Shown here piece after piece: positions 1 through 39,877 of a DNA stretch of 39,877 nt. Numbering within the stretch: the first letter of the stretch is position 1; every line of letters begins with the position of its first letter. Made by a program: the position numbers and the translations under genes. Source of the DNA: a virus; the IMG/VR virus record IMGVR_UViG_3300044726_000143, positions 1 through 39,877 of that record. The stretch is one strand, 5' to 3'. Under the pieces are notes generated by a model. That model did no database searches. It was not told where the DNA came from and saw nothing but the letters and a program-made list of their open reading frames with translations.

Positions 1-516
1 GTCGGCGCAGCGACACGGTTCACGCTAGGACAGGCGCCGCCGAACAAGGGCCTGCGCCGGCCAGGCTGGTCACGCGGGCGCATGCGCGAGACCCAATTCA
101 AGACCGGTGCGCTCAACGGCCGCGCCCGCCAGCTGCTGAAGCCGGTCGGCGCTGAACGCGTCAGCAAGGACGGATACCTCGAGCGCAAGGTCCACAACGA
201 GGTGCCGGCCGGCGTGTCACGCGAGGAGGCCAATCGCCTCCGGCAACGTCGCTGGCGCGCGGTCCACCTGATCGTGTGGGAGGCCGCCCACGGCCCGTTG
301 CCGACGGGCCACGCGGTCTGTTTCAAGAACCGCGATAAGCGGGACGTGCGACTCGACAACCTCGAGCTCGTGAAGCGGACCGACTTGATGCAGCGCAATT
401 CCATCCACCACCTGCCGCCTGCGCTCAAGGAGACCGTGCAGCTGCTGGGCCGCGTCAACCGACAGATTCGAAAGCGAGAACGGCATGCCGAAGAACCGAA
501 TCACCGATCTGCGTGA
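1..516 (+). CDS. HNH endonuclease, C-terminal part (5' end cut by contig start)
   Basis: The reading frame is open from base 1, so the gene begins upstream of the window; an ATG at 82 would give only 144 aa. The segment after the first codons (VGAATRF, then NKGLRRPGW) is typical of the linker in phage HNH proteins that carry an N-terminal Myb/HTH-like domain. The HNH part lies at about 259-390: VHLIVWEAAHG, HAVCFKN and LDNLEL give the two His and the Asn of the fold. Family role: site-specific nicking or cutting, often linked to phage DNA packaging, recombination or homing. The matching N-terminal domain is at 38653-38888. Joining 38888 to base 15 keeps the frame and gives 245 aa, a usual length for the family. 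The downstream gene overlaps by 32 bp. Confidence 0.85.
   Translation, partial: VGAATRFTLGQAPPNKGLRRPGWSRGRMRETQFKTGALNGRARQLLKPVGAERVSKDGYLERKVHNEVPAGVSREEANRLRQRRWRAVHLIVWEAAHGPLPTGHAVCFKNRDKRDVRLDNLELVKRTDLMQRNSIHHLPPALKETVQLLGRVNRQIRKRERHAEEPNHRSA
10..135. repeat. 126-bp terminal direct repeat, first copy
   Basis: Identical to 39752-39877. The bases before the two copies differ (positions 1-9 versus 39743-39751), so the contig does not simply repeat its first bases at its end. The repeat implies circular closure, giving about 39,742 bp. The first nine bases, together with 10-14, instead match 38875-38888, which gives a second possible junction. Confidence 0.9.
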
Positions 517-754
517 CCACCTGTTCGCGACGCTCGAGTCGCTGCGCGACGACGAGCGCCCGATGGAGGTGGATCGCGCGAAGGCGATCGCCGATGTGGC
601 GCGGGTGATCGTCGAGTCGGCCAAGGTGGAAGTCCACATGCTCGAACTCACGGGCGCGGCCAGTGGCACCGGGTTCATTCCGGAAGAGGCCTCCCGCGTC
701 GACCAGGCGAAAGCCGTACGCCGTGAACTGGCGGCGATCACCCGGACCGCCTGA
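485..754 (+). CDS. Conserved small phage protein, 89 aa
   Basis: Starts at an ATG inside the end of the HNH gene (32-bp overlap), as expected for a translationally coupled pair. The product is mostly helical and rich in charged residues. The segment DLRDHLFATLESLRDDERPM followed by DRAKAIADVARVIVESAK resembles small proteins that often follow this HNH type in phages of Proteobacteria. No catalytic motif, signal peptide or membrane segment is visible. Function unknown; co-occurrence with the HNH gene suggests an accessory DNA-metabolism role, which is inference only. Confidence 0.75.
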   Translation: MPKNRITDLRDHLFATLESLRDDERPMEVDRAKAIADVARVIVESAKVEVHMLELTGAASGTGFIPEEASRVDQAKAVRRELAAITRTA

Positions 755-793
755 CGTCGCGGTCGTTCAGTGAACTCAATTCTGGAGGACGCA

Positions 794-1039
794 ATGGATA
801 GCATCACGCGGGCAACGACCTCAGGCGGGACCGTCGGGAACCTAACGACGTCGGTGGTGAGCACATCGACCCTCGGCGGCTCGCAGCGCGTCGGCACCTG
901 CTCCCTCTGCGGTGGCGAGGTGCGTGGCGTCCGTGGCACGTGGATGTCGGTGGCGCCCGTGCCGCCGGACTACTGCGCGTCGTGCGGCGCCGTGCGGGCC
1001 GATGACGTGATCGAGATGCGTCGACCGGGCGTGCGGTGA
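794..1039 (+). CDS. Small putative zinc-binding protein, 81 aa
   Basis: The start at 794 is chosen because GGAGG lies at 784-788 at good spacing; an upstream in-frame GTG at 770 lacks such a site. A Ser/Thr-rich N-terminus is followed by two Cys pairs, CSLCGG and YCASCGA, separated by about 25 residues, which fits a single zinc ribbon. Residues between the pairs are Val/Gly-rich with WMSVAPVPPDY. The stop overlaps the next start. Function unknown; such proteins in phages may bind nucleic acid or host proteins. Confidence 0.65.
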   Translation: MDSITRATTSGGTVGNLTTSVVSTSTLGGSQRVGTCSLCGGEVRGVRGTWMSVAPVPPDYCASCGAVRADDVIEMRRPGVR

Positions 1040-1287
1040 TGGTGAGGCTGCACGGCCAACAGTTGTTTATGGCGCTAAAGGCCGCTGGGTTCCCAGTGCC
1101 GGATGAATGCTACTCCGCGTCGATCTATATGGGCGTGACCGACGCGCTGACGATCCGTTACGAGTGCTTCATTACACAGGAGCAGATGCCGGTGATCGCC
1201 GCTGCCTTTGCGGCGCTCGGTGAACCACTCCCGAACACGCCAGGCGAAGGGACGAGGACCGCGGTCGACTGGACGAGGGGCGAGTAA
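1039..1287 (+). CDS. Hypothetical protein, 82 aa
   Basis: Overlaps the previous stop (GTG at 1036 and ATG at 1039 are both possible; ATG preferred). The product has a helical start (HGQQLFMALKAAGFPVPDEC), a short beta stretch (ALTIRYECFITQEQMPVIAAAFAAL) and a polar tail. The layout resembles small phage proteins that pair an amphipathic helix with a two-stranded sheet, but I do not recognise the family. Coupled by a TAATG overlap to the next gene. Confidence 0.6.
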   Translation: MVRLHGQQLFMALKAAGFPVPDECYSASIYMGVTDALTIRYECFITQEQMPVIAAAFAALGEPLPNTPGEGTRTAVDWTRGE

Positions 1288-1526
1288 TGCTGATTGCGCG
1301 CGCGGGTGATAGCCACATCCTGTTGGGCTTGTCGCACGAGAACCTCCGCAGATTGAAGGCCGGCGAGCCGATCCATCTGACGCGGGAGAGCCACGGCATG
1401 GCGCTGCCAGCTGGGATCAGCATCGTCATTCTCGCGGCCGAAACGGAAGACGCGATCCACGAATGGCTCGTTGACCACGGCTACATCGATAAGTCGACGG
1501 TGATGAATCAACGGAGGCCGCTGTGA
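1287..1526 (+). CDS. Hypothetical protein, 79 aa
   Basis: The ATG at 1287 shares its A with the upstream TAA. The sequence has the feel of a small globular alpha/beta protein: LLGLSHENLRRLKAGEPIHL, then GISIVILAAETEDAIHEWLVDHGYI. The pattern 'L..ENL..L..G.PI' followed by a beta strand ending in Ala/Glu occurs in many small phage proteins of unknown role. No Cys clusters, signal peptide or membrane helix. Part of the coupled early operon. Confidence 0.6.
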   Translation: MLIARAGDSHILLGLSHENLRRLKAGEPIHLTRESHGMALPAGISIVILAAETEDAIHEWLVDHGYIDKSTVMNQRRPL

Positions 1527-1771
1527 AGCCATCCGTGATCGCGATGTTCAGGATCATCGCGTCGACGCGCCAGCCAGGCACATGCCGCTCGTGTGGCGCC
1601 GCCATCACCTGGGTGCGGACGTTCCCGAATGAGAAGGCGATGCCGCTCACCGGCGATCCGCTGGCGCTCAAGACCGAGCACGACAACGACCACGGGCTGA
1701 TCGAATTCATAGACTCGAGCGATTCACATTTCGCGAGCTGCCCACAGTCGTCACGGTGGAGTAAGCGATGA
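1523..1771 (+). CDS. Small zinc-ribbon protein, 82 aa
   Basis: GTG start overlapping the end of the previous gene. Contains CRSCGAAITWVRTFPNEKAMPL, the common phage/bacterial ribbon in which a CxxCGA pair is followed by W-x2-T and a K-x-MPL turn. A second metal half-site, HFASCP, is near the C-terminus. Known relatives are uncharacterised and presumed to bind zinc. Gene position in the early operon suggests nucleic-acid or host-protein interaction, which is inference. Confidence 0.7.
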   Translation: MKPSVIAMFRIIASTRQPGTCRSCGAAITWVRTFPNEKAMPLTGDPLALKTEHDNDHGLIEFIDSSDSHFASCPQSSRWSKR

Positions 1772-1773
1772 CG

Positions 1774-2025
1774 TCAGCCAAACGGCACGTCGGGCGGCGC
1801 CTTCTTCGGGTCGGGCGACAGCGTCACGTGCAGCTCGCTATGCACGACGCGCACGATCACACACTGTCGCCACTGGCCGGGCACCTTGAACGTCTGCCCG
1901 CGTTCCGTCGCCCAGGTCGCGCCGAACTCGACGTCGACGTAGTCGCCAGCGCGCGTCGAGCCGGTGTGCGACCGCACCGCTCGAGCGAGCGAGACGCGCT
2001 CCTGGTCAACCACGAGCACAGGCAT
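1774..2025 (-). CDS. Possible antisense-strand small gene, 83 aa
   Basis: On the minus strand, 1774-2130 is open; an internal ATG at 2025 gives a normal-looking protein (YVDVEFGATW, GQTFKVPGQWRQCVIVRV, ending KKAPPDVPFG), while the opposite strand reads as Arg/His-rich noise. The stretch would otherwise be about 290 bp without a gene inside a packed operon. The C-terminal PPDVPF tail superficially recalls acidic tips of SSB-like proteins, but it is not acidic enough to claim this. No convincing ribosome site is seen. It opposes all its neighbours, so confidence is limited. Confidence 0.4.
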   Translation of the reverse strand: MPVLVVDQERVSLARAVRSHTGSTRAGDYVDVEFGATWATERGQTFKVPGQWRQCVIVRVVHSELHVTLSPDPKKAPPDVPFG

Positions 2026-2063
2026 CACCGAGAAGTCGCGCGAGGACACGAGGGAGATTGTAA

Positions 2064-2246
2064 ATGGATCTGAGGACCGGAAAGACCTACGAGACCCGAG
2101 AGCAGGCGATCGCAGACGGCGTGCCGACAAGCGACATCGCGCACGTTGACAGGCGCCTGGCCGACGGGAAGCTGATCGTCAAGTTCAGCAAAGGCTCGTT
2201 CAAATCGTATCGCCGTGACGACGGCCAACTGGTGCGCGTCTCATGA
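2064..2246 (+). CDS. Small conserved protein, 60 aa
   Basis: Begins MDLRTGKTYETREQAIADGV and ends with VKFSKGSFKSYRRDDGQLVR. The pattern of a TGK-Y-x-TREEA-x-ADG opening followed by a basic strand is seen in short bacterial and phage proteins of unknown function. It looks like a small beta-alpha-beta fold with a basic C-terminal half that could contact nucleic acid. ATG preceded by GGGAG at 2051-2055. Overlaps the next gene by 4 bp. Confidence 0.65.
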   Translation: MDLRTGKTYETREQAIADGVPTSDIAHVDRRLADGKLIVKFSKGSFKSYRRDDGQLVRVS

Positions 2247-2689
2247 CGCACACGTACGCCGTTCTTCCCGTGCCGCACGCCGTGTACGCAGCCGTTCGGG
2301 CGTTACTCGAAGCCGCTGGCTACGAGCACGCCTTTCATGACACGTCGGACGGAGACGTCATCGACATGCACGGTATCGCCCTGCGGTCGAATCGCGGACC
2401 GGCGGGAGCCGTGGGAGACAACATCACCGTGAGCACGCTGGTGAGCCGGCGCGACGGTCAGGGCAAAGTCGAGTTTCAACTCAATAGCGAACTGACGCAG
2501 ATGGATCTCGACAAAGCCCGCGAGGTCGTCGGGATGCTTTCGGCGGCCATCGAGGCGGCCGTCAGCGACTCGCTGATCGTGCAGTTTCTCACCGAGAAGA
2601 TCGGGCTGGATCTCGACCGGGCGAACGCGGCGCTCATCGATTTCCGCGAGATGCGACAGGGTTCGCGCGGGCGTGTGCATCCATCGTGA
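2243..2689 (+). CDS. Conserved phage hypothetical protein, 148 aa
   Basis: Starts in an ATGA overlap with the previous stop. The N-terminal half has VPHAVYAAVRALLEAAGYEHAF and then HGIALRSNRG, as in phage proteins in which a short helix precedes a 'D..HG.AL' turn. The C-terminal half is helical (DKAREVVGMLSAAIEAAVSDSLIVQFLTEKIGLD, described in pieces). No enzyme motif is recognised. Its stop overlaps the GTG start of the HerA-like ATPase, so the two are probably co-translated. Confidence 0.65.
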   Translation: MTHTYAVLPVPHAVYAAVRALLEAAGYEHAFHDTSDGDVIDMHGIALRSNRGPAGAVGDNITVSTLVSRRDGQGKVEFQLNSELTQMDLDKAREVVGMLSAAIEAAVSDSLIVQFLTEKIGLDLDRANAALIDFREMRQGSRGRVHPS

Positions 2690-4494
2690 CGAAGACGTTC
2701 ACGATCGGCCCTGGTCTCACCTGCGATGCGGATCGCCTCGTCGCTTCGCGGCTGCTGATTCAGGCGAACTCCGGCGGCGGCAAGACGCGCACGTTGCGCC
2801 GACTGCTCGAGCAGAGCCACGGGCGACTGCAGCATCTCGTGATCGACCCGGAGGGCGAATACCACACGCTGCGCGAGCAGTTCGATTACGTGCTGGCGGC
2901 GCCGTCCGGTGGTGACACCGTCGCGCATCCGCGGACCGCGGCCATGCTCGCCGAGCGCCTGCTCCAGTTGAACGTGTCGGCGATCCTCGACATCTACGAG
3001 CTCAACCCGGACCATCGCGTCCTGTTCGTGCAGCGGTTCCTCGACGCCCTGGTGAATGCTCCACGGGAATTGTGGCATCCGGCGCTGATCGTGCTGGACG
3101 AAGCGCATGTCTACGCCCCGGAAGGCAAGGAGAACGCCAGCACGACGGCCGTCAAGGCCTTGGCGTCGCGCGGCCGGAAGCGCGGGTTCTGCCTGGTGCC
3201 GGCCACACAGCGCCTGGCGAAGCTGTCGAAGGACGTCGCGGCCGAGTGCAACAACAAACTGATCGGGCGCTGCACGCTCGACGTGGACATCAAGCGTGCG
3301 GCCGAGGAGCTCGGATTCAGCACGAATGAACAGCGGTTGTCCCTGCGGCACCTCGAGCCAGGTCAGTTCTACGCCTACGGGCCGGCATTCGACGTCAAGG
3401 CGCCGGTTCTGGTCATGGTCGGTGCGATCAAGACCTCGCACCCGGAGCCAGGGCAGAAAGCCGCACCGGTGCCGGCGCCGACCGACAAGGTCAAGAAGGT
3501 CCTGCAGCAGCTGGCCGACCTGCCCGCGGAAGCCGAGGAGCGCGAGAAGACCGTCGCGCAGCTGAAGGCAGAGAATCAGGCTCTGAAACGCGAAGTTGCG
3601 CAAAGGAGCACTTCCTCTTTTTCGACATCGAATGAGCATGCGAAGCCTGCGAAGGATGCGCCACCGTCATTGACCGATGGCGACCGCGCGCTGATCGAGA
3701 AATTCAGCACACGGCTCGAAGTCGCGATCGACGCGATGTCCGGCAACCGCCAGCCGTTGATCACGCTCGTATCGGCAAATCTCCAGCGTGCTGTGCAGGA
3801 ATTCGAGGCGACGGCGCGCGCGATGACGTCACGCGACGAAAAGGCGTTCCTTGAATTCCTCGAGGCGAAGTCGTTCAAGGAGCTGCTCGAGAAGTTGCAG
3901 GGGCTCGCGGTCGCGCCATCGAAGCCATTACCGCGATCAGTCACTGAGTCAGTCAGACACCAGCCGACTCTCAACGGGTCTACCGTTGTTCCGCCGCAGA
4001 TTCGTCACACTAATACTAATAACAACAGCACTCTGCCACCGGGAGAGCTCGCGACCCTCACCGCGGCCCTGACCTATCCAGATGGGTTGGAGCGCAATCG
4101 CCTCAGCGTGCTGACCGGGTATAAGCGCTCATCTCGAGACGCCTACATCGCGCGGTTGGCACAAAAGGGATTGATTGAAATCCGTGGCCAGTCGATCTAT
4201 CCGACTTCAGACGGTCAGGCCGCGCTGCCAGGTTTCGAACCGCTGCCCACGGGCGCCGCCCTGGTTGAATACTGGCGAGGACGATTACCTGAGGGCGAAC
4301 GCCGAACACTCGACGTGCTCCTCAACACCGGTGGCGACACCGCCCGCGACCTCATCGACGAATCCACCGGCTACAAGCGATCGAGCCGTGACGCCTACTT
4401 GGTGCGGATGAAAGCGCGAGGCATCGTCGAGTTCGTGGGACCAGGCCTCGTGCGCGCGGCGGCTGAGCTCCTCGACGGCGAGGGCACCGCATGA
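2686..4494 (+). CDS. HerA/FtsK-like P-loop ATPase with tandem winged-helix C-terminus
   Basis: GTG start overlapping the upstream TGA. Residues 26-36 (QANSGGGKTRT, Lys33) form the Walker A motif and LIVLDEAHVYAP (Asp138, Glu139) the Walker B; DPEGEYH after strand 2 and SRGRKRG/ATQR further on match HerA-type (DUF87) DNA translocases. A Gln/Glu-rich coiled segment covers about 265-305. The C-terminal third holds two winged-helix units, each containing TGYKRSSRDAY (starting at about 477 and 561, 84 residues apart), so it arose by internal duplication. HerA proteins pump DNA and usually pair with the nuclease NurA. No NurA is seen, but an HNH nuclease follows with a 4-bp overlap. The role could be DNA-end processing, defence or packaging support. 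Confidence 0.8.
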   Translation: MTKTFTIGPGLTCDADRLVASRLLIQANSGGGKTRTLRRLLEQSHGRLQHLVIDPEGEYHTLREQFDYVLAAPSGGDTVAHPRTAAMLAERLLQLNVSAILDIYELNPDHRVLFVQRFLDALVNAPRELWHPALIVLDEAHVYAPEGKENASTTAVKALASRGRKRGFCLVPATQRLAKLSKDVAAECNNKLIGRCTLDVDIKRAAEELGFSTNEQRLSLRHLEPGQFYAYGPAFDVKAPVLVMVGAIKTSHPEPGQKAAPVPAPTDKVKKVLQQLADLPAEAEEREKTVAQLKAENQALKREVAQRSTSSFSTSNEHAKPAKDAPPSLTDGDRALIEKFSTRLEVAIDAMSGNRQPLITLVSANLQRAVQEFEATARAMTSRDEKAFLEFLEAKSFKELLEKLQGLAVAPSKPLPRSVTESVRHQPTLNGSTVVPPQIRHTNTNNNSTLPPGELATLTAALTYPDGLERNRLSVLTGYKRSSRDAYIARLAQKGLIEIRGQSIYPTSDGQAALPGFEPLPTGAALVEYWRGRLPEGERRTLDVLLNTGGDTARDLIDESTGYKRSSRDAYLVRMKARGIVEFVGPGLVRAAAELLDGEGTA

Positions 4495-4871
4495 CACTCG
4501 CCCCCCTGCGCCCGTGTCCGTTCCCGCGTTGCCGTACGTTGGTTCGGCCGCCGGCGTCGCACTGCCGCGACCACACACGCCAGGTCGATCTTGCGCGAGG
4601 CTCCGCACGCGAGCGCGGTTACAACACCGCACAGTGGCGCTCCTTCCGTGCGCACTGGCTCGCCGTGCATCCGTGGTGTGGCGACCGGCAGCACGGCACG
4701 AGCGACCACTCACGCTGCGCGACCGACAAGCTGCGTGTCCTCGCCACCGACGTCGATCACATCGAGCGCGTCACCGGCCCAGACGATCCTCGCTTCTACG
4801 ATCCGATGGCCGTGCAGTCGCTCTGCCACAGCTGCCACGCACGCAAGACCAGGAAGGAGCAACGCCCTTGA
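4491..4871 (+). CDS. HNH endonuclease next to terminase
   Basis: 126 aa. An N-terminal Cys/His cluster (CPFPRC, SHCRDH) precedes a classical HNH core: DVDHIERV supplies the DH pair, then the D-P-RFYDP loop, and QSLCHSCHARKT supplies the second metal-binding half and final His. The segment RERGYNTAQWRSFRAHWLAVHPWC is the usual lead-in of terminase-linked HNH proteins. In HK97-type phages such proteins are needed with TerS/TerL for specific cleavage at cos. Its place just before the putative packaging site and terS supports that job here. ATGA overlap with the upstream ATPase. Confidence 0.9.
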   Translation: MTLAPLRPCPFPRCRTLVRPPASHCRDHTRQVDLARGSARERGYNTAQWRSFRAHWLAVHPWCGDRQHGTSDHSRCATDKLRVLATDVDHIERVTGPDDPRFYDPMAVQSLCHSCHARKTRKEQRP

Positions 4872-5014
4872 TCCGATGGCTGGCCTGGCTCTGGTCGCCG
4901 TGCCGTCTCGGCCATCAGCCTCGGATGTACGAGCGCGACTCGGGCGGTCGTCTCCTGCTCGTCTGTCCGCGCTGTCGACACGCGCGTGTCATCCGCCTCA
5001 GGGTGTCCGCATGA
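4868..5014 (+). CDS. Small basic Cys-containing protein, 48 aa
   Basis: A TTG at 4868 overlaps the HNH stop (TTGA). The translation is short, Trp/Arg-rich at the start (LIRWLAWLWSP), with one isolated Cys at C13 and one pair, VCPRCRHARVIRLRVS. Proteins with 'C..GH....' plus 'CxRC.H' spacing occur between HNH and terS genes in related phages as tiny zinc-finger proteins. The start codon and size make this less secure than its neighbours. Confidence 0.45.
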   Translation: MIRWLAWLWSPCRLGHQPRMYERDSGGRLLLVCPRCRHARVIRLRVSA

Positions 5015-5212
5015 CACGTTCCGATTCCGATCCGCGAACGCATTTTCGATTTCGATTTTCATTTCTATTTCGATCATCCGATCGATCGCGAGCGATCAGG
5101 TCGACCGGGGGGATCGAAAATCGCTGGCGGCCGACCCCCGGCAAACCATCTGGGCCATTCGCTCGTGCACGGGGCCATTCGAAAGGCGTAATCCAATGAG
5201 AGGGCTATTCAT
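5015..5212. promoter_or_regulatory. Non-coding gap before terS: candidate packaging (cos) region
   Basis: Between the HNH genes and terS lies about 200 bp with no credible gene. CGAT occurs eight times in 75 bp (starts at 5022, 5028, 5047, 5053, 5071, 5079, 5083, 5093), partly in T-rich spacing unlike the rest of the genome. Next come the palindrome GGTCGACC (5099-5106), a run of six G (5107-5112) and a dyad CCGGGGG / CCCCCGG (5105-5111, 5135-5141). In HK97-type phages cos, with a GC-rich overhang and TerS-binding repeats, sits just here. Assignment is by position and pattern; cleavage coordinates cannot be read. Confidence 0.45.
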
Positions 5213-5689
5213 ATGGCGGGGGTGAAGGGCCGCAGCGGTGGCGCCCGTCCTGGCGCCGGACGCAAGCGTCGGGACCCACAGGCAAATTGGTTGTCGGGCG
5301 CGACGTCCGGCCCGAGGCCGGTGCCGCGAGCGCCAGCATCGAGCCGCGCGGACGCGCGTGTGAAGCCGCCGACCAACTTGCCGGCCGATGCCCTCACCAT
5401 CTGGAAGGCGCTGGCGCCGTTCGCCCTGGCCGAGCAGACGTTGACGCCGGCGACGGCGATGGCGTTTGCCTGCCTCTGCCGGAACATTGTGATTCTTCGA
5501 AAGCTCGAGGCGGCGCCGCTGACCTGTGCCGGTCCGGATCACCGCGGCATGCTGCAGCGTGTGGAAATGGGCTGGTCGCGGTTCCGGCTGATGCCGGACG
5601 GACGGCCGGTGGTCGCCGACGAGCGGCCGCAGGACGAATGGAGCGACTTCGACGCCCCGCTGTCGGTGATTCGTGGACACAAAGTGTGA
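5213..5689 (+). CDS. terS: Terminase small subunit
   Basis: 158 aa, beginning MAGVKGRSGGARPGAGRKRR, the basic, Gly-rich opening shared by P27-family phage small terminases. A Pro/Ala-rich linker (about 30-55) leads to a helical body (ADALTIWKALAPFALAEQTL, then AMAFACLCRNIVILRKLEAAP), matching the central oligomerisation helices. It recognises the packaging site and passes DNA to the large subunit. Start at 5213 follows a GGGCTATTCAT leader. The stop overlaps the GTG of terL, and it sits directly downstream of the candidate cos region. Confidence 0.85.
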   Translation: MAGVKGRSGGARPGAGRKRRDPQANWLSGATSGPRPVPRAPASSRADARVKPPTNLPADALTIWKALAPFALAEQTLTPATAMAFACLCRNIVILRKLEAAPLTCAGPDHRGMLQRVEMGWSRFRLMPDGRPVVADERPQDEWSDFDAPLSVIRGHKV

Positions 5690-7362
5690 CGAACATCGAG
5701 TCGATCGACGGCTACGCGCGCGCCGTCGTGGACGGCGACATCCCCGCGGGCAAGTATCACCGGCGCGCCTGCCTCCGGCATCTCGAGGATCGTGATCGTG
5801 AACAGGCGGGCACCTTTGCGTGGACGTTCCACGAGCCCAGCATCGACCGCATCATCACGTATTTCTCTCGGCTGAAGCACTACAAGGGCGAATGGGCCGG
5901 GCAGCCGATTGCGCTCGCCGCGTGGCAGCAGTTCATTGAGGGATCGCTGGCCGGCTGGGTAGACCCGCTCACCGGGCTGCGCCGGATTCGGCAGGCGTAC
6001 GTCGAGGTGCCGCGGAAGAACGGGAAGACCTTGATCGGCGGCGGCAACGCCAACTATTTCACGTTTCTCGACAACGAGCCCGGTGCGGAAGGCTACTGCG
6101 GGGCCGTCAAACGCGATCAGGCCAAGATCGCGTTCAACGATGCGAAAAAGCTGGTGCAGTCCTCCGGTTTGAAGTCGCGCATTCAGGTGCGCGTCGGCAA
6201 CCTCCACCGGGCCGACACGGAATCCAAGCTCGAGCCACTGGGGGCTGACTACGATTCCACGGACGGCCTCAACGTGCATTTCGTGCTGATCGATGAGTAC
6301 CACGCGCATACGACCCGCGGCCTGGTCGACGTCCTCGAAACGGCGATGGCGGCGCGCCGACAGCCGTTGATGCTGAAGATCACGACTGCCGGGAACGATC
6401 CGGTGTCGCCGTGCGGCGACGAACACGACTACGCCTGCAAGATCCTCGACGGCGTCATTGCGGACGACACCTACTTCGCGTTCATCGCGCACGCCGATCC
6501 CGAGGACGACTGGCTGGACGAGAAGACTTGGGCGAAAGCCAATCCGAACTACGGCGTCTCCGTGAAAGTCGACGACATGCGCGCGCTGGCGACGAAGGCG
6601 AAGAACATGCCCGCCGCGGCCGCCACCTTTAAGCAGAAGCGTCTGAACTTGTGGGTGAATGCCGATGCGCCCTGGCTGTCGCTGGACGGCTGGCGCCGCG
6701 GGCAGACGATCTGGTCCGAAGACGACCTGCGCGGCCGCGCCTGTTTCATCGGCATCGACCTGTCGAGCAAGATCGACCTGACCGCCGTCGTGCTGCTGTT
6801 TCCACCGGACGAGACCACCGACGACGTGACCTGGCGGATCATTCCGTGGTGTTTGACGCCCGAGGACTCGCTCGTCGAGCGGGCGCACCGCGACCGCGCC
6901 CCCTACGAGACGTGGGTGCGGCAGGGCTTCCTCCGCACCAATCCCGGCAACCGCATCGACCAGGACGCCGTGCGCGAGCTCGTGCAGCTCGCCGCCGACC
7001 GCTACGACGTCCAGCAGATCGGTGTCGACCCCTGGAACGCGGGGAACCTCATGAAGGATCTCGGCGAGACGGACGGCTATCCAGTCATCGAAGTCCCGCA
7101 GAACCTCGCGCAGATGAGCGCGCCCTCCAAGGACTTTGAGGCCGACGTCCTCGACGCCCTGGTTGACGCCGGTGGGCACCCGCTCATGGGGTGGTGTATC
7201 AGCAACGCCGTCGTCCAGCGCGACAACAAGGACAACATCTACCCGACCAAGAAGCGGAGCCGCGGTCGCATCGACCCGGTCGTCGCCGCGCTCATCGCGC
7301 GCAAGCTGGCCGCGGTCGGGGACGATGGGCCGCCCGATGATCCGGTACTGGTGACCATATGA
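5686..7362 (+). CDS. terL: Terminase large subunit
   Basis: 558 aa from a GTG overlapping the terS stop; the frame is open further upstream but only as a shadow of terS. The ATPase half has VEVPRKNGKTLIGGG (Walker A at about 107-120, in the K-N-G-K-T form of this family) and FVLIDEYHAH (Asp203/Glu204, Walker B plus catalytic Glu), then KITTAGND as the coupling motif. The nuclease half has FIGIDLSSKIDLTAV (Asp358) and VGVDPWN. This is the Terminase_1/YmfN type that cuts concatemers and drives ATP-powered packaging through the portal. The downstream gene overlaps by 4 bp. Confidence 0.95.
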   Translation: MTNIESIDGYARAVVDGDIPAGKYHRRACLRHLEDRDREQAGTFAWTFHEPSIDRIITYFSRLKHYKGEWAGQPIALAAWQQFIEGSLAGWVDPLTGLRRIRQAYVEVPRKNGKTLIGGGNANYFTFLDNEPGAEGYCGAVKRDQAKIAFNDAKKLVQSSGLKSRIQVRVGNLHRADTESKLEPLGADYDSTDGLNVHFVLIDEYHAHTTRGLVDVLETAMAARRQPLMLKITTAGNDPVSPCGDEHDYACKILDGVIADDTYFAFIAHADPEDDWLDEKTWAKANPNYGVSVKVDDMRALATKAKNMPAAAATFKQKRLNLWVNADAPWLSLDGWRRGQTIWSEDDLRGRACFIGIDLSSKIDLTAVVLLFPPDETTDDVTWRIIPWCLTPEDSLVERAHRDRAPYETWVRQGFLRTNPGNRIDQDAVRELVQLAADRYDVQQIGVDPWNAGNLMKDLGETDGYPVIEVPQNLAQMSAPSKDFEADVLDALVDAGGHPLMGWCISNAVVQRDNKDNIYPTKKRSRGRIDPVVAALIARKLAAVGDDGPPDDPVLVTI

Positions 7363-7565
7363 CCAACAAACGTGACCGCACCGACGAGGACGAAGCGAAG
7401 TTGGCGCGCCGACGCGCCCGCCTGATGACGGTGAAGGAATACGCGGCCGTCGCGCGGCTACACCCGCAGAGCGTGTGGCGCCGGGTCCGCGAACAACGCC
7501 AGGTCGGCGTGCATCGGGTCGGCGGCGGCATCCGATTGGAACCGCCAGACGACGAGGATGACTGA
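7359..7565 (+). CDS. Small HTH protein between terL and portal, 68 aa
   Basis: ATGA overlap with terL. The core LMTVKEYAAVARLHPQSVWRRV looks like the first two helices of a MerR/excisionase-type winged helix (helix, turn at RLHPQS, recognition helix), followed by GVHRVGGGIRLEP, a short wing, and an acidic DDEDD end. Such tiny DNA-binding proteins in late operons may be regulators or packaging accessories. Role unknown. Confidence 0.7.
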   Translation: MTNKRDRTDEDEAKLARRRARLMTVKEYAAVARLHPQSVWRRVREQRQVGVHRVGGGIRLEPPDDEDD

Positions 7566-7581
7566 CAGGAGGGAAACGACG

Positions 7582-7629
7582 ATGAGCAGGGTCTTAGCCC
7601 TGTCAACTTTTGTCTACTCGACGGGCTGA
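7582..7629 (+). CDS. Possible 15-aa leader peptide
   Basis: A strong AGGAGGG (7568-7574) lies eight bases upstream of ATG 7582, which reads only 15 codons to a TGA. The next real gene starts at a poor TTG 24 bases after this stop. The good ribosome site may therefore serve a leader peptide whose translation reaches the next gene. Alternatively the peptide is meaningless. Confidence 0.3.
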   Translation: MSRVLALSTFVYSTG

Positions 7630-7652
7630 GGTCAGCCGCTCAGACTATCGCC

Positions 7653-7913
7653 TTGACGTGGCGATGGTGGCAGCACCCGGCGCTGCTCGATGTCTGCGTG
7701 GTCAACTTCAAGCATGACAAAGAGATGGCGATCCGTGGCCTGCTGTGGCGCACCCGCGGCAGCTGGTGGCTGATGCGGGATTGCACGGTGCTCGTCACCG
7801 GCAAGCCGCCTGGTCACATCGACGGCGACGTGCTGATTCACGCATCAACCGTCGCCTTCGTGCAGCGCCTGACCGCCACGGTGCCGCAGGCGGAGGATGA
7901 CCATGCACGATGA
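7653..7913 (+). CDS. Conserved phage protein upstream of portal, 86 aa
   Basis: Begins at TTG with TWRWWQHPALLDVCVVNFKH, continuing AIRGLLWRTRGSWWLMRDC. A small protein of this pattern (W-R-W/L-x-H-P-x-x-LDVCVVNFK, then AIRGVLW) is often encoded between terminase and portal in phages with this head module. It reads as a compact beta-barrel-like protein with no catalytic motif. Function unknown; its conserved position suggests a head-assembly or packaging accessory. Overlaps the next gene. Confidence 0.65.
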   Translation: MTWRWWQHPALLDVCVVNFKHDKEMAIRGLLWRTRGSWWLMRDCTVLVTGKPPGHIDGDVLIHASTVAFVQRLTATVPQAEDDHAR

Positions 7914-8097
7914 ACCCGGCGCCTCCAATGCGCGCGCCGTCCGCATCACCGTCAGCACCATCACTATCCCTGACAGTGACGCGGCGTTTCTTGAGGACCA
8001 GCGGCTACCAGCGCCCGCCGCCGAAGTCACGCCGCCGGCACCGCCGCCAGACCTGATGCCGGGACCGCGCCCCGAACCGCCGCTGTTTTCATCCTAA
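7903..8097 (+). CDS. Small Pro-rich hypothetical protein, 64 aa
   Basis: GGAGG at 7892-7896 is six bases from ATG 7903, better spaced than ATG 7897, so 7903 is preferred. The first half is a beta-type sequence (ARAVRITVSTITIPDSDAAF); the second half is almost only Pro, Ala and acidic residues, likely disordered. Ends four bases before the portal gene. No family recognised. Confidence 0.55.
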   Translation: MHDEPGASNARAVRITVSTITIPDSDAAFLEDQRLPAPAAEVTPPAPPPDLMPGPRPEPPLFSS

Positions 8098-8101
8098 GTC
8101 A

Positions 8102-9607
8102 ATGCCGATTGTCCAGAGCTTCGGTGTGGTGCAGTCGTTCACGCCGACGCCCGCGGCCCAGAGCGGCGCCGCCGGCTGGTCATCCTCGAATGGCCTGAGC
8201 CTCTACGGCGACTCAGCCGCCTACGCGGAACTCTACGCGCGGCAACCGAACGTCCGCACCTGCGTCGACTTTCTCGCGCGCAACATCGCGCAGCTGGCCT
8301 TGCACGTGTACCGGCGGGTGAGTGACACCGATCGGATGCGGCTCAGCGATCACCAGCTGGCCACCTGGCTCAAGTTTCCGAACCCATCGACCACGAGCTA
8401 TCGCTTGTTTCAATCGCTGATGGGCGACATGGGAATCTACTTCAACGCCTATCTGTTGAAGGTGCGCTATCAGGATATCGCCGGCCGGCCGCAGATCGGA
8501 TTGGTGCGGTTGCCCCCGGAGGAAATGTTCGTGGCCGGCGGGCTGCTCCCGACCGAATTCGTATGGACGGCGAACGGCCAGCGCAAGACCTTCGCGCTCA
8601 GTGAGGTCATGCACTTCGCCGGCTACAACCCGCTGAATCACCGCATGGGCCTATCGCCGCTGGAAACCTTGCGGCGCATTCTGGCCGAGGAAGCCGCCGC
8701 CGGCGAAAGCCGGGAGATTTACTGGCGCAATCACAGTCGTAAGGACGGCGTGATCGAAATCCAGAAGGACGCGCCGAAGTACAGCGACGAGCAGCTGCAA
8801 CGGTTCCGCGAACAATGGTCGGAGTTCTCCCTCGGCGGCAACAGAGCCGGCATGACCGCGATCATCCCGCGCGGCCTGAGTTTCAAGGACACGGCGTTCA
8901 GCGCGCGCGATTCGGAGTACCTGTCGGCGCGCAAGCTGACGCGCGAGGAATGCGCCGCGGCGTACCACATCCCGCTGCCGATGGTCGGCATTCTGGAACA
9001 CGCGACATTCAGCAACATCAAGGAACAGCACAAGCAGCTGTATCAGGATTCCCTCGGGCCGTGGCTCGAAATGTTGCAGCAGGAGTTCGAAGCGCAGCTG
9101 CTGCCCGAGTGCGAGGACACCGCGCGCGTGTACCTCGAGTTCAACATCGCGGACAAGCTGAAGGGCAGCTTCGAGGAACAAGCCGCCTCACTGCAATCGT
9201 CGGTCGGCCGGCCGATCATGACGGCCAACGAAGGGCGCGCCCGCATCAACCTGCCGGCGATCAAGAACGACCCCAGCGCCGACCAGTTGGCTGCGCAGCA
9301 GGGCGGGCCGGCCGCGAGCGGCGCGCATGTGGATACCGCTGGTGCCGATGGGATTGCCGCCGTGGTGCCGGTCGAGGACGGCGATCCCAGTGTGGCCGAT
9401 GCGCTGCACACGTGGCAAGCGCGCCTGACGCAGCGGCTGAACAAAGTCTCAGCCGGCGACCGCGCCGCCACGTTCGATACGGTGCGGTGGGGTCTCGAGC
9501 TCGCGGAGGACTTGACGCCGCTCATTGGCGCCGACCAGGCGCAGGCGCTGGCCGCGCGCATCACCTTCCTGAAACACCAACAGTTGAAAGGCGCCGTCTA
9601 TGCGTAA
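8102..9607 (+). CDS. Portal protein, HK97 family
   Basis: 501 aa. Hallmarks are the early VRTCVDFLARNIAQLALHVY helix, LRRILAEEAAAGES ahead of the wing, then KDTAFSARDSEYLSARKLTR and EECAAAYHIPLPMVGILEHA, the most conserved block of Phage_portal proteins, followed by FSNIKEQHKQLYQDSLGPWL. Twelve copies form the ring through which DNA enters and to which the connector binds. The last ~110 residues are Gly/Ala/Asp-rich and variable, as usual. Overlaps the protease gene by 8 bp, the normal portal-protease-capsid order. Confidence 0.95.
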   Translation: MPIVQSFGVVQSFTPTPAAQSGAAGWSSSNGLSLYGDSAAYAELYARQPNVRTCVDFLARNIAQLALHVYRRVSDTDRMRLSDHQLATWLKFPNPSTTSYRLFQSLMGDMGIYFNAYLLKVRYQDIAGRPQIGLVRLPPEEMFVAGGLLPTEFVWTANGQRKTFALSEVMHFAGYNPLNHRMGLSPLETLRRILAEEAAAGESREIYWRNHSRKDGVIEIQKDAPKYSDEQLQRFREQWSEFSLGGNRAGMTAIIPRGLSFKDTAFSARDSEYLSARKLTREECAAAYHIPLPMVGILEHATFSNIKEQHKQLYQDSLGPWLEMLQQEFEAQLLPECEDTARVYLEFNIADKLKGSFEEQAASLQSSVGRPIMTANEGRARINLPAIKNDPSADQLAAQQGGPAASGAHVDTAGADGIAAVVPVEDGDPSVADALHTWQARLTQRLNKVSAGDRAATFDTVRWGLELAEDLTPLIGADQAQALAARITFLKHQQLKGAVYA

Positions 9608-10583
9608 CCATTCCTCTGACGCGCTGATGGACTTCGCGCTGGCGCATCCGTGGTCGCTGACCCCGGAGGCGATGACCGTCGTGGCCGGCGTGATGGCGCG
9701 CGGGTTCGCGCTCGGCACCGACTCGGAGATGGAGCGCGTGGCGCTGGTCAACCGCAAGACGCTGCAGCAGCCGAAGGCGGGCAGCCTCGCGATCATTCCG
9801 GTGCACGGGGTGATCGCACCGCGGCCGAACTGGTTCACAGAAATCTTCGGCGGCAGCACCTACCAGCAGCTCGGGCAGCAACTGACCGAGGCGATGAGCC
9901 TGCCCGCGATCAAGACCATCATCCTCGACATTGACAGTCCCGGCGGCAGCGTCGCGGGCAATGCGGAGTTTGCGACGCAGGTGATGAAAGCGCGCGCGGT
10001 CAAGCCGGTGGTCGCGCAGGTGCAGTTCCTTGCCGGGTCGGCGGCGTACCACATTGCCAGCGCCGCGACCGCGATCTACGCGGCGCCCTCGGCGCTGGTC
10101 GGATCGATCGGCACCTACATGATGCACGACGACATTACCGCCGCCCTCGATGCGATGGGCATCAAGCGCACGTTCATTTCGGCAGGGAAGGGCAAGCTGC
10201 TGGGCAATCCGTCGGTGCCGCTCGATGACGTCGGCACGGCGCGCCTGACCGCGATGGTCGATGAGGCGTACGCGCAATTCGTGGACAACGTGGTCCGCGG
10301 GCGCGGCGCCGGCACCACGGCGGCGAAGGTCAGGAACGAATGGCAGGCGTATCTCTACGGCGCCGCCGATGCGCTCGCCCTCGGCATGATCGACAAGGTC
10401 GTCACGCTCGAAGAAACGCTTGCGCGGCTACTGGCCGCGTCACCGGAGGCCGTGGACCGCGAGGCCACGACACACCTGTCGGCAGGTAACACGGATCAGG
10501 AGCCGGCGGGCACGTCGGCCACATCCCAGGATTGCCCGTCGCCAGCCGAGCTTCAACGGCAGCTGTTGGAGCTTTCACTGTAA
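9600..10583 (+). CDS. S49-type (SppA-like) head maturation protease
   Basis: 327 aa. IPVHGVI (66-72) and IILDIDSPGGSVAG open the clp/crotonase-like fold; LAGSAAYHIASAA carries the nucleophile Ser147; SAGKGKLLGN at 194-203 supplies the general-base Lys (197 or 199), as in SppA/protease IV-type viral enzymes. In this head type it removes the capsid N-terminal delta domain and itself before DNA entry. The last ~55 residues are Thr/Pro/Ala-rich and may act as scaffold. Located between portal and capsid. Confidence 0.92.
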   Translation: MRNHSSDALMDFALAHPWSLTPEAMTVVAGVMARGFALGTDSEMERVALVNRKTLQQPKAGSLAIIPVHGVIAPRPNWFTEIFGGSTYQQLGQQLTEAMSLPAIKTIILDIDSPGGSVAGNAEFATQVMKARAVKPVVAQVQFLAGSAAYHIASAATAIYAAPSALVGSIGTYMMHDDITAALDAMGIKRTFISAGKGKLLGNPSVPLDDVGTARLTAMVDEAYAQFVDNVVRGRGAGTTAAKVRNEWQAYLYGAADALALGMIDKVVTLEETLARLLAASPEAVDREATTHLSAGNTDQEPAGTSATSQDCPSPAELQRQLLELSL

Positions 10584-10606
10584 CGACAGCGATAGGGGAT
10601 ACGGCT

Positions 10607-11887
10607 ATGAACATTGACGCTATGAAACGCGACCTCACCGCCAAGACCGCGGCGGCCGCGTCGCTGCTCGCTAGGACAATGGCGACCTGCGAAGCGCACG
10701 AGAACAAGGACGCCGACGGCAAGGTCACCGGCAAAGGCCGCGCGATGACGCCCGAGGAATATCAGGCGTGTGAGGCGCTGGCCGCGGATGCGCGGCAGCT
10801 GCGCGACCGGATTGCGCAGGCCGAAGCGGCCGGCAACCTGCAAGCGGAACTCTCCCGGTTGACGGACGGCATGGCGCCGGCGGCGACCACCCCCGATCAG
10901 ATCGCCACGCCGCGGTCCCTCGGCCAGCAGTTCATTGCCAGCGCCGCCGGCCAGTTCTTCCGCGACAAGCGGCACCACGGCTCGCGGAACTGGGCGGCGC
11001 CCTCGGCCGAACTAAACCGCGATTGGCTCAAGGCCGCGACGATCACGTCCGACCCGGCCAGCGGCGGCAAGCTCGTCATCCCGGACTATCGACCGGGCAT
11101 CCTGCCGCTGCCGACCAAGCGGTTGACGGTGCGCGACCTGATGGCACCCGGCACCACGGACAGCAACGCCGTCGTCTACATGGTGGAAAAGACCTTCACC
11201 AATGCCGCCGCCGCCGTGGCGGAAGGCGCAGCCAAACCGGAATCGACGCTCATCTTCGAGCAGGTGACCGACCTGGTGCAGAAGATCGCGCACTGGTTGC
11301 CGGTCACCGAGGAGATGTTGGAGGACGTCGCGCAGATTGCGTCCTACATCGATGCGCGCCTGCGGGTCGGCATCGGGCTGACCGAGGAAGATCAACTCCT
11401 GAATGGCAACGGCACACCGCCAAACATCAGCGGCGTTCGGGATCGCGTGGGCCTCACCGCGGCGCATGTCCGCGTGGACCCCGAGACGAACATCGACGCG
11501 ATCTTCATCCAGACGATGGCGATTTTCGCGGCGTCACTCATCATGCCCGACGGGCACGTGGTCAACCCGGCGAACTGGACGAAGATCGCGCTGTCGAAAG
11601 ACACGACCGGCCAGTACTACGGCAACGGCCCGTTTGCCGGCGCGCTGGCACCGACCCTCTGGGGTCTGCCGGTGAGCGTGACCCCCTCGATCCCGGCCGG
11701 CATCTCGCTGAGCGGCGCCTTCGGCTCGCAGTCGCAGATCTTCGACAAGGGCGGCATCCGGGTCGAGGCCAGCAACAGCCATCAGGACTTCTTCGTGAAG
11801 AACTTGGTTGCGATCCGCGCGGAAGAACGTCTCGCGCTGGCGGTGTATCGACCGTCCGCGTTTGGCGAATGCACGGCGCTGAACTAA
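10607..11887 (+). CDS. Major capsid protein, HK97 fold
   Basis: Start taken at ATG 10607, following TAGGGGAT. Residues 1 to about 105 are helical and charged (delta/scaffold domain, probably removed by the S49 protease). The mature part begins near FIASAAGQFF and contains KAATITSDPASGGKLVIPDY (N-arm), LTVRDLMAPGTTDSNAVVYM, EKIAHWLPV-like spine-helix text (KIAHWLPVTEEMLED), LLNGNGTPPNISGV, and VRAEERLALAVYRPSAF-type C-terminus. Phage_capsid (HK97) family, forming the icosahedral shell. Length 426 aa is normal for the type. Confidence 0.95.
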   Translation: MNIDAMKRDLTAKTAAAASLLARTMATCEAHENKDADGKVTGKGRAMTPEEYQACEALAADARQLRDRIAQAEAAGNLQAELSRLTDGMAPAATTPDQIATPRSLGQQFIASAAGQFFRDKRHHGSRNWAAPSAELNRDWLKAATITSDPASGGKLVIPDYRPGILPLPTKRLTVRDLMAPGTTDSNAVVYMVEKTFTNAAAAVAEGAAKPESTLIFEQVTDLVQKIAHWLPVTEEMLEDVAQIASYIDARLRVGIGLTEEDQLLNGNGTPPNISGVRDRVGLTAAHVRVDPETNIDAIFIQTMAIFAASLIMPDGHVVNPANWTKIALSKDTTGQYYGNGPFAGALAPTLWGLPVSVTPSIPAGISLSGAFGSQSQIFDKGGIRVEASNSHQDFFVKNLVAIRAEERLALAVYRPSAFGECTALN

Positions 11888-11942
11888 CAACCTCGCGCGG
11901 CCGGCCACCGCGGCCGGTCGCGTGTTCCACGTGGAGCACCGG

Positions 11943-12200
11943 ATGATCATTTACCAACTGCACCGTGGCGACCCCGGCCCGTGTCCGGTCTGCGGCGCGC
12001 CGCACACCAGCTGCACGGCGCCGAGCGGCCCGCCGGCCGTGGTGCAGCTGCCCGCCCGCGATCAGGCGCCGATGCCCGCTCTGGCCTTGCCGGCCGACCC
12101 GCGCGGCCAGCTGCACACGGCGCCGCCGGCACCCAAGCCGGCGAACCCCACGTTTGAGACGGGCACCTATCGCCGCAAGCGGGGATACCTGCGCCGATGA
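11943..12200 (+). CDS. Small zinc-knuckle protein after capsid, 85 aa
   Basis: ATG 11943 follows GTGGAG (11930-11935). CPVCGAPHTSCT near residue 20 is the one conserved feature; after it the chain is Pro/Ala-rich with ALPADPRGQLHTAPPAPK. Small proteins with 'GPCPVCGAPHTxCT' are common just downstream of HK97 capsid genes; their role is not known. Overlaps the connector gene by 4 bp. Confidence 0.65.
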   Translation: MIIYQLHRGDPGPCPVCGAPHTSCTAPSGPPAVVQLPARDQAPMPALALPADPRGQLHTAPPAPKPANPTFETGTYRRKRGYLRR

Positions 12201-13036
12201 GCCTCGCCTACGTCGCGCGCCACGTGTTGTCGCAGCTGGTGCAGCCGGCGGTGTCGATTGCCGCGACCGCGGTCGGCACACCGGCGCCGCGGACGATCGT
12301 CACCACCGCCACGCCGCACTATCTGGTGACCGGCGACATGGTCACGATTGCCGGCGCTGATTCGGCGCTGAATGGCGCGCACGTCATCACCCGCATCGAC
12401 GCGACCAGCTTCTCCATCCCGGTGACCACGGCCGCGGCCGGCGGCGCCGCCGGCACGGTGACTCGCACCCGGCCGCGCGAACCGTTGACGCTGAACGAAG
12501 GCAAGCTGCGCGCCGGCCTCGAATGGGTCGATGGCGACGAGCGCGATGCGCTGATGCAGGCGTTCATCTCGGCCGCGCGGCAGAAGGTGGAAAAGGACGT
12601 GGGCGTGTCGCTGCTCTCGCAGGTGCGCGACGTGTTCTATGACGCCCTGGTCGATCCGTCCGTGATCACGCTGCCGCCGAGTGCGCGCCCGCTCATCGAA
12701 GTCGTGTCGCTGAACTGGACGGATAGCGCCGGCATCGAGCAGATCGTGCCCGCGACCAGTTACATCGTCGACCACATTGGCGCGCGCATCAGCGGCATCA
12801 GCGGCGCGGTGTGGCCGACCGGGGTGCGGAACTTTCAGCCGTATCGGGTGCGCATCGTGAGCGGCTGGCCGGAACCGGCGGCGATCCCGCCGCTGCTCCT
12901 GCAAGCCGTCGGCCTGCTGACCGCGCACTACGCGACCGCCGGCCGCGACCTGGCCACAGTCGGCACCATTGCCAGCACGACGCCCTATGGGTACGACGAA
13001 GCCATCACGCCGTTCCTTGAACTGGTGCTGCCGTGA
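12197..13036 (+). CDS. Head-tail connector (gp6-like) with N-terminal extra domain
   Basis: 279 aa. The C-terminal two thirds are a typical adaptor: ALMQAFISAARQKVEKDVGVSLLS, then PLIEVVSLNWTDSAG and PATSYIVDHIGARI, ending with a helix bundle at the C-terminus (LLLQAVGLLTAHYATAGRDL). This is the phage_gp6/Ad1 class that forms the ring under the portal. Residues about 15-90 carry an added beta domain (TPHYLVTGDMVTIAGADSAL, ALNGAHVITRIDATSFSIPV) of a kind usually found in tail or fibre proteins. Overlaps by 4 bp on both sides. Confidence 0.85.
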   Translation: MSLAYVARHVLSQLVQPAVSIAATAVGTPAPRTIVTTATPHYLVTGDMVTIAGADSALNGAHVITRIDATSFSIPVTTAAAGGAAGTVTRTRPREPLTLNEGKLRAGLEWVDGDERDALMQAFISAARQKVEKDVGVSLLSQVRDVFYDALVDPSVITLPPSARPLIEVVSLNWTDSAGIEQIVPATSYIVDHIGARISGISGAVWPTGVRNFQPYRVRIVSGWPEPAAIPPLLLQAVGLLTAHYATAGRDLATVGTIASTTPYGYDEAITPFLELVLP

Positions 13037-13383
13037 TTGCGCCGCCGCAAGTCGCGCCGCGTCCGCATCGCGTCTGGCTGCAGAAGCCCGGTCCGCCCGT
13101 GCCGACCGACGATGGCGGCTGGGAGCAATCGTGGATCGACCTCGTGCCGCCGAAGATGTTTTCGAAGATTGAACCGGCGAGCGCCGTCGACATGGAGCGC
13201 GTGTTCTCGGACGGCGCGATCATCTCGTCCGCCTCGCATGTGGTGAAGATGCCCTTCCATGCCGCGATGACCACGAAGGTCCGCATCATGTTCGACGGGC
13301 GCACCTTCACCGTCACCGGCGTGGCGAACGACGACGAGCGCAAAGCCCAATCGATCATCGCCTGCACCGAAGTGGTGGAGTGA
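13033..13383 (+). CDS. Head closure / head-tail joining protein
   Basis: 116 aa, beginning MIAPPQVAPRPHRVWLQKPG and containing TDDGGWEQSWIDLVPPKMFSKIEPAS, SASHVVKMPFHAAMTT and FTVTGVANDDERK. This pattern (DGGW.....W, H-x-V-x-M/I-x-Y/F-H-x-G/A, F-x-V-x-G-V-x-N-D-E-R) marks the Phage_H_T_join/gp7-like stopper family. It seals the filled head below the connector. Four-base overlap upstream, three-base overlap with the next start. Confidence 0.85.
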   Translation: MIAPPQVAPRPHRVWLQKPGPPVPTDDGGWEQSWIDLVPPKMFSKIEPASAVDMERVFSDGAIISSASHVVKMPFHAAMTTKVRIMFDGRTFTVTGVANDDERKAQSIIACTEVVE

Positions 13384-13823
13384 TGCAGACCAATCCCAAC
13401 ACCACGTTTCATTTCACCGGGCTGGCCGACCTGCTGATGGAATTGCGAAAGCTCCCACAGTGGCTGGCCGACGAAGGCAACGCGCTCGTCGAGGCGCACA
13501 CCAAAGCCGCCGCCGACGAGATCAGGGATCGCTACCCCGAGGTGACGGGCAATCTCAAAGCCGGTGTGAAGTGGTCGATGAAGTCGTCGCGCTATGGGTC
13601 GATCGGGCGCGTCGTCTCGTCTGCGCCGCATGCGTTCATCTACGAGACGGGCACCGCGTCGCGGCAGACCGACCTTGGCTACAACCGCGGCCCGATGCCC
13701 GGCGCCAAGATTTTCGTGCCGACGATGATGGCGCAACGCCGCGACCTCGAGCGGGACTTGGCGGACCTGCTGCGCAGTGCGGGCATGGACGTCGTGGAGG
13801 TGCATGGTGTCGGACCCCTCTAA
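13383..13823 (+). CDS. HK97 gp10-like tail completion protein
   Basis: 146 aa from ATG 13383 (a GTG at 13380 is also in frame). FHFTGLADLLMELRKLPQWL, then EAHTKAAADEIRDRYPEVTG and NLKAGVKWSM, followed by VVSSAPHAFIYETGTASRQT, is the usual pattern of phage tail-component HK97-gp10 proteins: helix, G-N-L-R/K-x-x-I/V turn, then a beta hairpin with APHA-x-x-x-E-x-G. It lies between the head stopper and the tail terminator. Near the C-terminus it overlaps the next gene by 20 bp. Confidence 0.85.
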   Translation: MQTNPNTTFHFTGLADLLMELRKLPQWLADEGNALVEAHTKAAADEIRDRYPEVTGNLKAGVKWSMKSSRYGSIGRVVSSAPHAFIYETGTASRQTDLGYNRGPMPGAKIFVPTMMAQRRDLERDLADLLRSAGMDVVEVHGVGPL

Positions 13824-14238
13824 CGTCGATGCCGCCATCCTCGCGGTGCTGCGCGCCGACCCCGAGCTGCGGACGCTCATGCCCGACGGCGTCTACTTCG
13901 ACGTGCCGCCGCCAGGTCGCACTCGCTACGTGGTGGTCGCGATGGAATTTCACGAGGACACCTACGTGTTCGGCGGCTGCGCCTTCGAACGCACCATCTA
14001 TCTGGTCAAGGCCGTCGAGCGGCACATCGATGGCACGAATGCCGGTCGAGCGGCGGCGCGCATTCACGAGCTGCTGCAACACCAGCCGCTGACGATTGTC
14101 GGCTACGACCACGGGCTGACCAGTCGCACGGGCCGCGCACGGGACACCGAGCCGGATGAAGTCGACAACGACGCGATGTGGCAGCACCGCGGCGGACGCT
14201 ACGAGGTCATGGTCGCGCCGATTGCCACGGCGGCATAG
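13804..14238 (+). CDS. Tail terminator-like protein (DUF3168/gp17 type)
   Basis: 144 aa, start at ATG 13804 or GTG 13807, both behind GGAGG 13796-13800. DAAILAVLRADPELRTLMPDGVYFDVPPPG is the standard opening of phage tail-terminator/DUF3168 proteins (A-x-x-A-x-L-x-x-D-x-x-L; P-P). VVVAMEFHEDTYVFGG and IHELLQHQPLTI follow with the usual core. These form the ring ending tail-tube growth and joining it to the head. Its stop is followed by a strong AAGGGAGGT for the tail tube gene. Confidence 0.75.
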   Translation: MVSDPSNVDAAILAVLRADPELRTLMPDGVYFDVPPPGRTRYVVVAMEFHEDTYVFGGCAFERTIYLVKAVERHIDGTNAGRAAARIHELLQHQPLTIVGYDHGLTSRTGRARDTEPDEVDNDAMWQHRGGRYEVMVAPIATAA

Positions 14239-14259
14239 AGGGTTTCAAGGGAGGTTCCG

Positions 14260-14658
14260 GTGATTAAAGCAGGACGCTTCGGCAAGGTGCTCTACGACCC
14301 CTCGGGCGTCACGCCCGTCGAGATCGTGTCGCTCAACCAATGGAAGTTAGATTTGAAGACCGAGAAAATAAACGTCACCTGCTTCGGCGACGTGAACAAG
14401 GTCTACGTGCCAGGGATGAAAGACCTGAACGGCACCATCAGCGGGTTCTGGAACTCCGACGAGATCACGCTGTTCGAAGCCGCCGACGCCGAGACGCCGG
14501 GCAAGCTCGAACTGCAGCCGAACTCCACCGAAGCCGACTTCAAGTGGTCGGGCCTCGCCTACATGGACGCGAGCATCGACACCGCCGTCGAGGGCGCGCC
14601 GTCCGTCCAAGGCACGTTCATGGCCGCCGGGCCGTGGGTGATGGGAGTCGCCCCGTAA
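14260..14658 (+). CDS. Major tail tube protein
   Basis: 132 aa from a GTG with AAGGGAGGT at 14247-14255, one of the strongest ribosome sites here, as expected for a very abundant protein. The sequence is a small beta-sandwich: VEIVSLNQWKLDLKTEKINV, FGDVNKVYVPGMKDLNGTIS, FWNSDEITLFEA and VEGAPSVQGTFMAAGPWV. 'N-x-W-x-x-(D/S)' followed by VT-x-FGD-x-N and (G/P)-x-x-G-T-x-x-G-F/Y is typical of siphophage tail tube proteins. Stacked rings of it make the tail. Confidence 0.82.
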   Translation: MIKAGRFGKVLYDPSGVTPVEIVSLNQWKLDLKTEKINVTCFGDVNKVYVPGMKDLNGTISGFWNSDEITLFEAADAETPGKLELQPNSTEADFKWSGLAYMDASIDTAVEGAPSVQGTFMAAGPWVMGVAP

Positions 14659-14931
14659 ATGTTTCGCGGTCGACTGCGGCTCATTGGCAACGCTGGCAGC
14701 ATCGTCTGGGGCTATCGCCCCGCCGTCGTGGTCGGGCCGTGGTCGATTGCGAAAGTCGAAGGGCAGATGGTGCTGCGCGGACGACTCACCCGCGTCGACC
14801 CCTTCTCGGCGCGGCAAAAGCCGCTGCTGTTCACCGCCCCGCGAGCGGGCGGCTTCTGGGCGTTTCCGGTTGTCGACCTGCAGGTCGGGCCGGGCACGTT
14901 CATCGCTCGCGTCGAACCGCCGGTGCATTGA
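14659..14931 (+). CDS. Hypothetical tail-region protein, 90 aa
   Basis: Directly after the tail tube gene with no spacer; ATG 14659. A beta-rich product: MFRGRLRLIGNAGSIVWGY, PWSIAKVEGQMVLRGRL, then PLLFTAPRAGGFWAFPV. The residues around RQKPLLFTAPRAGGFW show an 'xFxAPRxGxFWxFPV' pattern that I associate with small tail proteins near the chaperone genes, but I cannot name the family. Possibly a minor tail or tube-associated protein. Confidence 0.6.
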   Translation: MFRGRLRLIGNAGSIVWGYRPAVVVGPWSIAKVEGQMVLRGRLTRVDPFSARQKPLLFTAPRAGGFWAFPVVDLQVGPGTFIARVEPPVH

Positions 14932-14937
14932 GGACGC

Positions 14938-15384
14938 ATGGAGAAACGCTCACGCTTCGGACGACCTGAGGTCAGCACTTTGCGGCTGGCGAATGGCGAC
15001 ACGCTCACCGTCAAGCGCCGCCTGACCGCTGGCGAGCAGCGGGCGATGTTCGCTCGCATGTGCAACGCCGACGGGCTGACGGTCGACCGCTTTCAGATCA
15101 GCCTCGCCACGATGCTCGCCTATCTCGTCGACTGGTCGCTCGCCGACGACGACGGGCGGCCCGTGCCGATTCGTGGCCTGTCGCCAGAGGACGTCGCCGT
15201 CGTGCTCGACACGCTGACGCCGGAAGACTTCCGCGAGATTGCGACCGCCATCGACGCGCACAGCGAAGCGATGGAAGCGTTCCGCAGTGCCGAAAAAAAA
15301 AGCCCGGCTGGCGACACGGCGTCGCCAACGACCTCGCCCTCGCCTGCCGATTTGGTTGGCGCTACGAGTGGGTCCGCGACCTAG
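14938..15384 (+). CDS. Tail assembly chaperone, short (G-like) form
   Basis: 148 aa. Opens MEKRSRFGRPEVSTLRLANG and has the 'TVKRRLTAGEQRAMFARM' helix, then LAYLVDWSLADDDGRPVPIRG and LDTLTPEDFREIATAIDAH, matching gpG-type chaperones that coat the tape measure during tail assembly. After the slippery A run (15293-15301) the zero frame continues only 28 codons in Pro/Ser/Thr-rich sequence. The gene lies between tail tube and tape measure, where G/GT pairs are normal. Confidence 0.85.
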   Translation: MEKRSRFGRPEVSTLRLANGDTLTVKRRLTAGEQRAMFARMCNADGLTVDRFQISLATMLAYLVDWSLADDDGRPVPIRGLSPEDVAVVLDTLTPEDFREIATAIDAHSEAMEAFRSAEKKSPAGDTASPTTSPSPADLVGATSGSAT

Positions 15385-15503
15385 ATGCCGACGTGCATGG
15401 CGTCTTGCTCGAGATGCTGCAGGCGGCGGAAGCCAAGCTCGCCGCTGCCCGACCGCCGATGGAAACGGATGTTCACGATGACGAGGCGATGACATGGCGC
15501 TGA
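14938..15503 (+). CDS. Tail assembly chaperone, frameshifted (GT-like) form
   Basis: Made by a -1 slip on A_AAA_AAA at 15294-15300. Translation then continues from AAG at 15300 in the next frame as KPGWRHGVANDLALACRFGW, ending at 15503 ten bases after the tape measure start. The extension is a T-like domain: W-x-x-G-V-A-N-D-x-A-L followed by helix VHGVLLEMLQAAEAKLAAAR. The GT form binds tail tube and tape measure while G coats the latter. No good independent start exists for the second frame, so it should be read only as a fusion. Confidence 0.82.
15294..15327 (+). promoter_or_regulatory. Programmed -1 frameshift signal
   Basis: A slippery heptamer A AAA AAA at 15294-15300 in the zero frame (codons GAA AAA AAA AGC), then an 8-nt spacer, then a perfect 7-bp hairpin TGGCGAC / GTCGCCA at 15309-15315 and 15321-15327 with a 5-nt loop. 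Site, spacing and stem match known -1 signals of siphophage tail chaperones. The shift moves translation from the G-like to the T-like frame. Confidence 0.85.
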
Positions 15504-17278
15504 CCGGCGTCATGGGCGCGGATTTCAGCAAGTTCACCGACGCGGTCGACGCCGCGGAAATCAAGCTGCGCTCATTCGAAGGCGGCGCGGCGAAGGTGGA
15601 GAGCGCGCTGTCGCGCATGGGCAATGCCTTCTCCGGGCAGAAGGTCGTCCAAGACGCCACGCTGATGGCGAAGGTCTTCGAAGACATGGGCGGCGCGGCG
15701 GCGTTCACCGAGAAGGAACTGGCGCGCATGAGCGCGACGGGCGCGGAGGCCGTCGCCAAACTGACGGCGCTCGGCAAAGAAGTCCCCGAGGGGATCCAGA
15801 AGATCGCGGACCAGAGCAAGATCGCCGAATCCTCGCTGCGCCTGATGGCGCAATCCCAGGAGCAGATGCTCGACAAGATCGGCGCGGCGGGCGGGCGGAT
15901 CCAGGACCTCGGGACCACGGCCGGGGAGACGAGCGGCCAGGTCGGCAGTCTAACCAAGAGCTATCAACAGTTCGACGGGGTCCTCCAGTCGGCCGGGATC
16001 AACATCGGTCCACAGGTGAAGGGCCTCGAGGACATCGCGAACGCGGCGGGGAAATCTACGACGGAGCTTGGCTTCCTCGGGACGGCGGGCCTCGTCGCCG
16101 GCGCCGCGCTGACGGGCTGGAAGCTCGGGACCTGGATCGATGATCTCACCGGCGCCTCAACGGCGATCGCGAATCTCACCGGGAATCTGGACCGGCTCGC
16201 TGAGCAAACCGTGGGCGCGAAGCAGGACACGATCAACCTGGCGATCAGACAAGGCGCGAAGGACACCATCAGCTACGCGGACGCGATCAAGTACCTGACC
16301 GATCAGGTCCAGGTGAACGCCGACAAGAGCATCAACTGGCGCGAACGCCTCGCCGATAGTTACCGCGAGGTTCGCGGCCTCACCGACGCGCAAAAAGAGG
16401 AAATCGCGATCGCGCGCGAGGCCGGTGCGACGACCGAACAGCTCACCAACAAATACGGGATCCACGCGATAGCGCTCGGGTTCCTCGCGACGGAAACCGA
16501 CAAGGCCGCGGAGGCGTCGAAACGCCTCACCGCCGAAAAGGAACGGGAGGCCGCGGCGCTCGAGAAGGCGTACGCGAAGTTGATGTCCGACACCAAGAAC
16601 GCGAACCAGCTCGCGATCATGGACGCGGACGCCGCGCAGATGGCCGCGGACGCCTACAACAAGAAAGCGGCAGCCGGCGCCGGCTACATCAAGCAGATGG
16701 GCGAGATCGCGCGCGTCAACCGCGAGGCGCAAGAGCTCGAGGAACAGCTGGCGAAGGAACAGGCGCGCGTCGAGAAGGAGAATCAGGCGCTCATTAAATC
16801 CTTCACGGAGGCAGGCGATGCCGCGACGGGTGCAGGCGATGCCGCCGTCGACGGCGCGACGCAAGCCGCCCATGCGCAGGCGCAGCTGAACACGCAGATC
16901 AACTTGACCATCGGCAGCGTCAAGGAATGGATCGAACTGCAGCAGTACACCGCCGCCGCCAATTCGATCCTCAGTCAGAACGGGCTGTACACCCCCGGCA
17001 GTGCCTACGAAAACATCGCCCGCATGGGCAGCGCGTTTACCGGCATCACGCCGCGCGCCGCCGGCGGTCCCGTCAATGCCGGGCAGGCGTATGTCGTCGG
17101 CGAGGCCGGACCGGAACTGTTCCTGCCCGGTGTCAGCGGCACGATTGCCCCGAATGGCGGCGGCGCGAGCATCACCAACGTGTTCCATCTCGTCGACACG
17201 GAATCGAACCTGGCGCGGCGCGTCAGCGAGCACATCATGCGCTCGGTCCGGGCGGGCACCCAGCTCGCCACCACATAG
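15494..17278 (+). CDS. Tail tape measure protein
   Basis: 594 aa. ATG 15494 overlaps the end of the GT frame. Largely helical with heptad-like stretches (about 10-110 and 330-440); residues about 190-215 are hydrophobic and Gly-rich (LGFLGTAGLVAGAALTGW), a possible membrane-active segment. The C-terminus has AAGGPVNAGQAYVVGEAGPE followed by LFLPG, the signature found at the end of many tape measures. It sets tail length and passes to the host envelope during ejection. At about 1.5 Angstrom per residue the tail would be near 90 nm, short for a siphovirus. No lytic domain is recognised. Confidence 0.9.
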   Translation: MALTGVMGADFSKFTDAVDAAEIKLRSFEGGAAKVESALSRMGNAFSGQKVVQDATLMAKVFEDMGGAAAFTEKELARMSATGAEAVAKLTALGKEVPEGIQKIADQSKIAESSLRLMAQSQEQMLDKIGAAGGRIQDLGTTAGETSGQVGSLTKSYQQFDGVLQSAGINIGPQVKGLEDIANAAGKSTTELGFLGTAGLVAGAALTGWKLGTWIDDLTGASTAIANLTGNLDRLAEQTVGAKQDTINLAIRQGAKDTISYADAIKYLTDQVQVNADKSINWRERLADSYREVRGLTDAQKEEIAIAREAGATTEQLTNKYGIHAIALGFLATETDKAAEASKRLTAEKEREAAALEKAYAKLMSDTKNANQLAIMDADAAQMAADAYNKKAAAGAGYIKQMGEIARVNREAQELEEQLAKEQARVEKENQALIKSFTEAGDAATGAGDAAVDGATQAAHAQAQLNTQINLTIGSVKEWIELQQYTAAANSILSQNGLYTPGSAYENIARMGSAFTGITPRAAGGPVNAGQAYVVGEAGPELFLPGVSGTIAPNGGGASITNVFHLVDTESNLARRVSEHIMRSVRAGTQLATT

Positions 17279-17285
17279 AGGCACC

Positions 17286-17720
17286 ATGAGCCAAGCCAGC
17301 GACTACCTCGAAAACAAATTGATTGACCACCTGTTTCGCGGGACGTCCTTCGCGAAGCCGCCTGCCCTCTACATCGGGCTGTTCACCGCGATGCCGAGTG
17401 ACGTCGGCGGCGGCACCGAAGTGGCCGGCGGCGGCTATGCCCGCGTCGCCCTGGCTCCGACGGATAGCAACTGGAAAGCCACGCAGGGCGGCACGTCAGG
17501 CGCGAGCGCGGGCACCGGCGGCGTGACGTCGAATGCCGTCGGCGTCGCCTATCCCGTGCCGACCGGGAACTGGGGCACCGTGGTGGCGATCGGCATCTTC
17601 GATGCGCCGACGACGGGCAATCTTCTCGTCTGGGCACCGCTCGCGGCGTCGAGGCAAATCATCAATGGCGATCCTGCGCCGACCTTCGGCGTCGATGCGC
17701 TCACCGTCACCATCGCTTGA
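17286..17720 (+). CDS. Minor tail protein, 144 aa
   Basis: Starts at ATG 17286 just after the tape measure stop with GAGGCACC in front. The sequence SDYLENKLIDHLFRGTSFAK, then ALYIGLFTAMPSDVGGGTEV and GGYARVALAPTDSNW, is the typical pattern of a family of phage minor tail proteins: 'N-x-x-x-D-x-x-(F/L)-R-x-x-x-(F/Y)-x-x-P-x-x-x-Y-x-(A/G)-L-x-T' followed by E-V-x-G-x-x-Y-x-R. It ends as a jelly-roll-like beta domain. Probable tail-tip or fibre-attachment component. Confidence 0.75.
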   Translation: MSQASDYLENKLIDHLFRGTSFAKPPALYIGLFTAMPSDVGGGTEVAGGGYARVALAPTDSNWKATQGGTSGASAGTGGVTSNAVGVAYPVPTGNWGTVVAIGIFDAPTTGNLLVWAPLAASRQIINGDPAPTFGVDALTVTIA

Positions 17721-17729
17721 GGAACTGCC

Positions 17730-19262
17730 ATGCCGTTTGATGCCCACAAAAATCTCGCCATCAGCTCGGTCGCGACCGCGCCCAGTCCCGCGACCTCGGG
17801 CGCGACGCTGACGCTGGCGACCGGCGAAGGCGCACGGATGCCTGCCGTGCCGTTCAATGCCACCGTCTGGCCCGCGTCGACGTTGCCGACGCCCGTGAGC
17901 GCGGAGATCGTGCGCGTCACCGCGATGACCGGCGATCAGATCACCGCGATGACCCGCGCACAGGAAGGCACCACCGCTCGCGCCATCGTGGTCGGCGATT
18001 TGTTCGCGGCGACTGTCACGGTGAAGGCGCTCACCGACATCGAGCTCGGCACCAACTTCCAGGCGGGCCAGTGGCGCGCCGCCGCCGACGTCGCGTCATC
18101 GGCTGTGAATCGTGGCATAGAGATTAAAGCGTCCACCTTCGCCAACGAGCAGATGATTCGCGGGTGGACGAACGGCGCCGGGTTCACGATCGCCTCGGTC
18201 AACACCGCCAACAATTCGCACCCGGCCTCCGTGCGCTTCAGCGATGCGGGACAGGTGCAGTTCTACAGCGCCCCCGCCACTGAGGGACAACTGCGCGGCA
18301 CGATGCATCCGAGCGGCGGGTTCTCATGGGGTCACGTCACCGATCCCGGCATCAACAACATCAGTACGCTGGGTCACTTTCTCCTATCGGGCGGCGCCCA
18401 GCACCACGTCAAGGTTGCCGACACCGTTGCGGGCGCGGACGCTGGCTCGGTCTGGTTGGGGTCGTCGCCGGTACTCGACAACACCCGAGGCGCCTATCTC
18501 GGCGTCACCGGCAATCAATCGGCGAACACGGGTTCGATCTACATCAACGCCGGCGCGCCGAGCGGCGCGATCTACTTTGTGAACGGCGCGGTCCCGCGTG
18601 GCGTGATGTACCCCTCGGGCGGCTTCACGTGGGCCGGTACCGCTGATCCGGGCGGGCCTGCTCTGCGTGTCGGTACCGGAACGACAAGCTCCCCCGGCCA
18701 AATGTTCTGGCAGATGAACAGCGACGGCGCGTGTACGTCCTCGGTCGGCGGCTCCGTCAACATCGTGCATATCTACTTACAGAACGCTGCTGGCGGCTGC
18801 GGCTACATCGCCAGCAATGGCCTCGTGACCACCTACGCGACCTCGTCGGATCGTCGGCTCAAGGACGACCACGGGCGGCTCTCCGACACCGACGTGCTCC
18901 GTCGCACCGTGGTGCATGACTTCACATGGAAGTTCGATGGCTCGTCCGGTCGCGGCGTTTTCGCGCAAGAGGCCATCGCCGTCGCGCCGTTCGTCGTCGT
19001 CGAAGGCACCGACGAGCAGGACGAGGAAGGCCGCCTGAAGCGCCCGTGGGCGGTCGACTACGCCCGGTACGTGCCCGACCTCATCGTCGGCTGGCAACAG
19101 CACGACGGCCAGGTCGAGGCACTGACCGCCCGCATCGAGGCATTGGAGACGGCGCTCGCTCGTCGGCCTGCAGTCGACGGCCCGTCGTTGTTCGCCATCG
19201 TCGTCGACCGTCTGCGCGGCTGGCTCGCCCGTCTGCCACCCCTGCTGCCCGTGAAGGCGTAA
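17730..19262 (+). CDS. Tail fibre with S74 intramolecular chaperone
   Basis: 510 aa. GAGGA (17719-17723) precedes ATG 17730. Residues 1 to about 100 are an attachment part with the MTRAQEGTTARAI motif common at fibre N-termini. Residues 100-350 are Gly/Ser-rich beta sequence with repeats MHPSGGFSWG / MYPSGGFTWA at about 191 and 292. From 370 on comes a peptidase-S74 domain: SSDRRLKDDHGRL gives the Ser373-Lys378 dyad, VFAQEA and YARYVPDLIVGWQQ follow, then a coiled coil VEALTARIEALETALA. This domain trimerises the fibre and then cuts itself off. Likely a receptor-binding fibre. Confidence 0.9.
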   Translation: MPFDAHKNLAISSVATAPSPATSGATLTLATGEGARMPAVPFNATVWPASTLPTPVSAEIVRVTAMTGDQITAMTRAQEGTTARAIVVGDLFAATVTVKALTDIELGTNFQAGQWRAAADVASSAVNRGIEIKASTFANEQMIRGWTNGAGFTIASVNTANNSHPASVRFSDAGQVQFYSAPATEGQLRGTMHPSGGFSWGHVTDPGINNISTLGHFLLSGGAQHHVKVADTVAGADAGSVWLGSSPVLDNTRGAYLGVTGNQSANTGSIYINAGAPSGAIYFVNGAVPRGVMYPSGGFTWAGTADPGGPALRVGTGTTSSPGQMFWQMNSDGACTSSVGGSVNIVHIYLQNAAGGCGYIASNGLVTTYATSSDRRLKDDHGRLSDTDVLRRTVVHDFTWKFDGSSGRGVFAQEAIAVAPFVVVEGTDEQDEEGRLKRPWAVDYARYVPDLIVGWQQHDGQVEALTARIEALETALARRPAVDGPSLFAIVVDRLRGWLARLPPLLPVKA

Positions 19263-19265
19263 CGG

Positions 19266-22200
19266 ATGTTCGGCGGCCTGCTCTTTGGCGGCGCACCGTT
19301 CGCGGGGATCGTCGCCGCCGTCTCGGGCTTATTCGCGAGCCCGTCGGTCGCGATCACCGCCACCGCGCAGCTCGCCAACGACCACGTCGGCCTCGCCGCT
19401 TACAGCGCCGTCTATGGCGGCGCACCGTTTGGTGGTGTCCCGTATGCAGGCACCGTCACCGGCACCTCGCGCCTGGCGGCGACCGTCAGCATCCGGGTGG
19501 GCCTCGCGCCCGTCAACCTGGCCGCCCTCTCCCGCCTTAATGCCGACGCGACGATCCCCGTCACGGCCACCGCGCAGCTCACCACGCAAATCTTCCTGCG
19601 CGCCGTCAATGCGCGCATCGAGTTCGACGCCGGCGCGCAGCTCGCCCGGCTCTATGGCGGCGAGTTCTGGCTGGGCGGCATCAACGTCAGCGGCAAGGTC
19701 CGGAAAGCGGGCGTGAGCATTCGTGACGTCCTGAACGATGCGCCGAACACCGCGTCGCTCACCTTCGGCGGCACCGCCGTGCCGCAGGTCGGGCTGCCGC
19801 TCGAGATTCGCCTCAGTCATCCGGCGCAGGTGTTGTTCTCGGGCACGTTGCAGACCGTCGACCGCAGCTACGAGGGCAGCAAGCCGTCGCTGCAGCACTG
19901 GCCGACGACCGCCATCGACGACACGCAGGCGGCGAACCGTCGTCGCCCCTTCGGCAGCTGGGTCGACGTGAGCGCGTCGACGGTCGCGGCGGCGATTGCC
20001 ACCTACGCGCCGTCGGGCTTCACGACGAGGATTCAAGCCGGACTGCCGCCGGTCACGTTTGTCTGCGATGGCAGCGAGACGATGATTGCCGCCTTCGTGC
20101 GCCTGGCGAACATGGTCGGCGGCTACGCCAAGGTGGAGAACAAGGCGCTGTACCTGTTCATCGAGGACACCACCGACCCGCCCGATCCGGTCGACCTCGC
20201 GCACCCGCCGCTCGATGACCCGCCCATCCGCCTGACGACCGACGTCAGCCAGCTCCGCACCCGCGTCTATGGCAAGGGCTACGGCGAGAACGTGCCCTCG
20301 GCGGTCAACGCGGGCGAGACGCTCATCCCGATCACGGACGGGACGCAGTTCACGCAAGGCGGCGGCAAGGCGATCGCCGGGACCACGGCGGACAGCGCGC
20401 AGTCGCAGCTCATCACCTATGGCGGCGTGAACAAGCCGCTCGGCGGCACCCTCGTCGGGCCAGGGGCCGCGCCCGCCAACGCGCCTGCCCTCGCGCTCGC
20501 CGCCGGCGGCGTCGTCGCCAACGGGCTGCATGAGGTCGCGGTGGTGCATGTCACGGCGAATGGCAAGTCGCTCGCCGGGCCGAGAGGCGCGATCACGATT
20601 GGCCCGGTCGCGCCCCCGACGGCAGCCCCGGTCGCAGGCGCGGCGACGACCGGCACCGGGCCGGATGAAGGCGACCACCAATACGCCATCACGAACCTCG
20701 CCATCGGCGGCGAGACGACGCTGGGACCGGCGAGCAACGTGGTGCATACCAGTGCCGCCTTCGGGCAGATCGCCGGCAGCGGCGGCGCGAGCATCGGGAC
20801 GCCGGTCGATGGCTCGGGCGTCGACGTCGGCTATCACGACTACGTCCTGACCTTCACCAACGCGCAGGGCGAAACGACACCCGGCAATCCCGGCAATCAG
20901 GTCTACAACGGCAACATCGTTGGCGGCGTCAACCCGCCATCGAACCCCAACGTCGGCACTCCGCAGGTCGGCGCGGGCGTCGACACGGGCGCGCACACCT
21001 ACGCGATGACCTTCGTCACCGCCGACGGTGAGACGACGCTCAGTTCGGCGAGTGCGAGCGTCAGCACCGTCGAGAATGCCGGGCAGCTCACGCCGCCGAG
21101 CGAACTCTACGACGAGCCGACGACGCCGGTCGTGGCGGGAAACCTGCTCGATCAGGTGGGCACCTACGACACCTACTACTACGTCGTCACCTTCGTGACG
21201 GCGGTCGGGGAAACCACCATCGGGACGCGCTCGACGGGCGCGACCGCGCCGCCGCTGCCATCCATGTCCTCGTCTCCCGGTAGCCCCTCGCCGACGACGG
21301 GCGGCAGCATGACGCCGAGCAAGACGTATCGCTATTGGGTGTCCGCCGTCACGGCGAGCGGCTATGAAACCGCGATCAGCAACTACATGACCACGACGCT
21401 CGGGGCCGCCCAGAATGCCGTGGAATTCTTCCAGCTGCCCAAGGCGTCCGACCCTCGCGTCGTCAAGCGGAACATCTATCGCACGAAGGCGAGCGAAGTA
21501 TCCCCGGACGGCACGCATCAGGGCGGCTTCCTCGTCGGCACCGTCAACGACAACACCGGTAGCTATTTCAAAGACACGATGGCCGACTCGTCGCTCAATC
21601 CCGGCACGGCGTACTACGTCACGGGCAGCGGCGGCAACCCGACCGGACCACGCGGCACCGGACCAGGCTGGCAGGCGCGCCTGTTCAACATTCCGCTCGG
21701 GCCAGCCGGGACCACGGCGCGGAAGATCTATCGCAACACCGATCCCTTCTCCAGCGTCTATGGCCTGGTCGCCACCATCAGCGACAACGGCACCACGCAG
21801 ATCACCGACAACGTCGCGAGCGTCGGCGCGACGCCGCCCTCGACGAACACCACCGGCCAACCGGCGCACCAGATTCCGGTGTCGAACATCCAGACCGGCA
21901 GCGGCAGCGTCACGCAGAGGAAGCTCTATCGCAACAGCGGCGGCGGCGGCTGGCGGCTCGTCGATACGATCCCCAACAACAGCGCCACCACCTACCTCGA
22001 CACCAAGCCGAACCAGCAGCTCGGCGCGAACCCGCCGTCGACGAATGGCACGGGCCGGGCCGCGCAGAACCTGCCGATCACGTTCTCCACCGGACCGGCA
22101 GGCGTGACCGGGCGCAAACTGTATCGGCGGTTCTACAGTCCCGCCACCGGCTTCAGCACGTTCAAACTGAGCGCGACGTTCAACGACAACAGCACCACCA

Positions 22201-23312
22201 CGTACCTCGACACGAAAGCGAATAGCTCGCTCGGTCAGGATGCGCCGACGAGTAACACCACCGGCACCGCACAACAGCGAGTGCCGATCACGAACATCCC
22301 GCTCAGTCCGTCGGGCGGTCGACGGCTCTATCGCTTCAGCGCAGGCGTGTGGCGGTTCCTCACGGAGCTGACGAGCGCCAACCAGACCACCTACACCGAC
22401 GGAACGCCGAACAGCGGACTGGGCGGCGCGCCGCCCTCGACGAACACCGCGACCGGCAACCAGATTTCCATGTCGCAGATCCCGACCGGCGGCAGTCAGG
22501 TCGTCAGCCGCGAGATCTACATGACCCTCGTGGGCGGCGGCACGTTGCGACTGGCGATGGCGATCGCCGACAACACCACCCGCGACGCGATGCTCAACGT
22601 CAGCGATGCCACGCTGGCCGGCCAGGCGACGCCGCCGAGTGCGGACACCTCGGGCTTGACGCAGCCGACCGGGCAGGTCAACCCCGGTTCGCCGACGCTC
22701 ATCGTCGCCAGTCCTGCGCCCTTCGATCCGGCAGGCGGCTGGGTCGTCACCGGCGGCGGCCAGGTGCTGCGCTACTACGGCGTCAGCGGGCAGTTCCTGA
22801 CTGGCATTCCGGCGACTGGCGCCGGGGCGATTGTCACCACCATCCTCTATGGGCAGCAGGCCACGCCTGCCCCGACGCTCATCGCCGTGACCGGCCTATC
22901 GAAGGCGATGCAACGCGGCGCGGCGGTGCACATCTGGATTCAACGCGATGACCTGCTGGCGCAGGCGGAGCAAGCCACTCGCGACGGCAGCGACGGCATC
23001 GTGGAATTCCTGCTCGTCGATGCGCGCCGGTCGGAGCCGTCGCTCATCACCCGTTGCGATGCCGACCTGGCGCTGTTCTCACGCCCGATCATTACGGTCC
23101 AGTACGCCACTCGCGACACCAAGACCAAGAGCGGCAAGCGCGTCAGCATCAATCTGCCCGTGCCGCCCATTCAGGCGGTCCTGACGATTCAGGATGTGAC
23201 CATCACCGAGATCGACATTGCCGACGGGCTGCGCCCCAAGTTCAGCGTGACGGCATCGAGCGTCCGCTTCTCGCTCGAGGACACGCTGCGCCGACTGGTC
23301 GGCAGCGGATGA
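19266..23312 (+). CDS. Large tail-tip hub protein with repeat insert, 1348 aa
   Basis: N-terminus MFGGLLFGGAPFAG with a second YGGAPFGGVPYAG at about 46. Residues about 140-390 resemble a baseplate-hub domain (FSGTLQTVDRSYEG; TFVCDGSETMIAAFVRLANM). The middle, about 470-1145, is made of two sets of beta modules: five with 'Y.(I/L/M)TF.....GETT' and six with 'R(K/R/N)(I/L)YR...TYLDT...PPSTNTTG'. Residues about 1180-1348 return to hub-like sequence (HIWIQRDDLLAQAEQATRDG, RYATRDTK-type strand, final SLEDTLRRLVG). It most likely forms the tail tip, with the modules reaching outward to host surface sugars. Starts three bases after the fibre stop. Confidence 0.75.
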   Translation: MFGGLLFGGAPFAGIVAAVSGLFASPSVAITATAQLANDHVGLAAYSAVYGGAPFGGVPYAGTVTGTSRLAATVSIRVGLAPVNLAALSRLNADATIPVTATAQLTTQIFLRAVNARIEFDAGAQLARLYGGEFWLGGINVSGKVRKAGVSIRDVLNDAPNTASLTFGGTAVPQVGLPLEIRLSHPAQVLFSGTLQTVDRSYEGSKPSLQHWPTTAIDDTQAANRRRPFGSWVDVSASTVAAAIATYAPSGFTTRIQAGLPPVTFVCDGSETMIAAFVRLANMVGGYAKVENKALYLFIEDTTDPPDPVDLAHPPLDDPPIRLTTDVSQLRTRVYGKGYGENVPSAVNAGETLIPITDGTQFTQGGGKAIAGTTADSAQSQLITYGGVNKPLGGTLVGPGAAPANAPALALAAGGVVANGLHEVAVVHVTANGKSLAGPRGAITIGPVAPPTAAPVAGAATTGTGPDEGDHQYAITNLAIGGETTLGPASNVVHTSAAFGQIAGSGGASIGTPVDGSGVDVGYHDYVLTFTNAQGETTPGNPGNQVYNGNIVGGVNPPSNPNVGTPQVGAGVDTGAHTYAMTFVTADGETTLSSASASVSTVENAGQLTPPSELYDEPTTPVVAGNLLDQVGTYDTYYYVVTFVTAVGETTIGTRSTGATAPPLPSMSSSPGSPSPTTGGSMTPSKTYRYWVSAVTASGYETAISNYMTTTLGAAQNAVEFFQLPKASDPRVVKRNIYRTKASEVSPDGTHQGGFLVGTVNDNTGSYFKDTMADSSLNPGTAYYVTGSGGNPTGPRGTGPGWQARLFNIPLGPAGTTARKIYRNTDPFSSVYGLVATISDNGTTQITDNVASVGATPPSTNTTGQPAHQIPVSNIQTGSGSVTQRKLYRNSGGGGWRLVDTIPNNSATTYLDTKPNQQLGANPPSTNGTGRAAQNLPITFSTGPAGVTGRKLYRRFYSPATGFSTFKLSATFNDNSTTTYLDTKANSSLGQDAPTSNTTGTAQQRVPITNIPLSPSGGRRLYRFSAGVWRFLTELTSANQTTYTDGTPNSGLGGAPPSTNTATGNQISMSQIPTGGSQVVSREIYMTLVGGGTLRLAMAIADNTTRDAMLNVSDATLAGQATPPSADTSGLTQPTGQVNPGSPTLIVASPAPFDPAGGWVVTGGGQVLRYYGVSGQFLTGIPATGAGAIVTTILYGQQATPAPTLIAVTGLSKAMQRGAAVHIWIQRDDLLAQAEQATRDGSDGIVEFLLVDARRSEPSLITRCDADLALFSRPIITVQYATRDTKTKSGKRVSINLPVPPIQAVLTIQDVTITEIDIADGLRPKFSVTASSVRFSLEDTLRRLVGSG
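21469..22650 (+). repeat. Six tandem ~65-residue beta modules in hub gene
   Basis: Module hallmarks RNIYR, RKIYR, RKLYR, RKLYR, RRLYR and REIYM fall at about residues 735, 819, 885, 949, 1018 and 1082, so spacing is near 65 residues after the first. Each is followed by a 'T.(N/D)NSTTTYLDT' strand and a Pro/Ser/Thr linker. DNA identity between modules is only partial, so the duplication is old and under selection. Confidence 0.75.
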
Positions 23313-23533
23313 CGGCGCGTCTACTCCGCGTCGCGGTGCTCGCCGCGCTCGCGAGTGGCTGCGCCGCCGGAGTGTGGGTCGGACGTCCGCTGGCGATTGA
23401 CGACTACGTCACCGCCCGCGTCCGCATCTATCGCGCCGGGCAGGACTGTCGCGTCGAGGTGGTGACGGCGAGCGAAACGATTCTGACCTTGCCAACGCGC
23501 TGCCTCACGGTGACGCATGTGGCACGGCCATAG
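23309..23533 (+). CDS. Small lipoprotein, 74 aa
   Basis: ATG 23309 overlaps the hub stop (ATGA). MTARLLRVAVLAALASGCAA is a short signal peptide with lipobox ASGC, acylated Cys at 18. The mature part is about 57 residues with two further Cys (QDCRVEV and TRCLTV) that could form a disulphide. Phage lipoproteins in this place can block superinfection at the outer membrane or act as outer-membrane spanins; the mature chain is not Pro-rich, which argues somewhat against a spanin. Role unresolved. Confidence 0.7.
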   Translation: MTARLLRVAVLAALASGCAAGVWVGRPLAIDDYVTARVRIYRAGQDCRVEVVTASETILTLPTRCLTVTHVARP

Positions 23534-23543
23534 AGGGGGAACG

Positions 23544-26048
23544 ATGACAGCAGCAGCAGGTCTTCAAGTCGGCTTCGGCAATCCCATCGGCCCGGTGCTC
23601 GACGAGCTGCGCGCCCTCGGCTTCAGCATCATCCGCCTCGACCTGCAGGACTGCGATCAGGCGAAGACGACCGCGCTCGCGCAGGAAGTGCTCGACGCCG
23701 GGCTGCAGCCGCTGTGCATCATCCGCCGACCGGAGCAGATTCTCGTCCTGCCAGAGGGCGCGCTCATCGAGGCGGGCAACGAGCCAGACTTAGAGCACTT
23801 CGGCTGGACCGTCGACACCTATCGCGAGTTTGCCAACGACTGCGTGGCGCTCGCCCTCGAGCACGGACGCCGCCTCTATGTCGGCGTGGTGTCGAACCTG
23901 AACCCTCGCGGCTTCAACTTCCTGCGGCAGCTGCCGTGGTCGACCTGGCCGCCGGAAATCTGCTGCTCGATTCATCGCTACCCCGACGGCGATTCGCCGC
24001 ATAACCCGCACGACGGTTCCGCGTCTCGCGACGAGGAAGTCGCCACGTTGCGCGCCATCGTGGGCGCTCGTCCGCTCGCTTGCACTGAGGTCGGCTATCA
24101 CGACAGCGCCGAGGGCTGGACGGAGGCGGACGTCGCCGACAACATGGCATGGGAGCGGGCCTTTTTCGCCGGTCACGGGTTCGAAGTCGTCGTCGGCTAC
24201 CAGATCAACGACGGACCGGAGGCCGGACCGGAGTCGCATTACGGCTTCCGCCGGTCGAATGGCAGCTGGAAGCCGGTGGCGTTTGCGTTCCCCGGCACAC
24301 AGTTCCCGCCGCTCGAGGGGCTCATCATTTCCCTGACGAGCGACCACGCTCGCTTCCTCTCGGTGCCGACGAACCAGACCGCCATCGCCGACCGCGAGCT
24401 CGCCGGCGACTGGGAACGCTTTCAGGTCGAACGCCTCGATGGTGATCAGGTGGCGCTCCGGTCATGGCAGTGGCACTACCTGACCGCTGAACTTGACACC
24501 ACCGTGCATGCCCGTGCCGTCGAGGTCGGCCCGTGGGAGACGTGGACGATGATGCCGCTCATCGACGGGCGGCTCGCCTTTCAATCCGCGCACGGGCGCT
24601 TCCTCACTGCCGAAGTCGACGGCCAGGTGGCGGCGCGCGCCGACACGATTGGCCCGTGGGAGGCGTGGACGAGTGACCCGCCCGATTGGTGGACGAAGCC
24701 GCCGACGCCGCCAAACTTCAACCGCCTGCAGGGCGAATTGATGCGCCAGGCGCGCATCGTCAGCGATGCCAGCGGCCTGCGGACCGTCGTCAAGGGGCGG
24801 CAGGCGGTGATTCCGCGGCCACGGGTGCTGATGTTCTGCCACGCGATGGAACTGTTCTCGGCGTGGTGCCACGGACGCGAGCGCGAAGTCACCGAACAAT
24901 GCGAATCGATTGCGCAGGTCTACGCGGGCATCCGCGTCCTCGACGTGCTCGGCTACTGGGACGTCGCGTGGCTCGGACGCGAGGTGACGCCGGTCGCCTT
25001 CGTGAATCACAGCGGCGGCCACGTCGCCGCCACGCCAAACTACTACGAGCGCAAGGCGGACTTCCTCGCGATGCTGCAGAGCCTCGGCCTGAAGGTGATG
25101 GACGACCGAGGCGACATGAATTCATGGACGCGAGCGCAGAAGCTCGAACACATGCGGCGCAACGGCGAACTGTATGCCCGGCTGCCCTTCGGGCGCGAGC
25201 TGCTGGCGGGCGTCTGGTCGGCGAACGAGGGCTGGCAGAACGGCGGCAACAGCATCGAGCTATGTCAGGACATGCTCAAGTCATTTGCCCTTGGCGCCGG
25301 CTGGCTGCCTGCGCTGCGCGGCTTGTCGGCACCGGGCGGCGACTCCGACCCGTTGCGCCTCTCGCAGTGCTCGCCGCCGATGACCAGCTGGGAACCGGAA
25401 GCGCCGTGCTCGTTCGTGAACTGGGCGGCGGACCCGGCGACCACGTTGACCATTCACGGCAACCGAGGCGCGTGGGAACACATCGTCGAGCACTACTTCG
25501 CGTATGGCTACGACGACACGATGAGGAAGACGAGCAAGCCCGGCTTCAACACGGAGCCAGTCGGGCCGGGCGCGGGTGTCTCCGTCGGTCGCGTCAACGA
25601 TCCGGAATTGCTCTGTGCCTTGACGGTGGCCGCGCTCATCAGCGGGCAATGCTGGACCTACATGAGCGGGTTCGGCGTCTTCTGGGATGGCCCGATCGAT
25701 TCCCAACCGGGCTTCTTTGAGGTCGCTCGTCTGCCACAGTTCCTGCCGCAGGACATTGCCAGCTGGCCCATCGTCTGCCATTCGGGGGTGCGCTTCCGTG
25801 GCACCCGCATCCTCGCCGTCGATGACCCGACTCGCGCCGACCAGGCCATCAGCGCCGACGGCAGGTTCGCGATGGTCATTCACACGCAGGAGGCGAAGGG
25901 CAACCCGCTGCCCTGCGAACGCGCCTGCACCGAATTTTCCGTCATCAACATGCTGACAGGTGAGGTCGAACGCACCGGACCGCTGCACGTTGGCGAGACG
26001 TATCGCCATCCCGGCATCGCCCGGCTCGCGGTCGGTCGGTTGGCATAG
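23544..26048 (+). CDS. Tail protein with glycoside-hydrolase-like and fascin-like domains, 834 aa
   Basis: Start at ATG 23544 after AGAGGGGGA. Residues 1-245 look like a clan GH-A TIM barrel: FSIIRLDLQD (strand 1-2), IEAGNEPDLEHF with the N-E pair (Glu80, acid/base), and PLACTEVGYHD with Glu182 where the nucleophile sits. Residues about 255-385 are beta-trefoil repeats of the fascin type (DHARFLSVP, WHYLTAELD, HGRFLTAEVD, each followed by 'W.....'). The remainder, about 395-834, resembles another barrel-like domain (VLMFCHAMELFSAWCHG; LLAGVWSANEGWQNGG) of no family I can name. As the last large tail gene it is a good candidate for a capsule- or polysaccharide-active receptor-binding protein. 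Confidence 0.75.
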   Translation: MTAAAGLQVGFGNPIGPVLDELRALGFSIIRLDLQDCDQAKTTALAQEVLDAGLQPLCIIRRPEQILVLPEGALIEAGNEPDLEHFGWTVDTYREFANDCVALALEHGRRLYVGVVSNLNPRGFNFLRQLPWSTWPPEICCSIHRYPDGDSPHNPHDGSASRDEEVATLRAIVGARPLACTEVGYHDSAEGWTEADVADNMAWERAFFAGHGFEVVVGYQINDGPEAGPESHYGFRRSNGSWKPVAFAFPGTQFPPLEGLIISLTSDHARFLSVPTNQTAIADRELAGDWERFQVERLDGDQVALRSWQWHYLTAELDTTVHARAVEVGPWETWTMMPLIDGRLAFQSAHGRFLTAEVDGQVAARADTIGPWEAWTSDPPDWWTKPPTPPNFNRLQGELMRQARIVSDASGLRTVVKGRQAVIPRPRVLMFCHAMELFSAWCHGREREVTEQCESIAQVYAGIRVLDVLGYWDVAWLGREVTPVAFVNHSGGHVAATPNYYERKADFLAMLQSLGLKVMDDRGDMNSWTRAQKLEHMRRNGELYARLPFGRELLAGVWSANEGWQNGGNSIELCQDMLKSFALGAGWLPALRGLSAPGGDSDPLRLSQCSPPMTSWEPEAPCSFVNWAADPATTLTIHGNRGAWEHIVEHYFAYGYDDTMRKTSKPGFNTEPVGPGAGVSVGRVNDPELLCALTVAALISGQCWTYMSGFGVFWDGPIDSQPGFFEVARLPQFLPQDIASWPIVCHSGVRFRGTRILAVDDPTRADQAISADGRFAMVIHTQEAKGNPLPCERACTEFSVINMLTGEVERTGPLHVGETYRHPGIARLAVGRLA

Positions 26049-26057
26049 AGGCATCTC

Positions 26058-26213
26058 ATGATTGAACTGCTCCTCGTCCTGCTCGTGTTCATCGCGGCGT
26101 TCGTGTTGGTGCAGCAGTACGTGCCTGCGCCCGCGAAGATGCCGCTACTGGTCGTCATCGGCGTGGTGCTGGTCGTCTGGGTGTTGCGCGTCATCGGCGC
26201 GCTGCCGGTCTGA
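26058..26213 (+). CDS. Two-TM small membrane protein, holin-like, 51 aa
   Basis: Too short for most gene finders: ATG 26058 follows AGAGGCATCTC. The product has two hydrophobic helices, IELLLVLLVFIAAFVLVQ and MPLLVVIGVVLVVWVLRVIG, separated by the short loop QYVPAPAK. It resembles the small bacterial/phage membrane proteins grouped as Thivi_2564-like. Size, topology and place after the tail genes suggest a holin or lysis accessory, but no lysozyme gene lies next to it. Confidence 0.65.
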   Translation: MIELLLVLLVFIAAFVLVQQYVPAPAKMPLLVVIGVVLVVWVLRVIGALPV

Positions 26214-26219
26214 GCGGAC

Positions 26220-26276
26220 GCCCCGAGGCGCGGTCGCTCATTGGACTGGTAGCCGAACGAGGTCGCGCCTCGGGGC
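26220..26276 (+). ncRNA. Structured hairpin element, copy 1
   Basis: A perfect 13-bp stem (26220-26232 with 26264-26276) encloses a 31-nt loop that holds TGGTAGCCGAACGAGGT. A homologous element with different arm sequences but the same pairing lies at 26830-26887. Inside the loop, TTGG can pair with CCGA. It sits between two small membrane-protein genes. There is no T tract, so a simple intrinsic terminator is unlikely. Candidate structured RNA; strand assumed from gene direction. Confidence 0.5.
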
Positions 26277-26290
26277 TGATTGGAGAGGGC

Positions 26291-26611
26291 ATGCGAGCGA
26301 TGCTATCGCTGGTGTTAGTCGGCTTGTTGAGTAGTCCGGCATGGGCGCAGTCGCCGCCGAAGGCGAGCGACGACCCCGTGAACATTACGGTGGCGCTCGT
26401 CGGCACCGTCGTCGTCGGTGCTGGCTTCGGCATGATGCTGCGCCAGGACGAGCGCGGATCGTCGGACACTGGCTGGCTGGTCGGCGGCGTGGTCGTGGTG
26501 GCCGCCGGCGTCACGATGACCTACCTGGGCCTCCGGCCGCGCACGGTGACGGTGGCGCCAACGGTCAGCAAGCACGTCGTCGGCGCGACGGCGATCATTC
26601 GCTGGCGCTGA
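26291..26611 (+). CDS. Secreted/membrane protein with signal peptide, 106 aa
   Basis: GGAGAGGG (26281-26288) lies directly before ATG 26291. MRAMLSLVLVGLLSSPAWAQ is a clear Sec signal peptide cleaved after AWA. It is followed by a polar linker (SPPKASDDPVN) and two hydrophobic segments, ITVALVGTVVVGAGFGMML and TGWLVGGVVVVAAGVTMTYL. The C-terminal VTVAPTVSKHVVGATAIIRW looks like an amphipathic beta strand ending in an aromatic residue. Function unknown; with its neighbours it may form the lysis or envelope module. Confidence 0.65.
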   Translation: MRAMLSLVLVGLLSSPAWAQSPPKASDDPVNITVALVGTVVVGAGFGMMLRQDERGSSDTGWLVGGVVVVAAGVTMTYLGLRPRTVTVAPTVSKHVVGATAIIRWR

Positions 26612-26641
26612 CGCCGCATTCACCGTGGAGAGGACGCCCTC

Positions 26642-26776
26642 ATGATGACGATCGATCTCGTGCTGCTGATCCTCGCGCTCGTGTGTTTTCTCGCCGCTGC
26701 GGCGAACGTCTCGAGCTCGCGCGTCAATCTGGTCGCCGCGGGGCTCGCGATGTGGATCCTGTCGATCCTGCTCTGA
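26642..26776 (+). CDS. Small two-helix membrane protein, 44 aa
   Basis: ATG 26642 follows GAGAGGACGCC. It encodes MTIDLVLLILALVCFLAAAA and then a second hydrophobic helix, VNLVAAGLAMWILSIL, with NVSSSR between. Such two-helix micro-proteins are common in phage lysis regions and are often annotated as holins or simply membrane proteins. It is the last + strand gene before the convergent minus-strand block. No charged tail is present. Function inferred from size and position only. Confidence 0.6.
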   Translation: MMTIDLVLLILALVCFLAAAANVSSSRVNLVAAGLAMWILSILL

Positions 26777-26829
26777 TGGGCGTTTCGGGATGCCGGCGGT
26801 CCAGACCGGCACGCATTCGTCACGCGGAA

Positions 26830-26887
26830 GGCCGGGAGGCGCGTTGCTCTGTTGGTTGGTAGCCGAATGAGGTCGCGCCTCCTGGCC
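26830..26887 (+). ncRNA. Structured hairpin element, copy 2
   Basis: A 14-bp stem (26830-26843 with 26874-26887, one G-U pair) encloses a 30-nt loop containing TTGGTAGCCGAATGAGGT, nearly the same as copy 1 at 26220-26276. Outer arm bases differ from copy 1 (GGCCGGGAGG versus GCCCCGAGG), but each pairs with its own partner, which is compensatory change. ACGC/GCGT (26822-26825, 26888-26891) may lengthen the stem past a bulge. The repeated, pairing-conserved form argues for a functional RNA. Confidence 0.5.
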
Positions 26888-26978
26888 GCGTCGAGCGGCT
26901 GTCTGAGGCTCTGGGTCATTGACCTCTGCGCTGGCCTCGCCGTGGGGTGTGGGCTGTCCTGTTGGCCATTCAGGTCGG

Positions 26979-27072
26979 CTCGCCGGGACCCGGCGAGTGC
27001 CAGCGTAGAGACGCCAGCGAATCCGCACACGATTCGCTACAGTGCTGCTGATGGGACTCACTACAGAGTCCC
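26979..27072. terminator. Three hairpins between convergent operons
   Basis: Perfect dyads: CTCGCCGGG/CCCGGCGAG (26979-26997), AGCGAATC/GATTCGCT (27016-27038, 7-nt loop) and GGGACTC/GAGTCCC (27053-27072, 6-nt loop). They lie within 95 bp, just past the last + strand gene and just past the end of the minus-strand retropepsin gene. No U tract follows, so function as bidirectional terminators is by position only. Confidence 0.4.
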
Positions 27073-27104
27073 GCTATGTGATTACGGAGAACGGCCTGGT
27101 CGGA

Positions 27105-27554
27105 CTAGTACCCGAGCGAAAAATAACCGAAGTCGCCGTTGTAGTTCAGGATGCAACGGCGCAGGATGTCCCGCCCGATCAGAGCGTGAAAGCCTTGCGC
27201 GAGGAGCAAGTCGCTTTCCATCACCGGGATCGTCGGAAAGATCAGTGCCTGATGCTTTGCGGACTGTCCAGGTATATACAGGCCGACGTCGAACTGATTC
27301 TTCGGCACCGGAGTCGTTCCCGTCGAGGGGGTCAGCATCATGGCCACGTTGGTTGGCGTCAATCCGAGTTGCGCCATCACCGATGGATCAATGCAGGTGC
27401 CGCTTGCGCCAGTATCGAGAAGGGCGCGAATATTGACGGCCGGCGGAATCGGCTGCTTCGCTTGTGTTAGCGCCGCATGACGCGGAGCGCTGACCGCCAC
27501 GAGAGCATTCAGCATTGGCCCCTCGGGGCCGATGCTCAGCGTGAAGTGAGCCAT
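27105..27554 (-). CDS. Retropepsin-like aspartic protease domain protein
   Basis: 149 aa. IRALLDTGASGTCID (catalytic Asp47 in DTGAS) and FHALIGRDIL (120s), the hydrophobic-hydrophobic-Gly psi motif near the end, are the two hallmarks of single-domain retroviral-type aspartic proteases. With a single DTG it would need to dimerise. The enzyme would cleave peptides in the cytoplasm; there is no signal peptide. It is the second gene of a minus-strand pair with the 78-aa protein three bases upstream. Both differ in strand and composition from the late genes, consistent with cargo expressed from the prophage. Bacterial homologues of the pair exist in chromosomes by my recollection; the substrate is unknown. 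Confidence 0.8.
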   Translation of the reverse strand: MAHFTLSIGPEGPMLNALVAVSAPRHAALTQAKQPIPPAVNIRALLDTGASGTCIDPSVMAQLGLTPTNVAMMLTPSTGTTPVPKNQFDVGLYIPGQSAKHQALIFPTIPVMESDLLLAQGFHALIGRDILRRCILNYNGDFGYFSLGY

Positions 27555-27557
27555 GAC

Positions 27558-27794
27558 TCAGGCGAATCGAGGTTCGATGAATCGCGTCACGAAGTGAACC
27601 GGCTGCATGGCGCGAATCTGGCGAACCAGGAACGGCTCCAGACTAAATTTCTGGTAGCCCTCTTTGATGGCATCCTCGTAGCTGGAGAAGATGTTGATGA
27701 TTGCGTCACCCTTGATCAAAACGAACTTGCCCTCGTCCGCCTTGAGGGTGTCGAGGTTCGCATCGTAGGTCGCGATTTCCTTTTCGAGGGCCAT
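27558..27794 (-). CDS. Partner of retropepsin gene, 78 aa
   Basis: Start taken at ATG 27794, preceded by GGGGACAG on the minus strand; the longer frame to 27845 begins at a TTG that overlaps the promoter -10. The sequence MALEKEIATYDANLDTLKAD, then EGKFVLIKGDAIINIFSSYE and DAIKEGYQKFSLEPFLVRQI, matches a short family found beside aspartyl-protease genes in bacteria ('EGKFVLI.GD.....F.SYE.A...GY..F...PFLV..I'). It is probably the protease's substrate, regulator or delivery partner. Function unproved. Confidence 0.75.
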   Translation of the reverse strand: MALEKEIATYDANLDTLKADEGKFVLIKGDAIINIFSSYEDAIKEGYQKFSLEPFLVRQIRAMQPVHFVTRFIEPRFA

Positions 27795-27830
27795 GTGTTG
27801 CTGTCCCCAGTCGGTAGGGAATCTATACCT

Positions 27831-27856
27831 ATTATACGTTTTCAAACGAACGTCAA
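27831..27856 (-). promoter_or_regulatory. Putative promoter for the retropepsin pair
   Basis: On the minus strand a perfect TATAAT (27831-27836) lies about 37 bases upstream of ATG 27794, with TTGACG at 27851-27856. The spacer of 14 bp is shorter than optimal, so another -35 or a regulator may be involved. A -10 this good is rare in such G+C-rich DNA and suggests autonomous expression in the lysogen. Confidence 0.45.
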
Positions 27857-27985
27857 CCCGTGCACGAGCCGAGTAGCAGTCCGGAGGAATTTTGCCGTGT
27901 ATGGAGCGGCGTTGAAAACGGGGCTTTCGGGGGTTTCGAGGGGTGACACCGCGTGAGGGCCTGTCGTGTTCCCCTCTATGAAATG

Positions 27986-28033
27986 TGGTGGACGGCAGGA
28001 GGATCGAACTCCCGACCTCAGCGTTGCGAACGC
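27986..28033 (-). other. attP: attP core: 3' half of a tRNA-Ala(CGC)
   Basis: On the minus strand this reads from an anticodon loop TTCGCAA (28024-28030) through stem CGCTG, T stem-loop GGGAG TTCGATC CTCCT, acceptor strand GCCGTCC, discriminator A and CCA ending at 27986. The anticodon is CGC (Ala), and U70 is present as needed for the G3:U70 identity pair. The D arm and 5' half are absent. It lies 17-64 bases past the integrase stop, the normal attP arrangement. Integration would restore a whole tRNA gene. Confidence 0.8.
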
Positions 28034-28049
28034 TTTTGGGACGGCCATA

Positions 28050-29270
28050 TTAGGCCGAAATCATTGGGCCTTTGGCCGGGCGTTTACGAAACGTGGATGG
28101 CTGGCGAGTCAGGACGTTGACGGCCGCCCGGCCTTGCGTCGGCGCCAGGTGCGCGTACCGCTCGGTCGTCTTGATGCTGGCGTGGCCCATCAGTTCCTTC
28201 ACCACGTAGAGGTTGACGCCGCGCTGGACGAGCTTCGACGCGAACGTGTGGCGCATATCCTTCCAGGCGAAGTCCCGAATCTTGGTGCCGTGCATCAGTT
28301 CGTCCCAGCTCGTCGGCGCCCCCGTGTAGGGTTTCCCGCCTTTGCCAGGAAAGATCAACCGATCGGGCGGCGTCTGGCCAGCCTGCTCCTGCCAACGCTT
28401 CAGGGCGCGCAGCGCGTCGGCGTTCAGCGGCAGGCGGCGCGTCTTGCGCACCTTGGACACCCACCACTCCACCGTCAGGACCTTCGCGTGCCAATCAACC
28501 ACCGACCAGGTGATCCGGAATAACTCCGCCGGCCGCACGCCGGTATGGAGCGCCACGATGACCATCGGCGTGAGCGCGTCCTTGTAGACGCCGACGGTCA
28601 CCGGGTCTTTGCCGCGCTCGGCACGCCAGGCGTTGAACCGTCTGCGCGCGGCGATCCCGTCGTCGTCCCGTGCCTCGAGCGCGGCGAAGAGGCGCTTCTC
28701 TTCCTTGCGATCGAGGTAGCGGATTACTTCGCGTGACGGCGCCGCCTTGATGCGCATGGCGGCCAAGGGAGACGCCTCGATCACCTCGAGCGGGTCGACG
28801 GCATTCGACAGCAGCCCGCGCAAGTCGCTCAGGTCGCGGCCGATGGTATGCGCCGACACGCCATCCTTCCGGCGTTTCTTCCGCCATTCCTCGATCTTGG
28901 CCTTGCTGATCTGGTCGAGCGGCGTATGGCCGAAGAGCGGCACGAAATGCCGATCGAGTCGACCGATGGCCTGCTCGGCGCTGGACGGGTGCTCTCGGCG
29001 CAACCACTCCCGATAGGTGTCGCGCAGGAAGGCGCGCAGCGTCGGCGCCGTCGTCGAGGCCAGCGCGTCTGGCAGGTTCAAGTCCCGTTTGGAGAGGTCC
29101 GCCATCGCCTGGTGATAGGCGACCTCCGCCAGGCGTCGGTTCTCTTTGTCCTGCTCTTTCGTCCCGGTGGCGTGAAGGATGCGCGTCGGCCTGCGTAGGC
29201 AGCGCAACCCCTTCCCGCGTTCGAGATTGAGCTGGTAGTACTTCGAGTCCGGTCGAACGACGACGCCCAC
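28050..29270 (-). CDS. int: Tyrosine-recombinase integrase
   Basis: 406 aa. A basic N-terminal part (about 1-75) is followed by a SAM-like core-binding domain (PTLRAFLRDTYREWLRREHP, about 76-160) and the catalytic domain: LHTGVRPAELFRI with Arg246, a Lys in the beta hairpin near 273-276, DMRHTFASKL with Arg340 (the usual preceding His is Lys337), LMGHAS with His363 and the nucleophile Tyr372 in TERYAHL. It catalyses attP x attB recombination, probably at tRNA-Ala. It is the last gene of the minus-strand lysogeny operon and its stop lies against attP. Confidence 0.95.
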   Translation of the reverse strand: MGVVVRPDSKYYQLNLERGKGLRCLRRPTRILHATGTKEQDKENRRLAEVAYHQAMADLSKRDLNLPDALASTTAPTLRAFLRDTYREWLRREHPSSAEQAIGRLDRHFVPLFGHTPLDQISKAKIEEWRKKRRKDGVSAHTIGRDLSDLRGLLSNAVDPLEVIEASPLAAMRIKAAPSREVIRYLDRKEEKRLFAALEARDDDGIAARRRFNAWRAERGKDPVTVGVYKDALTPMVIVALHTGVRPAELFRITWSVVDWHAKVLTVEWWVSKVRKTRRLPLNADALRALKRWQEQAGQTPPDRLIFPGKGGKPYTGAPTSWDELMHGTKIRDFAWKDMRHTFASKLVQRGVNLYVVKELMGHASIKTTERYAHLAPTQGRAAVNVLTRQPSTFRKRPAKGPMISA

Positions 29271-29294
29271 GCGGTTATCGCGTCCGACCGACGG

Positions 29295-29813
29295 TCATCG
29301 GAGGGTGGCCTTATATTTCTCGACGATCGCGGGCGGCAACTCGCTGCGGCAATGCTTGCAAATGATGGCCTCGGCCAGGACGAGCTCGGCGCAGTAGGGA
29401 CACTTGCGACGCCGGTCGCGCGACGAGCCGTCGCCACCTGTCGGTTGGAAGGGCCGTTGCTTGAGCGCGGCCTGCGCGACGGGCGACGTGAGGGGAATCA
29501 TGCCCGGCGCCTGACACTGCGGGCAGCCCGCGTACTTCGAGGTGATGCGCCACAACGTATACAACACGCCAGGCAGAACCATCAGCAACCACAGGAGAAT
29601 CTCCATGCCGAAGCTCCCCTTTGTGTAACGCTTGGGGATTGCCACGGTCCCGCACGCCGTGCAATACAACGAGCCATTGAGCGTCTCGCTGGCGTTGAAC
29701 GCCGGCCGACCTTTCGCGTCGGTCGGCAGGTTCTGTTTGCACTGCGTGCAGTAGTACGAATCGGTCGGAATCTCGAAGCCGCAGAGCGGGCACGGAGCTG
29801 TTGGTGTGGTCAT
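29295..29813 (-). CDS. LITAF-like zinc-ribbon membrane protein
   Basis: 172 aa. Three zinc sites: C8-C11/C22-C25; C51-C54 with C97-C100; C138-C141/C152-C155. Between the second pair lies a hydrophobic hairpin, SFGMEILLWLLMVLPGVLYT (67-86), then LWRI, giving a CxxC - membrane segment - CxxC layout with MIPLTSP after it, the pattern of bacterial LITAF-like domains that dip into the membrane inner face. It is encoded between repressor and integrase, so probably made in the lysogen. A role in superinfection exclusion or host membrane modification is inference. No signal peptide. Confidence 0.7.
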   Translation of the reverse strand: MTTPTAPCPLCGFEIPTDSYYCTQCKQNLPTDAKGRPAFNASETLNGSLYCTACGTVAIPKRYTKGSFGMEILLWLLMVLPGVLYTLWRITSKYAGCPQCQAPGMIPLTSPVAQAALKQRPFQPTGGDGSSRDRRRKCPYCAELVLAEAIICKHCRSELPPAIVEKYKATLR

Positions 29814-29843
29814 GACTATCCGACTCGACGCTTCAACGCCTTA

Positions 29844-30329
29844 TCAACCAGCTTTTCGATGACGGCTGCTGCGACGGGACGTTCCCTTTGGAGCTTTTCG
29901 AACTTCTTCCATACGAGTTGCGATTTCGTGCAGGTCGTCTGAAATTTGCAGCACTTCGCGGGCTTCTTTTTCGTAGCGGGCAACGAGGTCTGAGAGCCGT
30001 TGCAGCTCCATACGAGTCGCAGCTGGGTCATCGCGAGGATCTCCTGGGGAGGAAGTCCCAGACTGTTGATCCGAACCCTGTCGGATCAGGTCACGCACTT
30101 TGTCGTACGCGGGATCGAGCCCGACCAGTAATTCATCAACCGTGCATCCCACGGCCTTCGCCAATCTAAGCAGCGTTGGCGTGTTCGGAAGGTCGACCTT
30201 GTCGTGAAGCCAACCGGAAACCGCTGATTTCACGACACCGAGAGCTTTCGCGACGTCGGTCACGCGGACTCCTGAACGATTCATCAGCGCGCGTAGATTG
30301 CTGCCGAATGTCGGCTGGCTCTGCCCCAA
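29844..30329 (-). CDS. Prophage repressor (XRE HTH), CI-like
   Basis: From TTG 30329 the protein is 161 aa; an ATG at 30431 in the same frame would give 195 aa but would place two operators inside the coding region, so the shorter start is preferred, though it lacks a clear ribosome site. HTH at about 22-41: VTDVAKALGVVKSAVSGWLH, then LRLAKAVGCTVDELL. The C-terminal half is a coiled coil (ELQRLSDLVARYEKEAREVL) rather than a LexA/S24 peptidase, so RecA-driven self-cleavage is unlikely and induction must work another way. First gene of the minus-strand lysogeny operon, next to the operator array. Confidence 0.8.
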   Translation of the reverse strand: MGQSQPTFGSNLRALMNRSGVRVTDVAKALGVVKSAVSGWLHDKVDLPNTPTLLRLAKAVGCTVDELLVGLDPAYDKVRDLIRQGSDQQSGTSSPGDPRDDPAATRMELQRLSDLVARYEKEAREVLQISDDLHEIATRMEEVRKAPKGTSRRSSRHRKAG

Positions 30330-30392
30330 GGCAGTACAACCATAGCCAACATGTGAAGTTTTTTGTAGCTGTAACTCTAAGACAGTAAAGAA

Positions 30393-30410
30393 GTTCTCTA
30401 CCAAGAGAAC
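30393..30410. promoter_or_regulatory. Operator A (repressor side)
   Basis: Perfect 18-bp palindrome GTTCTC-N6-GAGAAC with an extra inner T-A pair. Same half-site as operators B and C; nearest to the repressor gene, within its upstream region. Centre 43 bp from operator B. Confidence 0.75.
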
Positions 30411-30414
30411 AGCG

Positions 30415-30430
30415 TGGTTATCCGTAACCA
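30415..30430. promoter_or_regulatory. Distinct palindrome between operators A and B
   Basis: TGGTTA TCCG TAACCA, a perfect 6-bp-arm dyad unrelated in sequence to the TTCTC operators. It overlaps the alternative repressor start at 30431. It may bind a second regulator, such as the Cro-like protein or the 137-aa protein. Confidence 0.5.
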
Positions 30431-30434
30431 TAAA

Positions 30435-30454
30435 TATTCTCTTGACGGAGAATA
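30435..30454. promoter_or_regulatory. Operator B, contains the rightward -35
   Basis: TATTCTC-TTGACG-GAGAATA, a 7-bp-arm dyad around a TTGACG hexamer (30442-30447) that looks like the -35 of the rightward lytic promoter. Binding here would block that promoter directly. Confidence 0.75.
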
Positions 30455-30471
30455 ACAACCCGCCGTAAGGT
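30442..30471 (+). promoter_or_regulatory. Putative rightward lytic promoter
   Basis: -35 TTGACG at 30442-30447, 18-bp spacer, weak -10 TAAGGT at 30466-30471. It is flanked by operators B and C and lies just upstream of the Cro-like gene at 30490. The poor -10 is a caveat. Confidence 0.45.
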
Positions 30472-30487
30472 TCTCTTCACAGAGAAC
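30470..30487. promoter_or_regulatory. Operator C (lytic side)
   Basis: Perfect 18-bp palindrome GTTCTC-N6-GAGAAC, two bases before the ATG of the Cro-like gene. Centre 34 bp from operator B. It covers the likely transcription start of the rightward promoter. Confidence 0.75.
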
Positions 30488-30489
30488 AC

Positions 30490-30750
30490 ATGTCAAAGCC
30501 CCTAACGCCAGAACAAGTCGACGCATTGCGGTCGGTGCCTCTCGGAGAGATGCCGAACAAGTTGAAGGTCGCGGCCAGCATGGTCGGGGTCCGGCAGGCA
30601 GAGATTGCTGATGAAGTCGAGATCGCTCCGTCGAATCTCAGCGACATCTTCAACGGCAAATACGTCGACCTCCAGTTCGAGACCACGCGCAAGTTCGCCG
30701 AGTTCTTCGCTTGCCCCGTCGAAATTCTGTTTCCGAAGAGGGCGGCGTAA
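30490..30750 (+). CDS. Cro-like HTH regulator
   Basis: 86 aa, first gene to the right of the operator array. HTH at about 36-57: QAEIADEVEIAPSNLSDIFN, followed by ETTRKFAEFFACPVEILFP, the usual XRE closing helix (A-x-x-F-x-x-x-x-x-x-L-F-P). It faces the repressor on the other strand, the classical divergent switch layout, and would repress the repressor gene early in lytic growth. The leader is very short, with GAGA at 30482-30485 as the only ribosome-site-like sequence. Confidence 0.8.
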   Translation: MSKPLTPEQVDALRSVPLGEMPNKLKVAASMVGVRQAEIADEVEIAPSNLSDIFNGKYVDLQFETTRKFAEFFACPVEILFPKRAA

Positions 30751-30754
30751 CCAC

Positions 30755-31168
30755 ATGGCCCCGAGCATCGCAGCCGTGGCGCGGAAAGAGGAAGGAAACG
30801 CTCTTGCCGAGCGGTTGCCGGGTCTGATCGGTTCAGTGCAGAAGCGGGGGCAACCGGACGGCAAGTTACTTGCCGGCGAGTGGCTGATGCCGTTGGTGAT
30901 GCGTGCGGTGGATCGCGTGATGAGCCGCAAGGAAGGCGCGCTGCTCTGCGGATTAAGTGAGCCGGAATTCAGTAAGCAACTCTCTGGCGCGGAAGGGAAG
31001 TCGCTGAACGTGCGCAAGCTGGGCGCGCTTGGCGAGCGGTTCACCATAGCGTTCGCCGACGAGATTCGCGCGGAGTTCAAGCTCGATGATCCGGCTGCGA
31101 GGATTGAACGCGCGGCGGAGTTGGTGACGCGTGGGCTGGCGATGCTGGTCGGCGAGGTGAAACGTTGA
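30755..31168 (+). CDS. Putative early regulator, 137 aa
   Basis: ATG 30755 is four bases after the Cro-like stop; the frame is open earlier but without sense. A helical protein: MAPSIAAVARKEEGNALAER, MPLVMRAVDRVMSRKEGALL, CGLSEPEFSKQLSGAEGKSL. The part from RKEGALLCGLSEPEFSKQLS reads like a helix-turn-helix (A-x-x-x-G-x-x-x-x-x-x-S-x-x-x), as in CII-like or other early phage activators. Tightly linked to the next gene by a TTGA overlap. The exact family is not recognised. Confidence 0.6.
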   Translation: MAPSIAAVARKEEGNALAERLPGLIGSVQKRGQPDGKLLAGEWLMPLVMRAVDRVMSRKEGALLCGLSEPEFSKQLSGAEGKSLNVRKLGALGERFTIAFADEIRAEFKLDDPAARIERAAELVTRGLAMLVGEVKR

Positions 31169-31305
31169 TCGAGGCCCTCTTTCTCGCATTGTCGATCGGC
31201 TGCGCTTTTGGCGGCGGACGCTCCTGGCGGACAGCGTCCGGCAAAGCGTTCTCCGTCATCCTCGCGATCCTTTCAATTCTTTTCGGAGTGCTCGCATGGG
31301 CCTGA
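31165..31305 (+). CDS. Small membrane protein, 46 aa
   Basis: A TTG at 31165 overlaps the preceding stop (TTGA). The product has two hydrophobic stretches, LIEALFLALSIGCAFGGG and FSVILAILSILFGVLAWA, joined by a short basic loop RSWRTASGK. Its stop overlaps the next gene's start by ten bases. Not detectable by length-limited gene calling, so moderate confidence. Possibly an envelope-acting early protein. Confidence 0.45.
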   Translation: MIEALFLALSIGCAFGGGRSWRTASGKAFSVILAILSILFGVLAWA

Positions 31306-31544
31306 AGACCTACATCACTTATTCGCAGCTGGCTGCGAAGATCGGCTTCCACGGCAAGCGCGCGCCTGAAGCGGCCCGGAAGTGGGTCGTGCGTCGCTCC
31401 ATTCCCAAACGGTGGCGCGATGGGGCCTGGCTCGTGGCGGAAGAGGACGTCCAGGCCTCCCTGGACGGGCATTCCTTCGTGCGAGGGCAGGGCAGTCATC
31501 TCGCGCCGGTGACCCGGAAGCGTGCCTTCGCGAAGGCGTCGTAA
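31296..31544 (+). CDS. HTH protein, possible excisionase
   Basis: 82 aa. ITYSQLAAKIGFHGKRAPEA followed by ARKWVVRRSIPKRWRDGAWL is a winged-helix/MerR-like layout as in AlpA/excisionase proteins: helix-turn-helix, then the R-x-x-I-P-x-R-W-x-x-G-x-W wing in which the W-x-x-G segment is typical. A basic tail PVTRKRAFAKAS follows. Phages with tyrosine integrases need a directionality factor, and this is the best candidate in the window. It could equally be another small regulator. Confidence 0.6.
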   Translation: MGLKTYITYSQLAAKIGFHGKRAPEAARKWVVRRSIPKRWRDGAWLVAEEDVQASLDGHSFVRGQGSHLAPVTRKRAFAKAS

Positions 31545-31772
31545 ATGGCGCGCACGTTCAGGTCCTTGAGCCCAGCCGCGCGCGCGTACTGGATCGCGAT
31601 CGCGACGGGCCTGGCCGTCGGCAGCGTGGTCGCCGCCCTGGTCGCCGATCCGCTCGTCGTGCTCGTGGCGTCTGGCGCGGCGGCCGTGATGACCAACGCG
31701 GTGATCGCGCTTGGCCACAAACACAACGGGCCGCCCGCTGGAACGGACGGCCCACAAACCCGAACGGATTGA
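31545..31772 (+). CDS. Membrane protein, 75 aa
   Basis: ATG immediately after the upstream TAA. A basic start (ARTFRSLSPAARAYWI) is followed by two hydrophobic segments, IAIATGLAVGSVVAALVA and LVVLVASGAAAVMTNAVIAL, and a polar tail. Similar two-helix proteins are scattered in early regions of temperate phages. Function unknown; superinfection exclusion is one possibility, as inference. Confidence 0.5.
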   Translation: MARTFRSLSPAARAYWIAIATGLAVGSVVAALVADPLVVLVASGAAAVMTNAVIALGHKHNGPPAGTDGPQTRTD

Positions 31773-31777
31773 CCTTC

Positions 31778-32308
31778 ATGAGTATGCCGAGATTCGCAGC
31801 CGACACGCAACCGCCCGCCCAGTTGGGATCCGACGACCGCCGCCGGCAGGTCGTCCGCCACGCGCTCGTGAAGCCGCTGGCGCAGCTGCTCTACCAGGCC
31901 GACAAGGGCTCGACGTCGGTCCGCCTGGACGACCTGCGATCGGACGGGGCGCGCGATGTGTATTACGCGGTCGCCCTGGTGATGCTCGATCCCGAGTCAC
32001 GCGCCGGCCGCGTGCGGCGCGTGCATGAGGCCGACGCCGACCACCACACCGACCGCCGCCAGGACGAGGCCGCCATCGTGGCGCAGGCCCGTCGCGACAT
32101 TGCGCAGCACACGCCCGCGCGGCCGCCGGCCGGTGCGGCGGTGGGTCGCTGCTTCGTGTGCGGCGATCGACTGTCGGTGACCGATGTCTGCCTGCTGCGG
32201 TTCTCGGATACCCATCACACCGGCATTCACGGGTCCTGCGCGAGCGCCGACGCGCGCTGCGAGGCCCTCTCCACGTTCACGTTCCAGTGGCGCGGAGGCG
32301 CGCGATGA
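31778..32308 (+). CDS. Hypothetical Cys/His-containing protein, 176 aa
   Basis: Start at ATG 31778; an upstream extension of the frame is only a shadow. Residues about 20-75 are helical (VVRHALVKPLAQLLYQADKG; GARDVYYAVALVMLDPESR). The middle is charged (HEADADHHTDRRQDEAAIVA). The C-terminal part has CFVCGDRLSVTDVCLLRFSD and HHTGIHGSC, which may form one zinc site. Overlaps the Bet gene by 4 bp, so likely expressed with recombination genes. Confidence 0.6.
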   Translation: MSMPRFAADTQPPAQLGSDDRRRQVVRHALVKPLAQLLYQADKGSTSVRLDDLRSDGARDVYYAVALVMLDPESRAGRVRRVHEADADHHTDRRQDEAAIVAQARRDIAQHTPARPPAGAAVGRCFVCGDRLSVTDVCLLRFSDTHHTGIHGSCASADARCEALSTFTFQWRGGAR

Positions 32309-33300
32309 GCGCGCCGCATGCCCTCACCGTCGCGGCGTCGTCGCTGCCTGAGGCGGTCACGCGCCGCGGGCTCGACGAGGCGCAGTGGCGCACGCTGCAG
32401 CACAGTCTGTTTCCGGGCGCCAAAACCGAGTCGGTGCTGCTGGTGATTGACTACTGCCGCGCGCGCAAGCTCGACCCGATGAAGAAGCCCTGTCACGTCG
32501 TGCCGATCAGGGTGAAGGACGCCAAGACCGGCGAGTACGAGTGGCGCGATGTCGTCATGCCTGGCATCTACGAATACCGCACGACCGCGATGCGGACGGG
32601 CAACTACATGGGACACAGCGCGCCGGAGTACGGGCCGACCGTCGAGCAGTTCGGCGTCGAAGCGCCGGACTGGGTCGCGATGACGTTCTATCGACGGATC
32701 CACGGCGGCCGGATCGAATTCCCGGTGCGCGTGTACTTCCGCGAGGCCTGCGCCACGAAGTTCGACAAGGACAAGAAGGTCCACGTCGCGAACGAACGCT
32801 GGAGCAAGGCGCCGATCCAGATGCTGGTGAAATGCTGTGAGGCTGCCGGCCTGCGAGAGGCCTTCCCCGACGAGTTCGGCGGCGAGTCGACGGCGGAGGA
32901 AATGGATGGACGGCAGATCCTCGACGCGGATGTCGTCGCCCCGATGCCCGTCATCCCCGCGGCCGCGCGGCTGTCCGCGCCCTCGGCTCCGACGCCAGCA
33001 TCCAGCCCGGCGCCGGAGTCGAGGCCCGCCGACGAGACGCCGGTACTCGAGTCCGAGCCCGCGCCGGCCGACCCGGCCTCCATCGGCGTGATCGTCGAGG
33101 CGACGCCGAAGGGCGACGCGGTCTTCGTCAAGCTCGACACCGGCTTCATCGCGGGCACCCGAGACGCCGCGTTCCAGCAGGCGATTGGCCGGCTGCTCGA
33201 TGCAAAGCAGCGCGTCGAGCTCGTGTGCCGGACCCCGACGAAGGCCGGCTTCGCCCCGGTGATCGAGGAGATCAACCCGATCGTGGAGGCGCGCGCATGA
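32305..33300 (+). CDS. bet: Single-strand annealing recombinase, Bet/RecT family
   Basis: 331 aa. The conserved half, about 20-205, has QWRTLQHSLFPGAKTESVLL, VIDYCRARKLDPMKKPCHVV, VMPGIYEYRTTAMRTGNYMG and APIQMLVKCCEAAGLREAFP, all typical of lambda-Bet-type annealing proteins. Residues 225-275 are a Pro/Ala/Ser/Glu linker; 280-331 form a small conserved tail. It anneals single strands during recombination-dependent replication and repair. The following gene is the expected exonuclease partner, although that protein is rearranged. Confidence 0.92.
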   Translation: MSAPHALTVAASSLPEAVTRRGLDEAQWRTLQHSLFPGAKTESVLLVIDYCRARKLDPMKKPCHVVPIRVKDAKTGEYEWRDVVMPGIYEYRTTAMRTGNYMGHSAPEYGPTVEQFGVEAPDWVAMTFYRRIHGGRIEFPVRVYFREACATKFDKDKKVHVANERWSKAPIQMLVKCCEAAGLREAFPDEFGGESTAEEMDGRQILDADVVAPMPVIPAAARLSAPSAPTPASSPAPESRPADETPVLESEPAPADPASIGVIVEATPKGDAVFVKLDTGFIAGTRDAAFQQAIGRLLDAKQRVELVCRTPTKAGFAPVIEEINPIVEARA

Positions 33301-33944
33301 GCGTGCTGATTGACCTCAAGACGGGTGATCCAGAATCCGCTGGCGCTCGGTTTCAGCTTGCGGCCTATGTCATCGCCTATCAGGCTGGCCAGGGCGACCG
33401 CCTGACCTTCGACGCCGCGGACCACACCTATCGGGTGCGGGCGACCGGCGCGCGCGTCCCGAGTGTCACGCAGATCCTCAAAGCCGTTGGCGTCTCGGTG
33501 GATTTTGACGACCTCCGGGAGATGGGGGTCCGCATGGACCACGACCTCGAGCGGAAGCGCCAGATCGGCACGGCACTCCATGCGGACGCGCACGCGTTCG
33601 ACGATCAGGATTTGAACTGGTCGACGGTGCATCCCGATGTCCGGCCCTATCTCGAGGCGTGGGTGGCGTTCCGGCAGGCCTATCCGGCCTTGCGGCCGGC
33701 GACGCGCGAACGTGTGGTCTATAGCCCGGCGTACCAATTCGCCGGGACGCTCGACGCGATCTTCCTGATTGACGGCGAATCCCAGGTGGAGATCACCGAG
33801 CGCTGGGCCGTGCAGCTCACGCCGGAGCTTCGCATCCCGTATCGCGTCACGCCCTACAACGAACATCCGTGGCTCGACGACGACAAGTTCAAGGCCTTCG
33901 TGGTCACGTACTACGAGGGCCACGCGCGCCGGAGGGCCGCATGA
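33297..33944 (+). CDS. PD-(D/E)XK nuclease with relocated catalytic segment
   Basis: 215 aa, ATGA overlap with bet. Residues 41-75 (FDAADHTYRV, RVPSVTQILKAVGVSVDF), 95-105 (IGTALHADAHAF) and 141-158 (RERVVYSPAYQFAGTLDA) are the usual order of a RecB/Cas4-like phage nuclease up to the metal-binding Asp of AGTLD. The next block should be the D-x-K strand with its helix, but here the chain goes straight to the late strands (WAVQLTPELRIPYRV). That block, VLIDLKTGDPESAGARFQLA plus AYVIAYQ, lies at the N-terminus (residues 3-29). All catalytic parts exist, in changed order. Probably the exonuclease partner of Bet if it still folds. Confidence 0.75.
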   Translation: MSVLIDLKTGDPESAGARFQLAAYVIAYQAGQGDRLTFDAADHTYRVRATGARVPSVTQILKAVGVSVDFDDLREMGVRMDHDLERKRQIGTALHADAHAFDDQDLNWSTVHPDVRPYLEAWVAFRQAYPALRPATRERVVYSPAYQFAGTLDAIFLIDGESQVEITERWAVQLTPELRIPYRVTPYNEHPWLDDDKFKAFVVTYYEGHARRRAA

Positions 33945-34825
33945 TCGGCGCCGAGGTCGACTTGCAATTAGAGCCAGACGAGCCGGTGGTGCTGCCAACC
34001 GTCACCGCGATCGCCCCGTTGGCCGAGCTGCTGCCGGCCGATTTTCCGTTACCGGCGCTCATCAAGTTTTGCCCTGATCGCCGCATCAAGGTCGAGCTCG
34101 ACACCGCCGCCGACTACGCGCTCTCGCTCGACGTCAGGGAGGCCGGTCTCGAGGGCCTGCAGGCTGCCGACCTGGCACTGGAGGCCTTGAACGCGAGCAT
34201 CAAAGCGGCGACGAGCCATTTCGCCGAGCCCGCCGACATCGCCAACCGTCTCCATAAGAACATCACCAGCCTGCGCGCGGAGTGGTGCAGCCCGGCGGAA
34301 GCGGCGAAGCGGACGCTCGGCAGCCGCATGTATGCCGAGAAGTCCCGGCTGGACGCGATCGCCGTGGCCGCGCGTCGTCAACTGCAAGCCGACGCCGATC
34401 GCCTGGCGCGTGAGGCCGCGCGGCGCGCCGCCGAGGACGCGGCCGCAAAGCAGGCGCCAGTCGCCGTCATTGAGAAGCTCCAACAGCAGGCCGAGACGGC
34501 CGTTGCGCCGCCGGTGCCCCTCGCGCCCGCGGCCGCCACGGCGATGACGTCGACGACGATCACGACAACGTGGAAGGCGCGCCTGGCGGGCAGCGAGGCC
34601 GACGCCGATCCCAATCCGGACGTCGCCGTCATGACACCAGCGCAGCTCGCGCAGCTGCGCGTGTTGCTGCGAGCGATCCTCGACGAGCAGGCGCCGATCA
34701 CCGCGATTAGCGTGAACTGGGCCGTGCTGAACGCACGCGCCAAGGCGGACAAGACCACGCTCGCGATCCCCGGTCTCGAGGCCTTCGCGGACGGCGGCGT
34801 GCGCGCCAAAGGACGGCGGCGCTGA
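33941..34825 (+). CDS. Recombination-module protein with coiled coil, 294 aa
   Basis: ATGA overlap with the nuclease gene. The sequence opens with acidic and Pro-rich text, then helices (LDVREAGLEGLQAADLALEA). Residues about 135-190 are a long Ala/Arg/Glu coiled coil (RLDAIAVAARRQLQADADRL). The C-terminal 85 residues are compact: TWKARLAGSEADADPN, LRAILDEQAPITAISVNWAV, LNARAKADKTTLAIPGLEAF and GGVRAKGRR, a conserved pattern in phages with RecT-type genes. It may act as a nuclease-associated or host-nuclease-inhibiting factor, but no known Gam signature is seen. Confidence 0.65.
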   Translation: MIGAEVDLQLEPDEPVVLPTVTAIAPLAELLPADFPLPALIKFCPDRRIKVELDTAADYALSLDVREAGLEGLQAADLALEALNASIKAATSHFAEPADIANRLHKNITSLRAEWCSPAEAAKRTLGSRMYAEKSRLDAIAVAARRQLQADADRLAREAARRAAEDAAAKQAPVAVIEKLQQQAETAVAPPVPLAPAAATAMTSTTITTTWKARLAGSEADADPNPDVAVMTPAQLAQLRVLLRAILDEQAPITAISVNWAVLNARAKADKTTLAIPGLEAFADGGVRAKGRRR

Positions 34826-35019
34826 TGCGCGCGCGCGCCAGGCGTGTCCTGCGGCGGCCGACGCCCTCGATCCAGCACACCCTACGGCCGGAGCAGCCGC
34901 TGCCGATCCCGGGCTGCCGCTGCGATCGCTGTGAGGACGCGCGCGATGAGGCGCACCACCAGCAGCTCGGCGCCATGCTCGGCCTCGACGACACCCACAC
35001 AGACGATTTATCGGATTAG
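34825..35019 (+). CDS. Small Cys-containing protein, 64 aa
   Basis: ATG overlaps the previous stop by one base. A basic N-terminus (RARARRVLRRPTPSIQHTLR) leads to CRCDRCEDARDEAHHQQLGA and an acidic end. The C-x-C-x2-C plus two His residues could bind one metal ion. Related 'G-C-R-C-x-x-C' tiny proteins occur in early regions of several phages. Function unknown. It ends three bases before the initiator gene. Confidence 0.55.
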   Translation: MRARARRVLRRPTPSIQHTLRPEQPLPIPGCRCDRCEDARDEAHHQQLGAMLGLDDTHTDDLSD

Positions 35020-35022
35020 CGC

Positions 35023-35928
35023 ATGGGGAGAATTCGAACCATCAAGCCGAGCTTCTTCACGAGCGAAGACATCTGCAAGGTGCAGCCGATCGGGCGCCTG
35101 TTGTTCCAGGGCCTCTGGATTGAAGCCGATCGCGACGGCTACCTGGCGGACAGTCCGTTCCAGCTAAAGACTCGCATCCTGCCGGCGGATGACTGCAACG
35201 TCGACCGCCTGCTCTGGGAGCTCGCTGACGCGAACTTGATCCGCCGCTTCACCGCCGCCAACGGCCGCCACTACATTCAGATCCTGACGTTCATCGAGCA
35301 TCAGCGACCGCACCCCAAAGAGCCCAAGAGTGTCATCCCGCATGACGGTTCTGACCGCCGGCGCGCGGCTGCCGCGGAAAAAAACGGCGGGCCGCGGCAG
35401 GTTACCGGAAGCAAGGAACTTCAGGACGCCGCGGAAAAAAACGGCGGGCCGCGGCAGGTTACGGGATGCTTCCCGTCGAGTCCCGTGGGAAGGGAAGGAG
35501 ATCTGGAGTATGGAGATCTAGGAAGGGAAGGGAAGGGAACCGACCACACGCCTCAGGGCGTCCAGACGCGGGGAGCGTTTGAACCCGGTTCGTTGCCACG
35601 TGACCACGTGCGGCATTCGTTGTGCGGCGGGCAGATGCGCCTGTGCCTCAGCGAAACCGTCTACGGGAAGTTCCTCACCCGGTACGGGGGGCCGCCGCCA
35701 GTGGCTCGGGCGGCCTTGCAGCGTTTTGTCGACGAGCTCGAGACCGAGCACGAGGCGCTCGGCGATTTCCGTTGGCTCGAGGATCACTTCACGGCGTTCC
35801 TGCGTCAAACGGGTCGGCTGAAGGACGCGGCACGAGACCAGGTGCCGGTGGACACCCGCCACGCGCAAAAACTGCGTGACATTCGGGACGGAAGATTTAC
35901 CCAGAACGGGAAACCGATCCGTGGTTGA
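35023..35928 (+). CDS. Replication initiator (O-like), origin-containing
   Basis: 301 aa. The N-terminal 105 residues match phage replisome-organiser winged helices: MGRIRTIKPSFFTSEDICKV, LLFQGLWIEADRDGYLADSP, LLWELADANLIRRF and HYIQILTFIEHQRPHPKEP. Residues 116-150 hold a twice-repeated AAEKNGGPRQVTG (19-residue period) encoded by exact 35-bp DNA repeats, then a Gly/Arg/Glu-rich linker. The C-terminal 90 residues are helical (ETVYGKFLTRYGGPPPVARA) and probably contact the helicase. It binds the origin and recruits the DnaB helicase encoded next. No primase or polymerase is present, so host enzymes must be used. Confidence 0.85.
   Translation: MGRIRTIKPSFFTSEDICKVQPIGRLLFQGLWIEADRDGYLADSPFQLKTRILPADDCNVDRLLWELADANLIRRFTAANGRHYIQILTFIEHQRPHPKEPKSVIPHDGSDRRRAAAAEKNGGPRQVTGSKELQDAAEKNGGPRQVTGCFPSSPVGREGDLEYGDLGREGKGTDHTPQGVQTRGAFEPGSLPRDHVRHSLCGGQMRLCLSETVYGKFLTRYGGPPPVARAALQRFVDELETEHEALGDFRWLEDHFTAFLRQTGRLKDAARDQVPVDTRHAQKLRDIRDGRFTQNGKPIRG
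35371..35462. repeat. Candidate replication-origin iterons (2 x 35 bp)
   Basis: Identical 35-bp direct repeats at 35371-35405 and 35428-35462, 57 bp apart (19 codons). Each is itself a dyad, GCCGCGG ... CCGCGGC, with an A7 tract in the centre. Lambda's origin has the same design inside gene O: dyad iterons with an A-rich middle, followed by a purine-biased melting region. Binding by the encoded initiator is inferred. Confidence 0.6.
35486..35539 (+). other. Purine-strand tract beside the iterons
   Basis: About 54 bases almost all G and A on the + strand, including GGAGATCT twice (35497-35504, 35512-35519) and GGGAA/GGAAG runs. It follows the iterons directly, as the unwinding region does in lambdoid origins, though here it is G-rich rather than A-rich. 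It codes for a low-complexity Gly/Arg/Glu linker. Confidence 0.45.
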
Positions 35929-37258
35929 GCGCGTCCTCCCGCACTCACTCGACGCCGAGCGGTCCGTCCTCGGTGGCCTGATGATCGACGATGCGCTGTT
36001 CGACCTGGCCGCCGGTCTGGTCACGGCGGAGCACTTTTTCCGCGACGCCCACAAGGAAGTTTGGAAGTCGTTCCAGGCGCTGCGCGAGCAGGGGCGCCCG
36101 CTGGACTTCACGCTCATCGTCGAGGAGCTGACGCGGCGACAGACCCTCGATCGGTGCGAGGGTCCGGCCTACATCGCGTCGCTCGTCGATGGCATGCCGC
36201 GCTCCACCAACGTCGAGTACTACGCGCAGATCGTGCGCGAAAAGGCGCTCCTGCGGAGTCTGATTTTTGCGGCGAATGGCATCCTGACGGAGGCCTACCA
36301 GGCGCACGAGCACGCCGACGCGATTCTGGACAACGCCGAGCGCGCGATCATGAGCGTCGGGTCCGCCGCGTCGACCGGAGATTTCGTCCTGGCGGACGAC
36401 TGGATGCGGGAAACCTACGCCCAGATTGAAAAGGCCGCGATCGACAAGCGCACCGTGACCGGTGTGCCGAGTGGGATCGCCGAGCTCGATGGCATGACCC
36501 GCGGCTGGCAAAATTCCGATCTGATTTATCTCGGCGCCAGACCGGCGAGCGGCAAGACGGCCCTAGCGCTCCAACTCGCCCTGGAAGCCTCGCGGCACAC
36601 GATGACCGGGTTCGTTTCGCTCGAGATGTCCAGGCGCGTCGTCGGGATGCGCGCGGTCGCGCTGGAGGGCTGCGTCGATGCCTTTCGGCTGATGACCGGA
36701 CACCTGAGCGACTACGAACAGCAGAGGGCGGGTCGGGCCATCGAATCGGTCGCCGCCCGACGGTTCGCGATTGATGACGCCAGCGGCTCCAGCGCCACGC
36801 AGCTGCGGGCGAAGGCTCGCCGGTTCGCCTCGCGCTACGGCCTCGGCATGTTGTTCATCGACTACATGCAGTTGGTGCATGAGCACGGGGACACCGAGAA
36901 CCGGAATCAGGAACTTTCGAAGATCTCATGGGGCTGGAAGAACCTGGCGCGCGAGCTCGACATCCCGGTGTTCGTGCTGTCGCAGTTGTCACGCGGGAGC
37001 GCGAAAGAGAATCGCCGGCCGCAAGTCTCGGACTTGCGCGACTCCGGATCACTCGAGCAGGACGCCGATGTGGTTCTGCTGCTGCACCGGCCACAGGAGA
37101 CCGGCAAATACCAGGACGGCGAAGAAGCCGAAATCATCGTCGGCAAACAGCGCAACGGTCCGATCGGACCCGTCCGCCTGCAGTGGATTGGGGATCAGAT
37201 GCGCTTCGGGCCGCTCGACGTCGCCGCGCCGGAGCCGGAACAGGGGTCCCTCGTATGA
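35921..37258 (+). CDS. dnaB: Replicative DNA helicase, DnaB family
   Basis: 445 aa from GTG 35921, where homology begins (VERVLPHSLDAERSVLGGLM); the frame is open to an ATG at 35876 but that part has no DnaB character. The N-terminal domain (1-110) ends in DGMPRSTNVEYYAQIVREKA. The RecA-like domain has RPASGKTALALQLALEA (Walker A, Lys212), MLFIDYMQLVH (Walker B) and LSQLSRGSAKENRRP followed by DLRDSGSLEQDADVVLLLHR. It unwinds DNA ahead of the fork, probably loaded by the O-like protein. Eight-base overlap upstream, ATGA downstream. No DnaC-type loader is present. Confidence 0.95.
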   Translation: MVERVLPHSLDAERSVLGGLMIDDALFDLAAGLVTAEHFFRDAHKEVWKSFQALREQGRPLDFTLIVEELTRRQTLDRCEGPAYIASLVDGMPRSTNVEYYAQIVREKALLRSLIFAANGILTEAYQAHEHADAILDNAERAIMSVGSAASTGDFVLADDWMRETYAQIEKAAIDKRTVTGVPSGIAELDGMTRGWQNSDLIYLGARPASGKTALALQLALEASRHTMTGFVSLEMSRRVVGMRAVALEGCVDAFRLMTGHLSDYEQQRAGRAIESVAARRFAIDDASGSSATQLRAKARRFASRYGLGMLFIDYMQLVHEHGDTENRNQELSKISWGWKNLARELDIPVFVLSQLSRGSAKENRRPQVSDLRDSGSLEQDADVVLLLHRPQETGKYQDGEEAEIIVGKQRNGPIGPVRLQWIGDQMRFGPLDVAAPEPEQGSLV

Positions 37259-37479
37259 GGCAGCGATGCGGTGCCCCCATGACCGCGAACCAGATCATGG
37301 AGTTGGCCGAACGCGTCGAGCGGAGTTCAGCGCTGATGATGCGCTGGCTGTCGACGACCGTGCAGACGGGCGGGCAATTCAATGCCGTGATGGCGTACGA
37401 CTGCGCGAAGGTGGCCGGCCACTACGCCAATAGATTGATCGACCTGGCAGAACTCGGAGATCGGGTGGCCACGGCATGA
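37255..37479 (+). CDS. Small helical protein after dnaB, 74 aa
   Basis: ATGA overlap with the helicase stop; an internal ATG at 37279 (MTANQIMELAERVERSSALM) is an alternative start. The rest is helical: TTVQTGGQFNAVMAYDCAKV, then AGHYANRLIDLAELGDRV. No Cys cluster or membrane helix. Lies between dnaB and rusA with 4-bp overlaps at both ends, so it is likely part of the replication and recombination set. Family not recognised. Confidence 0.6.
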   Translation: MRQRCGAPMTANQIMELAERVERSSALMMRWLSTTVQTGGQFNAVMAYDCAKVAGHYANRLIDLAELGDRVATA

Positions 37480-37949
37480 CACCGCTCGATCAGGCGTTCA
37501 TCCAATTCGTGGTCCTGGGCATCGCGCAGCCGAAGGGCTCGGCGCGTGCATTCATGCCCAAGGGCGCGCGGTTCCCGGTCATCACGTCGGACAACAAGAG
37601 CCTGAAGGCATGGGAGCGCAGCGTGCGCGACCGTCTGCAGCAAATCATGCCGGCGGTCCCGCGGCCGACGCGCGTCGCGATCTGGGATGCCCCGATTGCG
37701 ATCGAGCTCCGCTTCGAACTGCCGCGGCCGAAGTCGCTGCCAAAGCGCGTCCTGCACCATCTCAAGAAGCCCGATCTCGACAAGCTCACGCGCGGCGCAA
37801 TCGACCCGCTCATCGGCATCGTCTTCCGAGACGACTCGCAGGTCGTGAAGGTCATCGCGGAGAAGCACTACACCGACGTCGCCGCGCGCCTGGAAATCCT
37901 GGTGGCAGCGTATGACGGCCCGTTATTTCAACCCGGAGAGGACAGTTAA
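37476..37949 (+). CDS. rusA: RusA-type Holliday-junction resolvase
   Basis: 157 aa. Core: FVVLGIAQPKGSARAFMPKG (strand 1 and loop), IAIELRFELPRPKSL, then KKPDLDKLTRGAIDPLIGIV and FRDDSQVVKVIAEKHY. Asp100, Asp102, Asp119/Asp120 and the nearby Lys form the metal-binding set of RusA dimers, which cut four-way junctions after CC. Many lambdoid-type phages use it to debranch DNA before packaging, in keeping with the Bet module upstream. ATGA overlap upstream and TAATG overlap downstream. Confidence 0.93.
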   Translation: MTPLDQAFIQFVVLGIAQPKGSARAFMPKGARFPVITSDNKSLKAWERSVRDRLQQIMPAVPRPTRVAIWDAPIAIELRFELPRPKSLPKRVLHHLKKPDLDKLTRGAIDPLIGIVFRDDSQVVKVIAEKHYTDVAARLEILVAAYDGPLFQPGEDS

Positions 37950-38656
37950 TGGCCCAGCGTCTGTTCGCGATCAACAAGATTCCGACGTTCTTGGATAACT
38001 ACACGCCAGGCACCGAACGCCGACGCGGCGAGACGGTGAAGATCATCACGCTCTCGCTGCGCGTACAGCCGTTCGACTCGAAACTGGCGACGGCGGTCGA
38101 CGACGGCATGCTCGACGACGCCGGCGTGAAGGACGCGCTCTTCAAGGCCTCGAGTGGCGAGCCGAAGAAACACCGCACGCGCGTGAACTTCAATCTGGGC
38201 TGTGCCCAGCAGAACCTGATCATGTATGCGTCGACCGACACGGCGAAGTCGCGCATGGCGTTTGTGCAGTGCCGCATCGGCGGCGAGTACGCGCGGACCT
38301 CGAAGGACGTGAACGGCTACGCGTTCTGTTTCCGCGCGTCGTTTGGTCCGGTGGGCCGGGACGAAATGGAATTCATTCACGCCTGGATGGGCTCGCAGCA
38401 GGCGGTGACGTTCGAAGAAAGCGAAGAGCAGCTCGATTACGACGACAGCGATGCCGACGTGCCGGATCTCGATGACGCGCCGCCGGCCACGCGGGCGAAG
38501 GCCCCCTCCGCGCCACCGATGTTCGGCGATGACGATCCCGCCGCGGCGGCGCCCAGCGCCGGCAAGAAGGCGGCGGCCGACAAGAACCGCGAGATCGGGC
38601 ATCGCTATCCCAAGAAATCCAAAACCACCGCGACACGCGGCAAGGGCAAGAAGTGA
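37949..38656 (+). CDS. Hypothetical protein after rusA, 235 aa
   Basis: Residues 1-140 form a folded beta-rich domain (IPTFLDNYTPGTERRRGETV; VKIITLSLRVQPFDSKLATA; FNLGCAQQNLIMYASTDTAK; FRASFGPVGRDEMEFIHAWM). Then an acidic linker (SEEQLDYDDSDADVPDLDDA) and a Lys-rich tail (KKSKTTATRGKGKK). Such a fold-plus-acidic/basic-tail plan recalls DNA-binding accessory proteins, and the phage has no evident SSB, but nothing in the motifs proves this. The stop overlaps the next gene start. Confidence 0.6.
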   Translation: MAQRLFAINKIPTFLDNYTPGTERRRGETVKIITLSLRVQPFDSKLATAVDDGMLDDAGVKDALFKASSGEPKKHRTRVNFNLGCAQQNLIMYASTDTAKSRMAFVQCRIGGEYARTSKDVNGYAFCFRASFGPVGRDEMEFIHAWMGSQQAVTFEESEEQLDYDDSDADVPDLDDAPPATRAKAPSAPPMFGDDDPAAAAPSAGKKAAADKNREIGHRYPKKSKTTATRGKGKK

Positions 38657-38946
38657 CGACGCGACGGATCCACACCGCGCCGAGGCGCTTCTGGTCGTCC
38701 GATGACGACGCGCTGATGCGCGCCCGCTATCCGCACGAGCCAACTCCAGCGGTGGCGCAGGCCTTGGGGCGGTCGGTGTCGGCGACCTACGGCCGCGCCG
38801 ACGTCCTCGGCCTGCGGAAGTCCGACGCCTATCTGGCGAGCCCGCACGCCTGCCGGCTGCGCCGTGGCGGCGACGTCGGCGCAGCGACGAACTGGGACGC
38901 TGAAGTGCGAAAAATTCTCAAGAAGCTCATTAAGGCGGCGATGTGA
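38653..38946 (+). CDS. HNH endonuclease N-terminal (HTH-like) part, interrupted
   Basis: 97 aa. RRFWSSDDDALMRARYPHEP and ALGRSVSATYGRADVLGLRK form a Myb/HTH-like domain, and SDAYLASPHACRLRRGGDVG then AAT is the start of the linker in full-length phage HNH proteins. After 38888 the frame runs into 18 unrelated codons (NWDAEVRKILKKLIKAAM) and stops at the methyltransferase start. The real continuation is at base 15 of the window: 38653-38888 plus 15-516 gives 245 aa without a shift. Either this is an insertion-disrupted gene or the two versions coexist in the population. Confidence 0.75.
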   Translation: MTTRRIHTAPRRFWSSDDDALMRARYPHEPTPAVAQALGRSVSATYGRADVLGLRKSDAYLASPHACRLRRGGDVGAATNWDAEVRKILKKLIKAAM

Positions 38947-39566
38947 TGATTACGCAGACGCAGCTGGATAAGGTGAAAGACCTGAATTACGACCATCATC
39001 GCCGCATGACGATACTGCACGAAAACAACGTCGCTTCTGGTCTCGCTGATTGCCAAGCGGAGATCGACGCTCGCAGCTATCGAACGCTCCTCAGTCACGT
39101 ACCTCCCGGTCGCTGCGCGATTCTGGAGATCGGAGCGTCAGCGGGAAATCAGTTTCCGCTGCTGGGCGATTGGCTCGCTGAGGGTGGCACCATTGTGGGC
39201 ATCGACCTATACGAGCCAAAGGTCGTCGAAGCGCAAGAGAACGGGCTGCCTGTTGACCTCGGCTTCGTCGAAACGCTGCCGTACGAAGATAATCGCTTCG
39301 ATCTCGTGTGTTCGCGGCACGTCATGGAGCATCTGGTCGATTTGCAGGAGGGCATGCTGCAGATTTTGCGTGTCACCAAACCGGGAGGCTTCGTCGCTCA
39401 CGTCACGCCCAACATGGCGGTTGACGAGGAGCCCGCGCACCTGAATCACTTTGATGGCCCCGGCTGGCGCGAACTGTGGGCGGCTGCTGGTCTCGTGATT
39501 ATCAGCGTAGAGCGACATGGGTTTAATGGCGGCGAGATTCACGTCGTTGGGCACAAGGCGGAGTGA
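38943..39566 (+). CDS. Class I SAM-dependent methyltransferase
   Basis: 207 aa. Motif I is AILEIGASAGNQFPLL (Glu62, Gly64, Gly68), then IVGIDLYEPK (acidic residue after strand 2), LPYEDNRFDLVCSRHVMEHL (motif of type-11 methyltransferases) and VTKPGGFVAHVTPN. Residues 1-40 (LNYDHHRRMTILHENNVASG) form a helical cap. The substrate is unknown; relatives act on small molecules, sugars or lipids rather than DNA. ATG overlaps the upstream stop. Base composition is visibly less G+C-rich than its neighbours, a sign of recent gain. Confidence 0.85.
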   Translation: MMITQTQLDKVKDLNYDHHRRMTILHENNVASGLADCQAEIDARSYRTLLSHVPPGRCAILEIGASAGNQFPLLGDWLAEGGTIVGIDLYEPKVVEAQENGLPVDLGFVETLPYEDNRFDLVCSRHVMEHLVDLQEGMLQILRVTKPGGFVAHVTPNMAVDEEPAHLNHFDGPGWRELWAAAGLVIISVERHGFNGGEIHVVGHKAE

Positions 39567-39736
39567 TGGTTGATCCAGAAGATCTTGAGCGCTCGATTTT
39601 GAACTTGCAGGCAGAATTGGCTAGTGTTAAGACTACGCTGGGCACTCTCATTGCGTGGGTTGCGCAATCTGCAGCAAGTCCGTTGAGCAAGAATGAAGCG
39701 CAGCAACTACTCGGCATGCTGCCGCCGCAGAGGTAA
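39566..39736 (+). CDS. Small helical protein in methyltransferase cassette, 56 aa
   Basis: ATG overlaps the methyltransferase stop (TGATG). PEDLERSILNLQAELASVKT and TLGTLIAWVAQSAASPLSKN, then EAQQLLGMLPPQR. The first half has a leucine-spaced heptad, fitting a short coiled coil; the middle is weakly hydrophobic. Same lower-G+C composition as the methyltransferase, so they probably moved together. Function unknown. Confidence 0.6.
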   Translation: MVDPEDLERSILNLQAELASVKTTLGTLIAWVAQSAASPLSKNEAQQLLGMLPPQR

Positions 39737-39738
39737 CG

Positions 39739-39877
39739 ATGGCAACACTAGGCGACACGGTTCACGCTAGGACAGGCGCCGCCGAACAAGGGCCTGCGCC
39801 GGCCAGGCTGGTCACGCGGGCGCATGCGCGAGACCCAATTCAAGACCGGTGCGCTCAACGGCCGCGCCCGCCAGCTG
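39739..39877 (+). CDS. ORF crossing the contig junction (partial)
   Basis: ATG 39739 opens MATLGDTVHARTGAAEQG and runs off the end; if the circle closes through the 126-bp repeat it would stop 30 bases later, at 157-159. From base 39752 on, the DNA is the same as the HNH gene but read in another frame. The opening resembles small phage proteins beginning 'M..LGD.VH', so it could be a real start fused to foreign sequence, or chance. Low confidence. Confidence 0.25.
   Translation, partial: MATLGDTVHARTGAAEQGPAPARLVTRAHARDPIQDRCAQRPRPPA
39752..39877. repeat. 126-bp terminal direct repeat, second copy
   Basis: Identical to 10-135. Its left edge shares GCGAC (39752-39756) with both 10-14 and 38884-38888, so the segment 38889-39756 is bordered by a 5-bp direct repeat. 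Confidence 0.9.

Follow-up and report, generated by a model that had tools for sequence, protein, structure and literature searches.

Two hairpins with a shared loop at the end of a phage late operon as candidate mRNA end or processing signals

The late-operon end and its two hairpins

The window, i.e., the whole stretch of 39,877 nucleotides that was analysed (IMG/VR virus record IMGVR_UViG_3300044726_000143), carries a temperate tailed phage in which rightward terminase, portal, protease, and tail genes are followed by a leftward integrase and helix-turn-helix regulator, and a 126-nt repeat at both contig ends suggests that the contig is complete. Small proteins are encoded at the end of the late operon, beyond which lies the gap facing the leftward genes (Table 1). 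The first-pass annotation had described two hairpins framing the small membrane-protein genes at this end of the operon, and this description holds, since p106 and p44 are flanked by hairpin 1 (hp1) and hairpin 2 (hp2), with p51 preceding hp1. The 77 nt that separate p51 from p106 are largely taken up by hp1, and GGAGAGGG (26282 to 26289), which lies 5 nt past hp1 and ahead of p106, is unpaired in the predicted fold. hp2 starts 53 nt past the p44 stop codon. A promoter scan of positions 25900 to 31500 returned no sigma-70-like site.

Table 1. Coordinates of the hairpins and of neighbouring features (positions are those of the window unless a record is named)
Feature	Position	Strand	Description
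p51	26058..26213	+	Small protein, two hydrophobic stretches; its stop codon lies 6 nt upstream of hp1
hp1	26220..26276	+	Perfect, GC-rich 13-bp stem, GCCCCGAGGCGCG-31 nt-CGCGCCTCGGGGC; 31-nt loop containing a CUC/GAG inner stem and conserved TGGTAGCCGAACGAGGT; from sequence, folding, and covariance model R1
Conserved loop block of hp1, GGTAGCCGAACGAGGT	26248..26263	+	
p106	26291..26611	+	Small membrane protein, signal-peptide-like
p44	26642..26776	+	Small two-helix protein, last product of the late operon; from translation
Convergent gap	26777..27104	.	Late operon versus leftward integrase-side genes; contains hp2
hp2	26830..26887	+	14-bp stem including one G-U (G-T in DNA), GGCCGGGAGGCGCG-30 nt-CGCGCCTCCTGGCC; 30-nt loop with the same conserved block as hp1, TGGTAGCCGAATGAGGT; from sequence, folding, and covariance model R1
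Conserved loop block of hp2, GGTAGCCGAATGAGGT	26858..26873	+	
Retropepsin-like aspartyl protease	27105..27554	-	First leftward gene, nearest hp2; Pfam PF13650 (E 2.5e-07), also PF00077
Arthrobacter phage hairpin	L206:18062-18130; L205:18317-18382		Also in 35 further Arthrobacter phage records

Both hairpins were confirmed with the stems and loops given in Table 1, and the duplicated structured element reported earlier is real. The two copies are intergenic, lie in the same orientation, and have a 25-nt block in common with one difference; when all hairpins within the window were compared with each other, they were the sole pair returned (24 of 25 positions identical; E 1e-6). GGTAGCCGAANGAGGT occurs twice in the window, with no third occurrence at up to 2 mismatches (searched at 3 mismatches). 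Stems of at least 13 bp with loops of 25 to 35 nt were found in the window at hp1 and hp2 only, and first-order Markov sequences of the same composition held a mean of 0.175 such registers per window, with 12.5% containing any. Jointly, hp1 and hp2 are far beyond chance. Their flanks are unrelated, except for GCGGA immediately before each copy. The absence of a T tract after either hairpin was borne out both by the sequences found there (TGATTGGAG for hp1 and GCGTCGAGC for hp2) and by a terminator scan, in which neither appeared.

RNA folding of the + strand gave -39.5 kcal/mol (z -3.0) for hp1 and -47.4 kcal/mol (z -4.2) for hp2, and on the - strand z was -5.5 and -2.7, respectively. RNA folding was thus stronger than that of shuffled sequences on both strands, as was DNA folding (z -4 to -5.5), so that the strand cannot be told from folding alone.

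Other sequence elements were seen in and near this region. To the right of hp2, the convergent gap contains three shorter perfect palindromes (26978 to 27072), CTCGCCGGGACCCGGCGAG, AGCGAATC-N7-GATTCGCT, and GGGACTC-N6-GAGTCCC. At 35371 to 35469, a 42-nt sequence is repeated at 57-nt spacing (95% identical) inside a replication-initiator-like gene (35023 to 35928). p106 had a weak, sub-cutoff match to TrbC/VirB2 pilin (E 9e-4).

Further copies, relatives, and sequence constraint

The element had no further copy in 2.9 million viral contigs, which were scanned with DNA patterns of it and with the portal, p843, and p106 proteins, or, as an exact pattern, in 85,000 prokaryote genomes, and a gapped apex pattern had no matches in viral contigs. 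A covariance model built from hp1 and hp2 (R1) gave no convincing match in 40 portal-related phage records or in 775 whole genomes (379 plus 396, from two phyla that were picked from chance matches); p106 homologues in the same 775 genomes were likewise limited to weak matches. The sole R1 match with an E value below 0.05, in genome L204, lies inside an ORF and is expected by chance across 775 genomes, and R1 matches in relatives L021, L076, L020, and L017 had chance scores, those in L076 and L020 also lying inside ORFs. Loop-pattern matches in viral contigs and genomes (L001/L002, L086/L087, L088/L089, and further contigs) did not form the hairpin: among the further matches listed, none had an enclosing stem like that of hp1 and hp2 (longest run, 9 bp), and the inspected ones overlap long ORFs. 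A BLAST search of phages and plasmids with the segment returned chance matches only. Rfam covariance models run against the window gave no match at gathering score, the best sub-threshold one being F6 (22.9 of 46 bits). The first-pass annotation had held that a lack of further copies in relatives would refute its proposal, and none was found in any relative or collection searched. Among all these collections, hp1 and hp2 are an orphan element of two copies in one genome.

Seeming paired hairpins in relatives G004 and G006 proved to be coding sequence (a radical-SAM-like gene). In these portal-related phages (G004:31616-33570 [L097]; G006:39368-41200 [L102 and L103]), a His-Gly-Asp-type repeat protein is followed by a radical-SAM/SPASM-like protein (CNLQCAYCYE), and this gene pair at the late-operon end looks like a repeat peptide and a maturase. 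A short repeated, strongly self-complementary sequence was also seen close to a contig end (G002:1232-1563 [L092]).

When hp1 and hp2 were aligned, 14 of 59 columns differed. Two adjacent outer-arm pairs have changed on both sides while keeping a pair (C-G to G-C and C-G to G-U), the outermost stem pair forms in hp2 only, and the eight inner stem pairs (GAGGCGCG/CGCGCCTC) are identical in both copies. The claim that the outer arms differ yet stay paired therefore stands for those two pairs but does not extend to the inner eight, and the further claim of compensatory change within one genome was overstated: the observed value of the pairing statistic was reached by 114 of 500 shuffles, which is not significant, and two sequences cannot pass a covariance test of the arms. 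The covariation term for the alignment was -1.25 kcal/mol. Adjacent double changes can come from one template-switch mutation, a mechanism proposed for RNA hairpins generally (PMC8794818), and both compensatory pairs could stem from one such event. The differences are unevenly spread, with 1 of 25 columns in the 3' half (loop and stem) differing versus 13 of 34 elsewhere (permutation p 0.023); on the 5' side of the apex, 5 of 7 columns differ. This uneven spread hints at sequence constraint in the 3' half.

The same data bear on whether the element acts as DNA, i.e., as a palindrome to which a protein of the phage or host binds (a repressor, integrase accessory, packaging, or replication signal). 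Perfect palindromes function on either strand, the DNA folds are strong, and repeated inverted repeats in actinobacteriophages have often been interpreted as protein-binding DNA (PMC3203893). Nevertheless, a DNA-level site seems improbable to us, given that compensatory arm changes between copies are needless for a sequence-specific DNA-binding protein, that the 30-nt spacer is long, that the G-T pair of hp2 would weaken a DNA cruciform, and that hp1 lies within the late operon, apart from the integrase and repressor genes.

Homologues of p106 (49 to 54% identical) were found in two relatives, L111 (the same as G031) and G013, in which they are preceded by 44-amino-acid two-helix proteins in the place of p51. 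There, the stop and start codons of the two-transmembrane (2TM) gene and p106 overlap, with no hairpin between them. hp1 is thus missing at the homologous junction of both, which means that it was either inserted in the lineage of this phage or lost from both relatives; at 49 to 54% protein identity, the comparison is suggestive but not decisive. The nearest relative (98% identical) is a fragment that ends at 25868, i.e., before hp1. We propose that hp1 and hp2 arose by duplication within this phage lineage. In G013, a repeated GNCACGAA motif and two small hairpins lie upstream of the 2TM-p106 gene pair (5010 to 5075 [L121]).

The first-pass annotation had also suggested a mobile hairpin, and an element of this kind (REP- or PeSL-like and moved in trans) might have been inserted twice at gene 3' ends, with any regulation secondary. 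In its favour, hp1 forms an extra segment of about 77 nt where the two relatives have a closed junction, and the two copies have nothing but the GCGGA pentamer in common in their flanks. We nonetheless judge mobility unlikely, as only two copies exist in a contig whose end repeat suggests completeness, no copy or wider family appeared in the other phages and genomes searched, a convincing target-site duplication was not found, and the distance of the relatives means that absence there could equally be loss.

A late-operon-end hairpin in Arthrobacter phages

The cultured phages that matched best by portal protein were Arthrobacter phages (43 to 51% identical). In two of these that were read whole, the convergent junction has a bidirectional, terminator-like hairpin with A/T tracts and an adjoining second hairpin. 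BLAST located the region of this second hairpin in 37 records of Arthrobacter phages, a count that includes repeat entries for the same phage, and the region was aligned (A5) and modelled (covariance model R2) across the genera Andrewvirus, Coralvirus, Kuleanavirus, and Galaxyvirus. In 14 distinct sequences it forms a 15-bp stem with 96.7% of cells paired and ten both-sided changes, at two pairs. Its covariation score was reached by none of 500 shuffles, a control that does not remove relatedness. The loop is nearly invariant (CCACC-NN-AGTGTCAGCAAGGG, with the near-invariant loop CCACCNNAGTGTCAGCAAGGG). No match at a family's gathering score was obtained in Rfam, and a description of this hairpin was not found in the literature searched.

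hp1 and hp2 are not members of this family: with the R2 model (loop CCACCNNAGTGTCAGCAAGGGAGG), hp1 scored 11 bits (E 3.6), which is noise, and hp2 was not listed. The likeness is one of design, in that portal-related phages have a GC stem, here of 15 bp, with covarying pairs and a loop of about 32 nt with a near-invariant block; the convergent junction after the late operon is shared by the Arthrobacter hairpin and hp2 only. In contrast to hp1 and hp2, the Arthrobacter hairpin is present in single copy beyond a T-tract terminator, and it has no sequence similarity to them. By these comparisons, the window hairpins are analogues of the Arthrobacter hairpin, with place and design in common and no demonstrable ancestry. 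More speculatively, and in our view doubtfully, all of these hairpins might be independent instances of one design that recurs among these temperate phages, making up a novel class of cis-acting RNA signals in phages with a stem that varies while staying paired, a fixed loop, and a place at the late-operon end, which would be read by a protein or RNA polymerase and would set late mRNA ends or insulate the lysogeny operon. The Arthrobacter phage hairpin is a better lead than hp1 and hp2: as a covarying element of 37 cultured-phage records that is absent from Rfam, it may matter more, and it is directly testable in laboratory hosts.

Possible roles and comparison with known systems

From the position and shape of hp1 and hp2 we infer a function that would comprise transcription, cleavage or end formation, and recognition by a protein. 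Our preferred reading, which we hold tentatively, is that they act in cis, as stem-loops of the rightward late mRNA, and serve as transcript-end or processing signals. Several observations point this way. Each copy lies between genes, downstream of an ORF and in coding orientation; hp1 nearly fills its gap while leaving the ribosome-binding site of p106 unpaired, and hp2 sits where the rightward operon must end, opposite the integrase operon. hp2 has a G-U pair on the + strand where the other strand would give C-A, the stems are without a U tract, and the differences between copies largely avoid the 3' half. In L111 and G013, the 2TM gene is joined to p106 by overlapping codons without a hairpin, and portal-related Arthrobacter phages keep a hairpin of like design, with significant covariation, at the same junction. 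Experimental precedents also exist (PMC10311766, PMC8269248).

Each hairpin sits just 3' of a small membrane-protein gene, hp1 of p51 and hp2 of p44. The long GC stem would block 3' exonucleases, and the structured stem-loop could direct cleavage or 3'-end formation, so that hp1 would uncouple p106 from p51 (coupled in the relatives via their overlapping stop and start codons) and the last genes would gain their own mRNA ends. In the outer stem, pairing would suffice; sequence would be kept in the inner stem and on the loop's 3' side, where a nuclease or RNA-binding protein would perhaps read it. Against this reading, the element is known as two copies in one genome, with no orthologue found by which structure or loop could be seen to persist over time, folding does not clearly favour the + strand (the lowest z for hp1 being that of the - strand), both compensatory pairs are explicable by one template switch, a plain barrier or terminator needs no conserved loop, and the Arthrobacter phage hairpin, lying beyond the bidirectional terminator, there suits the leftward transcript better. 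RNA signals at phage operon ends are poorly annotated outside model phages, and if hp1 and hp2 do set mRNA ends, this would show how the last small membrane-protein genes of one phage come to be uncoupled.

The nearest rival is that hp1 and hp2 are U-less ("I-shaped") or Rho-assisted terminators, hp2 possibly bidirectional and hp1 partial and internal, with the similarity of the loops reflecting mere descent from a fairly recent duplication. Of the criteria for an intrinsic terminator, a GC-rich stem 3' of a gene is present, but a U tract directly after the stem is not. hp2 has the convergent position expected of a terminator, and in two cultured relatives, Kuleana and Leona, this junction is occupied by a bidirectional A/T-tract terminator. 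Structured, U-poor transcript ends are common in GC-rich Streptomyces clavuligerus, where they have been compared with I-shaped terminators (PMC8269248); these ends resemble hp1 and hp2 in their strong GC stem (here 13 to 14 bp), the absence of a U tract, their place 3' of genes, and the GC-rich genome but differ in having short loops and in not being defined by shared sequence. The loops of 30 to 31 nt are far from the optimum of 4 to 8 quoted in the same study, hp1 is internal to the operon, and a recent duplication predicts an even spread of differences along the element, unlike the uneven one seen. We therefore regard termination as possible, though somewhat less probable than the end or processing role proposed above.

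T4-type PeSLs are mobile regulatory cassettes in which an early promoter is paired with a terminator stem-loop, and they are thought to move. Like hp1 and hp2, they are stem-loops in phage intergenic gaps; unlike PeSLs, which have an early promoter, hp1 and hp2 have no promoter-like site found near them. REPs, or GTAG-tagged palindromes (PMC12306157), are similarly extragenic and in some cases lie at operon 3' ends. A genome that has REPs holds multiple copies built on one consensus, whereas hp1 and hp2 have their GTAG within the loop and number two in the phage and none in the genomes searched.

Repeated intergenic motifs are also known from actinobacteriophages, namely, SAS/ESAS (Cluster K and EF) and the inverted repeats of Cluster O and EG (PMC3203893, PMC7302621). 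These are likewise short, repeated, in several cases inversely symmetrical, and between phage genes, but they are mostly located just upstream of start codons and in 8 to 19 copies. A rightward gene, p106, follows hp1, but none follows hp2, and the conserved 13-bp ribosome-site motif linked to SAS, GGGATAGGAGCCC, was not found at 26277 to 26290. The arms of ESAS, unlike those of hp1 and hp2, do not support RNA pairing.

The put RNAs of HK022 (PMC9378689) provide an example of two similar structured RNAs of about 70 nt in one phage genome, and the loop of hp1 and hp2 reads GAGG on one strand and CCUC on its complement, as might suit a small regulatory or antitermination (put-like) RNA produced from the hairpins. 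However, put RNAs have two stem-loops each, lie near early promoters, and act on RNA polymerase, whereas hp1 and hp2 are single hairpins at an operon end. Together with the negative promoter and Rfam searches, and with the loop complement TTCGGCTACC having no other exact match within the window, this makes an RNA of either kind very improbable. For antitermination, which the first-pass annotation had raised, the place of hp2 at the extreme operon end, facing the leftward operon, also renders a role unlikely.

In the cip-cel operon, stem-loops between genes signal cleavage and lend stability to the ends of processed mRNAs, as demonstrated experimentally (PMC10311766). hp1 and hp2 resemble them in being GC-rich and lying in operon gaps, and they would likewise determine cleavage positions and shield mRNA ends; the two phage copies also share their loop sequence.
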